From: a virus
Virus record (IMG/VR): IMGVR_UViG_3300048922_000436
Span: 1 to 40,625 of that record
Reading direction: 5' to 3' (one strand)
Length of the DNA: 40,625 nucleotides
The translations under genes were made by a program, and so were the position numbers. The notes beneath the pieces were generated by a model, which ran no database searches, was not told the DNA's origin, and saw only the letters and a program-made list of their open reading frames with translations. This document shows positions 1 to 40,625 of the stretch, piece by piece. Every line of letters starts with the position of its first letter. Positions within the stretch are counted from its first letter, which is position 1.

Positions 1-1122
1 TCATCCCGTCTTTCCAATTTCATCATGGGACAGATTTGGGACTAAACCTCCGAAAATCGCGTCAATTTGCCTCGCATGCTCGGTTAGATGGTTGGGGGCA
101 AGGTGAGCGTATCGCTGTACCATTTCGATGCTCTCCCAACCTCCCATTTCCTGAAGTGCAGAAAGCGGAACCCCTGACTGGATCAGCCAACTCGCCCAGG
201 TATGTCGCAAATCATGGAAGCGGAAATCATCAATGCCAGCTCGTCTTAACGCCGCGCGCCACGCAGTGTTAGAATCGACTCGCATTTTCCTCACCGGGTC
301 TTTGTGAACGAATACCCAACGATGATGATTTCCTATTTGTTTCCGCAGAATGGCGCAAGCGGTGTCGTTGAGAGCGACGCCAATTGCCCGTCCTGATTTG
401 CTATCCTCAGGATAAATCCAAGCCACCTTCCTCTGCATGTCGATCTGCGACCATGCAAGCTCAATGATGTTCGACCGGCGAAGGCCTGTAGTCAGAGCGA
501 ATTCCACAGTGGATTTAAGCGGTTCAGGACACTCATCAATAAGTCGCTGAGCCTGTGCAGGTTCAAGCCACCTGACGCGCTTATTTCTTTCCTGTGGAAC
601 CTTGATCACCGGAGACTTCTCAATCCACTTCCAGTCACGCTCTGCAGCACGCATTAGCGCTTTCATCAGCGCCAGGTGCTTGGCCTTAGTTGAAGTAGAT
701 ACAGGCTCGGCCTTCCGCGGCTCAATCTCCACTCCCTTCCTGGCAAGAGCTTCTGCTCTTAACGCCCATCGTTCCTCTGCCTTCCTGTTCGTCATCCTGC
801 TGACTGCTGTGTAAATTTTTGCCTCAGTTATATCCTTCAACAAAACCCCTTCAAAATGCATAAGCCAGAATCCGATTCGGCCCTTATCTGCATCGAGTGA
901 TTTCTTGTGCGCCTTTTCTTCCAGCCAGCGCAAGCACGCCTCTTCAAATGTGACCTCAGGGAAATCTCCAAGTCGGTCTATTCTCCAAAGTTCAGCTTTT
1001 CTGCGGTCGTGCAACTCCTGCGCTTGGCGTCTGTCCTTAGTCCCAAGCGACTCCTTAATTCTTTTGCCGCTTGGCGACGTGTAACTCCCGTACCAGGTTT
1101 CCCCTCGGCGGAATAATGACAT
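1..1122 (-). CDS. int: Tyrosine recombinase (phage integrase)
   Basis: This 373-aa protein is a tyrosine-family site-specific recombinase that integrates and excises the phage at a tRNA target. The N-terminal part (about 1-110) is the arm-binding and core-binding region. The catalytic part shows R215 (GLRRSN), K242, H303-x-x-R306 (HDLRH), W329 in the second-histidine position and the nucleophile Y338 (RYAHL). Residues about 113-143 look like a charged insertion between domains. The start at 1122 is supported by GAGGAG 8 nt upstream. It is the last gene of a leftward operon and overlaps xis by 145 bases. The stop codon is at the window edge, so the attL side is not visible. The family assignment is certain; the target is inferred from the tRNA fragment at 38237. 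Confidence 0.97.
25..43. repeat. TGGGAC repeats, possible integrase arm sites (left)
   Basis: Two copies, ATGGGACAGA (25-34) and TTTGGGACTA (34-43), lie in the 3' end of int next to the expected left attachment site. Similar copies lie near attR. Confidence 0.4.
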
Positions 1123-1349
1123 GCTGCTTTCTCCTCATGTGCATCATCCGCGCTCACCGGCACAGTGTGGATCGGATTGTTAAGCGCGGCAATACAGGCT
1201 TGGCGAGTTATTAGATAGGGGGATTTGTTTTTTGATGGGTCTTTTCTTGTTGCCTGCAGTCTTCCAGAGCGTATCCAGCTAGTCAGCGTGGGTGCTGAGA
1301 TGCCAAGGAAGTTACAGGCCTCACTTCGTGAAAGGCTGTATTTGTCCAT
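978..1349 (-). CDS. xis: Excisionase-like HTH protein
   Basis: Residues about 5-60 form a MerR/excisionase-type winged helix-turn-helix ([20 protein letters not shown] followed by a basic wing). This is the type of directionality factor found beside tyrosine integrases. I place the start at the ATG at 1349 rather than the GTG at 1355, because AGGTG lies 5-6 nt before the ATG and overlaps the GTG. The C-terminal 48 residues are read out of frame inside the 5' end of int, an unusually long overlap, and they show no recognisable domain, so only the first part may matter. Function is inferred from the fold and position. Confidence 0.75.
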
Positions 1350-1355
1350 TGGCAC

Positions 1356-1547
1356 CTACTGGATTGTGATGTTTGCCGGAGTGTGTGAGGCCAGGGTTGA
1401 TTGCTCAGCGATTAGCTTTACGCCTGGTTTAACGATCTGCTCAATAATCGCCATCTTGCCTGCATATTCTTCATCATCAGCAGCGCCGAGATAGATGGTG
1501 ATCATGCGACCATCAAAGATGAGTAGGGCGCTTTGTTTTGTTCTCAT
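1356..1547 (-). CDS. Small phage protein of unknown function (63 aa)
   Basis: The family is not recognised. The protein is short and mixed in composition, with a hydrophobic start (ALLIFDGRMITIYLG) that looks like a beta strand rather than a membrane segment. The ATG overlaps the stop of the upstream gene as ATGA, and AGAGGTG sits upstream. It is therefore translationally coupled and sits in the xis/int operon just before xis. No function is proposed. Confidence 0.65.
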   Translation of the reverse strand: MRTKQSALLIFDGRMITIYLGAADDEEYAGKMAIIEQIVKPGVKLIAEQSTLASHTPANITIQ

Positions 1548-1753
1548 GCGACACCTCTTTGCCTATCTGCTTTTACCCGGCGATCGTAATCTTCAGCGCA
1601 GCTATCGCCCTCGCAAAAATTACCCCTGCTAATAGTCTCTCCGCACCAATAACAGCGGCCAGTAAACAACATTGACGGCTTTGTCCGGTTGGATAATGCC
1701 GCGAGGATAATCAGTTCTTCTTGCTCTTGTGCGTTGTCGATGATGTCAGCCAT
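1544..1753 (-). CDS. Small zinc-finger-like protein (69 aa)
   Basis: The centre holds four cysteines in a C-x2-C-x9-C-x5-C arrangement (CYWCGE ... FCEGDSC), consistent with a single zinc ribbon. An acidic helical N-terminus (DNAQEQEELI) and a basic tail follow the pattern of small phage DksA/TraR-like zinc proteins, but the DksA signature is not complete, so I do not assign that name. It overlaps the upstream gene by 8 bases and the downstream gene by 4, showing tight coupling in the int operon. Confidence 0.65.
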   Translation of the reverse strand: MADIIDNAQEQEELIILAALSNRTKPSMLFTGRCYWCGETISRGNFCEGDSCAEDYDRRVKADRQRGVA

Positions 1754-1967
1754 GTTTAACTCCTAATCCTAAAATGCTCTCGACATCATCAGCGCCACAG
1801 CCGGATGCCATGATTGCTTGCCCTTCATGCAGGAATACTCGAACAGGAGCAGGCATTACTCCGGTACGCTCCCACAGTGCTTGATGAAGTTTCTGCTGCA
1901 ATGCATCCGTGCTAACGCGCCCGTCAGTGAAATAGGCGCGGGGAATCCTGACGCTGATAGTGTCCAT
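1746..1967 (-). CDS. Phage protein of unknown function (73 aa)
   Basis: The start is placed at the ATG at 1967 (MDTISVRIPR) because GGAG lies about 8 nt upstream. The longer reading to 2021 would begin inside the terminator hairpin. The protein has an amphipathic strand-helix pattern and no recognised motif. It is the first gene after the minus-strand terminator at about 2000, so it needs read-through transcription or a promoter I cannot see. It heads the group that leads into xis and int. Confidence 0.6.
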   Translation of the reverse strand: MDTISVRIPRAYFTDGRVSTDALQQKLHQALWERTGVMPAPVRVFLHEGQAIMASGCGADDVESILGLGVKHG

Positions 1968-1994
1968 AATGGTTACTCCGCTTGGAGATGGGCA

Positions 1995-2018
1995 ACAAAA
2001 AACCCGCCGTAGCGGGTT
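1995..2018 (-). terminator. Intrinsic terminator after the theta gene
   Basis: On the minus strand a 7-bp stem AACCCGC/GCGGGTT with a TACG loop runs directly into a T-rich run (TTTTTTGTT). It closes the LexA-controlled two-gene unit upstream and separates it from the int operon. Confidence 0.85.
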
Positions 2019-2036
2019 CATGTCAGTTGGTTGGAT

Positions 2037-2291
2037 TTACTTCTTGCCGTTGGCCTCTGCCATCTGCTGATAGCGCGGGTCATTTGGACCTGGGAATTTG
2101 TGGCTTTGGCCACGATAATGCTGCAGTCGTTCACGGAAGTATTCTCGCAGGTGTGCAGGCTGCTCTTCTTCAACTTGCGCAGGAACAATCGGCATATTCA
2201 TGCGCTCTTTGTAAGCTACGCCTGAAGCAGCTAAATCTACATTAACCTTCTCGCGCTCTTCCGGTGATTTATCCGCTATGTTGTATGACAT
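2037..2291 (-). CDS. hot: DNA polymerase III theta subunit homologue (HolE/Hot)
   Basis: This 84-aa protein matches what I recall of E. coli HolE (theta) and phage P1 Hot, notably the blocks [21 protein letters not shown] and [20 protein letters not shown]. Theta is the small alpha-helical subunit that binds and stabilises the epsilon proofreading subunit in the polymerase III core. The C-terminal about 20 residues diverge and are probably disordered. The gene lies 9 bp downstream of an unknown 86-aa gene, under one LexA-box promoter, and ends 19 bp before an intrinsic terminator. A phage-supplied theta induced by DNA damage could alter or stabilise host proofreading during lytic growth; that role is inference. 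Confidence 0.88.
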
Positions 2292-2300
2292 CGCCCAATC

Positions 2301-2561
2301 CTATATCAGCTCAAAGTCATCATCGAACGTTGCAAAGTTTAGCTCTGCAGCGCGCATCTCGAGGATAAATTTGATACCGTCATGTAGTGAAGTTGGCCGA
2401 TCATACTCCAGAACGAAGCGATCGTGATAGGTGCGTCCTAGCCAGTACCCGCCGCCGTATTCCTTCAGCCGTTGGAAGAACACCCAGCCACCTTCTTTGG
2501 GATACTCCAGCGTCTCGCCGCGGTAAACGACCTGATAGCCGCTGTAGTTTTTCGTTGTCAT
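2301..2561 (-). CDS. Unknown protein, first gene of SOS unit (86 aa)
   Basis: The family is not recognised. The protein is rich in aromatic residues (YSGYQVVYRG, GGWVFFQRL, GGGYWLGRTYHDRF) with an acidic C-terminus (FDDDFELI), which suggests a small beta-rich fold. It is the first gene downstream of the promoter and LexA box at 2579-2622, with a leader of roughly 25 nt, and is followed after 9 bp by the theta homologue. Co-induction with theta makes a role in the DNA-damage response or early replication plausible, but nothing in the sequence specifies it. Confidence 0.72.
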   Translation of the reverse strand: MTTKNYSGYQVVYRGETLEYPKEGGWVFFQRLKEYGGGYWLGRTYHDRFVLEYDRPTSLHDGIKFILEMRAAELNFATFDDDFELI

Positions 2562-2578
2562 AACTTACACCATAAAAA

Positions 2579-2622
2579 TACTGTTCATATATACAGTATA
2601 ATTATGGTTGTCTGTGAGTCAA
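2579..2622 (-). promoter_or_regulatory. LexA-controlled promoter (SOS box)
   Basis: Minus-strand promoter: -35 TTGACT (2617-2622), 16-bp spacer, -10 TATACT (2595-2600). A LexA box at 2579-2598, tactgttcatatatacagta, overlaps the -10. It keeps both CTGT and ACAG arms at the 8-bp spacing of the E. coli consensus, with only two inner departures from the alternating AT core. The -35 overlaps the stop codon of the upstream gene, so this is an independent promoter inside the left operon. Confidence 0.88.
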
Positions 2623-3005
2623 TTCCCACCCTCCGGCGCTGCTGCCAGCATTGCACGATAAGCTGTTGGGCTATATACGCTAGCTTCACGAAATGCGGCG
2701 CGTAACATTTCTTCTGTCGGCTCAACTGGCACCATCTTCCAGCCCTCCGGCACTGCTGGCGCTGGCGGGGCGGTGTAAACGGCAACAGGGTTTTTAATGC
2801 GATCTCGGCGCTCCGGCGGGTAGATGAAGCCCTTTCCGTTTTCTGCGTACCCCACCGGCTGCGCCTCCCGGTAAGTCGCCAACTCATCAAAAGCGTCGGC
2901 GTTCTGCAGCATGTCCTGAGCGATGCTCACGGATTCCCACTTCGCCTCTACCGCTTTTTCGCGCCAGAACTTAGCGCGCGCTCTCAACTGCTCAGTCGTT
3001 AACAT
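2619..3005 (-). CDS. Ea22-like accessory protein (128 aa)
   Basis: The start at 3005 (MLTTEQLRARAKFWREKA) has GGAG 9 nt upstream and overlaps the preceding gene by 14 bases. The N-terminal half is a charged helix. The C-terminal half carries a module seen in many enterobacterial prophage proteins: a proline-rich linker (PPAPAVPEGW), then KMVPVEPTEEMLRAA and YRAMLAAAPEGG. No enzymatic motif is visible. Function is unknown; it is one of several accessory genes of the leftward operon. Confidence 0.7.
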   Translation of the reverse strand: MLTTEQLRARAKFWREKAVEAKWESVSIAQDMLQNADAFDELATYREAQPVGYAENGKGFIYPPERRDRIKNPVAVYTAPPAPAVPEGWKMVPVEPTEEMLRAAFREASVYSPTAYRAMLAAAPEGGN

Positions 3006-3507
3006 TGTTTCGCTCTCCGTGGTTGGCGAATTCACCGTGAAGTCTTTCTCTTCCTGATTTAACGGCGGAAGCGGCATCATTGATGTCATCAAACATTCCG
3101 AAGTGATATGTCTTGTAATTAAACTTCACCGAGGTTTGCCACTTTTTCGCCTTAGCGTTCCAACTGACACCTTTTATTCCTGTGGTGCTATTTGAATATG
3201 TTTTTGTATTCCATATGTTTTCCTGATTTGTGCAGTCTCGTAAGTTAACGATTCGGTTATCAGTCCTTACCCCATTGATGTGGTCAATGACATTGTCAGG
3301 CCATGATCCGTAATGAATGAGCCAAGCAAGCCTATGCGCCAAATAGGGTTTTTTGTTAATAGTTACTGCCATATACCCCATGCCGCATCCAGATCCTGCA
3401 ACTCGTCCAGCCTTTACATTTCTCGAAGAGTTAACCAGCCAGGTCAATATTCCAGTTTCTGGGTCGTATGACAGAACGCTTCTTGCGTATTCTGCGGTCA
3501 TTTCCAT
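2992..3507 (-). CDS. HNH endonuclease with AP2 DNA-binding domain
   Basis: An HNH nuclease core spans about residues 55-105 (AHRLAWLIHYG ... IDHINGVRTDNRIVNLR ... N), followed by an AP2/ERF-like DNA-binding domain at about 110-160 (STTGIKGVSWNAKAKKWQ ... KTYHFGMFDDINDAA). This is the HNH-AP2 architecture of free-standing phage homing-type endonucleases. I chose ATG 3507 (MEMTAEY) because AGGGGG sits 9 nt upstream; ATG 3516 is an alternative. It is embedded between accessory genes and overlaps the next one by 14 bases, with no visible intron or target duplication. Confidence 0.88.
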   Translation of the reverse strand: MEMTAEYARSVLSYDPETGILTWLVNSSRNVKAGRVAGSGCGMGYMAVTINKKPYLAHRLAWLIHYGSWPDNVIDHINGVRTDNRIVNLRDCTNQENIWNTKTYSNSTTGIKGVSWNAKAKKWQTSVKFNYKTYHFGMFDDINDAASAVKSGRERLHGEFANHGERNNVND

Positions 3508-3508
3508 C

Positions 3509-3961
3509 CTACTCATCCCCCTCTACGGTGAAGCCAGCGGCGCGCACTCGCTCATCAACGCGATCAGCATGCATTACTGGCACTGCTTTGCCTCTGACTT
3601 TGATAAACATCACGTCAGGCAACCGCACCGGAGTAGCCAGCCTGGCTTCCAGCTCGGCAACTCGTTGCTCCGCGTTCTCTGCTCGCTCTTCTTGTGCAAG
3701 CGCTTCCGGCGTGAATCCAGATTGCAACTGACCTTCCAGCTCAGCGATGCGCTTTTTCAGTTCCTGGTTTTCAACGTTCAGTGATGCCGCAGCCTCCCAG
3801 TTAACAGCGGATTCGTGTTGGAGGGCGGAGACGTACTCTTGCGAGTAAATTGGTTTCGGATTTTTGTAATCGTCAAAGAACGGGTCGCTGTCGCTGACAA
3901 CCGTTCCGCAATCTGCGATGTACGACACCGGCTTGCTCAGTTCGCTCAGCTTATTGTCCAT
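3509..3961 (-). CDS. Coiled-coil Ea22-like phage protein (150 aa)
   Basis: The start codon ATG at 3961 shares a base with the previous stop (TGATG), so translation is coupled. Residues about 45-110 form a heptad coiled coil (NVENQELKKRIAELEGQLQ ... ERAENAEQRVAELEARL) like the Ead/Ea22 family of lambdoid phages. The C-terminus (PDVMFIKVRGKAVPVM ... DERVRAAGF) is a small conserved-looking module. No catalytic motif is present and function is unknown. Confidence 0.72.
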   Translation of the reverse strand: MDNKLSELSKPVSYIADCGTVVSDSDPFFDDYKNPKPIYSQEYVSALQHESAVNWEAAASLNVENQELKKRIAELEGQLQSGFTPEALAQEERAENAEQRVAELEARLATPVRLPDVMFIKVRGKAVPVMHADRVDERVRAAGFTVEGDE

Positions 3962-4185
3962 CACTCAGCCTCCCGAATTTCAACGCTCAGCACCAGAAGG
4001 CGGCCATCTTTCAGCTCGTAGGTATGGCTGTCACCGGTATGGTAAAGATGCTCAGCAACGGACCGGCGAGCCATTTCAGTTACGTCAGATTTATGACCAA
4101 CCCAGCGGCCCTTGTCGGTGTCCAGCGTGCCGTAAAAAATTGTGCCACTCAGCGGGCTGGCGCCCATCGTTTTTACTTTGCTCAT
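3961..4185 (-). CDS. Small phage protein, DUF7446-like (74 aa)
   Basis: The start ATG 4185 (MSKVKTMGASPLSG) has a strong AGGAGA upstream. The pattern GASPLSGTIFYGTLD-x-G-W-x-K-x-DVTEMARRSVAEH resembles a widespread small phage family that I remember as DUF7446; I am not certain of the number. It probably forms a compact alpha/beta domain. It overlaps the next gene by one base and the previous by four. Function is unknown. Confidence 0.68.
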   Translation of the reverse strand: MSKVKTMGASPLSGTIFYGTLDTDKGRWVGHKSDVTEMARRSVAEHLYHTGDSHTYELKDGRLLVLSVEIREAE

Positions 4186-4376
4186 AATGCTTTCTCCTGG
4201 GCCTCGGCCCGCTTGCGCATGCAAACTGCGCAGTTTTCAGGATGGTCGTGGTGCTCATCAAATAGGACGCCTGTGAATAACCATTTACCGCACAGGCTGG
4301 TTGGGCTGCCATCGGCAAAGTAGTGCGCTTTCTTAGCTAACGCGGGGAATCCCCACCCTTGGGTATGATTATCCAT
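4182..4376 (-). CDS. Small Cys/His-rich protein (64 aa)
   Basis: The start is at ATG 4376 (MDNHTQGWGFPALAK), within an 8-base overlap with the upstream methyltransferase-like gene. Residues include HYF, SLCGKW, HHDHPENCAVC and a basic tail. The cysteines and histidines could make one metal site. Similar short proteins occur in enterobacterial phage early regions, but I cannot name a function. Confidence 0.65.
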   Translation of the reverse strand: MDNHTQGWGFPALAKKAHYFADGSPTSLCGKWLFTGVLFDEHHDHPENCAVCMRKRAEAQEKAL

Positions 4377-5076
4377 GCTGGGACTCCTTCGAATTAGCCT
4401 CAAACACTGCCTGAGCAAACCCCCGTGGGGTTGCGCTGCGAATGTTCTTTGTTCGCGTTGACTTTCCACCGCACAGACGCCAGCCTGGGTTATCTTTCTG
4501 TTCCGGTGCTATGTAGCGCATTTTTGGTTGGCGAAAGCCATTGCCACACCAGATGTTCGTCGTCTTGTTGTAGCGGTCTCGCCCAGGGTAAACCTCCGGG
4601 TACAGCGGGTGTTCATCACCATCAGGCAGGTAGCCGGCGAAGTCGCATGGCTGAAATGCGAAGTCTGGCTTGCGGTAGATGCTCGACAGAACGCCTACAG
4701 GGTTTTCGAAAGCCCACGGCGCGCCAGTGATGACCCCAACAATACGGACGAGGTCAGCAAGCTCTGCTGCTTCAATCTGGAACATCGGATTAGCCTGGCG
4801 CTTTGCTTCGAAGTGGCGGGCGCCGGCAACAGTCAGGTCGGTACACTCCGGGAACCCGAACACCATCACCACATCATCGCCCACCATCCGTGCAATCTCG
4901 CCAGCTTGGCTAAGCTTGTCGCCGGCACTGAACCACATGCCAACGCGGACGTGATTGCCATCTCTGGTAATGCCTGCATTGTGCTGTCCATCGAAGCACC
5001 AGCACTCATATCCAGCATCCAGCCACGGCTTTGCCATTAGCCCTGTGAAGTCGTAGAGGAATATGGCCTTACCCAC
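4369..5076 (-). CDS. C5-cytosine methyltransferase-like protein
   Basis: Translation is placed at GTG 5076 because GGAGG lies 6 nt upstream and the longer reading has no signal. The 235-aa product has the shape of the short phage C5-methylase-like family: a SAM-site start (LYDFTGLMAKPWLDAGY-x-CWCFD, residues 8-28), a FGFPECTDL block (73-81) where motif IV normally has a Pro-Cys, ENPVG (124-128) in the place of motif VI, and a C-terminal KTTNIW segment. The Pro-Glu-Cys arrangement is not the standard Pro-Cys-Gln. No separate target-recognition domain is visible, so activity is uncertain. It overlaps the N-methyltransferase gene by 8 bases. Confidence 0.7.
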   Translation of the reverse strand: MGKAIFLYDFTGLMAKPWLDAGYECWCFDGQHNAGITRDGNHVRVGMWFSAGDKLSQAGEIARMVGDDVVMVFGFPECTDLTVAGARHFEAKRQANPMFQIEAAELADLVRIVGVITGAPWAFENPVGVLSSIYRKPDFAFQPCDFAGYLPDGDEHPLYPEVYPGRDRYNKTTNIWCGNGFRQPKMRYIAPEQKDNPGWRLCGGKSTRTKNIRSATPRGFAQAVFEANSKESQHG

Positions 5077-5839
5077 GCTCCACCTCCCTAGCGCTGTCAC
5101 CGAAAATCCGACGGCGCGCAACCTCGACATATTTCTGTTCTTTCTCGATACCGATGAATCGGCGGCCAGTCGCTGAGCATGCAACGCCAGCGGTACCACT
5201 CCCCATCGTGAAATCCAGCACCACATCACCGGGGTTGCTGTACGTCTCGATCAGATAGCGAACCAGACCAACCGGCTTCTGCGTTGGGTGGAAATTCCCT
5301 TTTTGCTTATCGCTCGAGAAGAACTGAACATCACGCGGGTACCGCTTTGTTGAGTCATATTCAGTGAGCGTCAATTCCTTACCGTATACTTCAGAGTTCA
5401 CCGATTTTCGCTTCGACGTCTTGCGTTGGTGACCCTCAGTAAACTGCGGGTTGTATGTCGGCATGCCGCGATAGAACACCAGGATGTTTTCATGTGCGCG
5501 TAGCGGCTGCTTCTTGGCGTTGAGGAACCCTGTTGCGTTGCCCTTTTCCCAAATCCACTCCGTTTTCCAATGTCGGATGTTGCTGTTGACCAGAACAGAG
5601 GTATACGGCTGCGCACTGAACAGCACGATAGCGGCGTTTGGTTTGGCGATGCGGTGCAGGTGTGACCACATCAGCTCAAGGTCAAGAACAGAGTCCCAGG
5701 CGCATTGCGTGGTGCCGTATGGCACGTCAGCGCACACCATATCAACGGAGCCATCGGCGATTAGGTGCATCGCTTCCATGCAATCTGCGTGAATGAGTTG
5801 AGCGTTTTTATTGTCTGGCATCACTGGGCGCTCTTTCAT
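5069..5839 (-). CDS. DNA N-methyltransferase (N6-A or N4-C)
   Basis: This 256-aa protein has beta-class motif order: the catalytic motif first (DVPYG, residues 38-42, a variant of DPPY) and the SAM motif near the C-terminus (DVVLDFTMGSGTAG, 205-218), with HPTQKP (184-189) between them as in phage and RM.Mod methylases. It would methylate adenine N6 or cytosine N4; the target cannot be read from sequence. The Val in place of the first Pro of DPPY is unusual. ATG 5839 overlaps the upstream stop (ATGA). No restriction gene is adjacent, so it is a solitary phage methylase, perhaps anti-restriction. Confidence 0.92.
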   Translation of the reverse strand: MKERPVMPDNKNAQLIHADCMEAMHLIADGSVDMVCADVPYGTTQCAWDSVLDLELMWSHLHRIAKPNAAIVLFSAQPYTSVLVNSNIRHWKTEWIWEKGNATGFLNAKKQPLRAHENILVFYRGMPTYNPQFTEGHQRKTSKRKSVNSEVYGKELTLTEYDSTKRYPRDVQFFSSDKQKGNFHPTQKPVGLVRYLIETYSNPGDVVLDFTMGSGTAGVACSATGRRFIGIEKEQKYVEVARRRIFGDSAREVERG

Positions 5840-6303
5840 TTGGCCTCCCGAATTGCTGTAAGAACCTCTGCGCGCAGATATACTGCGGCCGCCCGGAAGT
5901 TTGCCTGGGTTGTAGCTGACGCTGATTGAGCGGAAAGGGCATCAAGTGCTGCTGCAGCCTTCTCCACTCCCTGCGCCTGGATAGCTGCAAGTGCTGCGTC
6001 AGTGGATGGGGTTTCAGATTTACCGTGCATGGCCCATTCAGAAAGATGTTCTAAACAGCGGCGTAGTTCTTGCCAGTCACTACACATTCTGAGGTTTCCG
6101 CCTTGGCACTCGAATGGATACGCCTCGAGACGGTCAGCAAAAGCGCGTCCATTTTCGATAGCACCCAGTGGAACTTCTGATTCCTTCAGCGCCGCATTCT
6201 CCAAAGCCAGCGCATTAACTCGATCTGCCAGCGCATCGCGCTCAGCCTTCAGAGATTCGTATTCAGCTGCTAATTCACTATTAATTCGCTTCTCAGTGCT
6301 CAT
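5836..6303 (-). CDS. Ead/Ea22-like coiled-coil protein (155 aa)
   Basis: The N-terminal 45 residues form a coiled coil (ELAAEYESLKAERDALADRV). The middle holds LGAIENGRAFADRLEAYPF and the C-terminus an alanine-rich helical segment ending ANFRAAAVYLRAEVLTAI. This resembles the Ead/Ea22-type proteins of lambdoid left operons, whose function is unknown. GGGAG precedes the ATG, which overlaps the previous stop as ATGA. Confidence 0.7.
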   Translation of the reverse strand: MSTEKRINSELAAEYESLKAERDALADRVNALALENAALKESEVPLGAIENGRAFADRLEAYPFECQGGNLRMCSDWQELRRCLEHLSEWAMHGKSETPSTDAALAAIQAQGVEKAAAALDALSAQSASATTQANFRAAAVYLRAEVLTAIREAK

Positions 6304-6794
6304 CTCTTAACTCCCAAATTGAAGACTTCAGTAACCAGCTCTCGCAATTCAGATAGAGAGCAGCATTCTTTAAAGCCGAAAGTGATGCCAAGAAGCTCAC
6401 CGACTTGACGGCGTGCGTGGCAGAATTTCAGTGTTCTGTTATCCAGGCATCGCAAAATCTCCCGCGCCGTGTTTTTCATCTTCACGGTGATTTCTGGGAT
6501 TTTTTGGAATGGCTCTGGCTCGATAATTGGCTTCGTGTCGTCGTAGTAGACGCGATGATTTATTACTCGATATGTTTCAGTGTCCATCCAGTAAACATCT
6601 GTCTGAACGCCGCCATAGGCGCTCATATCGCCAACTGGCAGGTAATATCCCCAACCGAGTAACCGGAGCAGGGCGTTGTCGTGGAATGGCTCCAGGCTTA
6701 CTGCAGGAATGCGTAAACCAGCGGAGGTCATCACGTATCCCTTGACGATCGGCTCACGAAAGAATCGCGAGTAGTGGAGTGGGTGTTTGTTCAT
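6300..6794 (-). CDS. Phage protein of unknown function (164 aa)
   Basis: The start ATG 6794 (MNKHPLHYSRFFREP) is supported by GGAGG. The protein has an aromatic, beta-rich N-terminal half (LLGWGYYLPVGDMSAYGGVQ, YWMDTETYRVINHRVYYDD) and a helical C-terminal half. I do not recognise it. It follows the two-repeat DNA-binding gene in the leftward operon and is coupled to the next gene. Confidence 0.65.
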   Translation of the reverse strand: MNKHPLHYSRFFREPIVKGYVMTSAGLRIPAVSLEPFHDNALLRLLGWGYYLPVGDMSAYGGVQTDVYWMDTETYRVINHRVYYDDTKPIIEPEPFQKIPEITVKMKNTAREILRCLDNRTLKFCHARRQVGELLGITFGFKECCSLSELRELVTEVFNLGVKR

Positions 6795-6811
6795 GATGAC
6801 CTCCAGTGGGT

Positions 6812-7171
6812 TCATCTCATTAGCCAGCCGTTTCGCCGCAGGTTTTCGAGCAAGCGCCTATCTCCGATCGACTCAATTGAGCGACCGGTTATTTCGGCTA
6901 TCTGCTGGTTTGAATGGGTAAAAAAAAGAGCCAACTCTTGTTGGCTCCATTTGTCGCATGGCTTGATTAGATGCCGCCATTTTCGAAGCGGCTGCTTCTT
7001 GTTTCGGTAGTGAAGTGAAGTGCCACCGATACGCCTTAGCTTCAACCTGCGAGCCTCTCTAATGACTGCAGACTCGCTTCGTTCAAGCTTCCTTGCGATG
7101 ATTTCTACTTCCGTGTCTTTAGTTGCTTGCCGGAGATATTTTCTTTCGTAGTCCTGCCAGCGTTCTGACAT
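6812..7171 (-). CDS. Two-repeat SANT/HTH-like protein (119 aa)
   Basis: The protein holds two similar blocks, each opening with a Trp plus an acidic residue and ending in a putative recognition helix: RWQDYERKYLRQ ... EIIARKLERSESAVIREARRL (residues 4-45) and KWSQQELALFFTHSNQQIAEITGRSIESIGDRR (about 73-105). This suggests a small DNA-binding protein of Myb/SANT or GcrA-like style. GGAGG precedes the ATG. The second block is encoded across a strong intrinsic terminator on the same strand, so full-length mRNA should depend on antitermination. Binding target unknown. Confidence 0.72.
   Translation of the reverse strand: MSERWQDYERKYLRQATKDTEVEIIARKLERSESAVIREARRLKLRRIGGTSLHYRNKKQPLRKWRHLIKPCDKWSQQELALFFTHSNQQIAEITGRSIESIGDRRLLENLRRNGWLMR
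6919..6947 (-). terminator. Intrinsic terminator inside a coding region
   Basis: On the minus strand an uninterrupted 8-bp stem GAGCCAAC/GTTGGCTC with an AAGA loop is followed by eight T residues. It lies within the codons for WSQQELALFF of the 6812-7171 gene, in the transcribed direction. Its form is as good as any gene-end terminator in the window. Confidence 0.88.
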
Positions 7172-7174
7172 GGA

Positions 7175-7858
7175 TTACCTCCATTGATCACCGAACTTGA
7201 AGCCGATTTCTGCCAATGACTCGTCCATTTTTTCTATGAACTCAGGCACCATTTCGTTGAAATCTGACATGTACTTTTCATCGCGCTCGATGATGATGTG
7301 ATGTATTCCTTCTCGTTTCATGCGCGGGTCATAGTTGCCGAAATACCAGCCATCCTTACCGGTAACCCACATGCTGTATTGAACCTGGGCCATATACTCC
7401 GATTTTATTGCTTCAAGGCCACCAAGCAGGAACTTCATAAATACCGCGCTGGTGAAAGGGCATTTTAGTTCTAGCCCGCGCCCGTCGGAGCATAAACCGT
7501 CTGGGGAGCACGCAGTTCTCATTGCTTCGTCTCTGTAAAGTATCGGGGCCTCAATGACGCTTACGTTAGCCGTAAACTCGAATAGCCTCCGTGCCGATTC
7601 TTCATGCTGCTTTCCCCACGCCAGAGCTTTTGCGTTTACTTCAGGAGACTCGCCTGTGCATATTTCGCCAAGCAGCGTATAGAAATAGGTCTGTTTCATG
7701 TCAGGCCATTTCGTTCCGCTTCGTGGCTTTGATATGACTTTCGAAGCCTCTGATGCAGTGATTACTCCAAGCCTGAGACGATGCCATTCCGAGCTTCCTT
7801 GCTCAACTTGGTTGATGTCTATGCCAGTGCGCTGAAGAAGCATTTCAGAAGTGATCAT
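7175..7858 (-). CDS. exo: Lambda-type 5'-3' exonuclease (Red-alpha)
   Basis: This 227-aa protein matches lambda Exo almost from end to end as I recall it (lambda: 226 aa), for example [18 protein letters not shown]-like and [10 protein letters not shown] blocks and the shared C-terminal AEIGF...F...QWR. The catalytic residues of the YqaJ/lambda-exonuclease fold are present as D120, E130 and K132 (SPDG ... LELKCPF). It degrades the 5' strand of double-stranded DNA ends and loads its annealase partner. ATG 7858 overlaps the stop of the annealase gene, giving coupled translation of the pair. Confidence 0.97.
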
Positions 7859-8739
7859 GCTGCCACCTTGGTTCTCTTGATGAGGAAGTCATGCGCTTTA
7901 ACAGCCTCGACCTCCGTCAATTCAGATGCGGCCGTGATTGTGCGCCCGAAAATCTGAGAGCAAAGCGGCAGCATGTCGCCCCACGTTTTATCCATTTTTG
8001 TGAGAAGGTCGGTGATGTTTTGCAGGGTTTCTATCGCAGCGGGAGAGATGTCGCGCTCTTGGCTTCGTTCCTGGTTGAAGTTTATTCCTTCTCCGCCGTC
8101 GGTATTCATGTATTCAATTGCGGCATCTAATCGCTCAGCACGCGGCCAGTATTTGCTAGCCCGCTTGACGATTGTCTTACGCGCCATTTCCGCCCAGAAC
8201 GTCTTCCATGGGCCGTTCTTTGCCTTACTGGTAGCTTCGGTTGCCTTTATCTCTGCTAGGCTCATTTCTTCTGTGAGATAGTCTCCATCAGGAGTCTTAA
8301 CCGTGCAGTAGCCCCCTACCACTTCACCGCGTTCACCGAAAGCGTTGTACTTATGAGTAGGTGCGCTATCCAGCCCATTCGATTCGTAGGTGTCGTTCGA
8401 GTAAACCAGCTTGCACTGACCCCACTTAATTGACCCGGTAGCCTGAGCGAGGTGAAGCAGGCCCATATAGCTTATGTCTAGGCACACCATCCCATCGCGC
8501 GGAACGAGGTAGGCCAGCTTGCTGGCTGGGTTCAACGTGATACCAATTGCCGCTACGTTGATAATCGCGTTCTGCGCGCTCGCCGGATTCCCGATCGCCG
8601 TTTTCGTCAGGAAATCATTCTTCTGGAAAAGCTGCATCGCGAACTGGCTTTCCTTAGCCCATGTAACTGATTGGTCAGTCAGCGCTCCGCTAAATAGCGG
8701 CTCCTGCTGTTTCACGAATTCAATGATGCTGAAGCTCAT
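7855..8739 (-). CDS. RecT-core annealase with lambda Red-beta C-terminal domain
   Basis: A single-strand annealing protein of 294 aa. Residues about 30-215 are RecT-family: [61 protein letters not shown]. Residues 228-294 are instead those of the lambda Red-beta C-terminal domain as I remember it: ERDI-x-[21 protein letters not shown]-x-x-EAVKA and the final KVAA, about 42 of 67 positions identical by eye. In lambda that domain binds Exo. The start ATG 8739 (TGATG) is coupled to the upstream gene and the stop overlaps exo. A domain-swapped annealase matched to its lambda-type Exo is the simplest reading. Confidence 0.9.
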
Positions 8740-9041
8740 CACGCTACCTCGTCGTATCTGTGTTTGTTCCGGTATATCTCGACAGCCCGCTCACGCTTCA
8801 CAATCTCTGTCAGACAATCCCAAATCGCTTTGCTGGCTATCTCCTGAAACTCGGATGATTCAGTAGCCAGCGCGAATACCTCGGCTTCACAGTGCGGAAG
8901 ATGCTCTCTAAGCATTTTCTCCATGTAACCAATCCGCATCTGCTTATCGAGGCGCTCAACCTCTTCATAAACCGCTTCGTTATCTTCTTCAGTGAAAGTC
9001 GATACGATGCGCTCAATTTCGACGGCCTGTTGTGCGTTCAT
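8739..9041 (-). CDS. Unknown acidic protein in the gam position (100 aa)
   Basis: This is an acidic, fully helical-looking protein (RIVSTFTEEDNEAVYEEVERLDKQ ... MLREHLPHC). It does not match lambda Gam or what I recall of P22 Abc proteins. It sits exactly where lambda has gam: after cIII and the kil slot, before the annealase and exo, with overlapping start and stop codons on both sides. A RecBCD-modulating function is a positional guess only. Confidence 0.72.
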   Translation of the reverse strand: MNAQQAVEIERIVSTFTEEDNEAVYEEVERLDKQMRIGYMEKMLREHLPHCEAEVFALATESSEFQEIASKAIWDCLTEIVKRERAVEIYRNKHRYDEVA

Positions 9042-9154
9042 TTCGACCTCCAGGCTTGTTTAAGCTGAACCATAGCCATTGCCCACAATGCAGGACTGCG
9101 AAGCTGTATAGCGGCTCTGGCGGTGAACTGAGCGGTGTTGAATGGCTTATTCAT
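9038..9154 (-). CDS. 38-aa peptide in the kil position
   Basis: A 38-codon reading frame runs from ATG 9154, with AGAGG 6 nt upstream, to a TGA that overlaps the next ATG (ATGA). The start overlaps the cIII stop by 4 bases. The peptide is basic and amphipathic (MNKPFNTAQFTARAA ... MVQLKQAWRSK) with a hydrophobic centre. Lambda and P22 encode the division inhibitor Kil at this position; the sequence is not lambda Kil as I remember it, so the name is not applied. Confidence 0.7.
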   Translation of the reverse strand: MNKPFNTAQFTARAAIQLRSPALWAMAMVQLKQAWRSK

Positions 9155-9282
9155 GGTTCGCCTCTTTGATTAAGAGTGTCTTTCAACCACCGGCCAATAC
9201 AGCGCATCCGGCGGGTGATGATTTCGAGTAAGGTTTCGTTATGGCAGCCAGCAATAGGCCACCCTGCAACGGCATATTGCAT
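9151..9282 (-). CDS. cIII: CIII-like regulator
   Basis: The 43-aa product begins MQYAVAGWPIAGC, nearly the N-terminus of lambda CIII, followed by the amphipathic helix ETLLEIITRRMRCIGRWLKD that in lambda inhibits the FtsH protease and so stabilises CII. The start ATG 9282 is preceded by AGGAG. It is shorter than lambda CIII (54 aa) by the non-essential C-terminal tail. It lies behind an intrinsic terminator, consistent with N-dependent expression. Confidence 0.93.
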   Translation of the reverse strand: MQYAVAGWPIAGCHNETLLEIITRRMRCIGRWLKDTLNQRGEP

Positions 9283-9350
9283 GGTGATGCTCCTGTTGAT
9301 TGATAGGTATTCATTGCTGAACCAACTCGTAAATTGGCTTAGCGATGGGT

Positions 9351-9376
9351 AAAAAAATGGCCGCACAATGGCGGCC
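9351..9376 (-). terminator. Intrinsic terminator upstream of cIII
   Basis: Minus-strand stem GGCCGC/GCGGCC with a CATTGT loop, followed by A then seven T residues. It lies between the 69-aa gene and cIII, the kind of left-operon terminator that N antitermination must pass. Confidence 0.85.
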
Positions 9377-9438
9377 TAAAGGGTGTCGAGGCTTCTCTAA
9401 ACATCATCAAGCTCACACGGATATGAGCTTTGTGATGG

Positions 9439-9648
9439 TCAGTTATTGCGAGCCATCAGCATGGCGTCAGCCACCTGATAAGCGTAAGCAGAGACATTTA
9501 TGGCATTATGAAAACCACCTCTAGCAATTTCGCTTTTCATCACCTGTGCTGCGAAGTAATCACGCAACGTAATGCCTAATTCCTCCGTATTTTTTGATTC
9601 AATGCGGGGCGCACATGGAAACACTTGACCACCTGTTTCTTTACTCAT
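9439..9648 (-). CDS. Conserved small phage protein (69 aa)
   Basis: Starts at ATG 9648 (MSKETGGQVFPC). The core GITLRDYFAAQVMKSEI followed by YAYQVADAMLMAR is a motif common in small early proteins of enterobacterial phages, often placed near cIII. No function is known to me. The ATG overlaps the stop of the upstream 31-aa membrane peptide. Confidence 0.78.
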   Translation of the reverse strand: MSKETGGQVFPCAPRIESKNTEELGITLRDYFAAQVMKSEIARGGFHNAINVSAYAYQVADAMLMARNN

Positions 9649-9740
9649 CTCACCATCTCCATCAATCCAATAACAACGCCACACCAGAAGAGGGCGCATG
9701 AAACCAACATCCAAAACCAAACCTTTCCTCTGAAGCTCAT
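9645..9740 (-). CDS. 31-aa membrane peptide
   Basis: A short frame starts at ATG 9740 with GAGG 5 nt upstream and ends at a TGA overlapping the next gene (ATGA). It encodes MSFRGKVWFWMLVSCALFWC followed by a hydrophobic stretch and MEMVR: one transmembrane helix with a basic N-terminus. It lies just downstream of an intrinsic terminator. Function is unknown. Confidence 0.62.
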   Translation of the reverse strand: MSFRGKVWFWMLVSCALFWCGVVIGLMEMVR

Positions 9741-9762
9741 GCTTACCTCGACTTTTAGGCGT

Positions 9763-9784
9763 AAAAAAAAGCCGCTAGGCGGCT
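9763..9784 (-). terminator. Intrinsic terminator in the left operon
   Basis: Minus-strand stem AGCCGC/GCGGCT with a CTA loop followed by seven to eight T residues. It is the first strong terminator after the N candidate, comparable in position to lambda tL1. Confidence 0.87.
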
Positions 9785-9815
9785 GTTTTCGGTGAGTCCC
9801 CGGGAGCCATAGGTG

Positions 9816-9986
9816 TTAAAAATTCCAAGCGACGCCGTTTATCTCTTTAACTATCTGACGCGCCTCCACCTTGCTGCTCACTGATTTAGTTTCCTTGGTG
9901 CTTACTCCGTTAACCGGCGCGTGAGTGATCTCGATAAATTTTGTTTTGCGTGATGCGTAATAATAAACGCGTGGAAATTTGCTCAT
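9816..9986 (-). CDS. Small basic phage protein (56 aa)
   Basis: Starts at ATG 9986 (MSKFPRVYYYASRKTKFIEI), with AGAGGG upstream. It is a compact basic protein with a beta-strand-like start and a helical end (KVEARQIVKEINGVAW). It is the second gene of the PL operon, between the N candidate and the first terminator. I do not recognise its family. Confidence 0.68.
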   Translation of the reverse strand: MSKFPRVYYYASRKTKFIEITHAPVNGVSTKETKSVSSKVEARQIVKEINGVAWNF

Positions 9987-10003
9987 CGTGCAACCCTCTG
10001 CTG

Positions 10004-10261
10004 TTAACGTGCTGTTATTTTGTTTGATTTGCGATGCCCAGCTGCGAACATTGCCACCTCTGGCAAGCACATCGCACCGCCTTCAGCTGACTCACGAACT
10101 GGCCGAGGACATGCTTTGTATTCAATGAGTGAAAGCGCCTTGGCAACTCGCGCATTTCCAACCAGTGCTGAGGCCACGTTGCGAGCCAGGCTGATATCTT
10201 TGTTACGCTCTGCCCGATGTGCGATTGCTCGAGCCAGCTTCTTGCGTTCTTTGCTGTTCAT
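10004..10261 (-). CDS. N: Candidate N antitermination protein (85 aa)
   Basis: First gene of the PL operon. The N-terminus NSKERKKLARAIAHRAERNK is an arginine/lysine-rich helix like the boxB-binding motif of N proteins; the rest is not clearly similar to lambda or P22 N. Support comes mostly from context: a nut-like site lies between PL and this gene, a matching one lies after cro, several intrinsic terminators follow, and the mRNA leader folds into a long stem ending 4 nt before the ribosome site (GGAG), as in the lambda N leader. The start ATG 10261 fits that site. RNA-binding specificity would be to the boxB hairpins listed here. Confidence 0.62.
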   Translation of the reverse strand: MNSKERKKLARAIAHRAERNKDISLARNVASALVGNARVAKALSLIEYKACPRPVRESAEGGAMCLPEVAMFAAGHRKSNKITAR

Positions 10262-10277
10262 GTGGATTTCTCCGTTA

Positions 10278-10412
10278 GTTAGCTTTGGTGGTGTCGTGAG
10301 CGATACGTTGTACCTCTATCTCAGTTGCGATTACCGTATTCCCGCTACGCGTTTACCCCTGAGAGGGAGCAGCGATTACTTTTTGGCGCGGTCACGACAC
10401 CCCAAAGCCAAC
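10278..10412 (-). promoter_or_regulatory. Long stem-loop in the N-candidate mRNA leader
   Basis: Positions 10392-10412 and 10278-10299 are reverse complements over about 21 bp (arms contain GGCTTTGG and GGTGTCGTGA) with one bulged base and one G-U pair, enclosing about 92 nt. The stem ends 4 nt before the GGAG at 10270-10273. Lambda uses an RNase III-cleaved stem between nutL and N to control N translation; this is a close structural parallel. Folding was done by eye. Confidence 0.7.
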
Positions 10413-10422
10413 TTCACTTTGG

Positions 10423-10461
10423 TGAGACCGAATCAGTCTCAATCTGGATTGTTAAAGAAGC
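10423..10461 (-). promoter_or_regulatory. nutL: nutL-like site (boxA and boxB)
   Basis: On the transcribed minus strand: boxA-like GCTTCTTTAACA (10450-10461), then an 11-nt gap after CTTTAA, then hairpin TGAGAC-TGATTCG-GTCTCA (10423-10441). With a U-G pair the loop reads GAUUC. The same layout, gap and loop pattern occur after cro at 11810-11847. Confidence 0.72.
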
Positions 10462-10530
10462 AGCCTGACTTCATGTCTGGCGCGGCTGGTTGTTCCGGTT
10501 GCCGCATCGATGTTTCGTTTCGATGACTTC

Positions 10531-10559
10531 ATTTAAAACTATGGTTGTATTTATGTCAA
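10531..10559 (-). promoter_or_regulatory. PL promoter
   Basis: Minus-strand -35 TTGACA (10554-10559, perfect), 17-bp spacer, -10 TTAAAT (10531-10536). The spacer contains a copy of the repressor-site sequence also found in PR, so CI binding would block it. Confidence 0.85.
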
Positions 10560-10618
10560 CAACTGAAGTTGTAAATATGGGTGTGGTTGTATTAAGTGGT
10601 TGTTTTTGGTTGTATTAA
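10537..10618. promoter_or_regulatory. Left operator region with repeated half-sites
   Basis: Positions 10537-10550 (aactatggttgtat) differ at one base from 11518-11531 in PR, marking a shared CI/Cro site. A palindrome acaactgaagttgt lies at 10558-10572. Further TGGTTGT copies occur at 10584, 10597 and 10607, giving an array of half-sites beyond PL that is larger than the usual three operators. Confidence 0.65.
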
Positions 10619-10686
10619 AAAACTGAAATTTTTTGTGCAGGGGAGGGATTAAGGTTAAAAAGTGTGATCTTGGAGGCGGGAAGCAG

Positions 10687-10711
10687 AAAAGCTCGGGTGA
10701 TTACCGAGCTT
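10687..10711 (-). terminator. Terminator downstream of cI
   Basis: Minus-strand stem AAGCTCGG/CCGAGCTT (8 bp, 7-nt loop) followed by TTCTGCTT. It lies 12 bp past the cI stop. The T tract is modest. Confidence 0.7.
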
Positions 10712-10722
10712 GAGGTTGTTGC

Positions 10723-11457
10723 TCAAGGAAGAACTGCGTACCAGAAAACACGACCAATAATTTCAACTTCGTTAATATCCTTCTCCTCCGGCTCGTACTC
10801 GGCCGAATTGTAGCTTCTTAGGCTTATCCTATCCGGTCCAACACGATAAAGAACCCGGATGCGCTTCCATCCGTTCTGGTTGATGGCATAAAGCTTTCCA
10901 TCAACTAGCTTCTTGTCATTCGTGTTGACCGCTATCTCAGTACCGTCTGGTATGTTTGGCTCCATACTGTTGCCGCGAGCTGGGAAGCACAAAACTCCTT
11001 TGCCATCGGTACTAGCGCCAACCTGGCGCAGCGTGGCTTTGGAGAATCTCAATTTTTCCCCATCATATTGTTCTTCGTTATAACTTCCGTCCCCAGCGGC
11101 GAGCTCAATGTCTCGCAAAAAAGGCACCTCTACTTCATCCCTGAGCAAAGGGGTATTTCTATCCCATGAAGCACCAGCTTCCCACTCTTCAAGCGGCGGT
11201 GTAGCTGAATCAGGGTGATGCTTTGAATAAGAGCTATCACTTTCATCCCTCATCGGCCCAGATTCTTCACTGAGCCATTCAGGACGAACATGCAATGCCC
11301 TGGCGATCTCCACGATTTTAGTCGACGTTTTTGCTTTTCCAGAAGCTAGCTTCTGTATTGCAGCCTGTGACACACCAACCAAATCGGCTAGTGCGGACTG
11401 CGTCAGGTTTGCGGCCAACATGGCGGCCTTCAATCTTTGAGCGAGAGTCATTTTCAT
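10723..11457 (-). CDS. cI: CI repressor (HTH plus S24 peptidase domain)
   Basis: This 244-aa lysogeny repressor has an N-terminal HTH_3 domain (residues 4-60, QSALADLVGVSQAAIQKLASG) and a C-terminal LexA-type S24 domain. The self-cleavage pair is A121-G122 (ELAAGDG), the nucleophile S164 (GNSMEP) and the general base probably K198. It should therefore be inactivated by RecA-stimulated autocleavage. The start is ATG 11457: the upstream in-frame codons lie within or upstream of the PRM -10, and the predicted PRM transcript begins at or within two bases of this ATG, so translation is nearly leaderless as for lambda cI. The operators are at 10537-10618 and 11466-11531. Confidence 0.95.
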   Translation of the reverse strand: MKMTLAQRLKAAMLAANLTQSALADLVGVSQAAIQKLASGKAKTSTKIVEIARALHVRPEWLSEESGPMRDESDSSYSKHHPDSATPPLEEWEAGASWDRNTPLLRDEVEVPFLRDIELAAGDGSYNEEQYDGEKLRFSKATLRQVGASTDGKGVLCFPARGNSMEPNIPDGTEIAVNTNDKKLVDGKLYAINQNGWKRIRVLYRVGPDRISLRSYNSAEYEPEEKDINEVEIIGRVFWYAVLP

Positions 11458-11464
11458 ATCCGAG

Positions 11465-11493
11465 AAAATACAACCTCGGTTATACGTGGTCAA
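11465..11493 (-). promoter_or_regulatory. PRM promoter for cI
   Basis: Minus-strand -35 TTGACC (11488-11493), 17-bp spacer, -10 TATTTT (11465-11470). The start point falls on or just before the cI ATG. It is divergent from PR across a shared operator region. Confidence 0.75.
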
Positions 11494-11531
11494 ACAACTA
11501 TATTCTTGCCAAAATAAAACTATAGTTGTAT
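11466..11531. promoter_or_regulatory. Right operator region
   Basis: Three candidate CI/Cro sites: 11467-11484 (tacaacctcggttata, overlapping PRM -10), about 11492-11508 (aacaactatattcttg) and 11518-11531 (aactatagttgtat, inside PR). The last matches the PL site at 13 of 14 positions. The site boundaries are approximate. Confidence 0.65.
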
Positions 11532-11534
11532 ATT
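11506..11534 (+). promoter_or_regulatory. PR promoter
   Basis: Plus-strand -35 TTGCCA (11506-11511), 17-bp spacer, -10 TATATT (11529-11534). Transcription would start near 11541, about 22 nt before the cro ATG. Confidence 0.85.
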
Positions 11535-11562
11535 ATGACTTGAATACAACGGAGGTGGTTTT

Positions 11563-11802
11563 ATGGAACCAGTTATCAACCAAGTAATTAAAACCGCCAT
11601 CGCGATCGTCGGAACGCAGAAAAAGCTGGCGATCGCATGTGGCGTTAGTCAGTCGGCAGTGCAGAAGTGGTTGCACTGCAAGGCGAAAGTGGCTCCTGAG
11701 AACGTTGAATCCATCGTTCAGGCCACTGGAGGTAAGGTGCAGAACTATCAGATTCGCCCAGACCTCCCAAATCTGTTTAAGCACCCAGAACAAGCAGCAT
11801 AA
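11563..11802 (+). CDS. cro: Cro-like repressor (YdaS/Cro family)
   Basis: This 79-aa helix-turn-helix protein (residues 15-50, GTQKKLAIACGVSQSAVQKWL) is of the Cro/YdaS type. It is the first gene from PR, with GGAGGT 6 nt before the ATG, divergent from cI. Its role should be to repress PRM and later the early promoters. The assignment rests on fold and position, both clear. Confidence 0.92.
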   Translation: MEPVINQVIKTAIAIVGTQKKLAIACGVSQSAVQKWLHCKAKVAPENVESIVQATGGKVQNYQIRPDLPNLFKHPEQAA

Positions 11803-11809
11803 GCACCAC

Positions 11810-11847
11810 CGCTCTTTAAACAACTTAACCGCGACTGTTTCGGTCGC
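11810..11847 (+). promoter_or_regulatory. nutR: nutR-like site (boxA and boxB)
   Basis: boxA CGCTCTTTAA (11810-11819) is the canonical core. After an 11-nt gap, hairpin GCGAC-TGTTTCG-GTCGC (11831-11847) follows. Stem end, gap and loop match the left site, differing in one loop base. It lies between cro and cII, as in lambda. Confidence 0.8.
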
Positions 11848-11906
11848 ACAAACCAAAGTGGCAATCCCCACGGATGCCGCACGTATCTATTTAAACCACA
11901 AAGGAA

Positions 11907-11938
11907 GTATTACGTATGGACACTGCAAAAACACGCAA
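11907..11938 (-). promoter_or_regulatory. PRE promoter with CII-binding repeats
   Basis: On the minus strand TTGC-N6-TTGC (11925-11938) is the exact CII recognition pattern. It lies over the 5' end of cII, with a weak -10 (TAATAC, 11907-11912) downstream, and the whole stretch closely resembles lambda PRE. It would drive cI establishment. Confidence 0.85.
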
Positions 11939-12194
11939 TGACGCCCGTCGCATTGAAAGCTCGTTGCTCAACAAGATAGCGCTGAAAGGCGTCACAAGTA
12001 TTGCAGCTGCAGTAGGCGTTAACCCATCTCAAATCACACGCTGGAAAGAGTCTCTTATCCCTCGCATGGCGATGTTATTAGCCGTTCTGGAGTGGGGCAT
12101 GGAAGACGAAGAAATGGCGGAGTTGGCTAAGCGCCTGGCTGGATATCTGTCACCAAAAGAAAACGCCCAGGAAGTTGCAGCTTTCGAGGCGTGA
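11916..12194 (+). CDS. cII: CII transcription activator
   Basis: This 92-aa protein is close to lambda CII as I recall it (RIESSLLNKIA, AAAVGVNPSQITRWK, MLLAVLEWGMEDEEMA). The DNA-binding HTH is at residues 25-45 and the tetramerisation helix after it. The C-terminal tail that in lambda is the FtsH degradation tag is different and rich in Ala/Glu. AAGGAAG precedes the ATG. CII should activate PRE, whose repeats are inside its own coding start. Confidence 0.96.
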   Translation: MDTAKTRNDARRIESSLLNKIALKGVTSIAAAVGVNPSQITRWKESLIPRMAMLLAVLEWGMEDEEMAELAKRLAGYLSPKENAQEVAAFEA

Positions 12195-12228
12195 TAGTGA
12201 TGTTTGGAGATAACCACTGGAGGAAATT

Positions 12229-12393
12229 ATGGCAAAAAATCGCCGAATTTACAAGACAGAAGAGGAACGACGGCATCCTGATTCACCTGAAGGAATCGTT
12301 GTTGCAGCCGCCAATAACCGGAGCTTTGCTGCTCGGTTCATTGGTGAATATCGGATTGCACTGGCAGGGGTGAAGAAGAATGGGCGTCGTTAG
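12229..12393 (+). CDS. Small basic phage protein (54 aa)
   Basis: The frame starts at ATG 12229 with GGAGG 7 nt upstream and overlaps the replication gene by 14 bases. The product is basic at both ends: MAKNRRIYKTEEERRHPDSP then EGIVVAAANNRSFAARFIG and a KKNGRR end. Proteins of this type lie between cII and the replication initiator in many enterobacterial phages. Function is unknown. Confidence 0.75.
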   Translation: MAKNRRIYKTEEERRHPDSPEGIVVAAANNRSFAARFIGEYRIALAGVKKNGRR

Positions 12394-13276
12394 AAAATTA
12401 TCCGACTACAGGCAGCAGGAGCGCCACGTAGAGACACCGGAGGCAGCCGGTAAGGGGTTTGCCTTGCTACACAGAAAGATTAAAGACTTGCCTTTCTACA
12501 AGGATTCAGAGGCAACGCATTTGTGGGTTCATATCATCCTAACAGCAAACTATGAGCCGACCGTCGTTACAACTGAATTTGGCGATATTCTTTTGCGCCG
12601 TGGCGAATTCATCACTGGTAGGAGCAAGCTGGAATTAGATACCGGAATCAGTGAGAGCCGGATTAAATACCTGCTCAATAAGTTCGAAAAGCTTGGCATG
12701 ATAAGTCGCGAATCCACTAAGAAATTCACCCGGATTTTCGTAGTGAAATACGACGACTATCAGCTAAAAATTGTGCCAACAGAATGCCAACAAAGTGCCA
12801 ACGCAAACTCAGGCGCACCAAAGGCTATGGGCAATGTTGTGCCAACAGAATGCCAACAAAGTGCCACAGAGAATGAATTAAATAATAACTCATTAGGTAA
12901 ACCTAATGAGAGTGCATCAGCCAGCGAAAAATCAGAAAAGCAAAAACCTTCAATCTCATGCCAAGACGTCATCGACGCCTATCACGAAATCCTGCCAGAA
13001 GCGAAATCGGTCAGAGCACTAACCGAGAAACGTCGCAGCTCGATTAAAACCTTCTGGCGAAAAGCCGGGGTGGTTACTCGTCAGCTGGATGGTCATGGGT
13101 TCACGATGGACGACTGGCGGAAATACCTGGGCTACGTTCGCGACAACTGCCGCTGGATGTTCGAAGAGCGTCAGAACCAGCAGCGCGGGACTGTTTGGCA
13201 CAAGAAGGGATTTGACTTCCTGCTGAACGACAATGTTTATCTCAAAGTTCGTGAGGGCGATCATGACGACCGCTGA
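12380..13276 (+). CDS. Replication initiator (O-like) with internal origin
   Basis: This 298-aa protein has a winged-helix N-terminal part (residues 30-130: DIILLRRGEF-like segment, KLELDTGISESRIKYLLNKFEKLGMI), a low-complexity linker (131-195) and a C-terminal domain of the phage replication type (DVIDAYHEILPEA ... RDNCRWMFEERQNQQRGTVWHKKGFDFLLND), probably for helicase recruitment. The linker codes VPTECQQSA twice because it contains the iterons listed separately, the same arrangement as lambda ori inside gene O. It is followed, with a 14-base overlap, by a DnaB-type helicase. Confidence 0.88.
   Translation: MGVVRKLSDYRQQERHVETPEAAGKGFALLHRKIKDLPFYKDSEATHLWVHIILTANYEPTVVTTEFGDILLRRGEFITGRSKLELDTGISESRIKYLLNKFEKLGMISRESTKKFTRIFVVKYDDYQLKIVPTECQQSANANSGAPKAMGNVVPTECQQSATENELNNNSLGKPNESASASEKSEKQKPSISCQDVIDAYHEILPEAKSVRALTEKRRSSIKTFWRKAGVVTRQLDGHGFTMDDWRKYLGYVRDNCRWMFEERQNQQRGTVWHKKGFDFLLNDNVYLKVREGDHDDR
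12771..12910. other. Replication origin: iterons and palindrome
   Basis: A perfect 30-bp direct repeat occurs at 12771-12800 and 12837-12866, 66 bp apart. Each copy holds three TGCCAAC-type units at 11-bp period, six in all. An AT-rich stretch (12870-12890) and a perfect 10-bp inverted repeat CTCATTAGGT/ACCTAATGAG with a 2-bp centre (12889-12910) follow. Iterons, AT-rich DNA and palindrome in the initiator gene are the lambda ori layout. Confidence 0.82.
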
Positions 13277-14669
13277 TTACCGGCTGCCACCGAGCAGCAT
13301 CGAGTCAGAGCAATCAGTGCTTGGCTCAATCCTACTAGACGCGCAGAGCGACCGAGTTCAGCGCGTTTTTTCTTTCCTGGCGCCTGAAATGTTTTACAGT
13401 CCGGCTCACTCAGTGATTTACCGCACCGCGCGCGAGATGAATTCCAAGAGCAGCGTTATCGACCTGATCACCGTTGCTGAGCGCATGGAGTCCGCTGGAG
13501 AGATTGACCGAGTTGGCGGTTTCGCCTATCTGGCCGAACTGTCCAAGAACACGCCAAGCGCCGCGAACATTCTGGCATACGCTAATCGCGTTAAGGATTG
13601 CGCTATGGAGCGTTTCGCTATCGAACAGGCCAACAAGATGCTCGAGGTGTTCTATCAGCCATCAGCGATGACTACCGCCGAGAAGCTGGAGCACATGCAA
13701 GCACTGGCTATGCATACTGCTGACAAATCTCGTGCTGGTTCTGTTCGTGGCGCGGTGCCATTTGCGGAGGCTTTCGAATCCTGGGTAAGCATTGTCGAAA
13801 AGCGCCTGAGCAGTGACCCGTCAGCAGTTGGCATCTCAACAGGCATTCCATCGCTGGATGAATTGCTCGCTCCGAAAGGTTTGGTGAATGGATCGTTATT
13901 CGTTGTCGGCGCGCGGCCAAAGATGGGCAAGACCACGCTTTACATGAAAATGGCCTTGCATTGCGCACTGGAAGAGAACAAACCTGCGATCGCCTTTAGC
14001 CTTGAAATGCCACAGGAGCAGCTCGTAGAGCGTTCGCTTTCCCAGGCATCGGGAGTGAGTTCGTCAAACTTCTACCTCGACGGATACGACGACACCCGTT
14101 TCGCAATGGCGTCAGCAAAGGGCCTGCAAATCGCTCAGAGCGGCAATCTCTACATCGACGATACCCCAGGTCTATCTCTAGCTCATATCGTTGCAGAGAG
14201 CCGCAGGATTAAGCGTGAGCGCGGTAGCGTAGGGATGGTTCTCGTTGACTATCTGACGCTGATGAAAGCCGAGAAGGCGGAGCGTAACGATCTGGCCTAC
14301 GGCATGATCACCAAAGGGCTAAAGAACCTCGCCAAAGAGCTGAAGTGCGTCGTCGTTCTGCTTACCCAGCTTAACCGCGACCTTGAGAAGCGAACCAACA
14401 AGCGGCCGCTGCCAAGTGATTCCCGCGATACTGGGCAAATCGAGCAGGACTGCGATTACTGGCTGGGTATTTATCGAGAGGGTGCTTACGACGATAATGC
14501 CAATCAGCAAGATACGGAATTGCTCTTGCGCCTCAACCGTCATGGGGAAAGCGGTGTTGTCTTTGTTGAGCAACGTCACGGCGCAATTTACGACTGCGAT
14601 CAGCTTCAGGCAAAAATGCGAGCATCTGAAACTGAATCCCGACCATCAAAACAGAAGGGCGGTTTCTGA
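13263..14669 (+). CDS. DnaB-like replicative helicase
   Basis: A 468-aa hexameric helicase of the DnaB family, as in P22 gene 12. The N-terminal domain (residues 8-110) begins PPSSIESEQSVLGSILLD. Walker A is GARPKMGKT (216-224), Walker B lies in GMVLVDYLTLM, and the DnaB-type motifs LEMPQEQLVERSL, LTQLNRDLEKR and DSRDTGQIEQD follow. The start ATG 13263 overlaps the initiator by 14 bases. Having its own helicase, the phage should not need host DnaB loading in the lambda P fashion. Confidence 0.96.
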   Translation: MTTADYRLPPSSIESEQSVLGSILLDAQSDRVQRVFSFLAPEMFYSPAHSVIYRTAREMNSKSSVIDLITVAERMESAGEIDRVGGFAYLAELSKNTPSAANILAYANRVKDCAMERFAIEQANKMLEVFYQPSAMTTAEKLEHMQALAMHTADKSRAGSVRGAVPFAEAFESWVSIVEKRLSSDPSAVGISTGIPSLDELLAPKGLVNGSLFVVGARPKMGKTTLYMKMALHCALEENKPAIAFSLEMPQEQLVERSLSQASGVSSSNFYLDGYDDTRFAMASAKGLQIAQSGNLYIDDTPGLSLAHIVAESRRIKRERGSVGMVLVDYLTLMKAEKAERNDLAYGMITKGLKNLAKELKCVVVLLTQLNRDLEKRTNKRPLPSDSRDTGQIEQDCDYWLGIYREGAYDDNANQQDTELLLRLNRHGESGVVFVEQRHGAIYDCDQLQAKMRASETESRPSKQKGGF

Positions 14670-14692
14670 CCTGCCAAGCAAAGGAGATAACC

Positions 14693-14971
14693 ATGGATAA
14701 GCAATTAACAAAGATTTTCGTTACCAAATACGCGCTGACAGTCGGCGTTTACTCGGCGATGGCTGAATGCAATTGCGGAAGCGATATGGCCGTGATTCCT
14801 GGCGATAGAGCCAAAGGTTATTTTGACGCGTATATGCATAAAGGGGATTTTCATTTCACAGAGAGTGACGCACTTCAGAAGGCCGAAGAAATGCGACAGA
14901 AGAAAATCATCAGCCTGAAAAAGAAGATTGAAAAAATCGAAAATCTCAAATTCGAGGTGAAGCATGGATAA
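14693..14971 (+). CDS. Phage protein of unknown function (92 aa)
   Basis: Strong AAGGAG before the ATG. The first half is compact (TKIFVTKYALTVGVYSAMAECNCGSDMAV), then a Lys/Glu helix (AEEMRQKKIISLKKKIEKIE). I recognise the general type of small nin-region protein but no function. Confidence 0.7.
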   Translation: MDKQLTKIFVTKYALTVGVYSAMAECNCGSDMAVIPGDRAKGYFDAYMHKGDFHFTESDALQKAEEMRQKKIISLKKKIEKIENLKFEVKHG

Positions 14972-15203
14972 GCTACGCGAAGAGTTTGAAGCAGATTTCG
15001 AAAATGAAACCGGATGGTCCGCCATGGAATACCCCGGTTACATTGTAGATCTATGTTGGGCTCTTTATCGGAAGAGCCGAGAAGGTTTAGCGATTGCTCT
15101 TCCTGACTCCGTGGGAATTGAATGTACCGTTTGTGCCGACATAGCAATCAAGCGCTGTGAGGATTCCATCCGCTCTATCGGCCTATCAATCAAAGGGGAG
15201 TAG
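14964..15203 (+). CDS. Phage protein of unknown function (79 aa)
   Basis: The ATG overlaps the preceding stop by 8 bases, with GAGGTGAAGC upstream. An acidic N-terminus (LREEFEADFENETGWSAMEY) is followed by helical segments with four cysteines scattered in the second half. There is no recognised domain. Confidence 0.65.
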   Translation: MDKLREEFEADFENETGWSAMEYPGYIVDLCWALYRKSREGLAIALPDSVGIECTVCADIAIKRCEDSIRSIGLSIKGE

Positions 15204-15206
15204 GGG

Positions 15207-15446
15207 ATGAAAGACGCTATTTATATTTTAGTTATTCCTATTGTGGTGTTTGCAATCTTCATCCTAGGAACGATCTTTATTGTAGTTCAAGTGGATAAGT
15301 ATGACTGCGATATCTATGCAAAAACCACGGAAAGACAAACTGAATACCAGTTCATGACATGCTATGTGAACACAGGAAGCGGCTATGTCCCGAAAGAGGA
15401 ATTTAATATGCGAGCCGTCACAAACGAGACTAAGGGTAAAATATGA
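15207..15446 (+). CDS. Single-pass membrane protein (79 aa)
   Basis: Residues 4-28 form one strong transmembrane helix (IYILVIPIVVFAIFILGTIF). The rest is polar, with two cysteines (YDCDIY, MTCYVN), probably periplasmic. It overlaps ninB by 4 bases (ATGA). Function is unknown. Confidence 0.65.
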   Translation: MKDAIYILVIPIVVFAIFILGTIFIVVQVDKYDCDIYAKTTERQTEYQFMTCYVNTGSGYVPKEEFNMRAVTNETKGKI

Positions 15447-15880
15447 GCGAGCAGGTTTTCCTTCTGAGAAACCCGCGAATATGCCAGAACCTGAAAAACT
15501 TCATCGACAGCCTACCACTTAATCCAGATAAACCCATCGCAATAACCATCCAAGAGCCAACCAGAAGCCTAGACCAGAACGCCAAGCTCTGGGCAACCCT
15601 GCGCGACATAAGCGAGCAGGTCGTTTGGTATGGCCGAAAAATGGGATCTGAGAGCTGGAAGTGTGTTTTCACGGCTGCGCTGAAGAAGCAAGAAACGGTT
15701 CCTGGCATAGACGGCGGCTTCGTCGTTCTGGGGCAATCAACAAGCAAGATGACAGTCGGCGAGATGCGCGACCTCATAGAGTTAATCAACGCGTTTGGTG
15801 CTGAGCATGGCGTCAAGTTCAGCGATGAATCCCGGCTCGCTATCGAATGGGCTAATCGATATGGAGACAAAGCAGCATGA
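15443..15880 (+). CDS. ninB: NinB / Orf recombination mediator
   Basis: This 145-aa protein matches lambda NinB (Orf, 146 aa) as recalled: TIQEPTRSLDQNAKLWA, SESWKCVFTAALK, GGFVVLGQSTSKMTVGEM, DESRLAIEWA. Lambda Orf binds SSB-coated single-stranded DNA and helps load annealase in place of RecFOR. It opens a nin cluster and overlaps its neighbours at both ends. Published structural work relates the Orf fold to the Red-beta C-terminal domain, which this phage also carries on its annealase. Confidence 0.95.
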   Translation: MSEQVFLLRNPRICQNLKNFIDSLPLNPDKPIAITIQEPTRSLDQNAKLWATLRDISEQVVWYGRKMGSESWKCVFTAALKKQETVPGIDGGFVVLGQSTSKMTVGEMRDLIELINAFGAEHGVKFSDESRLAIEWANRYGDKAA

Positions 15881-16047
15881 CACAGCGAAGTCCAACGCAA
15901 ATCATAATGGATAGCCTGATATTCAAGACTGACCACCGCAAGACCAGAAAGCCACGCCAACAACCAGAAAACATCGTCTCATTCAATTATACCGCGACCT
16001 TAGCCGACAGCATGTGGCTGCGTCGTCGCGCACGGAGAAAGCCATGA
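15877..16047 (+). CDS. ninE: NinE-like protein (56 aa)
   Basis: The frame starts at ATG 15877 overlapping the ninB stop (ATGA) and ends at a TGA overlapping ninX. The C-terminal half, NIVSFNYTATLADSMWLRRR, parallels lambda NinE (GYTASLVDKKWLR). The N-terminal half is basic. Function is unknown in the family. Confidence 0.8.
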   Translation: MTQRSPTQIIMDSLIFKTDHRKTRKPRQQPENIVSFNYTATLADSMWLRRRARRKP

Positions 16048-16412
16048 CTGATTACAGCCAAGTTCCAGATTATGAAATTAACGCAAGGGTGGGTGAGTCA
16101 TTGGGAATGACAGCCCATTTCATTGAGCATGATGGACGAGTCAAGTTCAGGGATGAGAAAGGAAGAATCCAGGGGACAAAAGACTACTGCAACAACCCGG
16201 CAGATGCATGGCCGATTATTGTAGAGAGCCTAATTGAAGTTAGTCCCGATTATGATTTCACAGATGAAAGCGAGCGTGAGTTATGCGCAACTGGATTTTG
16301 GACTGCAAATCACGTTGAATCTGATGGGACTTCATATTATCAGTCGCACCAAAACCCACTCCGCGCTGCCATGATTGTCTTCCTCATGAAGAAGGATGCC
16401 GAAAAATGCTAA
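16044..16412 (+). CDS. ninX: NinX family protein
   Basis: Starts at ATG 16044 (MTDYSQVPDYEINARVGES), overlapping the ninE stop. The opening motif and the length (122 aa) with the CNNPADAWPIIVE and NPLRAAMIVFLM segments are those of the NinX/DUF2591 family of phage nin regions. Function is unknown. Confidence 0.88.
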   Translation: MTDYSQVPDYEINARVGESLGMTAHFIEHDGRVKFRDEKGRIQGTKDYCNNPADAWPIIVESLIEVSPDYDFTDESERELCATGFWTANHVESDGTSYYQSHQNPLRAAMIVFLMKKDAEKC

Positions 16413-16585
16413 TTCTCATCACCATCGCAATCATAGCCGCCTGCGCCTACTGCTTCATCGCTGGCCGCAGCTTCGAGTTCTTCTGCAAATACGAACCAAC
16501 CCTATCAACCACAAAGATGCTGCTACTTAGCCTCGCATGGCCGGGTAATGCCGTTCTGTTTCTGCTGATGAGGTGCGTGCGATGA
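16406..16585 (+). CDS. Small membrane protein (59 aa)
   Basis: ATG 16406 overlaps the ninX stop. The product is very hydrophobic, with a first membrane helix MLILITIAIIAACAYCFIAG, a central polar stretch (FFCKYEPTLSTTK) and a second hydrophobic segment (LLLSLAWPGNAVLFLLM). The stop overlaps the next ATG. No family is recognised. Confidence 0.62.
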   Translation: MLILITIAIIAACAYCFIAGRSFEFFCKYEPTLSTTKMLLLSLAWPGNAVLFLLMRCVR

Positions 16586-16761
16586 ACGCCATTAACATCC
16601 CGGAAATTATGAAAGTGCCGAAGAAGTACGGCACAGATATCTGCTGCAGCTGCTTATCGGAGCTCGGCGAAGATGAATGCTACATCTGCCAGCAGTGCAA
16701 CGACGAGATAGACCGTCAGGCCGATGAGGTTATCGGAAACGCGGAGGATGACGATGGCTAA
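16582..16761 (+). CDS. ninF: NinF-like zinc-finger protein (59 aa)
   Basis: Four or more cysteines in two CxxC pairs (ICCSCLSEL ... CYICQQCNDEI) and an acidic end (NAEDDDG) resemble lambda NinF. It starts at ATG 16582 within an ATGA overlap and runs 8 bases into ninG. Probably binds zinc; role unknown. Confidence 0.78.
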   Translation: MNAINIPEIMKVPKKYGTDICCSCLSELGEDECYICQQCNDEIDRQADEVIGNAEDDDG

Positions 16762-17335
16762 AGGCATTAATCCGCCGAAGCCTAAAGCCTGTCGACAATG
16801 CAAAGCCAAGTTCGTCCCACGCAACACCCTTCAAATCGTCTGTAGTCCATCCTGTGCAATCAAACACGCAAAGCAGCAATCAGAGCGCAAGCAAAAGCAA
16901 TCTGAGGCATCTGCACGCCGTGAGTGGAACAAGCGCAAGGCTGACGCGAAGCCGTTGAGTCATTGGATAGCTATGACCCAGCGAGCATTCAACGACTACA
17001 TACGAACCAGGGATGAGGGAAATGGCTGCATCAGCTGCGGCAGTACAACGGCTACAGAATATCACGCAGGTCACTTCAGGACGACAGCAGCGGCAGGTCA
17101 GCTCCGATTCAATGAAGATAACTGCCATCTGCAGTGCGCATCCTGCAATGTCCATCACTCCGGCGCAATCACTCAATACCGCATCAGTCTCATCACGAAA
17201 ATCGGCGCTGAGCGAGTCATGGCGCTTGAAAACGACAACAACCCACACCTATACACCCGCGAAGAGCTAGACACGATTAGAGCGCGTTACAGAGCGAAAT
17301 TGCGGGAGCTGAAAAAACTCCAGGAGGCAGCCTGA
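16754..17335 (+). CDS. ninG: NinG (Rap) recombination endonuclease
   Basis: This 193-aa protein is the lambda NinG/Rap type: an N-terminal zinc finger (CRQCKAKFVP ... IVCSPSCAIKHA), a Lys/Arg helix, and the conserved C-terminal core CISCGSTTATEYHAGHFR ... NCHLQCASCNVHHSG, an HNH-like metal site. Rap cleaves branched recombination intermediates. The start ATG 16754 has GCGGAGGA upstream. Confidence 0.95.
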   Translation: MAKGINPPKPKACRQCKAKFVPRNTLQIVCSPSCAIKHAKQQSERKQKQSEASARREWNKRKADAKPLSHWIAMTQRAFNDYIRTRDEGNGCISCGSTTATEYHAGHFRTTAAAGQLRFNEDNCHLQCASCNVHHSGAITQYRISLITKIGAERVMALENDNNPHLYTREELDTIRARYRAKLRELKKLQEAA

Positions 17336-17526
17336 TGTTCACAAGCATACCTGCAGCAATCGAAGAAGCGAGATTTCTCCGCGCGCTCACCGGCAGATGT
17401 CATGGAGTGGTTCAACGTCCGGGTGGAAACATGGTCGTTAGAGTAATCGACCGGCGCGGAATGCATACGCTGTTCACCACAAAACAAGACCGGCACGGAA
17501 CGGTTAAAACGGAGGGCATATCGTGA
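17335..17526 (+). CDS. Small phage protein (63 aa)
   Basis: The ATG shares bases with the ninG stop (TGATG). The product has the pattern IPAAIEEARFLRALTGRCHG followed by QRPGGNMVVRVIDRRG, a helix-then-strand arrangement. Related short proteins occur before Q in enterobacterial phages. Function is unknown. Confidence 0.68.
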   Translation: MFTSIPAAIEEARFLRALTGRCHGVVQRPGGNMVVRVIDRRGMHTLFTTKQDRHGTVKTEGIS

Positions 17527-18014
17527 ACATCAGCAAATTTGAGCTGGAGGATGACCAGCACCAGTGGGTAAACGGCTGGCTTGAGCTGTGGGGCGCATGG
17601 GTTTACTCAGGCCGACTTGAGCGACGCATGAGCAACATGATCGCCAAGTTCATGGAAAGCGTAGAGCCAAGCAAAAACCCTAGCAGACCGATGTGCAATG
17701 ACGATGACGGAATGTTGATTTCTCAGGTCGTAGATTCCGTCATGTTTATCGACAAGAAAGCCTTCGGCATCCTGCTCAGCTACTACGCTCATGGTTCTTC
17801 TAAGCGAGCCATTGCATCTTACTATCACGCGACTGCAAAGCCCCGCAAGATTAACCGCGGTCGATTAGGGGAAGGGTGGCGCAAGCCGTCTGAGGAAACA
17901 TGCAGGAAAGAAGTGGCTGAAATTCTCAAAGCAAGCCTGTTTATGCTCTATGCTCCGATGGTAAATGCGTTCAACAGTCGCAAACGTGTAGAGAAAATTA
18001 AGCATGTTGCATAG
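17523..18014 (+). CDS. Q: Late antiterminator Q-type (DUF1133-like)
   Basis: This 163-aa protein sits at the end of the early right operon directly before the late promoter. The pattern QWVNGWLELWGAWVYSGRL ... RPMCNDDDGMLISQVVDSV ... YYAHGSSKRAIASYYH ... TCRKEVAEILKAS is the DUF1133 type of phage late antiterminator, not lambda Q itself. The start is GTG 17523, supported by GGAGG 7 nt upstream. It should let polymerase starting at 18058 pass the terminator at 18104. Confidence 0.85.
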   Translation: MNISKFELEDDQHQWVNGWLELWGAWVYSGRLERRMSNMIAKFMESVEPSKNPSRPMCNDDDGMLISQVVDSVMFIDKKAFGILLSYYAHGSSKRAIASYYHATAKPRKINRGRLGEGWRKPSEETCRKEVAEILKASLFMLYAPMVNAFNSRKRVEKIKHVA

Positions 18015-18021
18015 ATAATGC

Positions 18022-18051
18022 TTGACTTTGCTTTGCCCATTTACCCATAAT
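18022..18051 (+). promoter_or_regulatory. Late promoter PR'
   Basis: -35 TTGACT (18022-18027), 18-bp spacer, -10 CATAAT (18046-18051), immediately after Q and about 50 bp before a terminator. This promoter-terminator pair is the normal target of Q. Confidence 0.82.
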
Positions 18052-18103
18052 AAGAGGGTATGGTGTGACAAGTGTGTACATAGTCTGCCAACCCAATTTC
18101 AAA

Positions 18104-18127
18104 GGCTGCCTCCGGGCGGCCTTTTTT
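18104..18127 (+). terminator. Late leader terminator tR'
   Basis: Stem GGCTGCC/GGCGGCC (one G-U) with a TCCG loop followed by six T residues. It blocks PR' transcription in the absence of Q. Confidence 0.9.
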
Positions 18128-18185
18128 CATTTGTGGGCCTTACAAATGGCCTTTGACTACAGCATAGCAATGTAAGGAACCCACC

Positions 18186-18491
18186 ATGCTCAAATTACCT
18201 GAGCTCGTCCGGGCTGGTTTCGTGAGTTCGTCTCCTTGGTTGCTGGGCTTAATTCTCCTTTCTTATCTCGCTGCAGAGGTTAATTCGAGGATTAACTCGG
18301 CGGCCTACGCGTACCCGCGATCTGTCGTTTCATATGGCCTCGCAAGCGCAAAGACCGATGATGAAGTTATCTCCACTGTTGAGCTGTGGAAGAAGGATGC
18401 ATGGGGCGCTCAAATCGGCGCTCTACGCGTTCTCTGTGATAACGACCGTGCATTCGTTGACTCGCTCGGCGGGCAGAGTGTAGGGGCATAG
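18186..18491 (+). CDS. Unknown first late gene, membrane-anchored (101 aa)
   Basis: One transmembrane helix at about residues 15-32 (SSPWLLGLILLSYLAAEV), then a soluble part (AYPRSVVSYGLASAKTDDEV, VLCDNDRAFVDSLGG). AAGGAA precedes the ATG. It is the first late gene, directly before the holin, so a lysis-timing role is possible, but I do not recognise the family. Confidence 0.65.
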   Translation: MLKLPELVRAGFVSSSPWLLGLILLSYLAAEVNSRINSAAYAYPRSVVSYGLASAKTDDEVISTVELWKKDAWGAQIGALRVLCDNDRAFVDSLGGQSVGA

Positions 18492-18494
18492 AGT

Positions 18495-18842
18495 ATGCAG
18501 GATCGTCAAATGAATGAACGCGATGCAGGATTCTGGGTCGACGTTCTGAACGGCCTTAAAAACGCATGGCCGCAAATTCTTGGTTCAATGATGGCCGGGT
18601 TAATTTGCTATGGCCGATTAATTTACGATGGTGTGGAGCGAAAAAATCGCTGGATTGAGGGCGTCCTATGTGGCGCCCTTTCTCTTTGCATCTCCAGTGC
18701 TCTGGATGTGTTCGGATTGCCGGTAAGCATGTCTCCTTTCATTGGTGGCATGGTTGGCTTTATCGGCGTCGAAAAGCTCCGCAATATCGCCATCAGCGCT
18801 ATCAGCAAGCGAGTAGGTGCTAGTGATGAAAATCAGCAATAA
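18495..18842 (+). CDS. Holin (lambda-holin superfamily)
   Basis: The 115-aa protein has three hydrophobic segments (LGSMMAGLICYGRLIY, GVLCGALSLCISSALDVF, SPFIGGMVGFIGVE) after an amphipathic start, the layout of class I holins of the Phage_holin_3 type. Two starts are possible, ATG 18495 and ATG 18510, five codons apart; the second has AGGA 9 nt upstream. The pair recalls the holin/antiholin dual start. It overlaps the endolysin gene by 17 bases. Confidence 0.88.
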   Translation: MQDRQMNERDAGFWVDVLNGLKNAWPQILGSMMAGLICYGRLIYDGVERKNRWIEGVLCGALSLCISSALDVFGLPVSMSPFIGGMVGFIGVEKLRNIAISAISKRVGASDENQQ

Positions 18843-19260
18843 CGGTATCGACTTCCTGAAGCGCCAAGAGGGTGAAAAGCTCTCAGCTTACAAAGATACA
18901 CGCGGGATCCCCACTATCGGCGTCGGTCATACTGGGTTGGTTGATGGCAAACCTGTTGCAATGGGTATGACTATCTCGAAAGAGAAATCATCCGACCTAC
19001 TGCGCTTTGACCTGCAGTGGACTGAGCGAGCTATCAACTCGGCGAATGTCGAGCTGAACCAGAACCAATATGACGCTCTTTGCAGCCTGGTGTTCAACAT
19101 CGGCGCATCAGCATTCAACGGTTCGACACTGCTCCGGAAGCTTAAGGCTGGCGATTATGCCGGTGCTGCAGATCAGTTCTTGGCATGGAAACGGGCAGGC
19201 AACGATCCGGATATTCTTCTTCCGCGCAGGCGGCGTGAACGCTCGTTGTTTCTGTCATGA
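18826..19260 (+). CDS. Endolysin, T4-type lysozyme (GH24)
   Basis: This 144-aa muramidase has the catalytic triad E15, D24, T30 (EGEKLSAYKDTRGIPT) at T4-lysozyme spacing, and the conserved NQYDALCSLVFNIG and RRRRERSLFL blocks. There is no signal or SAR helix at the N-terminus, so release must go through the holin. Start ATG 18826 has AGGTG upstream. Closest in type to P22 gp19. Confidence 0.95.
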   Translation: MKISNNGIDFLKRQEGEKLSAYKDTRGIPTIGVGHTGLVDGKPVAMGMTISKEKSSDLLRFDLQWTERAINSANVELNQNQYDALCSLVFNIGASAFNGSTLLRKLKAGDYAGAADQFLAWKRAGNDPDILLPRRRRERSLFLS

Positions 19261-19724
19261 ACAGGCTAACAGCAATCGCCATTGGCCTTATCGCTTGCCT
19301 GATAGTTTCGTTGGGATGGGCGGTCAACCATTACCGAGATAACGCCACCGAATACAAGCGTCAGCGCGATGAGAAAATCAATGCGCTGAATCAGGCCCGC
19401 ACTACCATCACTGATATGGAAACCAGAAAGCGCGATGTTGCCACGCTGGATGCCAAATACACCCAGGAGTTAGCGGATGCAAAAGCTAAAAATGATGCTC
19501 TGCAGCGCAAGCTTGATAATGGTGGCCGGGTGCTCGTCAAAGGCAAGTGTTCTGTGCCAGCCACAACCGAAACCGCCAGTTCCTCCGGCATGGGCGATGA
19601 TGCCGCCGTCGAACTCTCTTCAACTGCTGGACGAAACGTTCTCGGTATCAGAGCCGGGATCGTCAGCGACCAAACAGCACTGAAAGCGCTGCAGGAATAC
19701 ATCAACACGCAGTGTTTGAAATGA
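19257..19724 (+). CDS. Rz: Rz inner-membrane spanin
   Basis: This 155-aa type II membrane protein has an N-terminal signal anchor (residues 5-23, TAIAIGLIACLIVSLGWAV) then a long periplasmic coiled coil (YKRQRDEKINALNQARTTI ... AKNDALQRKL). It joins Rz1 across the periplasm to disrupt the outer membrane at lysis. The ATG overlaps the lysozyme stop. The Rz1 frame is embedded in it. Confidence 0.95.
   Translation: MNRLTAIAIGLIACLIVSLGWAVNHYRDNATEYKRQRDEKINALNQARTTITDMETRKRDVATLDAKYTQELADAKAKNDALQRKLDNGGRVLVKGKCSVPATTETASSSGMGDDAAVELSSTAGRNVLGIRAGIVSDQTALKALQEYINTQCLK
19477..19683 (+). CDS. Rz1: Rz1 outer-membrane lipoprotein spanin (embedded)
   Basis: Lies in a different frame wholly inside Rz. 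AGGAG sits 7 nt before ATG 19477. A lipoprotein signal (MMLCSASLIMVAGC) has its lipobox cysteine at residue 19; the mature part is proline-rich (CQPQPKPPVPPAW), the hallmark of Rz1. At 68 aa it is slightly longer than lambda Rz1 (60). Confidence 0.93.
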   Translation: MQKLKMMLCSASLIMVAGCSSKASVLCQPQPKPPVPPAWAMMPPSNSLQLLDETFSVSEPGSSATKQH

Positions 19725-19740
19725 ATTCCCCCGACAAGGA

Positions 19741-19857
19741 ATGAGACTGTGTTACCTAGCAGGAGGTGATCACGTCTTGGCAGCCGGAAAGACGGAAGTG
19801 GCGATGCAACTCCGAGAGGTGTGGCTGATGCTGCGGCTATATAAGGAGTTAATATGA
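19741..19857 (+). CDS. Possible 38-aa reading frame
   Basis: Between Rz and the 66-aa membrane gene a 38-codon frame begins at ATG 19741 (MRLCYLAGGDHVLAAGKTEV) and ends in a TGA overlapping the next ATG. The AAGGA lies directly against the start codon, too close for good initiation. It may be a coupled leader peptide or chance. The same stretch is purine-rich with several small inverted repeats. Confidence 0.3.
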   Translation: MRLCYLAGGDHVLAAGKTEVAMQLREVWLMLRLYKELI

Positions 19858-20054
19858 ATTTCAACAAGCCGCCGTCCTACGTAGTTATCAGGCCTGATTT
19901 GGCAGGCGTGTTGGTGTGCGTAAGGGCAGGATTTCTAAAGCGAATCATGTATCGGATTGCCTATCTATGTGAATGTTATATCCCTGTGGCGCTAATTTTC
20001 ACCACATGGATTACGCTCGTTTATTTCGGTGCCGAATATCTAAACAAACACTGA
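19854..20054 (+). CDS. Small membrane protein (66 aa)
   Basis: AAGGAG 7 nt before ATG 19854. A basic N-terminal part (NFNKPPSYVVIRPD ... VRAGFLKRIMYRI) is followed by a transmembrane helix at about residues 42-60 (YIPVALIFTTWITLVYF). It lies between lysis and packaging genes. Function is unknown. Confidence 0.62.
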   Translation: MNFNKPPSYVVIRPDLAGVLVCVRAGFLKRIMYRIAYLCECYIPVALIFTTWITLVYFGAEYLNKH

Positions 20055-20065
20055 CGGAGCCAATC

Positions 20066-20296
20066 ATGGCAATTACAGAAATGACCGAAGAGCAGGCAAT
20101 GAACCTTGAAGTTTTCAAACTGGTTCAGAGCGACACCGCTGCAGGTGAGAAGGCAATCACCTTTATCGGCGGCAACAAGCTCAAATACGAGCTGTTCAAA
20201 GATGCATATACGCGTGTGCAAACAGAGCCCGGCGTCGTCGGTCGCGTAGACAAGGCCATCAAGATGGCAGAAGAAGCGCTCGGCCTGTTTGGTTAG
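20066..20296 (+). CDS. Phage protein of unknown function (76 aa)
   Basis: Starts at ATG 20066 (MAITEMTEEQAMNLEVFK) after CGGAG. An all-helical acidic small protein ending AIKMAEEALGLFG. No recognised family. It heads the group of small genes before terminase. Confidence 0.68.
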   Translation: MAITEMTEEQAMNLEVFKLVQSDTAAGEKAITFIGGNKLKYELFKDAYTRVQTEPGVVGRVDKAIKMAEEALGLFG

Positions 20297-20357
20297 GGCG
20301 CTCCTCAAATTTGAGTAGCCTGATTTAATTGAAGAAACCTGAATGGCGAGGAAAGCT

Positions 20358-20507
20358 ATGCCACTGAAGAAAGGTAAGTCGAAAAAGGTCATCAGCGAGA
20401 ACATCGCCACTGAAGTTAAAGCTGGCAAGCCACAAGACCAGGCTATCGCCATTGCTATGAGCAAAGCCGGTAAAGGCAAGAAGAAACCAAAGAAAGGGGC
20501 TAAGTAA
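20358..20507 (+). CDS. Lys-rich small protein, DUF6496-like (49 aa)
   Basis: Starts at ATG 20358 ([20 protein letters not shown]) with GAGGAAA upstream and ends in a TAA overlapping the next ATG. The opening plus [19 protein letters not shown] and a poly-basic tail match a small phage family that I recall as DUF6496. It could bind DNA; function unknown. Confidence 0.72.
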
Positions 20508-20839
20508 TGGCAATCACATCCATGCAGACAGCAACTGCCGGTTCGGTCGCAAATCTGATCCCAGTGGTGAAGTCGCATATTGCAGCATCACGCTTCCCTC
20601 AAGGCGGCTTGGTTGGCGTTCATGCCACTCCTACCAAGACCGAGTATTTCCAGGTTGTTGCTGCCGGTGGCACCACAGCAACTGACTACGACATCGTGGT
20701 TAGCTCTGACCGTGCCGACTTCACCATTAAGTGCAACGCGAAGATCACCGCTGGCTTCCTGCCTCTTGGTGACATGAGCGTTATCCAGTTAACCCCTGGC
20801 CGTATGGTTGAGTACGCGCAGGCATTCACCAAGGCGTAA
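20507..20839 (+). CDS. Unknown protein before terminase (110 aa)
   Basis: Ala/Thr-rich and beta-rich (TATAGSVANLIPVVKSHIAA, GGLVGVHATPTKTEYFQVV, DYDIVVSSDRADFTIKC) with the look of a small virion or decoration protein. The start overlaps the upstream stop (TAATG). It lies 2 bp before terS. I do not recognise the family. Confidence 0.68.
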   Translation: MAITSMQTATAGSVANLIPVVKSHIAASRFPQGGLVGVHATPTKTEYFQVVAAGGTTATDYDIVVSSDRADFTIKCNAKITAGFLPLGDMSVIQLTPGRMVEYAQAFTKA

Positions 20840-20841
20840 GA

Positions 20842-21252
20842 ATGACACTGACAATTAAGCAAGAGGCTTTTTGTCAGGCATACATCGAAACTGGTAACGC
20901 ATCGGAGGCGTACCGGTCATCGTATGCCGCCGAAAACATGAAGCCAGATGCCATACACGTACAAGCCAGCAAATTACTCGATAACCCTAAGATCGCCCTA
21001 AGGGTGGCAGAACTGAGGGGTGAGATTAAAGAGCGTCACAGCGTGACAGTTGACTCGCTTTTGGCAGAACTCGAAGAAGCTCGACAGGCAGCCTTAACCG
21101 CTGAAACGCCGCAGTCTTCAGCCGCAGTGGCCGCAACCCTCGGTAAAGCAAAATTAACCGGGCTTGATAAGCAAATCATCGAGCATACTGGCCCAGGCGG
21201 CGGCGCTATCCAGATTGAAACATCACCAATGAGCACTCTATTCGGGAAATGA
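20842..21252 (+). CDS. terS: Terminase small subunit
   Basis: This 136-aa protein has a Terminase_2-type HTH N-terminus (TIKQEAFCQAYIETGNASEAYRSSYA) that recognises packaging-site DNA, then a helical oligomerisation region. The last 16 residues (AIQIETSPMSTLFGK) are those I recall at the end of Sf6 TerS, although the N-terminal domain is of a different type. That tail probably contacts TerL. It overlaps terL by 4 bases. Confidence 0.93.
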   Translation: MTLTIKQEAFCQAYIETGNASEAYRSSYAAENMKPDAIHVQASKLLDNPKIALRVAELRGEIKERHSVTVDSLLAELEEARQAALTAETPQSSAAVAATLGKAKLTGLDKQIIEHTGPGGGAIQIETSPMSTLFGK

Positions 21253-22664
21253 CAACGATTAACCATATCTTCCAACCGTTCATCAATGCGCATCGTTACA
21301 AGGTCGCTAAGGGCGGTCGAGGTAGCGGAAAGTCGTGGGCGATGGCTCGTTTGCTTATCGAGGCCGCAAGACGTCAGCCAGTGCGGATCCTGTGTGCTCG
21401 TGAGCTGCAGAACAGTATTAGTGATTCTGTAATCCGTTTGCTTGAAGACACAATCGAGCGAGAAGGATATGCAGCCGAGTTCGAAATTCAGCGTTCGATG
21501 ATTCGCCATCTTGGCACTAACGCTGAATTCATGTTCTACGGCATCAAGAACAACCCGACGAAGATTAAATCACTCGAAGGTATCGACATCTGCTGGGTAG
21601 AAGAGGCCGAGGCAGTAACGAAGGAATCATGGGATATTCTGATTCCAACTATCAGAAAGCCAAACTCTGAAATCTGGGTCAGTTTCAACCCGAAGAATAT
21701 TCTCGACGATACCTATCAGCGCTTCGTTGTCGACCATCCTGATGACATTTGTCTACTGACGGTTAACTACACTGATAACCCGCACTTTCCTGAGGTTCTC
21801 CGACTGGAGATGGAAGAATGCAAGCGGCGCAATCCAACTCTGCATCGTCACATCTGGCTCGGCGAGCCGGTAAGCGCAAGCGATATGGCAATCATCAAGC
21901 GTGAATGGCTGGAAGCGGCAACAGATGCTCACAAGAAGCTTGGCTGGAAAGCGCGAGGGGCAGTCGTTGCATCTCACGACCCATCAGACACCGGTCCGGA
22001 TGCCAAGGGTTACGCCATGCGCCATGGATCAGTAGTGAAGCGCATTGCTGAACTGCCAGAGCAGGTCGATGTGAACGATGGCGCAGATTGGGCGACTGGT
22101 CTGGCGATTAACGACGGTGCTGATCACTTCCTCTGGGATGGTGACGGTCTCGGCGCTGGTCTGCGTCGTCAGGTCACTGACTCATTCGCCGGAAAGAAGA
22201 TCACTGCGACCATGTTCAAGGGTAGCGAATCACCGTTCGATGAGGATGCTCCATACCAATCCGGGGCATGGGCTGATGAAGTGGTGCAGGGAGACAATAT
22301 CCGCACTATTGGCGATGTGTTCCGCAACAAGCGCGCACAGTTCTATTACACCCTGGCTGACAGGCTATATATGACGTACCGCGCCGTTGTACACGGTGAT
22401 TACGCAGACCCTGACAGCATGCTGAGCTTCGACAAGGAAGCTATCGGCGAGAAGATGCTTGAAAAGGCATTCGCTGAACTCTCGCAGATACAGCGCAAAT
22501 TCAATGGCAACGGAAAGCTTGAGCTTATGACTAAGGTAGACATGAAGCAAAAGCTTGGCATCCCGTCACCTAACCTGGCCGATGCCCTGATGATGTGCAT
22601 GCATTGTCCGACGATGGCGCCAGAAGAAACGGAAATCTACGTTCCCTCATCCTCCGGTTGGTAA
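21249..22664 (+). CDS. terL: Terminase large subunit (Sf6 gp2 type)
   Basis: This 471-aa packaging motor closely follows Sf6 gp2 (470 aa) as I recall it. Walker A is GGRGSGKS (residues 22-29), Walker B with catalytic glutamate is ICWVEEAE (114-121), and the RNase H-like nuclease acidic residues are in SHDPSDTGPD, FLWDGDG and SPNLADALMM. Packaging should be headful, as in Sf6 and P22. Confidence 0.97.
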   Translation: MTTINHIFQPFINAHRYKVAKGGRGSGKSWAMARLLIEAARRQPVRILCARELQNSISDSVIRLLEDTIEREGYAAEFEIQRSMIRHLGTNAEFMFYGIKNNPTKIKSLEGIDICWVEEAEAVTKESWDILIPTIRKPNSEIWVSFNPKNILDDTYQRFVVDHPDDICLLTVNYTDNPHFPEVLRLEMEECKRRNPTLHRHIWLGEPVSASDMAIIKREWLEAATDAHKKLGWKARGAVVASHDPSDTGPDAKGYAMRHGSVVKRIAELPEQVDVNDGADWATGLAINDGADHFLWDGDGLGAGLRRQVTDSFAGKKITATMFKGSESPFDEDAPYQSGAWADEVVQGDNIRTIGDVFRNKRAQFYYTLADRLYMTYRAVVHGDYADPDSMLSFDKEAIGEKMLEKAFAELSQIQRKFNGNGKLELMTKVDMKQKLGIPSPNLADALMMCMHCPTMAPEETEIYVPSSSGW

Positions 22665-22666
22665 AC

Positions 22667-24793
22667 ATGGCAGAGACATTAGAGAAAAAACATGAGCGCG
22701 TCATGCTCAGGTTTGACCGCGCCTATACGCCGCAGCAAGACGTGCGCGAAAAGTGCATCGAAGCTACGCGATTCGCTCGTGTCCCTGGCGGTCAATGGGA
22801 AGGAGCAACAGCAGCGGGAACTAAGCTTGACGACCAGTTCGAGAAATACCCGAAGTTCGAAATCAACAAGGTGGCCACTGAGCTTAACCGCATCATTGCT
22901 GAGTATCGGAACAACCGCATCACAGTTAAGTTTCGCCCAGGCGATCGCGAAGCAAGCGAAGAGCTGGCAAACAAGCTGAATGGCCTGTTTCGTGCAGATT
23001 ATGAAGAGACCGATGGCGGCGAGGCGTGCGACAACGCATTTGATGATGCGGCTACCGGTGGTTTTGGCTGCTTCCGCCTGACGTCTATGCTGGTCAATGA
23101 ATATGACCCGATGGACGAGCGCCAGCGCATTGCCATTGAGCCGGTATACGACCCATCTCGCTCGGTGTGGTTTGATCCTGATGCGAAGAAGTACGACAAG
23201 TCAGATGCGCTGTGGGCGTTCTGCATGTATTCGCTCTCGCCTGAGAAGTACGAGGCTGAATACGGCAAGACTCCGCCTGCGTCACTCGATGTAACTACGA
23301 TCTCCTCTTGGGAGTTTGACTGGTTCGAGCCAGAAGTCGTTTATATCGCCAAGTATTACGAAGTGCGCAAGGAATCGGTGGATGTTATCAGCTACCAGCA
23401 GCCACTGACTGGAGAGATCGCTACATACGACAGCGATCAAATCGAAGACATCGAGGATGAACTTGCTGAGGCTGGATTCGTAGAGGTTGCGCGCCGTTCC
23501 GTGAAGCGACGTCGCGTCTATGTGTCAGTGGTCGACGGCCAGAACTTCCTCGAGAAGCCGCGGCGCATTCCTGGTGAGCAAATCCCGCTCATCCCGGTAT
23601 ATGGCAAGCGCTGGTTTATCGACGATATTGAGCGTGTTGAAGGCCACATAGCCAAGGCCATGGACCCGCAACGACTCTACAACCTGCAGGTTTCGATGCT
23701 GGCTGATACGGCAGCTCAAGACCCTGGCCAGATTCCTATCGTCGGCATGGAGCAAATCAGAGGGCTCGAAAAACACTGGGAAGCGCGCAATAAGAAGCGT
23801 CCAGCGTTCCTTCCTCTGCGTGAGGTAAAGGATAAGGCAGGTAATATCATCGCCGGTGCTACGCCAGCAGGCTATACGCAGCCAGCAGTGATGAACCAGG
23901 CTTTAGCGGCTTTGTTGCAGCAGACCAGTGCTGACATTCAAGAAGTAACCGGCGGTAGCCAGGCAATGCAGCAGATGCCTAGCAACGTCGCGCAGGAAAC
24001 TGTTAACAACCTAATGAACCGCGCCGACATGGCATCGTTCATCTACCTGGACAATATGGCTAAGAGCCTGAAGCGTGCCGGTGAAGTCTGGCTGTCTATG
24101 GCTCGTGAGGTTTACGGCTCAGAGCGTGAAGTTCGCGTGGTTAACGAAGATGGCACCGATGACATCGCGCTGATGAATGCGCAGGTTGTTGACCGACAGA
24201 CTGGCCGAGTGATTGCACTGAATGACCTATCGACTGGCCGCTATGACGTTACTGTTGATGTCGGGCCAAGCTATACAGCAAGGCGCGACGCCACGGTTTC
24301 CGTGCTGACCAATGTCCTCAACTCTATGTTGCCAACCGATCCGCTTCGACCAGCCATCCAAGGAATCATCATGGATAACCTGGACGGAGAAGGGCTGGAA
24401 GACTTCAAAGAGTTCAACCGCAAGCAACTTCTGACCTCTGGTATCGCTAAGCCGCGAAATCAGGAAGAGCAGCAGATCGTCCAGCAGGCGCAAATGGCAG
24501 CTCAGAGCCAGCCTAACCCTGAAATGGTTCTGGCACAGGCGCAAATGGTTGCAGCTGAGGCTGAGAACAAGAAGGCTGATAACGCGACGCGTGAAACCGT
24601 CATTAAGGCGTTCACAGCCCAGCAGGATGCTCAGGAAAGTCAGGCTAACGTAGTCTACAAGCTTTCCCAGGCACAGAACATCAACAAGAAAGGGGTTATG
24701 GATGCAATTCAGCTCCTGAACGACCTTCTTAAATCCCAGCAAGAACAAATCCCCACATCACCACAGTCACCGGCAGACTCAATGCCGAGTTAA
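22667..24793 (+). CDS. Portal protein (P22 gp1 / Sf6 gp3 type)
   Basis: Starts at ATG 22667 (MAETLEKKHERVMLRFDRAY); at 708 aa it equals my memory of Sf6 portal. Recognisable P22-type segments include FARVPGGQWEG, DPEAKKYDKSDA-like DPDAKKYDKSDALWAF, and the Gln-rich C-terminal helix (QQIVQQAQMAAQ ... VVYKLSQAQNINKK) that forms the barrel seen in P22. It forms the dodecameric portal at the packaging vertex. Confidence 0.95.
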   Translation: MAETLEKKHERVMLRFDRAYTPQQDVREKCIEATRFARVPGGQWEGATAAGTKLDDQFEKYPKFEINKVATELNRIIAEYRNNRITVKFRPGDREASEELANKLNGLFRADYEETDGGEACDNAFDDAATGGFGCFRLTSMLVNEYDPMDERQRIAIEPVYDPSRSVWFDPDAKKYDKSDALWAFCMYSLSPEKYEAEYGKTPPASLDVTTISSWEFDWFEPEVVYIAKYYEVRKESVDVISYQQPLTGEIATYDSDQIEDIEDELAEAGFVEVARRSVKRRRVYVSVVDGQNFLEKPRRIPGEQIPLIPVYGKRWFIDDIERVEGHIAKAMDPQRLYNLQVSMLADTAAQDPGQIPIVGMEQIRGLEKHWEARNKKRPAFLPLREVKDKAGNIIAGATPAGYTQPAVMNQALAALLQQTSADIQEVTGGSQAMQQMPSNVAQETVNNLMNRADMASFIYLDNMAKSLKRAGEVWLSMAREVYGSEREVRVVNEDGTDDIALMNAQVVDRQTGRVIALNDLSTGRYDVTVDVGPSYTARRDATVSVLTNVLNSMLPTDPLRPAIQGIIMDNLDGEGLEDFKEFNRKQLLTSGIAKPRNQEEQQIVQQAQMAAQSQPNPEMVLAQAQMVAAEAENKKADNATRETVIKAFTAQQDAQESQANVVYKLSQAQNINKKGVMDAIQLLNDLLKSQQEQIPTSPQSPADSMPS

Positions 24794-24806
24794 CCAGGAG
24801 TAATCA

Positions 24807-25694
24807 ATGGAAAGCGAACTGATCATCGACGGTCAGGTTATTGACCTGTCTGAAAAACAGGAAGAAGCCGAAGAAGTAATCACTGAAGCAAAGGAGAATC
24901 CAGAGGATAAATCACAGGAAGAACCTGAGCAGAAAGAGAAAAAGGCCGAAAGTGAACAGCCCGAAGAGCAGCCAGAGGATTACTCACTGCAAATCGGTGA
25001 TGAGGAAATTAGCCTCAACCCTGAAGAAGACGATCACATTGATGGGCAACCAGCTCCTCAATGGGTGAAAGAGCTTCGCAAGGGATTCAAAGAAACTCAG
25101 AAAGAAAACCGGGAGCTACGCCGCCAGCTTGAGCAGATTCAATCCAAGCCAGCAGAAGCGCAGCAACCACAATCAGACGTCATTCCTCCAAAGCCGACCC
25201 TTGAGTCGTGCGAGTACGACGAAGCAGCGTTTGAGCAGGCGATGACTGATTGGCATGAGAAGAAAGGCCGTGCTGAGCAGGTTAAACAACAGCAGCAACG
25301 TCAGCAGCAGGAATTGCAGCAACGACTAACAGAGCGCCTTACGAAGCATCAGGAGCGAGCAGCAAAGCTTCCGGTGAAAGACTATCGCGAGATGGAAGAC
25401 ATCGTTCGCCAGGAGATTCCGGTTATCCAACAGGAAATCCTGATTCATGCCGCCGATGAAGGTTCTGAGCTCGTTGCGTATGCACTGGGCAAGAACCAAC
25501 AACTACGCCAGCGTGTAGCCGCTGAGACAGACCCAATTCGCGCAGCATTCCTCTTAGGCCAGATTAGCCAGCAAGTGAAGTTGGCACCGAAGCCCAAGAA
25601 AGCCATCAAACCAGAGCCGGAGGTTCGTGGTGGCGGCGCTGATGCGAAACAAGATGATTTCAACAAACTCTGCCCCGGCGCTAAAATCGAATAA
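24807..25694 (+). CDS. Scaffolding protein
   Basis: This 295-aa, highly charged, helical protein lies between portal and coat, as gp8 in P22. It has an acidic N-terminal half, a Gln-rich coiled coil (KQQQQRQQQELQQRL) and a basic tail (APKPKKAIKPEPE) typical of the coat-binding end. AGGAG precedes the ATG. Confidence 0.9.
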   Translation: MESELIIDGQVIDLSEKQEEAEEVITEAKENPEDKSQEEPEQKEKKAESEQPEEQPEDYSLQIGDEEISLNPEEDDHIDGQPAPQWVKELRKGFKETQKENRELRRQLEQIQSKPAEAQQPQSDVIPPKPTLESCEYDEAAFEQAMTDWHEKKGRAEQVKQQQQRQQQELQQRLTERLTKHQERAAKLPVKDYREMEDIVRQEIPVIQQEILIHAADEGSELVAYALGKNQQLRQRVAAETDPIRAAFLLGQISQQVKLAPKPKKAIKPEPEVRGGGADAKQDDFNKLCPGAKIE

Positions 25695-25705
25695 GGAACA
25701 GCTAA

Positions 25706-26980
25706 ATGGCTACCAATGATTTAAACAGTAACGTCAGTCAAATCGTCCTGAAAAAATTCCTGCCTGGTTTCATGTCCGACCTGGTATTGGCAAAGACCGT
25801 CGATCGTCAATTGCTGGCTGGGGAAATCAACTCCAATACCGGCGATAGCGTAAGCTTCAAACGTCCGCATCAGTTCTCATCTCTGCGCACTCCTACCGGC
25901 GACATCTCCGGGCAGGCGAAGAACAACCTGATTTCCGGTAAGGCAACTGGCCGCGTCGGCAACTACATCACTGTTGCCGTCGAGTATCAGCAACTGGAAG
26001 AGGCGATCAAGCTGAACCAGCTGGAAGAAATCCTGGCTCCGGTTCGTCAGCGCATCGTAACTGACCTGGAGACAGAGCTGGCCAAGTTCATGATGAACAA
26101 TGGCGCACTGGCTCTGGGTAGCCCTAACACCCCGATCAACAAATGGTCTGATGTGGCTCAAACCGCATCCTTCCTGAAGGATTTGGGCGTGGTTGAGGGA
26201 GAAAACTATGCGGTAATGGATCCGTGGTCTGCCCAGCGCCTGGCCGACGCGCAATCTGGTCTGCACGCCGCCGACCAACTGGTTCGCACCGCCTGGGAAA
26301 ACGCGCAGATCTCCACTAACTTCGGCGGCATTCGCGCGCTGATGTCTAACGGCCTGGCATCCCGCACGCAAGGTGCGTTCGGTGGTACGCTTACGGTGCA
26401 AACCGCTCCGACCGTGACCTATAACGCGGTGAAAGACACTTACCAATTCCAGGTAACACTGACCGGCGCAACTGCATCTGTAACTGGCTTCCTGAAAGCT
26501 GGCGACCAGATTAAGTTCACCAACACCTACTGGCTGCAGCAGCAGAGCAAGCAGGTCCTGTATAACGGCTCTGCACCTATCAGCTTCACTGCAACCGTTC
26601 TGGCCGATGCAAACTCCACCGCAGGCGGCGCGGTTACAGTTACGCTGTCCGGCGTTCCGATTTACGACACCACCAACCCACAATACAACGCAGTAAGCCG
26701 TCAGGTTGCAGCGGGTGACGCGGTGACTGTAATCGGCACTGCAAGCCAGACCATGAAGCCGAACCTGTTCTACAACAAGTTCTTCTGCGGCCTGGGTACC
26801 ATTCCTCTGCCAAAACTGAACAGCATCGACTCTGCAGTAGCAACTTACGAAGGCTTCTCTATCCGCGTACACAAATACTCGGACGGCGATGCAAACGTAC
26901 AGAAAATGCGCTTCGACCTGCTGCCAGCCTACGTGTGCTTCAACCCACACATGGGAGGCCAGTTCTTCGGCAATCCGTAA
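25706..26980 (+). CDS. Major coat protein (P22/Sf6 type)
   Basis: This 424-aa HK97-fold coat protein begins ATNDLNSNVSQIVLKKFLPG, has the P22-type VGNYITVAVEYQQLEEAI segment, and an inserted domain at about residues 225-350 rich in Thr/Val strands (VTLTGATASVTGFLKAGDQI) like the P22 I-domain. It ends AYVCFNPHMGGQFFG. It is followed by an intrinsic terminator. Codon choice here is more biased than in its neighbours, as expected for the most abundant virion protein. Confidence 0.95.
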   Translation: MATNDLNSNVSQIVLKKFLPGFMSDLVLAKTVDRQLLAGEINSNTGDSVSFKRPHQFSSLRTPTGDISGQAKNNLISGKATGRVGNYITVAVEYQQLEEAIKLNQLEEILAPVRQRIVTDLETELAKFMMNNGALALGSPNTPINKWSDVAQTASFLKDLGVVEGENYAVMDPWSAQRLADAQSGLHAADQLVRTAWENAQISTNFGGIRALMSNGLASRTQGAFGGTLTVQTAPTVTYNAVKDTYQFQVTLTGATASVTGFLKAGDQIKFTNTYWLQQQSKQVLYNGSAPISFTATVLADANSTAGGAVTVTLSGVPIYDTTNPQYNAVSRQVAAGDAVTVIGTASQTMKPNLFYNKFFCGLGTIPLPKLNSIDSAVATYEGFSIRVHKYSDGDANVQKMRFDLLPAYVCFNPHMGGQFFGNP

Positions 26981-26983
26981 TCA

Positions 26984-27010
26984 AGAGGGGCTTCGGCCCC
27001 TTTATTTTTT
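26984..27010 (+). terminator. Intrinsic terminator after the coat gene
   Basis: Stem AGGGGC/GCCCCT with a TTCG tetraloop, followed by TTTATTTTTT. It lies inside the late operon, so it probably lowers downstream expression relative to coat rather than ending it when Q is present. Confidence 0.85.
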
Positions 27011-27019
27011 GGAGGCGAA

Positions 27020-27205
27020 ATGGATCGCATGAGCATCTTTATGGCTGCCGATAACGAGGCTGGCCATGTTCAGGCTGTAATCGCAGAGAAAGACTTCCCA
27101 ATTTACGAAAAGCTCGGCTTTGTGGCTTCCGTTGACGACATCAAGCCGGTTGTTAAACGTGGGCGTAAGGCGGCTGACAATGGCAACGACTCTGACAAAG
27201 GGTGA
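27020..27205 (+). CDS. Small late protein (61 aa)
   Basis: GGAGG before ATG 27020. The product (MDRMSIFMAADNEAGHVQAV ... FVASVDDIKPVVKRGRKAAD) has a short alpha/beta body and a basic tail. Small genes of this kind lie between coat and gp4 in P22-like phages. It overlaps gp4 by 26 bases. Function is unknown. Confidence 0.72.
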   Translation: MDRMSIFMAADNEAGHVQAVIAEKDFPIYEKLGFVASVDDIKPVVKRGRKAADNGNDSDKG

Positions 27206-27662
27206 GATCGTCTTATTCGCTCTCAGAAAACCCGCAGTAGCTTCAAACGCAACTCTAACTGATGTAGAGCCTCAATCTGTCGAGGATGCCATTCATGACC
27301 TCGAAGACATGATGGCCGAGTGGATGATCAATCCCGGTAACGTCGGTTATTTGTTCGCGGCGGATGGCGAGGAGCCGTTACCAGACGATGACTCTGGACT
27401 GCCACGCAAATACAAACATGCAGTTGGCTATCAGCTAATCCTTCGCATGCTGTCTGATTATGGCGTAGAGCCATCGCCTCAAGTTCTGACTAATGCTCAG
27501 CGCTCATATGACGCGCTTCTGACTGACACTCTCGTTGTTCCGTCGATGCGCCGTCGCGGAGATTTCCCGCTTGGGCAAGGCAACAAATACGATGTGTTTA
27601 CCATCGACCGATATTACCCAGGCGATCTTCCCCCGATTGACGGCGATATTCCAAATCAGTAG
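27180..27662 (+). CDS. Head completion / tail accessory protein gp4
   Basis: Starts at ATG 27180 (MATTLTKGEIVLFALRK); 160 aa against 166 for P22 gp4. The helical body (QSVEDAIHDLEDMMAEWM ... YLFAADGEEPLPDDDSGLP ... YKHAVGYQLILRML) is that of the adaptor that binds the portal. P22 gp4 also has reported muralytic activity; no catalytic residue is obvious here. Confidence 0.93.
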   Translation: MATTLTKGEIVLFALRKPAVASNATLTDVEPQSVEDAIHDLEDMMAEWMINPGNVGYLFAADGEEPLPDDDSGLPRKYKHAVGYQLILRMLSDYGVEPSPQVLTNAQRSYDALLTDTLVVPSMRRRGDFPLGQGNKYDVFTIDRYYPGDLPPIDGDIPNQ

Positions 27663-27669
27663 GTGACTC

Positions 27670-29097
27670 ATGCCAATCCAAAAGCTGCCATTAGCCAAAG
27701 GCCTTGGCAAAGACTACCGCAATGCTGATTACGTCGATTTACTGCCTGTGAACATGCTGGCGACGCCGAAAGAGGTTCTGAATGCATCTGGATACCTTCG
27801 ATCTTTCCCCGGCGTAGAAAAGCGCTCAGACGTTGCTGGGGTGTCTCGCGGTGTTGAGTACAACACGGTCCAAAATATTCCATATCGTGTTGCCGGAGGG
27901 AAGATCTATCGAGGTAATAATGAGCGTGGAGATGTTGAAGGTGGTACTCGCGTAAGTATGGCTCATAGTGCCATTAGTCAGGCGGTAGCGGCCAATGGAG
28001 TGATGACGCTTTATCGGTACGATGGCACGAATAAGACCCTGGATAACTGGCCGCCAAATGTAGGCGGAACTGACTTTGCTCAATACGACATCGGCGTCGT
28101 CAGAGACATCTGCCGGGCGCGCGGACGCTATGTATGGGTTAAGGATGGCACTCAGACTTTCGGCGTAACAGACCTTGAAGACGAATCACACCCTGACCGA
28201 TTCCGCCCGTTCTATACGGCAGAAAGCCAGCCTGATGGAATTATTGGATGCGGCGTGTGGCGTGATTTTGTTGTGATGTTTGGCAGCAGCACTATCGAGT
28301 ATTTTTCTCTGACTGGAGCTGCAGATACATCTGCGGCAATTTACGTAGCCCAGCCATCACTGATGGTGCAGAAGGGGATTGCCGGTACTTATTGCAAAGC
28401 TGAATTCATGGACTCGTTCGCCTTCATTAGCCATCAGTCTACTGGCGCGCCATCCATCTACATGATCAACAACGGCCAGGCTTCGCAGATCGCCACTGCA
28501 ACAGTGGAGAAGGTATTGCGTAGCTACACGGCTGACGAGCTGGCTACTTGCGTGCTGGAGTCAATTCGGTTTGATAGTCATGAGCTGCTGATCGCCCACC
28601 TCCCTCGCCACGTCCTGTGTTATGACGCCACCGCCAGCCAGAGCGGGCCGCAATGGAGCATTTTGAAAACTGGACTCTTCGATGACGTGCATCGCGCCAT
28701 TGATTATGTGTTTGAAGGTAATCAGGTAACGGCGGGGGATAAGTTAGAGGCTGTCACCGGCGCGCTTAAATTCGACTCATCTGCACAATACGACAAGCAA
28801 GCTGAGCATTTGCTTTTCACACCGATGTTTAAAGCCGATAACGCCAGGGTGTTCGACTTTGAGCTCGAATCAGCAACTGGCGTGTCTCAGTGGGCGGAGC
28901 GTCTTTTCATCTCCGCGACTGTTGATGGCTCAAACTACGGCCGAGAGCAAATGGTCGATTACAACGCGCCATTCATCTACGACAAGCGAGCTATCTGGCG
29001 TCGAATTGGTCGCGTCAGGAAAAACATCGGCTTCAAGGTGCGTGTGATTACCCGCTCTCCAGTAACTCTGTCTGACTGCTCACTGAGGATTGAATGA
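27670..29097 (+). CDS. Tail accessory protein gp10 (hub)
   Basis: This 475-aa protein aligns by eye with P22 gp10 (472 aa) along its length: DYLPVNMLATPKE-type start, SRGVEYNTVQN, TDLEDESHPDRFRP, AESQPDGIIG, VAQPSLMVQKGIAGTYCK, RFDSHELLIAHLPRHVL, EHLLFTPMFKADNARVF. It closes the head and seats the tail needle and tailspikes. Confidence 0.97.
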   Translation: MPIQKLPLAKGLGKDYRNADYVDLLPVNMLATPKEVLNASGYLRSFPGVEKRSDVAGVSRGVEYNTVQNIPYRVAGGKIYRGNNERGDVEGGTRVSMAHSAISQAVAANGVMTLYRYDGTNKTLDNWPPNVGGTDFAQYDIGVVRDICRARGRYVWVKDGTQTFGVTDLEDESHPDRFRPFYTAESQPDGIIGCGVWRDFVVMFGSSTIEYFSLTGAADTSAAIYVAQPSLMVQKGIAGTYCKAEFMDSFAFISHQSTGAPSIYMINNGQASQIATATVEKVLRSYTADELATCVLESIRFDSHELLIAHLPRHVLCYDATASQSGPQWSILKTGLFDDVHRAIDYVFEGNQVTAGDKLEAVTGALKFDSSAQYDKQAEHLLFTPMFKADNARVFDFELESATGVSQWAERLFISATVDGSNYGREQMVDYNAPFIYDKRAIWRRIGRVRKNIGFKVRVITRSPVTLSDCSLRIE

Positions 29098-30005
29098 TGG
29101 CCGATGATGGATTGAAAGAACCGGTAATCATCCAGGCTACGCGCATCGATGCCACGCTCCTGCCTCGCAACATCTTTTCCCAGCCTTATCTGCTTTACGT
29201 TATTCAGCAGGGAACTGACCTGGGAAACGTGGCGGGAAAGGCAAACGAGGCTGGGCAGGGGGCATGGGACGCTCAGAAGAAGAACGATGAGCAGGATTTA
29301 GTTCTGGCCAATCACGAATCGCGAATAACAGCCGCTGAAGTAACGCTCGTTAACCATGAGCAGCGCATAACGGCCGCAGAAGCAACCCTGGTTAATCATG
29401 AAACACGAATCACAGCCGCCGAAGCTGAGCTTGCAGACCACGAAACGCGCATTACGGCCAACGAAGCGGAACTGGCCAACCATGAAACGCGCATCACCCA
29501 GAATACAACAGACATTGCTGGTTTAACGGTCCGCATGGTGACGGCAGAGAGCAGCATCACATCGCTGCAAACTAATGTCGCATCGCTGACAACGCGAATT
29601 ACCACTGCAGAAGGCAATATCACCACTCTGCAGGGCAAGGTTTCAACCATTGAAACCAACTATGTATCTAAGGCTGTATCAACGAGCCAATCGGTGCAGG
29701 CGTCAGGCGGTTCGTTCCTTGTAGGAAACATCGCCACACCAACCACTGACAAGCTTCAGGTCGGCGGTAGTGTGAATGCTGTTTCGTACAAGGTAGCAGG
29801 CATTCAAGTTGTCGGCGCGCAGCGAACTGGATGGACTGCAGCAACCGGCACGGCATACCGCGGAACATTCGATGCTAACCAGGCATGGACGATCGGCGCC
29901 TTGAACATTCTGCAAATCCAGCAAATCGCAGACTCACTTACTCAGGCCCGCCAGCGAATTAAAGCCCTCGAGGACGACCTGAGATCACATGGGTTAATAA
30001 ACTAA
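29097..30005 (+). CDS. Tail needle gp26, lengthened
   Basis: The trimeric needle that plugs the tail. The N-terminus (EPVIIQATRIDATLLPRN ... YVIQQGTDLGNVAGKANEAG) and the C-terminus (QRTGWTAATGTAYRGTFDA ... RIKALEDDLRSHGLI) match P22 gp26. Between them, residues 70-139 hold five 14-residue repeats of the NHETRITAAEAEL type, and a second coiled coil follows. At 302 aa it is about 70 longer than P22 gp26 (233). ATG 29094, which overlaps the gp10 stop, is an alternative start one codon earlier. Confidence 0.95.
   Translation: MADDGLKEPVIIQATRIDATLLPRNIFSQPYLLYVIQQGTDLGNVAGKANEAGQGAWDAQKKNDEQDLVLANHESRITAAEVTLVNHEQRITAAEATLVNHETRITAAEAELADHETRITANEAELANHETRITQNTTDIAGLTVRMVTAESSITSLQTNVASLTTRITTAEGNITTLQGKVSTIETNYVSKAVSTSQSVQASGGSFLVGNIATPTTDKLQVGGSVNAVSYKVAGIQVVGAQRTGWTAATGTAYRGTFDANQAWTIGALNILQIQQIADSLTQARQRIKALEDDLRSHGLIN
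29304..29513 (+). repeat. Five 42-bp in-frame repeats in the needle gene
   Basis: Five tandem units of 42 bp encode 14-residue coiled-coil repeats (NHE-x-RITAAEA-x-LV pattern). Units differ by a few substitutions, so the array grew by duplication and then diverged. Confidence 0.85.
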
Positions 30006-30466
30006 TGGAAATAAGGCTCATCGATAACCCGGTGAAGCTTGCAGAATTTCTCAATAATCCAGAAACGACAGGCAATATCGTTGATTCCGGAGATAAATAT
30101 CACATCAAGCCTGATGCGTTTTATCTCGGAATTTACGAGGGGTTAGTCTTGGCTGGTGTCCATGAAGTGCGCAACTTCTGGCACAGCGTTGTTGAGTGTC
30201 ATGCAGTTTATGAGCCTGGATTCCGTGGCGAATATGCACTGCAGGGTCACAGGTTATTCTGCAAATGGCTTCTCGAAAACTCTCCATTCCTTAACAGCGT
30301 CACGATGGTTCCAGACACTACCAAATATGGCCGAGCAATCATAAGGTTGCTCGGAGCTACGCGCATTGGGCACCTTGATGATGCATATATGAGCAACGGC
30401 AAGCCTATTGGCGTCACGTTGTATCAGCTCACTCGTTCGCAGTATGAGGACATGCAGAAATGCTAA
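30005..30466 (+). CDS. gp14-like head protein (DUF2824 type)
   Basis: This 153-aa protein in the position of P22 gene 14 has a GNAT-like look (YLGIYEGLVLAGVHEVRNFW, YGRAIIRLLGATRIGHLDDAYM). It resembles the DUF2824 family of P22-like phages, which are needed for virion maturation or DNA delivery. No acetyltransferase motif is convincing. It overlaps gp7 by 7 bases. Confidence 0.88.
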   Translation: MEIRLIDNPVKLAEFLNNPETTGNIVDSGDKYHIKPDAFYLGIYEGLVLAGVHEVRNFWHSVVECHAVYEPGFRGEYALQGHRLFCKWLLENSPFLNSVTMVPDTTKYGRAIIRLLGATRIGHLDDAYMSNGKPIGVTLYQLTRSQYEDMQKC

Positions 30467-31110
30467 TTTTCCAGCTTATGAACAAAGTTCGTGATCGCGA
30501 AGTGCCCTGCAAAGGCGGGGACAGTGGTGCAGGCGCTCAGGCAGATGCAACTAACCGCGGGATCGATCTGCAGCGCGAGATGTGGCAGACGAACATGCAG
30601 AACCTTGCGCCATTCACGCCTCTTGCTCAACAGTACATTGGTCAACTACAGGGCCTTTCTTCATTGCAGGGCCAGCAGTCAGCCCTGAAAGATTATTACA
30701 ACTCAGGCCAGTTTAAAGACCTTGCCAATCAAGCCAGATATCAGCAGTTGGCGGCATCAGAAGCCACTGGCGGACTTGGCTCATCTGCCACAAGCAACGG
30801 TCTGGCATCTATCGCACCGATGCTTGGTCAGAACTGGCTCAGCGGGCAGATGAACAACTACCAAAACCTAGCCAACATCGGTCTGGGTGCGTTGCAGGGT
30901 CAGGCAAATGCCGGTCAGTCCTATGCGAACAATACCGGACAGTTGTTACAACAGCAGGCAGGGTTGGCAGCAGCTAATGCTAACCGACCATCAAAATTCG
31001 GCGGAGCATTGCAAGGTGCAGCAGCTGGGGCAGCTGCTGGTACTGCAATTATGCCAGGGTGGGGCACTGCTATTGGTGCTGGGGTTGGCGCGCTCGGCTC
31101 ACTGTTTTAA
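30460..31110 (+). CDS. Ejection protein gp7
   Basis: This 216-aa protein has the P22 gp7 pattern: a short basic N-terminal segment (MLIFQLMNKVRDREVPCKGG) that is removed in P22, a Gln/Asn/Ala-rich helical body and a glycine/alanine hydrophobic C-terminus (GAAAGAAAGTAIMPGWGTAI) suited to membrane insertion. It precedes gp20 and gp16, the other ejection proteins. Confidence 0.92.
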   Translation: MLIFQLMNKVRDREVPCKGGDSGAGAQADATNRGIDLQREMWQTNMQNLAPFTPLAQQYIGQLQGLSSLQGQQSALKDYYNSGQFKDLANQARYQQLAASEATGGLGSSATSNGLASIAPMLGQNWLSGQMNNYQNLANIGLGALQGQANAGQSYANNTGQLLQQQAGLAAANANRPSKFGGALQGAAAGAAAGTAIMPGWGTAIGAGVGALGSLF

Positions 31111-31119
31111 GGGGCAATC

Positions 31120-32466
31120 ATGGCAACGTGGCAACAAGGTAACGCAGGTGGCTTGCTGGCTGGCATCGGCACCAACAATACGAACGCTCCGCAGGCCAGC
31201 GATGCAAATGCTGCTCTAGGATTTATCAGAGATAGCAATGAGCGCTCTCGTCTGGGGGAGAATAATCCTGGCTTGCAATTGGCAAATGCTACCGGTTCTA
31301 TTTTCAACTCCTGGAAGCAAGGCCAACAGGCGCAGCGCCAGAAGGAGTTCCAGCAAGCATACGGAAGCGCCTACTCATCTGGAGACCGCTCAGCCATGCG
31401 AAGCCTTGCGCAACAATATCCAGAGCAATTCGAAGCAGTAAGAAACGGCATGCAGTATGTAGACGAAGACCAGCGCAACTCAGTAGGAAGCCTTGCGGCG
31501 TCAGCACGGATTGCAGCGCAAAGCCCTGAATCAATGGGGCGATGGCTGCAGTCAAATGCTGGTGAGCTAACTCGTGTGGGAGTTAACCCTGCGCAGGTCG
31601 CTCAGATATATCAGCAGAATCCTTCTGGTTTTGGTGAGTTCGTAGATCATCTAGGGATCGCTTCACTTGGTCCTGACAAATATTTTGACCTCCAGGCGAA
31701 CAATGCCAAGCTGCAGCAGGCAGGCAATATCGCACAGGCTAACTTTAATCTTGGTCAGCAACGACTACAGCAACAAGCTCAGTATCAGCAAGGACAGCTA
31801 GATCAGGGGCAGCAGCAGCTTAACCTTACTTCACAAAAAAACCAGGCTGACATTGCTAACAAGCGACTCGAGCTTAGCCTGAAAGCGGGTGAGAACAGCG
31901 CTAAATCCATTGCAACGCAGCAAGCTTCGGTGCAGAAGATGCAGGACTATGTTGGCGCGCACCAAAGCAATGCCAATAGTGTGGCCAGCATGTACGATAC
32001 AGTGAATCAGGTGAAGAGCATTCCTCCAGAAGTGTTTGACCGTGTGTTCGGGTTTGGTGGAACAGTCAATTCCCGCATACCAGGAACCGAATCAGCTGAC
32101 GCATGGGCTAAAATCGAGCAGATGCAAGGGCAAGCACGACTGATGGGCGTAATTGGCATGAAAGGAACGGGCCCGGTTTCTGATTCAGAAGGTCAGGCAG
32201 CGGCGCGAGCATTCCTCGCTATAAACCAAAACATGTCACCAAAGGCGGCGCGATCTGCAGTCGATAACTGGCAGCGAGTTCTGCAGCGGCAGACGTCCTA
32301 TCTGCAGAAGCAACAGCCAGTAGTTGACACCTATCAGCAGAAAATCGACGCCTTCAATAATTCACAGAACGGGACTGGATCAGCCCCACGCGCAGGAACG
32401 AGTGAAGGTGGATATACCTTCCTTGGCGGCGACCCAAGCAATCCTAATAGCTGGAGAAAAGACTAA
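31120..32466 (+). CDS. Ejection protein gp20
   Basis: This 448-aa protein starts MATWQQGNAGGLLAGIG and is rich in Gln, Ala and Ser with long helices (RLQQQAQYQQGQLDQGQQQL). Length and order match P22 gp20 (471 aa), one of three proteins delivered into the cell with the DNA. The TAA overlaps the next ATG. Confidence 0.92.
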   Translation: MATWQQGNAGGLLAGIGTNNTNAPQASDANAALGFIRDSNERSRLGENNPGLQLANATGSIFNSWKQGQQAQRQKEFQQAYGSAYSSGDRSAMRSLAQQYPEQFEAVRNGMQYVDEDQRNSVGSLAASARIAAQSPESMGRWLQSNAGELTRVGVNPAQVAQIYQQNPSGFGEFVDHLGIASLGPDKYFDLQANNAKLQQAGNIAQANFNLGQQRLQQQAQYQQGQLDQGQQQLNLTSQKNQADIANKRLELSLKAGENSAKSIATQQASVQKMQDYVGAHQSNANSVASMYDTVNQVKSIPPEVFDRVFGFGGTVNSRIPGTESADAWAKIEQMQGQARLMGVIGMKGTGPVSDSEGQAAARAFLAINQNMSPKAARSAVDNWQRVLQRQTSYLQKQQPVVDTYQQKIDAFNNSQNGTGSAPRAGTSEGGYTFLGGDPSNPNSWRKD

Positions 32467-34943
32467 TGGCAGGCCCATGGGAAAAGTATCAGAACGCAGC
32501 ACCGGCCGAGTCTCCTTCCGATGGGCCATGGACCAAATACCAGCAGTCGCAGCAATCGCCACCGCAGCAAGGTGGCGATGTTGTTTCTGATGCTGAGCAA
32601 CGCTTCGGTATCCCCGCTGGATTGCTCGGAGCGGTAATCAGCAAGGAAAGCAGCGGGAATGCCAATGCGATGAGCGGCAAGGGAGCTATCGGCCTTACGC
32701 AGGTGATGCCTAACACCGCTCGTGGGATGGGTTATGACCCAGAAGAGCTGAAGCGTAATCCTGCCATGCAAGTGGAGGCTGGGGCGCGTTATTTAAAGCA
32801 GATGATCGACGCTCATGATGGCAATGTATCTGCAGCTCTTGCTGCGTATAATTGGGGTCCCGGTAACGTCCAAAAATATCTGCGCGGAGAGAAAACCCAG
32901 GTTCCAACCGAGACGGTAAATTACGTCAATGATCCGCGCTTTGCTCAGTGGACTCAGCAAGTAGCTCCAGGCTCTGATGACGAGCTCGCTCAATTGGCTC
33001 AGCAATCGTCGCAACCATGGGCGCAGCAAGCCCCAGCACCAACTACGTCGCAGAATATTGAGCAGGCAGCTAGAGGGCTGGCGAACATCCCGTTCGACAT
33101 CCTTCAGGGTGGAGCAAACCTCGTAAACGCAGGTAGCCGAGCAGTTGGCGGCGGAGATGTGCTAGATCCGGTTTACAGGCCAGTAAATCGCCCAACAGAC
33201 CCTTACGCACAGGTTGGCGAGGCCATCGGTAACTACCTAACCCCAGGCATTGGTCCAGTAGCTGGAGCAATGATTGGCTCTATTGCCAACGCGGGCAATG
33301 AACAGGGTGATTTTGCGTCTAATGCATCAAAGGAAATGCTGCTTAATGCTGCATTACTTGGCGCTCCTGCAGCACTGCGTGGCATAAGAGCTATGTCTGG
33401 CGCTAGAACCGGTGCTACACAAGCAACTGCTGCAACTCCAGCGGCGATTGAGACAGCGAATGACGTCTCCAATCTTGCCAGAACAGCGGCAGGGCGTGAC
33501 GTGCTTGCCGGTCAGGCGGCTAATGTCTCAGACGACATCGCAAGGGCAGCAGAAACCGCCGGTGTGGATATCAACGCCCTAACGCCAGGCATGCGCTCAG
33601 GAAACCGTGGAGTCGCTCAGGCAGAGGGCGCGCTAGCATCGACCCCAGGAGTTGCTCAGGATGCGCATCAGGCTGCATTTAACGAGATTGCCTCTAAGTT
33701 TAACCAAAACCTTGATGATCTCGGCGCAGCAGCAGGTACTGCATCAGAAAAAAGCTCATCCATAAAGCAGCGCATCATGGGCAATCTGGATGAAATGAAA
33801 AATGCGGAACGCGCCGCATGGGATGACGTAAGGGCGACAATGCCCAATCAGAAGATGCCGCTAAGCAATGCCAATGCCGTTATCCAAGGGGAGCGATCTG
33901 CTGGCGTTCCGCTTAGCCCTGAAATGAAGCAACTCTTGGGGGCAAATCGCGGTGGGGTAACGTTTGATGGGATGAAGGCATGGCGGGCGAAGTTTGCTGA
34001 CGCAGAGCAGAAATATATCCGCAGCGGAGAGGCTAACGCAGCTCGTCGAGCTGGAGAGGTGCGCAGGGCGATTACTGATGATATGCGCAATATGGCAGAG
34101 CAGGGCGGATTTATTGATGATTGGACGCGCGCCAATGACCTTTCCAAGGCTAGATTAACAGCGCAGGAAAATGCCGAATCAATCTTTGGTCGCGGTTTGG
34201 CGAATGACGTTCTGGTGACTAACGGAGTTAAGGCTCTTCAGTCATCATCTGCCAAAGGCCTTAACGGTCCATCAGGATTTCACTCAATCATTTCAGCGCT
34301 CCCTGAGGCCGAGCGAGTACCTGCAATATCTTCAATCCTGCAAGACGCAATATCACATGGCGTGAGGGGAGGGAAGTCCGATGCCGCAGGGATTAACCAT
34401 ATCGCGACGCTACTCACCCCTCAGAACGTTAATGCGATCAATAGATACTCTAAGGATTTAGGTCGCATCGCTGATGCATATGGCACCCTGGCACGAGCTG
34501 CAGTTAAGCCTCAGCAGTACGTTGAAAGGACTGGGCGCACGACTGAGGTTTTGAAGGCGTTAGATTCAGGCCTTCCAAAGATCGCTCAAACCGTTCTTGA
34601 TGCGACAGGAAACTCTACTGCTGGCGCTGTTGTCGGTGCCACTGGGGGCGGAGTTATAGGTGCCACAGTGGGTGCCACTGCTGGTGCAGTAATCAAGAGC
34701 GCAGTGGCCAAGATATCCAAAACCAGGAGTGGGCGATACGCAATTGAAAAAGCGATCCAGGAAGCAACCAGGGCTGTTAAATCTGGCGCTACTCCTCAAG
34801 CAGTAGCTGAAGCAGAGCGCAGATTCATGGCTAACAAAGTGGCCGTGAAAGCGATACGAGATGCAGTAGGAAGCGAGGAATTTGAAAGGCTAGCCCGCTC
34901 AGGAATCGTGGCATCTCTGAGCGGGATGAATACAGGAGAGTAA
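32466..34943 (+). CDS. Ejection protein gp16 with lytic transglycosylase domain
   Basis: This 825-aa protein is about 200 residues longer than P22 gp16 (609). Two short WxKYQ repeats (GPWEKYQ, GPWTKYQ) open it. A Slt-type transglycosylase domain follows at about 38-150: catalytic E61 in ISKESSGN, GAIGLTQVMPNTA, LAAYNWGPGNVQKYL. The rest is the Ala-rich gp16-like ejection body with hydrophobic glycine-rich segments (GAVVGATGGGVIGATVGATA). It should open peptidoglycan during DNA entry. Confidence 0.93.
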   Translation: MAGPWEKYQNAAPAESPSDGPWTKYQQSQQSPPQQGGDVVSDAEQRFGIPAGLLGAVISKESSGNANAMSGKGAIGLTQVMPNTARGMGYDPEELKRNPAMQVEAGARYLKQMIDAHDGNVSAALAAYNWGPGNVQKYLRGEKTQVPTETVNYVNDPRFAQWTQQVAPGSDDELAQLAQQSSQPWAQQAPAPTTSQNIEQAARGLANIPFDILQGGANLVNAGSRAVGGGDVLDPVYRPVNRPTDPYAQVGEAIGNYLTPGIGPVAGAMIGSIANAGNEQGDFASNASKEMLLNAALLGAPAALRGIRAMSGARTGATQATAATPAAIETANDVSNLARTAAGRDVLAGQAANVSDDIARAAETAGVDINALTPGMRSGNRGVAQAEGALASTPGVAQDAHQAAFNEIASKFNQNLDDLGAAAGTASEKSSSIKQRIMGNLDEMKNAERAAWDDVRATMPNQKMPLSNANAVIQGERSAGVPLSPEMKQLLGANRGGVTFDGMKAWRAKFADAEQKYIRSGEANAARRAGEVRRAITDDMRNMAEQGGFIDDWTRANDLSKARLTAQENAESIFGRGLANDVLVTNGVKALQSSSAKGLNGPSGFHSIISALPEAERVPAISSILQDAISHGVRGGKSDAAGINHIATLLTPQNVNAINRYSKDLGRIADAYGTLARAAVKPQQYVERTGRTTEVLKALDSGLPKIAQTVLDATGNSTAGAVVGATGGGVIGATVGATAGAVIKSAVAKISKTRSGRYAIEKAIQEATRAVKSGATPQAVAEAERRFMANKVAVKAIRDAVGSEEFERLARSGIVASLSGMNTGE

Positions 34944-34960
34944 ATGATAGCCATGGAAGG

Positions 34961-35434
34961 CTAGTAACTTTGGCAACGGGTTTGATTTCCGTAGGTTTGG
35001 CAATTTGTTGTTATGTTATTATTCTGCAGCTGCACAGGTGGAATATACTGGGGTTGCCTAGCCTTCTGCTCAATCGCCTGCATCGTATTAACAGCCTGAT
35101 AATTCATGAGGGCTTGCTGGAATGCTTGGCTTTGTGCAATCTGTTGAGCTCTTTCGCTATTTTGCATCTGAATATAAAGGCTCTGCAGTTGAACTCTAGC
35201 CTGCGCGTCGCTTATTTGGCCTTGGTCAACACCTTGGCCAAGCATCTTTGCAGCCAATACATATAACTTCGGCGTGGGTTCAGAAGCCATTCTCGAGTCG
35301 CTTTTTATGCTGGAGTCAAGGCAAGTTGCCATGTCGCTTAATTTTGCATATCTTTGCTCACAACTGGTCTGGTAATCGCTTACCTTTGCGCAACCAGTAA
35401 TAAGCAAAGGAAGCAATACTAATAATTTCTTCAT
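34961..35434 (-). CDS. Lipoprotein moron downstream of mnt
   Basis: This 157-aa protein has a lipoprotein signal (MKKLLVLLPLLITGC, lipobox cysteine at residue 15) and a helical, Gln-rich mature part (QARVQLQSLYIQMQNSERAQ). It lies 10 bp after mnt on the same strand with AGGA before its ATG, against the direction of the late genes. This suggests expression from the prophage, as for immI-region exclusion or conversion genes. No named family. Confidence 0.8.
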   Translation of the reverse strand: MKKLLVLLPLLITGCAKVSDYQTSCEQRYAKLSDMATCLDSSIKSDSRMASEPTPKLYVLAAKMLGQGVDQGQISDAQARVQLQSLYIQMQNSERAQQIAQSQAFQQALMNYQAVNTMQAIEQKARQPQYIPPVQLQNNNITTNCQTYGNQTRCQSY

Positions 35435-35444
35435 AGCGTAGTTC

Positions 35445-35702
35445 CTACAGTTTATTTTTTTCAGAATACAGAGCGATCAACGTTTCGACCACTACCTTTT
35501 TAAATCTATCAGCATGCTCATTTGCTAATTTCTCTGCCTCATCACGATAGCCAGATACTTTAGATGGCTTAGATAGTGACTCCTCTATGATCATGGTTAT
35601 TTCAGAGTTCAATGATCTGCCATTGAGTTTGGCTCTTTGCTTAAGCTTATCCTTTAATTCTGCAGGAATTCGCAGGTTAAATTGAGGGTCTTCTCTGCCC
35701 AT
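35445..35702 (-). CDS. mnt: Mnt-like ribbon-helix-helix repressor
   Basis: This 85-aa protein matches P22 Mnt (83 aa) as recalled: an N-terminal ribbon-helix-helix (REDPQFNLRIPAELKDKLKQ ... NGRSLNSEITMII) and a C-terminal coiled coil (GYRDEAEKLANEHADRFKKV). The N-terminal strand (DPQFNLR) supplies operator contacts. In P22 Mnt represses the antirepressor gene ant; no ant or arc is seen here. It is probably autoregulated and co-transcribed with the lipoprotein. Confidence 0.93.
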   Translation of the reverse strand: MGREDPQFNLRIPAELKDKLKQRAKLNGRSLNSEITMIIEESLSKPSKVSGYRDEAEKLANEHADRFKKVVVETLIALYSEKNKL

Positions 35703-35763
35703 CTTATCTGCCTCACTGTAGTCGGTGACGCATCATAAGACTTAGCTGTTCATAACTACAATA

Positions 35764-35777
35764 AGACCACCGTGATA
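35764..35777. promoter_or_regulatory. Candidate Mnt operator
   Basis: The sequence agaccaccgtgata contains, on the minus strand, CACGGTGG, the core of the P22 Mnt operator as I remember it (centre CCACGGTGG). It lies 62 bp upstream of mnt. The promoter elements around it are not clear. Confidence 0.5.
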
Positions 35778-35913
35778 CTTTGTTATCATATCAAGACCTT
35801 ACATCAATCGATCGTCATTGCCGATCAATATCAAGTTATTGATCTGTAGTTCCAATTTGATGATTTACCCACCGATTAGTAGTGTCGTGCATAGCAGTAC
35901 AAAAGGTGGAAAA

Positions 35914-36006
35914 ATGAGATGGAATCGCCGTAACGCCTGGCTTGCAGTAGTGGCATTTTGCTTAGCATTCTGGGTAATTATCATTCTAATAATTCACTAC
36001 ATGTAA
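35914..36006 (+). CDS. 30-aa membrane peptide
   Basis: AGGTGG precedes ATG 35914. The product MRWNRRNAWLAVVAFCLAFW followed by VIIILIIHYM is a single transmembrane helix with a basic N-terminus. It lies divergent from mnt, with a strong terminator 18 bp after its stop, so it is an independent short transcription unit. Possibly a superinfection or immI-region peptide; not recognised. Confidence 0.62.
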   Translation: MRWNRRNAWLAVVAFCLAFWVIIILIIHYM

Positions 36007-36023
36007 CAGCACCCAACACCAGG

Positions 36024-36051
36024 GCCCGGCTAACTTAGCCGGGCTTTTTTT
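36024..36051 (+). terminator. Intrinsic terminator before the tailspike
   Basis: Stem GCCCGGCT/AGCCGGGC (8 bp, up to 10 with the inner AT pairs) followed by seven T residues. It ends the small membrane-peptide unit and stands between gp16 and tailspike transcription. Confidence 0.9.
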
Positions 36052-36110
36052 ATACCTAAAAACCACCGCAGGCGTGACCTGTGGGGATTCCGCACGCCTG
36101 GAGAAAATAA

Positions 36111-38057
36111 ATGGCCGACATCACGCCTAATGTCGTAATTAGCATGCCCTCACAGCTGTTCACCTTGGCTCGCTCGTTCAAAGCTGCAGCTAATGGCAGG
36201 ATTTACATCGGTAAGATTGATACCGATCCAACCATCCCGGATAACCAGATTCAGGTTTATATCCAAAATGAAGATGGGACGGTCGTTCCGGTATCACAAC
36301 CGATCATGATCAACGCAGGCGGCTATCCTGTTTACGGCGGCCAGATTTCCAAGTTTGTCACCGTTGAAGGCCATAGTATGGCCATCTACGATTCATATGG
36401 TACGCAGCAGTTTTATTTTTCTAACGTCTTGAAGTATGACCCAGACCAGCTAAAAGCGCAGTTAGCTGGCCCTGACGGCGTCCTGCTTGTGGGCAATGCA
36501 ACGGACAAGCGGGATTTAGCAGGTGATGACGCAACTAAGAAGATTGTTGATCACGTGCATGTCTTTAACGATGTCACGGTGTCATTCAGGCAGTTCCTCA
36601 CCGTTAAAGACGGTAGCGTTGACGCATCTGCTGCCATCACTGCAGCCCTGAACTCAGGGTTTAAGGTTGAGGTTCCAGGCGATTATGTGCTTAGAGTTGA
36701 TAGCCCAAGCATTGTGGCAAACGTAGCATGCCAATTCTTTGGGGCTCCAGGCACGCGACCTACGATACTGATTAATCACGTTGCCACAGGCCAAACACAA
36801 TTCAAGTTCATGCTGAATAACAGCTATTTTGCGAACTTTAATATCAGGTATCCGCTTCAAAAAACAACGCTGGCAACTGGAGAGTCGCCGATCGCATATG
36901 GAGAATTATTCGGCGGAAACGGATTCTACAACACGTTTGAAAACATGGATATCGGGAACTGTTACTATGGATTTAAATTCGGAGATTCTTCGTTTTCGTC
37001 ATCCAGAATTACCATTCGTAACATCACCGGTTCTCCTATTCTTCGCGGCATGTCATTGGATCGCGTTCTTGATATCCCGCGAGTTTCAGATATTCACTTT
37101 AACTACAACAACCTCGAAGCCCCATATACTTATGATCTAACAATGAAGCAGTGGATACATGACCATCTGGATGGTTTCCATATCGGTCGATGTGATTTCG
37201 GTAGCTTTAACCGCCTTTTCGTATTTGGCGCGTTGAATGGGATATTTTTAAGAACAGAAAGATTTACTGGATCTGCCAACGCCGTTAGTTTTACTGATTG
37301 TTACGCTGACATAACCGTTCACCCGTTGAGGTTCCAGAACTGGCAAACATCAATCACCATGATCGGTGGCAAGTTTACCGGTAATGCCGAATCTACCGGC
37401 GGCCTTGTCGAAAAAGAGCCAAGCACAAACTTAATGACTAACTCACCAGCGGCAGGTAACAACCCGTTGGGTATTGTTAAGCTAATCGGCGGAGAGTACA
37501 GTAACTACTCATCAGATGTGTTTCAGGGTTCTGCAAAAATTGAGGCATTTGGCACGCAGCTATATCAATACGGAAAAGATAACGGCCAGCGAGCGGCTTT
37601 CAATATCACGACCGGCTTCAGCCAAGACATCACTGCGATTGGATGTATCATTAACGGCGCTGGAGGCACTCAGAATAGAGCGTTTAACTCAAGTGGTGGC
37701 ACTGGAGTTCTTCGCATAGGTGACGGCACTGTTCTATCAAACAATGCGCTTGGTTCATTTGACTGGCGATCTGGCCCTGTCATTCCGTCAAGTTCGGCAG
37801 TTCTTGGCAACCCAGGTCATAACGGAGTGTCATTCGTATCCAACATACCCAAAGAGTATATGGCTGAGAGCATTCCAACATCTGGCTCTTTCTATCTTCC
37901 CGGTGACTATGTGACGAAAACAAATCCAGTGAAGACGGGATTTGTTGGACAGCCTAACTACGTAATTCAAGGTTGGCGTCGCCTAACTGCTGGCAGCGGG
38001 CATGTCTTAAACACTGATTGGGTAGAAGACAGGACATACTTCAACGGGGTTTCGTAA
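36111..38057 (+). CDS. Tailspike with P22-type head-binding domain
   Basis: Residues 1 to about 110 match the P22 tailspike head-binding domain ([51 protein letters not shown]). The remaining 540 residues form a different beta-rich body with a parallel beta-helix look ([37 protein letters not shown]), probably an O-antigen-binding or -cleaving domain of unknown specificity. GGAG before the ATG directly follows a 7-bp inverted repeat (36070-36076 with 36093-36099). Confidence 0.95.
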
Positions 38058-38108
38058 GTGCATATGCGTAGACGGTATGGTGAGATTTTTCTGAAATCGA
38101 TCACGTCA

Positions 38109-38130
38109 TGATGGGACGAAAATGGGACAG
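38109..38130. repeat. TGGGAC repeats, possible integrase arm sites (right)
   Basis: Two copies, GATGGGACGA and AATGGGACAG, lie 11 bp apart about 110 bp before the tRNA fragment. In the circular phage genome these and the pair at 25-43 would flank the core. Confidence 0.4.
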
Positions 38131-38236
38131 GGATGTTTTTACATCTGTTGATATGGTTTTCCATCTTTTTGCATCTTGCGACGTGTGAGCGCGGTTTGAT
38201 GCGGTAAGTTACTGTGTTAAATGGTGATTCTAGGAA

Positions 38237-38281
38237 CTTCTAAGCCGTAGGTCATAGGTTCGAATCCTATAGGGCGTGCCA
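38237..38281 (+). other. attR: 3' half of a tRNA-Arg(UCU) gene
   Basis: The stretch runs from the anticodon loop (cttctaa) through a T-arm with ggttcgaatcc to an acceptor end and CCA (38279-38281). It resembles the 3' half of argU-type tRNA. The 5' half and D-arm are missing upstream, and the anticodon stem no longer pairs. This is the expected remnant where a tRNA-targeting prophage joins host DNA; the intact tRNA should lie just left of position 1. Confidence 0.82.
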
Positions 38282-38654
38282 TTTTGAAGTAAAACCGCCT
38301 AAACGAAGCCCCTCTACCCTTATTTTCCCCTCAATTTATTGTATTTTCTAACAGTACCGCTACCGTGGGATCTCGGTTATCCCCAAGTAAGGCCATCCCT
38401 GGGCTTTCTGAGAGAAGCACTGCGTCAAAACCTTTATTTATGCCGGATCCTGTGCAGCCAGAGAGGGAATTAGGAAAAAAACCTCACTAAGGGGATGCCC
38501 TTATTCCTCGACGATAGTCCGTTACCATGCGGTCGCTATCAAAATCTGTTCCCTGCTGAGTGGTAAAAATCCGATTAATGGAGGGCTGCTATAGGTAAAA
38601 TTCTACTCATGGTGCAAAATGCGACGTCTTCGCTATCTGCATAAATCTTGATTA
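38282..38654. other. Intergenic flank without a gene
   Basis: About 370 bp between attR and the acyltransferase. I see no convincing reading frame or strong promoter. Several short inverted repeats and AT-rich stretches are present. The tRNA gene's own terminator may be the T-rich run at about 38320-38350. Confidence 0.6.
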
Positions 38655-40625
38655 ATGAGTGTTGCTATGTCTTCTAATGCAAGGGTTTTCCGGCATGACA
38701 TCAATGGGCTTCGCGCTTGGGCAGTAATCGCTGTCGTACTTTTCCATTTTGGCGTTCCTGGCTTTGTTGGCGGTTTTGTCGGGGTGGATGTGTTTTTTGT
38801 GATCTCAGGTTTCCTGATGACGCAAATCATTGTTTCTGGTATAGAAAATGGCAACTTCTCCCTTTGGCGGTTCTATCTGGCTCGCGCACGCAGAATCATT
38901 CCTGCATTGTTGGCTTTGAGTTTTACCCTACTGATTCTCGGTTGGTTTTTCCTCACCTCGGTAGACTACAATACCCTTTCAAAGCATGTGCTGGTTGCCG
39001 TGCTGTTTATTTCCAACGTAAAGTTTTGGAAAGAATCTGGCTATTTTGATGCCGCATCGCATGAAAAGTGGTTGCTTCATACCTGGTCATTATCGGTTGA
39101 ATGGCAATTCTATATTGCACTCCCCGTCGTTTTGTTGGTTATGTGGCGTTTTTGGAAAACGCCAGGGGTGAAATTCACCCTGTTTGGTGGTTTTCTGCTC
39201 TCCTTTGCTCTTGCATGCTATTTAGCCGTCACCTTACCCAGCGCCGCGTTCTTTTTGTTGCCGACAAGGGCGTGGGAGATGTTGGCGGGTGGTGCCGTAT
39301 GGTGGCTGACTCGGAATAGTCACTTCTCGAAAATTAAAGCTCAAATGATGGAGCTGGTGGGGTTCATCCTGATCGTTGTCGCAATCGTGTTTTTCACCCC
39401 TAAGCTTGCATGGCCGGGGGCTTATGCGATGGTGCCAGTGGCGGGGGCGATGCTGGTACTCGCTGCGGCCAGACAGGGCTCAATTTTTACATCGAACTAT
39501 ATTGCAGAGCGAGTGGGGGTCTCGTCGTACTCTATTTATCTTTGGCATTGGCCCGTAGTGGTTTTTCTTGCTTACAATAATACCGCGGGAGATTGGCGAT
39601 GGGTGCTGGGGGGATTGCTGCTCAGTTTGGTTTTAGGTGAGCTTTCTTTACGGTTTATTGAAAATCCGGCCCGCAAAAAATTAGCTAAGCAAAGCGATTG
39701 GGGGAATGTTTTCAGTATCGGTTCCTGCATGGTAATTATCTGCGCCGCTACTGTCGTCATGTTTAAGCACCATTTTATCAATCGTGTGCCGGAACAGATC
39801 GATCTTATCGCTAATGAAAGTCTCAATTCCAATCCCAAGCACGCCGACTGTTTCGCTACGACGGGCACGACCTCGCCGGGATGTATATTCGGCGGCAGTG
39901 AAATTAAGGCGGTGGTCGTCGGTGATAGCCATGGTAATGCTATGGTTACAGCCGTGGAAGCGGCATTGCCAAGCAAAGACGATGGCGTGTTGAATCTTAC
40001 CTATGCGGGTTGTCCTACGCTCTACCGGGCAAAAACAGTACCTGGTGAAGCTGAGGATCATCAGGATTGTTATGGCTTCAATCAATGGCAACGGAAAAAA
40101 CTGGCAAGCCTGGATAGTTCTATTCCTATCGTGATCATAAACAGAACGTCGGTATATGCCTTTGGACGGCATAATGTCGAAGAAAAAAGGCGTACACCGA
40201 TCGTCTATTTTTCCGAGATCAGCGCGACGCCGAATCCTGAATTCCTGGCGGAATTTAAGTCATCTTTAGTTGAGTCTGCCTGTGAGTTGGCCGCTAAACA
40301 TCCTGTTTTCATGATGCGGCCTATGCCGGAAATGATGTCTAATGTCCCTAAAACGCTGTCACGGGCTATGATGTTGGGGAAAGACGCGCCGCATATTTAT
40401 CTGTCGGAAGCTGACTATATGAAACGTCATTCGTTTGTATGGCAAGCGCAGGACGAAGCTGCAGAAAAATGTGGCGTGAAAATCCTGAATCCATTACCGC
40501 TGGTTTGTAGCGGTGGAAAATGTGAAAGCACATATAGCGGGCGCCCTATTTATTATGATGATAATCATGTAAGTGAATACGGGAATAAACTGTTGGTGCC
40601 GATGTTCAAAACGATTTTTGATTGA
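38655..40625 (+). CDS. O-acyltransferase with SGNH domain (OafA-like)
   Basis: This 656-aa protein has an N-terminal acyltransferase-3 membrane domain of about ten helices (RHDINGLRAWAVIAVVLFHF; GGFVGVDVFFVISGFLM; RARRIIPAL; LLHTWSLSVEWQFY; YSIYLWHWPVVVF) and a periplasmic SGNH-type domain from about 400: VVVGDSHGN (nucleophile Ser) and DDNHVSEYG near the end (Asp/His). Such proteins acetylate O-antigen or other surface glycans. The start could also be ATG 38667; neither has a good ribosome site. It lies outside attR, so it is probably host or from another element. Confidence 0.9.
   Translation: MSVAMSSNARVFRHDINGLRAWAVIAVVLFHFGVPGFVGGFVGVDVFFVISGFLMTQIIVSGIENGNFSLWRFYLARARRIIPALLALSFTLLILGWFFLTSVDYNTLSKHVLVAVLFISNVKFWKESGYFDAASHEKWLLHTWSLSVEWQFYIALPVVLLVMWRFWKTPGVKFTLFGGFLLSFALACYLAVTLPSAAFFLLPTRAWEMLAGGAVWWLTRNSHFSKIKAQMMELVGFILIVVAIVFFTPKLAWPGAYAMVPVAGAMLVLAAARQGSIFTSNYIAERVGVSSYSIYLWHWPVVVFLAYNNTAGDWRWVLGGLLLSLVLGELSLRFIENPARKKLAKQSDWGNVFSIGSCMVIICAATVVMFKHHFINRVPEQIDLIANESLNSNPKHADCFATTGTTSPGCIFGGSEIKAVVVGDSHGNAMVTAVEAALPSKDDGVLNLTYAGCPTLYRAKTVPGEAEDHQDCYGFNQWQRKKLASLDSSIPIVIINRTSVYAFGRHNVEEKRRTPIVYFSEISATPNPEFLAEFKSSLVESACELAAKHPVFMMRPMPEMMSNVPKTLSRAMMLGKDAPHIYLSEADYMKRHSFVWQAQDEAAEKCGVKILNPLPLVCSGGKCESTYSGRPIYYDDNHVSEYGNKLLVPMFKTIFD

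Follow-up and report, generated by a model that had tools for sequence, protein, structure and literature searches.

LexA-controlled prophage operons that carry dinI and antirepressors are established, as the accessible part of one account describes (PMC3121763). Phage-borne relatives of the DNA polymerase III theta subunit are known as well: P1 Hot can substitute for theta (PMC7556043, citing Chikova and Schaaper) and, according to the available text of the same article, is expressed in both lysogeny and lytic growth (PMC7556043). That text reported in 2020 a gene of Serratia phage BZS1, phiBZS1_p37, a phrog_2100 member with a LexA motif upstream and a function given as unknown, and already noted its homologues in Salmonella and Klebsiella phages (PMC7556043). 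Here we describe a locus in which a phrog_2100 gene is followed by a theta homologue. It occupies positions 2037–2622 of the whole 40,625-nt stretch of viral DNA that was analysed (hereafter the window), and these coordinates, given in the original prediction of an SOS-controlled two-gene unit, proved correct.

The terminase-portal region of the window shares ~80% identity with P22-group phages (Sf6, HK620). An N-like ORF, RecT- and RecE-like genes, an excisionase and an integrase lie on the left side of the phage, with O-like and DnaB-like replication genes on the other side; no polymerase gene was seen among the window ORFs searched. This gene content suggests a temperate phage that carries the unit in its left operon and whose replication should rely on host Pol III. 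The unit had been placed inside an N-controlled left operon, and an N-like antiterminator ORF (10004–10261, minus strand; phrog_271, E 5.8e-6) does lie on the same strand as the unit; control by N itself is plausible. Also in the left operon is a gene of the homing-endonuclease type (2992–3516, minus strand; HNH_3 endonuclease with a weak AP2-domain match), which overlaps a 157-aa frame at 2619–3092. A tailspike is encoded at 36111–38057 on the plus strand, and its first 300 residues match phrog_8280, a family annotated with colanic acid degradation activity. The record is bounded precisely by two stop codons, that of the integrase at position 1 and that of an acyltransferase-like gene at position 40625, so the prophage ends (att sites) have probably been trimmed.

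The control region of the unit contains a LexA box, TACTGTTCATATATACAGTA (2579–2598, no strand assigned), which agrees with the consensus TACTGTATATATATACAGTA in 18 of 20 bases, leaving two mismatches. It is the sole match with three or fewer mismatches in the 40,625 bases, none being found in 100 shuffles, and the sole CTG-N10-CAG site in the window with eight or fewer mismatches. A CTG-N10-CAG site that is near consensus and located at a promoter, as membership of the LexA (SOS) regulon calls for, is thus present. The box overlaps the −10 element (TATACT, 2600–2595) of a sigma-70-type promoter (2595–2622, minus strand), whose −35 element (TTGACT, 2622–2617) lies across a 16-nt spacer, bearing out the predicted near-consensus box over the −10 at a level of match for which no occurrence is expected by chance. 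In relatives, the box likewise lies 35–38 bp 5′ of the start codon, with interior bases that differ, and TTGAC is kept in place in 16 of the 24 relatives listed, by our own count.

At the other end of the unit stands an intrinsic terminator (2000–2019, minus strand) with an 8-bp stem followed by a T run. The hairpin is present in two of five relatives listed (L006, L010), altered in one (L013) and absent from the other two (L014, L018). The anticipated layout, in which the promoter reads the 86-aa gene and the theta homologue up to an intrinsic terminator, was recovered, with the promoter and terminator patterns each at chance level when taken alone (2 promoter sites found in the region versus 1.6 expected; 2 terminator-like sites versus 1.7 expected from shuffles). 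On its sequence, the stretch is supported as an SOS-controlled two-gene unit with a genuine theta homologue. We also noticed that the longest start codon of a 91-aa ORF (1746–2021, minus strand) falls within the terminator of the unit; translation more likely begins at an internal ATG (MDTISVRIPRAYF...).

The second cistron (2037–2291, minus strand) encodes an 84-aa protein whose membership of the theta family is, by sequence comparison, beyond doubt. It matches PF06440 with 113.6 bits (cut-off 34.6; E 3.6e-33), NCBIfam with 105.9 (cut-off 97) and phrog_1105 with E 3.2e-32. Compared by sequence with solved structures, it finds P1 Hot as its best match (PDB 1se7, E 1.9e-26) and theta at E 3.6e-17 (1du2), confirming the HolE/Hot homologue that had been proposed. 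A gap of 9 nt separates this gene from the first cistron, an 86-aa gene (2301–2561, minus strand) belonging to phrog_2100 (profile E 1.1e-33 over residues 6–85). Within the window's clade, purifying selection acts strongly on the two genes, pN/pS being 0.066 for the 86-aa gene (15 sequences) and 0.050 for theta (14 sequences).

SOS control had been thought to centre on theta, and the relatives of the two genes, which were gathered separately, argue against this. Of 119 distinct phrog_2100 loci, most of them without theta, 114 have a LexA box in the 900 bp upstream; these loci are mutually related rather than independent trials. When upstream and downstream intervals of an equal 700 bp were compared at those loci for which 300 bp or more of downstream DNA was available (116 of the 119), the box was found upstream at 111 and downstream at 0. 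Conversely, none of 58 distinct theta genes that do not adjoin phrog_2100 (those with at least 200 bp upstream, out of 65 considered) has a box within 700 bp; in two annotated phages that we examined, theta is placed after the lysis genes. The annotation of P1, described below, likewise separates hot from the LexA site. By these comparisons, the LexA box belongs to the 86-aa phrog_2100 gene and not to theta, which as a rule is not an SOS gene.

Clustering was performed on 100 of the 114 distinct proteins, namely those that passed a length and motif filter. The box was found in 57 of 60 clusters at below 93% similarity, with 46 different box sequences, and in 36 of 39 clusters at below 70% similarity, with 33 different box sequences, indicating that the boxes are not one copied stretch. 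The LexA box is therefore conserved with the phrog_2100 gene in relatives, a second mark of the LexA (SOS) regulon. Five loci are boxless: four (L175, L177, L179 and L224) are fragmentary or are preceded by insufficient DNA, and one (L226) is a full-length copy. In L226, the sequence upstream of position 2980 is unlike that of close relatives, as if it had been replaced.

Two layouts recur among the boxed loci. In the first, the box stands directly before the phrog_2100 start codon; in the second, represented by 27 loci, many of them P2-like, it lies 220–616 bp upstream, with a DinI-like frame beside it in 26 of the 27, and in P2-like phages it is usually found before the dinI gene. In two P2-like loci (L182, L184) the order is LexA box, a 62-aa ORF in the TumA position, dinI and phrog_2100. 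That the box could be incidental, an AT-rich palindrome over a promoter serving the phage's own regulation, is conceivable insofar as its core falls on the −10 region, which is expected to be rich in A and T; we consider this highly improbable, given that no match of this level is expected by chance, that 46 different boxes accompany the gene in 57 clusters at two distances, and that boxes are missing mainly from fragments.

A later draw of 38 loci from Enterobacterales genomes agrees with LexA control of phrog_2100. Near full-length copies were boxed in 22 of 22 cases, four of which duplicate loci already counted or may do so (L257, L261, L287 and perhaps L263), and partial or diverged copies in 6 of 15; one further locus had no profile match. 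A diverged sister group of phrog_2100 (L284, L286, L288, L294 and L296–L299) is also boxed upstream and carries the C-terminal tail QGELPF; another sister-group locus, L295, is truncated and without a box.

Downstream of phrog_2100, theta was the only recurring, recognisable partner found. It stands behind phrog_2100 at about 17 loci, those of the window's clade, as well as in L024 and L130. Most phrog_2100 genes are without theta behind them, and in L022 and L023 theta has decayed behind an intact 86-aa gene, so theta is dispensable. In a theta tree, a single clade for the thetas of SOS units was rejected (AU p 0.00145 with L024; 0.0153 without this long branch), implying that theta was recruited into the SOS unit at least twice, in a tree that is based on 85 columns, has many weak branches and omits 4 of 39 representatives as broken, truncated or aberrant. 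In this tree, the four rows from host HolE fall into a separate clade.

One could argue that the unit exists to supply theta during the SOS response, altering proofreading or polymerase exchange, with the 86-aa gene secondary. The theta gene is indeed intact, under purifying selection and 9 nt behind the first gene, and theta joined units of this type in two or more lineages. Nevertheless, the box tracks the 86-aa gene, the 58 theta genes elsewhere are boxless, and it is theta that decayed in L022 and L023, so that we regard a unit built around theta as improbable. The distribution of the two genes points to phrog_2100 as the likely core gene and to theta as an occasional passenger, or added cargo; an effect of the prophage on replication fidelity or polymerase exchange, as had been suggested, is possible.

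The 86-aa protein had no Pfam family, no NCBIfam match and no PADLOC match. Fold searches with two models (pLDDT 85) against PDB and BFVD gave no match at E ≤ 0.001, VIA-align of the models reached a best Z of 3.8, tied with unrelated chains, on which nothing was built, and the phrog_2100 family profile found only an unrelated best match (E 0.26) among PDB sequences. A search for near DNA matches to the unit gave none among phages or E. coli genomes. The AlphaFold2 model shows a confident small alpha-beta core (pLDDT 93–95). In sequence, the core VFFQR..KEYGGGYW.G is nearly invariant across unrelated phages, and residues F29, G37, W40, G42, F49 and P56 are invariant in 37 of 37 aligned members. 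The C-terminal tail is the least confident part of the model after the N-terminus (pLDDT 66), and it is loose yet conserved, with L85 and F79 invariant in the 37 aligned members.

Such a tail raises the possibility that the 86-aa protein is a replisome ligand that uses this tail to bind the beta sliding clamp and, together with theta, acts on one machine. The tails include NLSLF, NFSLF and DDFTLF, that of the boxed sister group ends in QGELPF, and the pattern [QDNG][LFYM]xL[FL] fits 28 of 68 distinct tails versus 1 of 2568 background ORFs, although this motif was picked after seeing the tails, related sequences have tails in common by descent and the background includes many unreal frames. The beta-clamp motif is given as QLxLF, often C-terminal, in the available text of PMC4549789. 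Clamp ligands strongly conserve a glutamine at position 1, according to the accessible part of PMC3716654; in nearly all tails of the main family, however, D or N stands there, glutamine being present in the sister tails QGELPF. We hold clamp binding through the tail to be a tentative and rather unlikely reading. The tail ends themselves have an invariant L, with a final F in 28 of 68 distinct tails and PF in 2. A run of the type FDDD... in the tail, which we take to resemble the SSB tip, led us to consider mimicry of that tip; this is disfavoured, since the final residue is not fixed and several tails extend past the motif.

The setting of phrog_2100 invites a comparison with antirepressors of the Tum, GfoA-GftA or AntC type, which would act under LexA control to induce their own or co-resident prophages. 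Known small LexA-controlled phage proteins adjoining dinI (Gifsy gftA/gfoA, 186 tum) are antirepressors in the available text of PMC3121763, and phrog_2100 occupies the place after dinI in P2-like phages. We found no sequence relation to the known antirepressors Tum and GftA/GfoA: the phrog_2100 profile is unrelated to all frames of the Gifsy-2, 186, PSP3, SPC32H and P1 stretches (best E 3.9). In P2-like phages, moreover, it is another small ORF, before dinI, that is in the TumA position. The CI-type repressor of the window (10723–11493, minus strand; HTH_3) bears an S24 peptidase domain (PF00717, E 2.4e-18) and is probably itself inactivated through RecA, so that a separate antirepressor would be unnecessary. 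The nearly invariant core is unlike that of a protein fitted to variable repressors, and a copy with its own box lies on a conjugative plasmid (L185) with no annotated phage gene in the 5-kb neighbourhood. An antirepressor role for the 86-aa protein consequently appears doubtful to us.

We instead favour, as the probable reading, a LexA-repressed prophage accessory operon whose phrog_2100 core gene acts on a shared host function and to which a theta subunit for the Pol III core has been joined. In the lysogen, LexA would sit on the box over the −10 and keep the promoter off. Upon DNA damage, LexA would be cleaved, and the phrog_2100 protein and the theta homologue would be produced from one short transcript; after induction or infection, the left-operon transcript could also read both genes. 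The 86-aa protein most likely acts on a shared host function, in the replication, repair or SOS machinery, rather than on one phage repressor. Such a target is favoured because the core is nearly invariant and because the gene is found in phages with different repressors and neighbours, in phage-plasmids and in plasmids. The theta homologue most likely joins the host Pol III core via epsilon, as P1 Hot can, and would supply theta for phage replication by host Pol III under DNA damage. A more specific version, in which phrog_2100 is an SOS protein of mobile elements and reprograms the replisome of the host, its tail docking on the sliding clamp and the added theta and phrog_2100 together retuning Pol III proofreading and polymerase exchange in damage so that the fork is kept usable for phage replication, seems to us distinctly unlikely.

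Searching with the 86-aa protein of the window by tblastn, we found relatives in 36 of 50,697 phage records and 426 of 72,556 plasmid records, and among genomes sampled from the order and from the family to which an Enterobacter genome belongs, the family profile had matches in 4 of 394 and 33 of 392, respectively. The carriers of boxed phrog_2100 genes comprise P22-like, P2-like and other phages, phage-plasmids and plasmids, which makes this gene a strong candidate for a step, shared but so far unrecognised, in the use of the host SOS response by mobile elements. The theta cistron offers a direct lead to the replication machinery, and E. coli K-12 is a host in which both of these small genes can be tested.

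Compared with known systems, the unit resembles P1 hot in that both are phage-borne thetas of the same family with a LexA box in the neighbourhood. In the P1 annotation, however, the LexA site is that of lxr and humD, and the promoter given for hot is a late one, LPhot, whereas the theta of the window stands behind a LexA box. P1 lxr also differs from the 86-aa gene, Lxr being ~190 aa long and its gene convergent with hot, and the P1 stretch has no phrog_2100 match, so that we rejected Lxr as the identity of the 86-aa protein. Host HolE belongs to the same PF06440 family as the theta of the window; to our knowledge, it is not SOS-controlled.

In BZS1, as far as the available text shows, theta (phiBZS1_p70) lies apart among late genes and without a box, whereas in the window it is the second cistron behind phrog_2100. 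In the open-access literature, we found no paper on theta under LexA control, and only PMC7556043 was directly relevant to theta and LexA or to phrog_2100; its accessible part mentions neither conservation of the box throughout the family nor a theta gene in second place behind phrog_2100.

The unit also resembles the 186 tum-orf97, PSP3 tumA-tumB and Gifsy dinI-gftA-irsA operons. These are likewise small prophage operons whose promoter is overlaid by a LexA box; dinI is often among their genes, and phrog_2100 itself sits in such dinI-type operons in P2-like phages. Unlike the window, the 186, PSP3 and Gifsy operons carry proven antirepressors, unrelated in sequence to phrog_2100, and those examined have no theta. 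Judged by its sequence, the unit is thus of a known kind, a putative SOS-controlled prophage accessory operon such as tum and dinI-gftA; its core gene is uncharacterised, and its new cargo is theta.

What the first reader, a model, noticed from the sequence alone, without database searches (positions are those of the whole stretch)
7855..8739. Annealase is a RecT core fused to the lambda Red-beta Exo-binding domain
Residues 1 to about 220 read as RecT family, a group distinct from Red-beta. Residues 228-294 read as the C-terminal domain of lambda Red-beta, about 42 of 67 positions identical by eye to the sequence I remember, including [15 protein letters not shown] and a final KVAA. The next gene is a near-lambda Exo. 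In lambda that C-terminal domain is what binds Exo and SSB. The parsimonious reading is a natural domain swap: the annealing core was replaced while the partner-docking module was kept, so a foreign annealase still works with lambda-type Exo.
Basis: partly seen in the sequence, partly recalled or inferred. Interest (0 to 1): 0.88.

Follow-up and report, generated by a model that had tools for sequence, protein, structure and literature searches.

The report
RecT annealase with lambda docking tail
This phage's DNA-annealing protein has a RecT-type working part joined to the small tail by which phage lambda's annealing protein grips its partner nuclease; sister phages show that tail and nuclease were swapped in together as one cassette, which suggests phages change recombination partners by trading the docking tail.

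Summary
Residues 31-201 match RecT (PF03837, 4e-31). Residues 227-294 match lambda Red-beta's C-terminal domain (CTD; 42 of 68 identical; 9e-18 to 8tfu) and are modelled as the same three-helix bundle (rmsd 0.5-0.8 A to 6m9k/8tfu). The next gene is a 75% lambda Exo.

The architecture is not unique: phi80 Rec, ENT47670, Midgardsormr38, CobraSix and prophages share it. Lambda-type CTDs sit on RecT, Bet, phrog_2449, ERF and one unclassified core; of about 194 distinct proteins, all but one (a broken locus) lie beside lambda-type Exo. RecT cores with another tail lie beside a Mu-Gam/Gp157-like gene (107/107); nine such records searched encode no YqaJ-family Exo.

Sister contigs L180-L183 are about 91-95% identical in DNA on both sides, but core end (~8117) to exo stop (~7171) is replaced. 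CTD-Exo binding is inferred, not shown. Shuffling of Red-beta-CTD-like domains among annealases was already proposed (PMC8093625); the close version, pairing rule and cassette junctions appear new.

The parts
7855..8739 (-). Annealase gene, 294 aa (stop 7855-7857): RecT core + flexible linker + Red-beta-type CTD
   Evidence: AF2 model pLDDT 84, residues 213-228 below 50
8104..8739 (-). RecT-type annealing core, residues 1-212
   Evidence: PF03837 31-201, phrog_148 6-237; Foldseek to 7ub2 2.6e-8
8056..8103 (-). Flexible linker, residues 213-228
   Evidence: pLDDT < 50
7858..8055 (-). Lambda Red-beta-type C-terminal docking domain, residues 229-294 (three helices 236-248, 253-264, 276-293)
7175..7858 (-). 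Lambda-type exonuclease gene, 227 aa, 75% to lambda Exo; overlaps the annealase stop (ATGA)
   Evidence: E86, D120, K132, W25, R29 kept
7171..8117 (-). Exchanged cassette (last codons of core, linker, CTD, exo) relative to sister contigs L180-L183, which hold a Gam-type tail and a Gp157/Mu-Gam-like gene here; edges approximate to about 10-30 bp
8117..9443 (-). Shared backbone upstream of the cassette (91-93% DNA identity to L180, L181), includes the annealase core and the 100-aa phrog_3486 gene 8739-9041
6820..7171 (-). Backbone resumes (93-95% to L180-L183) in the next gene, 119 aa, 6812-7171

Best explanation
A phage single-strand annealing protein whose DNA-annealing core is of RecT type and whose C-terminal three-helix domain is the lambda Red-beta docking module. 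Proposed working: Exo resects dsDNA ends 5'-3'; the CTD holds the annealase on Exo so the core is loaded onto the new 3' strand, and the same CTD can then bind host SSB to bring the filament to ssDNA at the fork. Shown here: domain make-up, matching folds, strict pairing of the CTD with lambda-type Exo across five core types, and an exact cassette exchange (tail + partner gene) against sister phages. Inferred from lambda: Exo and SSB binding, and loading. Inferred from the tree: a resident RecT core changed partner by acquiring CTD+Exo in place of another tail and a Mu-Gam/Gp157-like gene, probably by homeologous crossovers in the conserved KYWPRxERLD codons and at the start of the next gene.
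For: Domains and folds. Pairing, distinct proteins over 516 loci: RecT+CTD 76/76 next to Exo, phrog_2449 core 57/57, Bet core 54/55 (L356 is a broken locus), ERF core 4/4 (PF04404 8.5e-25 to 2.4e-22, three proteins tested), one unclassified core 2/2; RecT + Gam tail 107/107 next to Mu-Gam/Gp157-like. Loci fetched by core alone: 77 Gam+MuGam, 3 CTD+Exo, no mixed pair. YqaJ Exo: one each in window, L020, phi80 and Midgardsormr38, none in 9 Gam-tail phage records plus L180 fragment. Cassette. Mixing of cores on the Exo tree: 15 changes, at least 8 forced by supported branches. 71 pairs have Exo >=92% identical under different cores, 81 have Exo >=92% with CTD <70%: crossovers fall on both sides of the CTD, yet an annealase beside lambda-type Exo always had a lambda-type CTD. 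Nearest tested relative: deleting recT of phi80 (same architecture) lowers recombination of diverged DNA (PMC3945230). Heterotypic RecT/Red-alpha pairs do not work (PMC5052646), so a change of docking is expected to be needed.
Against: No binding or complex was modelled or measured. CTD residue 253, needed for SSB binding in lambda (PMC8303780), is R here (K or R in all 74 distinct units). Without the two divergent Exo clades the partial correlation CTD-Exo given core is 0.29, no stronger than core-Exo given CTD, 0.33. Only 2-3 phylogenetically independent tail switches exist among RecT cores, too few for a sign test. Scans were capped (best 80 of up to 600 candidates each), so the counts are a sample, mostly from enterobacteria.
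Confidence: 0.8

Rival explanations
1. Hitchhiking: the CTD travels with Exo only because its codons adjoin exo; no docking constraint is needed.
For: CTD codons overlap the exo start; one cassette carries both; fine-scale CTD-Exo coupling is weak within the common Exo clade.
Against: Crossovers between CTD and Exo are frequent (81 pairs with Exo >=92% and CTD <70%), yet the incoming annealase, even ERF (L514 versus L029: Exo 99.6%, CTD 59%), carries a lambda-type CTD. The sliding Mantel correlation with Exo steps up at the domain boundary (about 0.4-0.55 over most of the core, 0.80-0.90 over the CTD) and does not rise gradually towards exo.
Confidence: 0.08
2. Common descent, no swap: the CTD is an ancient part of the whole RecT/Red-beta/ERF superfamily and was simply kept in this RecT lineage, conserved because Exo is conserved.
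For: Remote CTD homologues sit on Vibrio, Aeromonas and Pseudoalteromonas RecT proteins beside more distant Exo (HH-align probability 93%; SL25 4e-11); Red-beta-CTD-like domains are reported on several annealase families (PMC8093625).
Against: For window the ranking reverses between parts: L184 core 91%, CTD 26%, Exo 54%; L020 core 45%, CTD 84%, Exo 93%. Sharp junctions against L180-L183, and mixing of core types on the Exo tree. Deep ancestry and later swapping are compatible, so this rival is wrong only as a denial of exchange.
Confidence: 0.05
3. The CTD serves mainly SSB targeting; adjacency to Exo is incidental to its conservation.
For: In lambda K214 and K253 of the CTD matter for SSB-dependent recombination (PMC8303780); position 214 is K in 60 of 74 and position 253 is K/R in 74 of 74 distinct units.
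Against: Gam-tail phages also infect enterobacteria and would also meet host SSB, yet lack the CTD exactly where Exo is lacking.
Confidence: 0.07

Closest known systems
phi80 Rec (RecT-phi80) + Exo
   Same: RecT core, Red-beta-type CTD, directly followed by lambda-like Exo; window 57% identical over residues 1-286
   Different: Core about 60%, CTD 53%, Exo 76% identical; phi80 has gamL just upstream, window a 100-aa phrog_3486 gene. In the passages read its make-up is not described as mixed (PMC3945230 gives 32% identity with Red-beta)
Lambda Red-beta (Bet) + lambda Exo
   Same: CTD (42/68 identical, same fold) and Exo (75%)
   Different: Annealing core is only 25% identical and belongs to another subfamily (phrog_252 versus phrog_148)
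HK639/HK140/EC.P3-type RecT with Gam tail
   Same: RecT core 74-87% identical
   Different: Unrelated ~80-aa tail, next gene Mu-Gam/Gp157-like, no YqaJ Exo in the record
Redb-CTD-like domains on Sak4/RecT/Erf annealases (PMC8093625)
   Same: Idea of the domain being shuffled between annealase families
   Different: There a remote homologue, read as a DNA-binding HTH; here a close lambda-type CTD with a strict Exo partner and mapped junctions

Membership tests
RecT (PF03837 / phrog_148) | Profile match over the annealing core above the curated cut-off | tested here: met
   108.6 bits against a cut-off of 24, residues 31-201; phrog_148 5.6e-78
RecT (PF03837 / phrog_148) | RecT-type annealing fold | tested here: met
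   AF2 model to Listeria phage RecT 7ub2, Foldseek 2.6e-8, though TM 0.42/0.59 and rmsd 6.2 A
RecT (PF03837 / phrog_148) | Anneals ssDNA | not testable with these tools
   No assay; inferred from family
Red-beta / Bet (phrog_252) | Bet-type annealing core | tested here: not met
   Residues 1-225 give no phrog_252 match; 25% identity to the lambda core
Red-beta / Bet (phrog_252) | Red-beta CTD | tested here: met
   9.2e-18 to 8tfu, 1.7e-15 to 6m9k, 42/68 identical, rmsd 0.5-0.8 A
Red-beta / Bet (phrog_252) | CTD binds lambda Exo and SSB | not testable with these tools
   K214 kept, K253 is R; no complex modelled
Lambda exonuclease (PF09588) | YqaJ domain and catalytic residues (lambda E85, D119, K131) | tested here: met
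   8.6e-30; E86, D120, K132 present; residues named in PMC7496540
Lambda exonuclease (PF09588) | Ring-shaped trimer, 5'-3' resection | not testable with these tools
   Only inferred from 75% identity to lambda Exo

The most novel reading that the evidence does not exclude
Phage annealases change partners by trading one cassette, docking tail plus partner gene, under an unchanged core. The Gam-type tail would then be a second docking module, specific for a Mu-Gam/Gp157-like end-binding protein: an annealase loading system that works without its own exonuclease.
Probability: 0.4. Interest if true: 0.72.

Novelty: new variant of a known kind. Interest (0 to 1): 0.55.

Why it matters
[quoted passage not shown] Window and L180-type phages form a natural near-isogenic pair that, over this stretch, differs in tail plus partner gene alone, so the question 'does the tail decide the partner?' can be tested directly. 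The ERF fusions extend the rule to another annealase class. If right, a short tail would let recombineering annealases be matched to a chosen exonuclease.

Tried and rejected
Pfam cannot separate RecT from Red-beta: both are PF03837, so PHROGs and identity were used. The strong CTD-Exo Mantel correlation (0.89) is carried by two divergent clades; without them the effect is small, so the argument rests on categorical pairing and junctions. An apparent RecT+CTD case without Exo (L025) was a start-codon artefact; Exo is there. L356 and L306 are broken Bet loci. Lambda contigs in unrelated genomes (L266-L272) look like contamination; they are Bet-type and do not bear on the RecT counts. A sliding scan of Exo for a CTD-coupled patch gave nothing clear. 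The ERF model has a low-confidence core (pLDDT 59, three sequences), though its CTD matches 6m9k/8tfu. A sample of 395 genomes of the order of the Photorhabdus locus found the CTD query in only 3. A phylogenetically independent-pairs test had too few pairs. Caldwell 2019 and Iyer 2002 are not in the library, so the crystallographic interface residues were not checked.

Full report
WHAT IS THERE. The finding lies on the minus strand. The 294-aa annealase gene runs from 8739 down to 7855 and overlaps the start of a 227-aa exonuclease gene (7858 to 7175) by 4 bp. Residues 31-201 match RecT (PF03837, 3.9e-31; phrog_148, 5.6e-78), and residues 226-294 on their own match the solved lambda Red-beta CTD (8tfu 9.2e-18; 6m9k 1.7e-15). 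Aligned globally, residues 227-294 share 42 of 68 positions with lambda Bet, while the cores share about 25%. The AF2 model has two domains joined by a low-confidence linker at 213-228; Foldseek places the core on Listeria phage RecT (7ub2, 2.6e-8) and the tail on 8tfu/6m9k at 0.5-0.8 A rmsd. The exonuclease is 75% identical to lambda Exo and keeps E86, D120, K132, W25 and R29, equivalent to lambda residues named in PMC7496540.

NOT A ONE-OFF. The same architecture is in phi80 Rec, ENT47670, Midgardsormr38, CobraSix and PhiR12_3, each followed by a lambda-type Exo. Over 516 loci fetched by CTD, by Exo, by core or by the alternative tail, distinct proteins sort without a mixed pair: RecT core + CTD 76/76 next to Exo; phrog_2449 core + CTD 57/57; Bet core + CTD 54/55 (the exception, L356, is a broken locus); ERF core + CTD 4/4; an unclassified core (L374, L375) + CTD 2/2; RecT core + 'Gam tail' 107/107 next to a Mu-Gam/Gp157-like gene. 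ERF identity was checked with Pfam for three of the four. Of records searched for YqaJ nucleases, the four with the CTD have one each and those with the Gam tail have none; some of the latter are contig fragments, but five are phage genomes from GenBank.

A NATURAL CASSETTE SWAP. Window and contigs L180-L183 are about 91-95% identical in DNA upstream (for L180 from 9443 down to 8117, that is to about codon 208 of the annealase) and again from 7171-7181 down to 6820; in between identity falls to background. In L180-L183 that interval holds the Gam tail and the Gp157/Mu-Gam-like gene; in window it holds CTD and Exo. Both edges fall in sequence that also resembles the CTD+Exo phage L020 (KYWPRxERLD codons; start of the next gene), so homeologous crossover, which phage annealases are known to promote (PMC3945230), is a reasonable route (inference). 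In a DNA tree of cores, window groups with five Gam-tail phages at 100/100, and an AU test rejects all Gam-tail cores forming one clade (p 0.008). The simplest reading is that a resident core gained CTD+Exo.

WHY DOCKING RATHER THAN MERE LINKAGE. On the Exo tree the core type changes 15 times, at least 8 forced by supported branches. 81 pairs have Exo >=92% but CTD <70% identical, so crossovers between CTD and Exo happen, and whole annealases of other families have been brought in (L514 ERF versus L029 RecT: Exo 99.6%, CTD 59%), yet the newcomer always had a lambda-type CTD. Within RecT-core proteins the Mantel correlation with Exo is about 0.4-0.55 over most of the core (lower, 0.17-0.27, in the first 30-40 residues and one other window) and 0.80-0.90 over the CTD, but this is carried by two divergent clades; without them the partial correlations are 0.29 (CTD) and 0.33 (core). 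Independent tail switches among RecT cores are only 2-3. The case therefore rests on the pairing rule and the junctions, not on the correlation.

MECHANISM. Shown: domain architecture, folds, pairing, cassette. Inferred from lambda work: the CTD binds Exo and SSB and loads the annealase on the 3' overhang (PMC7496540, PMC8303780). K214 is kept and position 253 is R (basic in all 74 distinct units). The nearest relative tested in vivo, phi80 RecT, is active in recombination of diverged sequences (PMC3945230).

PRIOR KNOWLEDGE. [quoted passage not shown] I also find remote CTD homologues on Vibrio, Aeromonas and Pseudoalteromonas RecT proteins beside more distant Exo, so the domain is old. What I did not find described, in a library limited to open-licence papers, is the close lambda-type CTD on RecT and ERF cores with a strict Exo partner, and the tail-plus-partner cassette exchange. 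Hence: new variant of a known kind.

LIMITS. Collection scans were capped and biased to enterobacterial phages; the counts are not independent observations; no complex could be modelled; the paper with the crystallographic interface was not available; the direction of the swap rests on a tree in which some branches are weak.

Noticed in passing
L180-L183; L010-L014, L016, L017: A second, unrelated ~80-aa tail (begins EPVMPH, ends about VQAIYxxCKAKLE) on the same RecT core is always followed by a Mu-Gam/Gp157-like gene (PF05565); possibly another docking tail.
   Followed up: partly
L277:1243-1995, L288:2443-3198, L289:2395-3201, L514:898-1704: ERF-family annealases carrying the lambda-type CTD next to lambda-type Exo, the first in Photorhabdus.
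   Followed up: yes
L374 and L375:2226-3008: An annealase-like core with no Pfam match carrying a divergent CTD next to a divergent lambda-type Exo.
   Followed up: partly
L376: Exo looks mosaic: its C-terminal half is about 81% identical in DNA to window's exo (7537-7175), while the protein as a whole is about 52% identical; suggests a crossover inside exo.
   Followed up: no
window 19316-27866: Head and packaging genes are 78-80% identical to HK620/Sf6-type (P22-like) phages, so this is a lambdoid short-tailed phage with a RecT/Exo module.
   Followed up: no
L266-L272: Near-identical lambda-like contigs (several about 48.5 kb) in genomes of Streptomyces, Neobacillus, Shewanella and others: probable lambda contamination of public assemblies.
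   Followed up: no

Follow-up and report, generated by a model that had tools for sequence, protein, structure and literature searches.

A putative N/boxB pair with a UGNUBCG hairpin loop in a P22-like virus and its relatives

The boxB RNAs of lambda, P22 and phi21 have been described as adopting GNRA-like structures, including the CUAACC hexaloop of phi21, which has a UMAC-type GNRA-like fold (PDB 1NYB; PMC12550061). From epsilon34 (PMC2629481) and phage L (PMC8022706) it is already known that the N-terminal part of N carries its specificity and that there are further classes. The N of epsilon34 keeps the C-terminal region and diverges over the N-terminal 27 residues, and a novel boxB specificity was predicted for it; the available text of that account does not describe a UGNUBCG boxB class (PMC2629481). 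A description of this loop was likewise not found in the open-access literature searched. To our knowledge, RNA-peptide structures have been solved for only three N/boxB pairs, those of lambda, P22 and phi21.

Here we analysed a stretch of 40,625 nucleotides (hereafter, the window), positions 1 to 40,625 of the virus contig IMGVR_UViG_3300048922_000436 from IMG/VR. It encodes portal, scaffold, coat, DNA-transfer and tailspike families together with an integrase, NinG and a DnaB-like helicase, and from this gene set the source was read as a temperate P22-like podovirus. The genes are arranged as CI-PR-cro-nutR-cII and PL-nutL-N. As in lambda-type systems, each early operon has a boxA followed by a boxB, one set downstream of PL and the other downstream of cro, and the product of the first PL gene is small, basic and homologous to known N proteins (Table 1). 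Elsewhere in the window, a lambda CIII thermoregulator RNA was detected at 9237-9296 on the minus strand (RF01804, 57 bits), and a gene of an O-antigen acetylase family (phrog_6705; 38655-40625, plus strand) at the right end is possibly a lysogenic conversion gene. No boxB family in Rfam matched the window, and a sub-threshold Trp_leader match at 10683-10762 was taken as chance.

Table 1 Features of the early control region of the window and the evidence for each.
Feature	Position	Strand	Evidence
nutL boxA GCTTCTTTAACA	10450..10461	-	Direct reading; position relative to boxB kept in relatives
nutL boxB UGAGAC-UGAUUCG-GUCUCA	10423..10441	-	Direct reading and folding; identical hairpin in MNSK and MNNK relatives
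nutR boxA CGCTCTTTAA	11810..11819	+	Direct reading
nutR boxB GCGAC-UGUUUCG-GUCGC	11831..11847	+	Direct reading, folding, covariation
Candidate cognate N antiterminator, 85 aa	10004..10261	-	PF25694, phrog_271, ARM/loop co-inheritance
Long stem in the N leader, from nutL boxB to the N start codon	10277..10413	-	Fold z -4.81, 0/200 shuffles
Intrinsic-terminator-like hairpin AGCCGCCTAGCGGCT-TTTTTTT	9770..9784	-	Consensus scan only
CI-like repressor	10723..11493	-	phrog_4, E 2.4e-54; Peptidase_S24
Cro-like regulator	11563..11802	+	phrog_35, E 3.3e-23; stop codon followed by nutR
CII	11916..12194	+	Phage_CII, E 1.1e-29

On the minus strand nutL reads GCTTCTTTAACAATCCAGATT-GAGAC-TGATTCG-GTCTC-ACC, with its CTTTAA core at 10452-10457 and a 5-bp hairpin at 10424-10440 that an extra T-A pair lengthens by one position on either side; on the plus strand nutR reads CGCTCTTTAAACAACTTAACC-GCGAC-TGTTTCG-GTCGC. 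CTTTAA and the 5-bp stem are separated by 11 nt in both, so that direct reading confirmed the paired sites of equal spacing in the original prediction. Folded in isolation, the nutL and nutR hairpins reached -7.2 and -8.5 kcal/mol (0 of 200 shuffles as stable); in both, U·G and G-C pair inside the stem and leave a triloop. The long stem in the N leader, formed by the inverted-repeat arms 10277-10288/10402-10413 and 10285-10302/10389-10406, is placed like the RNase III stem of lambda. Similar basal arms were also seen in other N classes, and in relatives the apical part carries cargo, such as a tRNA-Gly in Hafnia phage Pocitis76 (L096), a tRNA-like sequence in L107/L108 and small ORFs in L029, L060, L074 and L081. 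The terminator-like hairpin downstream of N is a plausible candidate target of antitermination.

The 85-aa ORF is the gene nearest downstream of nutL. Its product matched the Pfam family N_peptide (PF25694) over residues 27-85 with 40 bits (cut-off 27.9; E 6e-10) and phrog_271, anti-termination protein N-like (E 5.8e-6). Residues 1 to about 22 form the basic N-terminal part (hereafter, ARM), MNSKERKKLARAIAHRAERN, and residues 27-85 a P22-type C-terminal part that ends in CLPEVAMFAAGHRKSNKITAR; P22 is 50% identical over residues 38-85. The basic N-terminus was thus found as originally described, and it is co-inherited with the loop type. The protein had otherwise been held to resemble neither lambda nor P22; given the N_peptide match and the P22-type C-terminus, 'not P22-like' is true of the N-terminal part only. 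A PDB sequence search with the window N gave no match, and the protein is expected to be disordered when not bound to RNA.

Among the closest described systems is that of P22 (N, gp24; NC_002371), which shares the C-terminal half of N, the gene order, boxA and the positions of nutL and nutR. Its ARM NAKTRRHERRRKLAIERD, its GACAA pentaloop, the spacing and the stems, as read in the P22 sequence itself (L103), all differ from the window, where the loops are UGAUUCG and UGUUUCG and the ARM is not of the P22 type (NAKTRRHERRRKLA). HK620/HK140/mEpX2-type N proteins likewise have a P22-type C-terminus with the same boxA and leader layout, and differ in the ARM (NARNRRRARRQAQRE) and the loop (CGAAAUG). 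The overall system is the same in lambda, with a GNRA-like GAAAA/GAAGA pentaloop; we take the ARMs to be alike in starting at residue 1, in a comparable basic register and in Ala12. In place of the GNRNA pentaloop, however, members of the class described here have GNU(U/G/C)C over an invariant U·G, and their ARM has His or Tyr at position 15 and no equivalent of Trp18. In phi21, also the same system, the loop is likewise not GNRA by sequence, but the ARM is unlike that of the window, in which no CUAACC-type hexaloop was found; phi21-like CUARCM loops occurred with other ARMs (L009, L099 and L158).

To survey the hairpins in relatives, IMG/VR was scanned on the RNA side with the pattern GCTCTTTAA-N16-TGWTTCG, blind to the protein. 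This yielded 83 matches on 73 contigs, of which 54 had stems of at least 5 bp and 29 of at most 3 bp, with none between. By comparison, 452 TGWTTCG sites in the fetched loci that lacked CTTTAA just upstream included few hairpins of 4-6 bp, and most of those few were additional nutR sites with boxA written CTTTAC or CTTTAT. The stems are diverse (UGAGAC/GUCUCA, UGGGGA/UCCCCG, GCGAC/GUCGC, AGGGA/UCCCU, GGAGGC/GCUUCC and CCUCCC/GGGAGG), and the loop follows the consensus U-G-N-U-(U/G/C)-C-G (UGNUBCG, B = U, G or C), with any base at position 3 and U, G or C at position 5. One sequence that fits the DNA pattern, UUUGGG-UGUUUCG-CCUAAU (L069), has no N behind it and was excluded from the alignment as chance. 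A reading of the loop as a UUCG tetraloop was rejected, given that UUCG is absent from the variants UGNUGCG and UGUUCCG and that the stems would not register.

In the alignment of 18 distinct hairpins, six of the eight pairs vary on both sides, and both-side changes filled 33 cells against 10.5 in shuffles. The covariation score was 0.63 against 0.16 (reached in 0 of 500 shuffles) and vanished when the partners were slid. The inner U7·G13 and G8-C12 were unchanged in all 18, and the closing pair was A-U in nine and C-G in nine. Conservation and covariation of the hairpins in relatives, the check proposed with the original prediction, were therefore both found. The GWUUC loops over an inner U-G pair that it described hold as a distinct loop with an invariant inner pair, although the consensus GNU(U/G/C)C is wider than GWUUC.

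On the protein side, 21 IMG/VR loci encode relatives of the window N. Among these relatives the same ARM came with the same boxB, while a similar N C-terminus in L009 and L012-L017 came with another ARM and another boxB. Class nutL sites are followed by an ORF starting MKAREIRKLERARQH, MNNKQRKKLQRAIEH, MNSKERKKLARAIAH or similar, and the ARM motif of the class is M(K/N/T)x(R/K)(E/Q)x(R/K/Y/W)KxxRAxx(H/Y). The window has this motif, the loop in both nutL and nutR, and the same closing pair in the two. Among distinct N proteins with a readable nutL in the first set, from which the motif was written after the data had been seen, 32 had motif and loop, none the motif without the loop, one the loop with a near-motif (MKAREIRKLERSRQH, Ser for Ala at 12) and 37 neither (Fisher p 4e-19). 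The later loci, scored with this pattern unchanged, gave 40 with both, 0 and 0 mixed and only six with neither (p 1e-7), these loci having been fetched with class members as queries and a few of the proteins having previously been seen by eye.

The C-terminal domains exchange while ARM and loop travel together: the C-terminus of class N is P22-like in some members and in others of a form (YYSKPTREMGVTCVGRQKMKLGSKPL) that is presumably lambda/phi21-like. Two virus contigs from one isolate assembly (L263 and L264) share the N C-terminus (88%) and differ in the ARM, and their boxB loops are UGAUUCG against GACGA. A reverse swap was seen in L204, which combines the C-terminus of the MNNKQRKK group with the ARM MNRNQRRMAAFNAKK and boxB CCUGUG-AAUA-CACAGG. 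The class is thus evidently defined by the ARM, with the C-terminal domain, to judge from these sequences, an interchangeable module. We note that if prophages sharing a host had to avoid cross-talk, ARM and boxB would be expected to diverge as they do between L263 and L264. Because many contigs are nearly identical copies, the counts overstate the independent events; the signal is carried by about seven ARM lineages (MKAR, MKSR, MNSK, MNNK, MNAK, MNSR and MTNR), which together with the domain swaps supply the independent evidence.

These swaps bear on the possibility that nut and N are functional with no separate specificity, the loop being tolerated by a lambda-, P22- or HK620-type N. The P22-like C-terminus of the window N speaks for this, and the requirements of P22 boxB reportedly overlap those of lambda (title of Cocozaki 2008, listed in PMC8022706). 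Against it, loop and ARM switch jointly, even between N proteins with near-identical C-termini, and in the first and later loci P22- and HK620-type ARMs were never found with the class loop, nor class ARMs with any other. We consider this explanation improbable. Covariation and ARM/loop co-inheritance point instead to the original proposal, in which the 85-aa protein is the N of a different N/boxB specificity class.

The class has subtypes in closing pair, loop position 5 and boxA-boxB spacing that track ARM subtypes. Lys at N residue 2 went with an A-U closing pair in 59 of 59 loci, and Asn or Thr with C-G in 70 of 70. This correlation is confounded with descent, since the Lys-2 proteins look like one lineage; residue 2 may nevertheless read the loop-closing pair. 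MNSR proteins had G at loop position 5 in 7 of 9 loci, and with MTNR proteins the stems were of 4 bp and boxA lay 12 nt from the loop instead of 15-17. Where both sites were compared, the closing pairs of nutL and nutR were A-U/A-U in 53 cases and C-G/C-G in 32, and never mixed. Although nutR is more than 1 kb off across cI-cro, its subtype agrees with that of nutL, which suggests selection by a single protein common to both.

This agreement across cI-cro, of nutR with both nutL and the ARM, also counts against the hairpins being kept as DNA recombination linkers or small terminators, with the ARM link due to hitch-hiking. They do sit at mosaic module boundaries (cro/cII and PL/N), and lambdoid phages are known to have short conserved sequences at such places. 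The hairpins are not followed by a T-run, however, boxA precedes them at near-fixed spacing, and an invariant loop between stem arms that change together fits an RNA structure and not a DNA linker, all of which makes this account very improbable. Antitermination by RNA alone exists in HK022, and a put-like mechanism without a protein could in principle operate here; the sites consist of just boxA and a short hairpin, an N homolog stands first in the PL operon, and ARM and loop are co-inherited, so we give it almost no credence.

The border of the class hangs on few residues, since the sister ARMs MNAKQRCKLRR and MNARERCKLRR are related in sequence and paired with a different, GNRA-like hairpin. 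Sister ARMs of the form MN(A/S)(K/R)(E/Q)RCK were seen in L006, L007, L096 and L265 with boxB UGCCGAGAGGUG or UGCCGCAAUGUG, both GNRA-tetraloop-like. Another pair joins the ARM MNRNQRRMAAYNAMK to boxB CCUGUG-AAUA-CACAGG or CCUCAG-AAU-CUGAGG (L106, L124-L128, L204, L238-L245, L261 and L262), to which Edwardsiella phage GF-2 looks related, and a further one (L012-L017) joins the ARM KPAKENSKTRRYRQRG to a CCARUG hexaloop. The contig shared by L047 and L279 encodes, at about 3401 on the minus strand (L047), a 52-aa N with the N-terminal part only (MNAKERKKLVRAVAHRK...) and its own boxA and boxB GCGAC-UGAUUCG-GUCGC; this module lies outside the early region, directly before a P22-type tailspike head-binding gene (PF09008, E 2.8e-46).

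The class recurs in dozens of related viral contigs. No named phage with the ARM/loop pair was among the matches listed in tblastn against 50,697 records. The queries comprised three full-length class N proteins, that of the window among them, and the MKAR N, both entire and as its 40-aa N-terminal part, with the rarer MNSR and MNAK subtypes outside the query set. The nearest named phage among these matches was Vibrio phage IKEMa6-1, with a related ARM (MNAKQRYRAERSAQHH) and loops GAUGC and GUUGC closed by C-G, which hints that the inner U·G of the class is a plain pair. A match to Morganella phage Henu15 (H142) had no lambdoid context and was taken as spurious, and tblastn against plasmids gave none. 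The MKAR N gene has a match at the DNA level in 13 of 5,426 complete E. coli genomes. It lies behind class nut sites in both HL15, where it is annotated as N peptide, and E2865, where it is an unannotated GTG-start ORF; in the E2865 prophage (L188, about 3000-3206) the annotation missed this gene and lists only a partial pseudogene. Scanning genome contigs with the window N retrieved nothing, and with the MKAR N one relative with another ARM and another boxB, in a Pluralibacter MAG (L106). A pattern search of 392 genomes of the family of this MAG matched six, in which the matching strings were judged by eye to be non-hairpin and taken as chance.

Overall, nutL and nutR very probably belong to an early antitermination system of the lambda type, in which the two hairpins serve as boxB, the 85-aa protein is the matching N and the class is separate from those of lambda, P22, phi21 and HK620-like phages. 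The basic N-terminal helix (ARM) of N would recognise the boxB hairpin capped by UGNUBCG, and the nascent RNA loop, boxA and host Nus factors would tether N to RNA polymerase, as in lambda, so that the early left and right transcripts could then pass terminators. We infer binding, Nus dependence, read-through and an absence of cross-reaction with other N proteins. The sequences fit equally a triloop on an extended stem and a GNUBC pentaloop with a GNRA-like backbone, and His/Tyr15 may take the stacking role of lambda Trp18. A stronger version, which we hold only tentatively and think somewhat less likely than its opposite, combines a fold that is not GNRA-like (a stem with invariant U·G and G-C under a triloop or an unusual GNUBC pentaloop), replacement of Trp18 by His/Tyr15, reading of the closing pair by residue 2 and orthogonality to all known pairs.

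We conclude that the class probably represents a real, further N/boxB pair, new within known lambda-type antitermination. As a recurrent pair with a pyrimidine-rich loop, it would test whether antitermination needs the shared GNRA-like fold. The natural domain swaps and the subtype covariation, in which residue 2 follows the closing pair and the ARM subtype follows loop position 5, would provide ready-made specificity rules, and the pair may offer an RNA-peptide tether orthogonal to the lambda N/boxB tag that is in wide use. The class also illustrates a way in which prophages sharing a host could hold their early switches apart.
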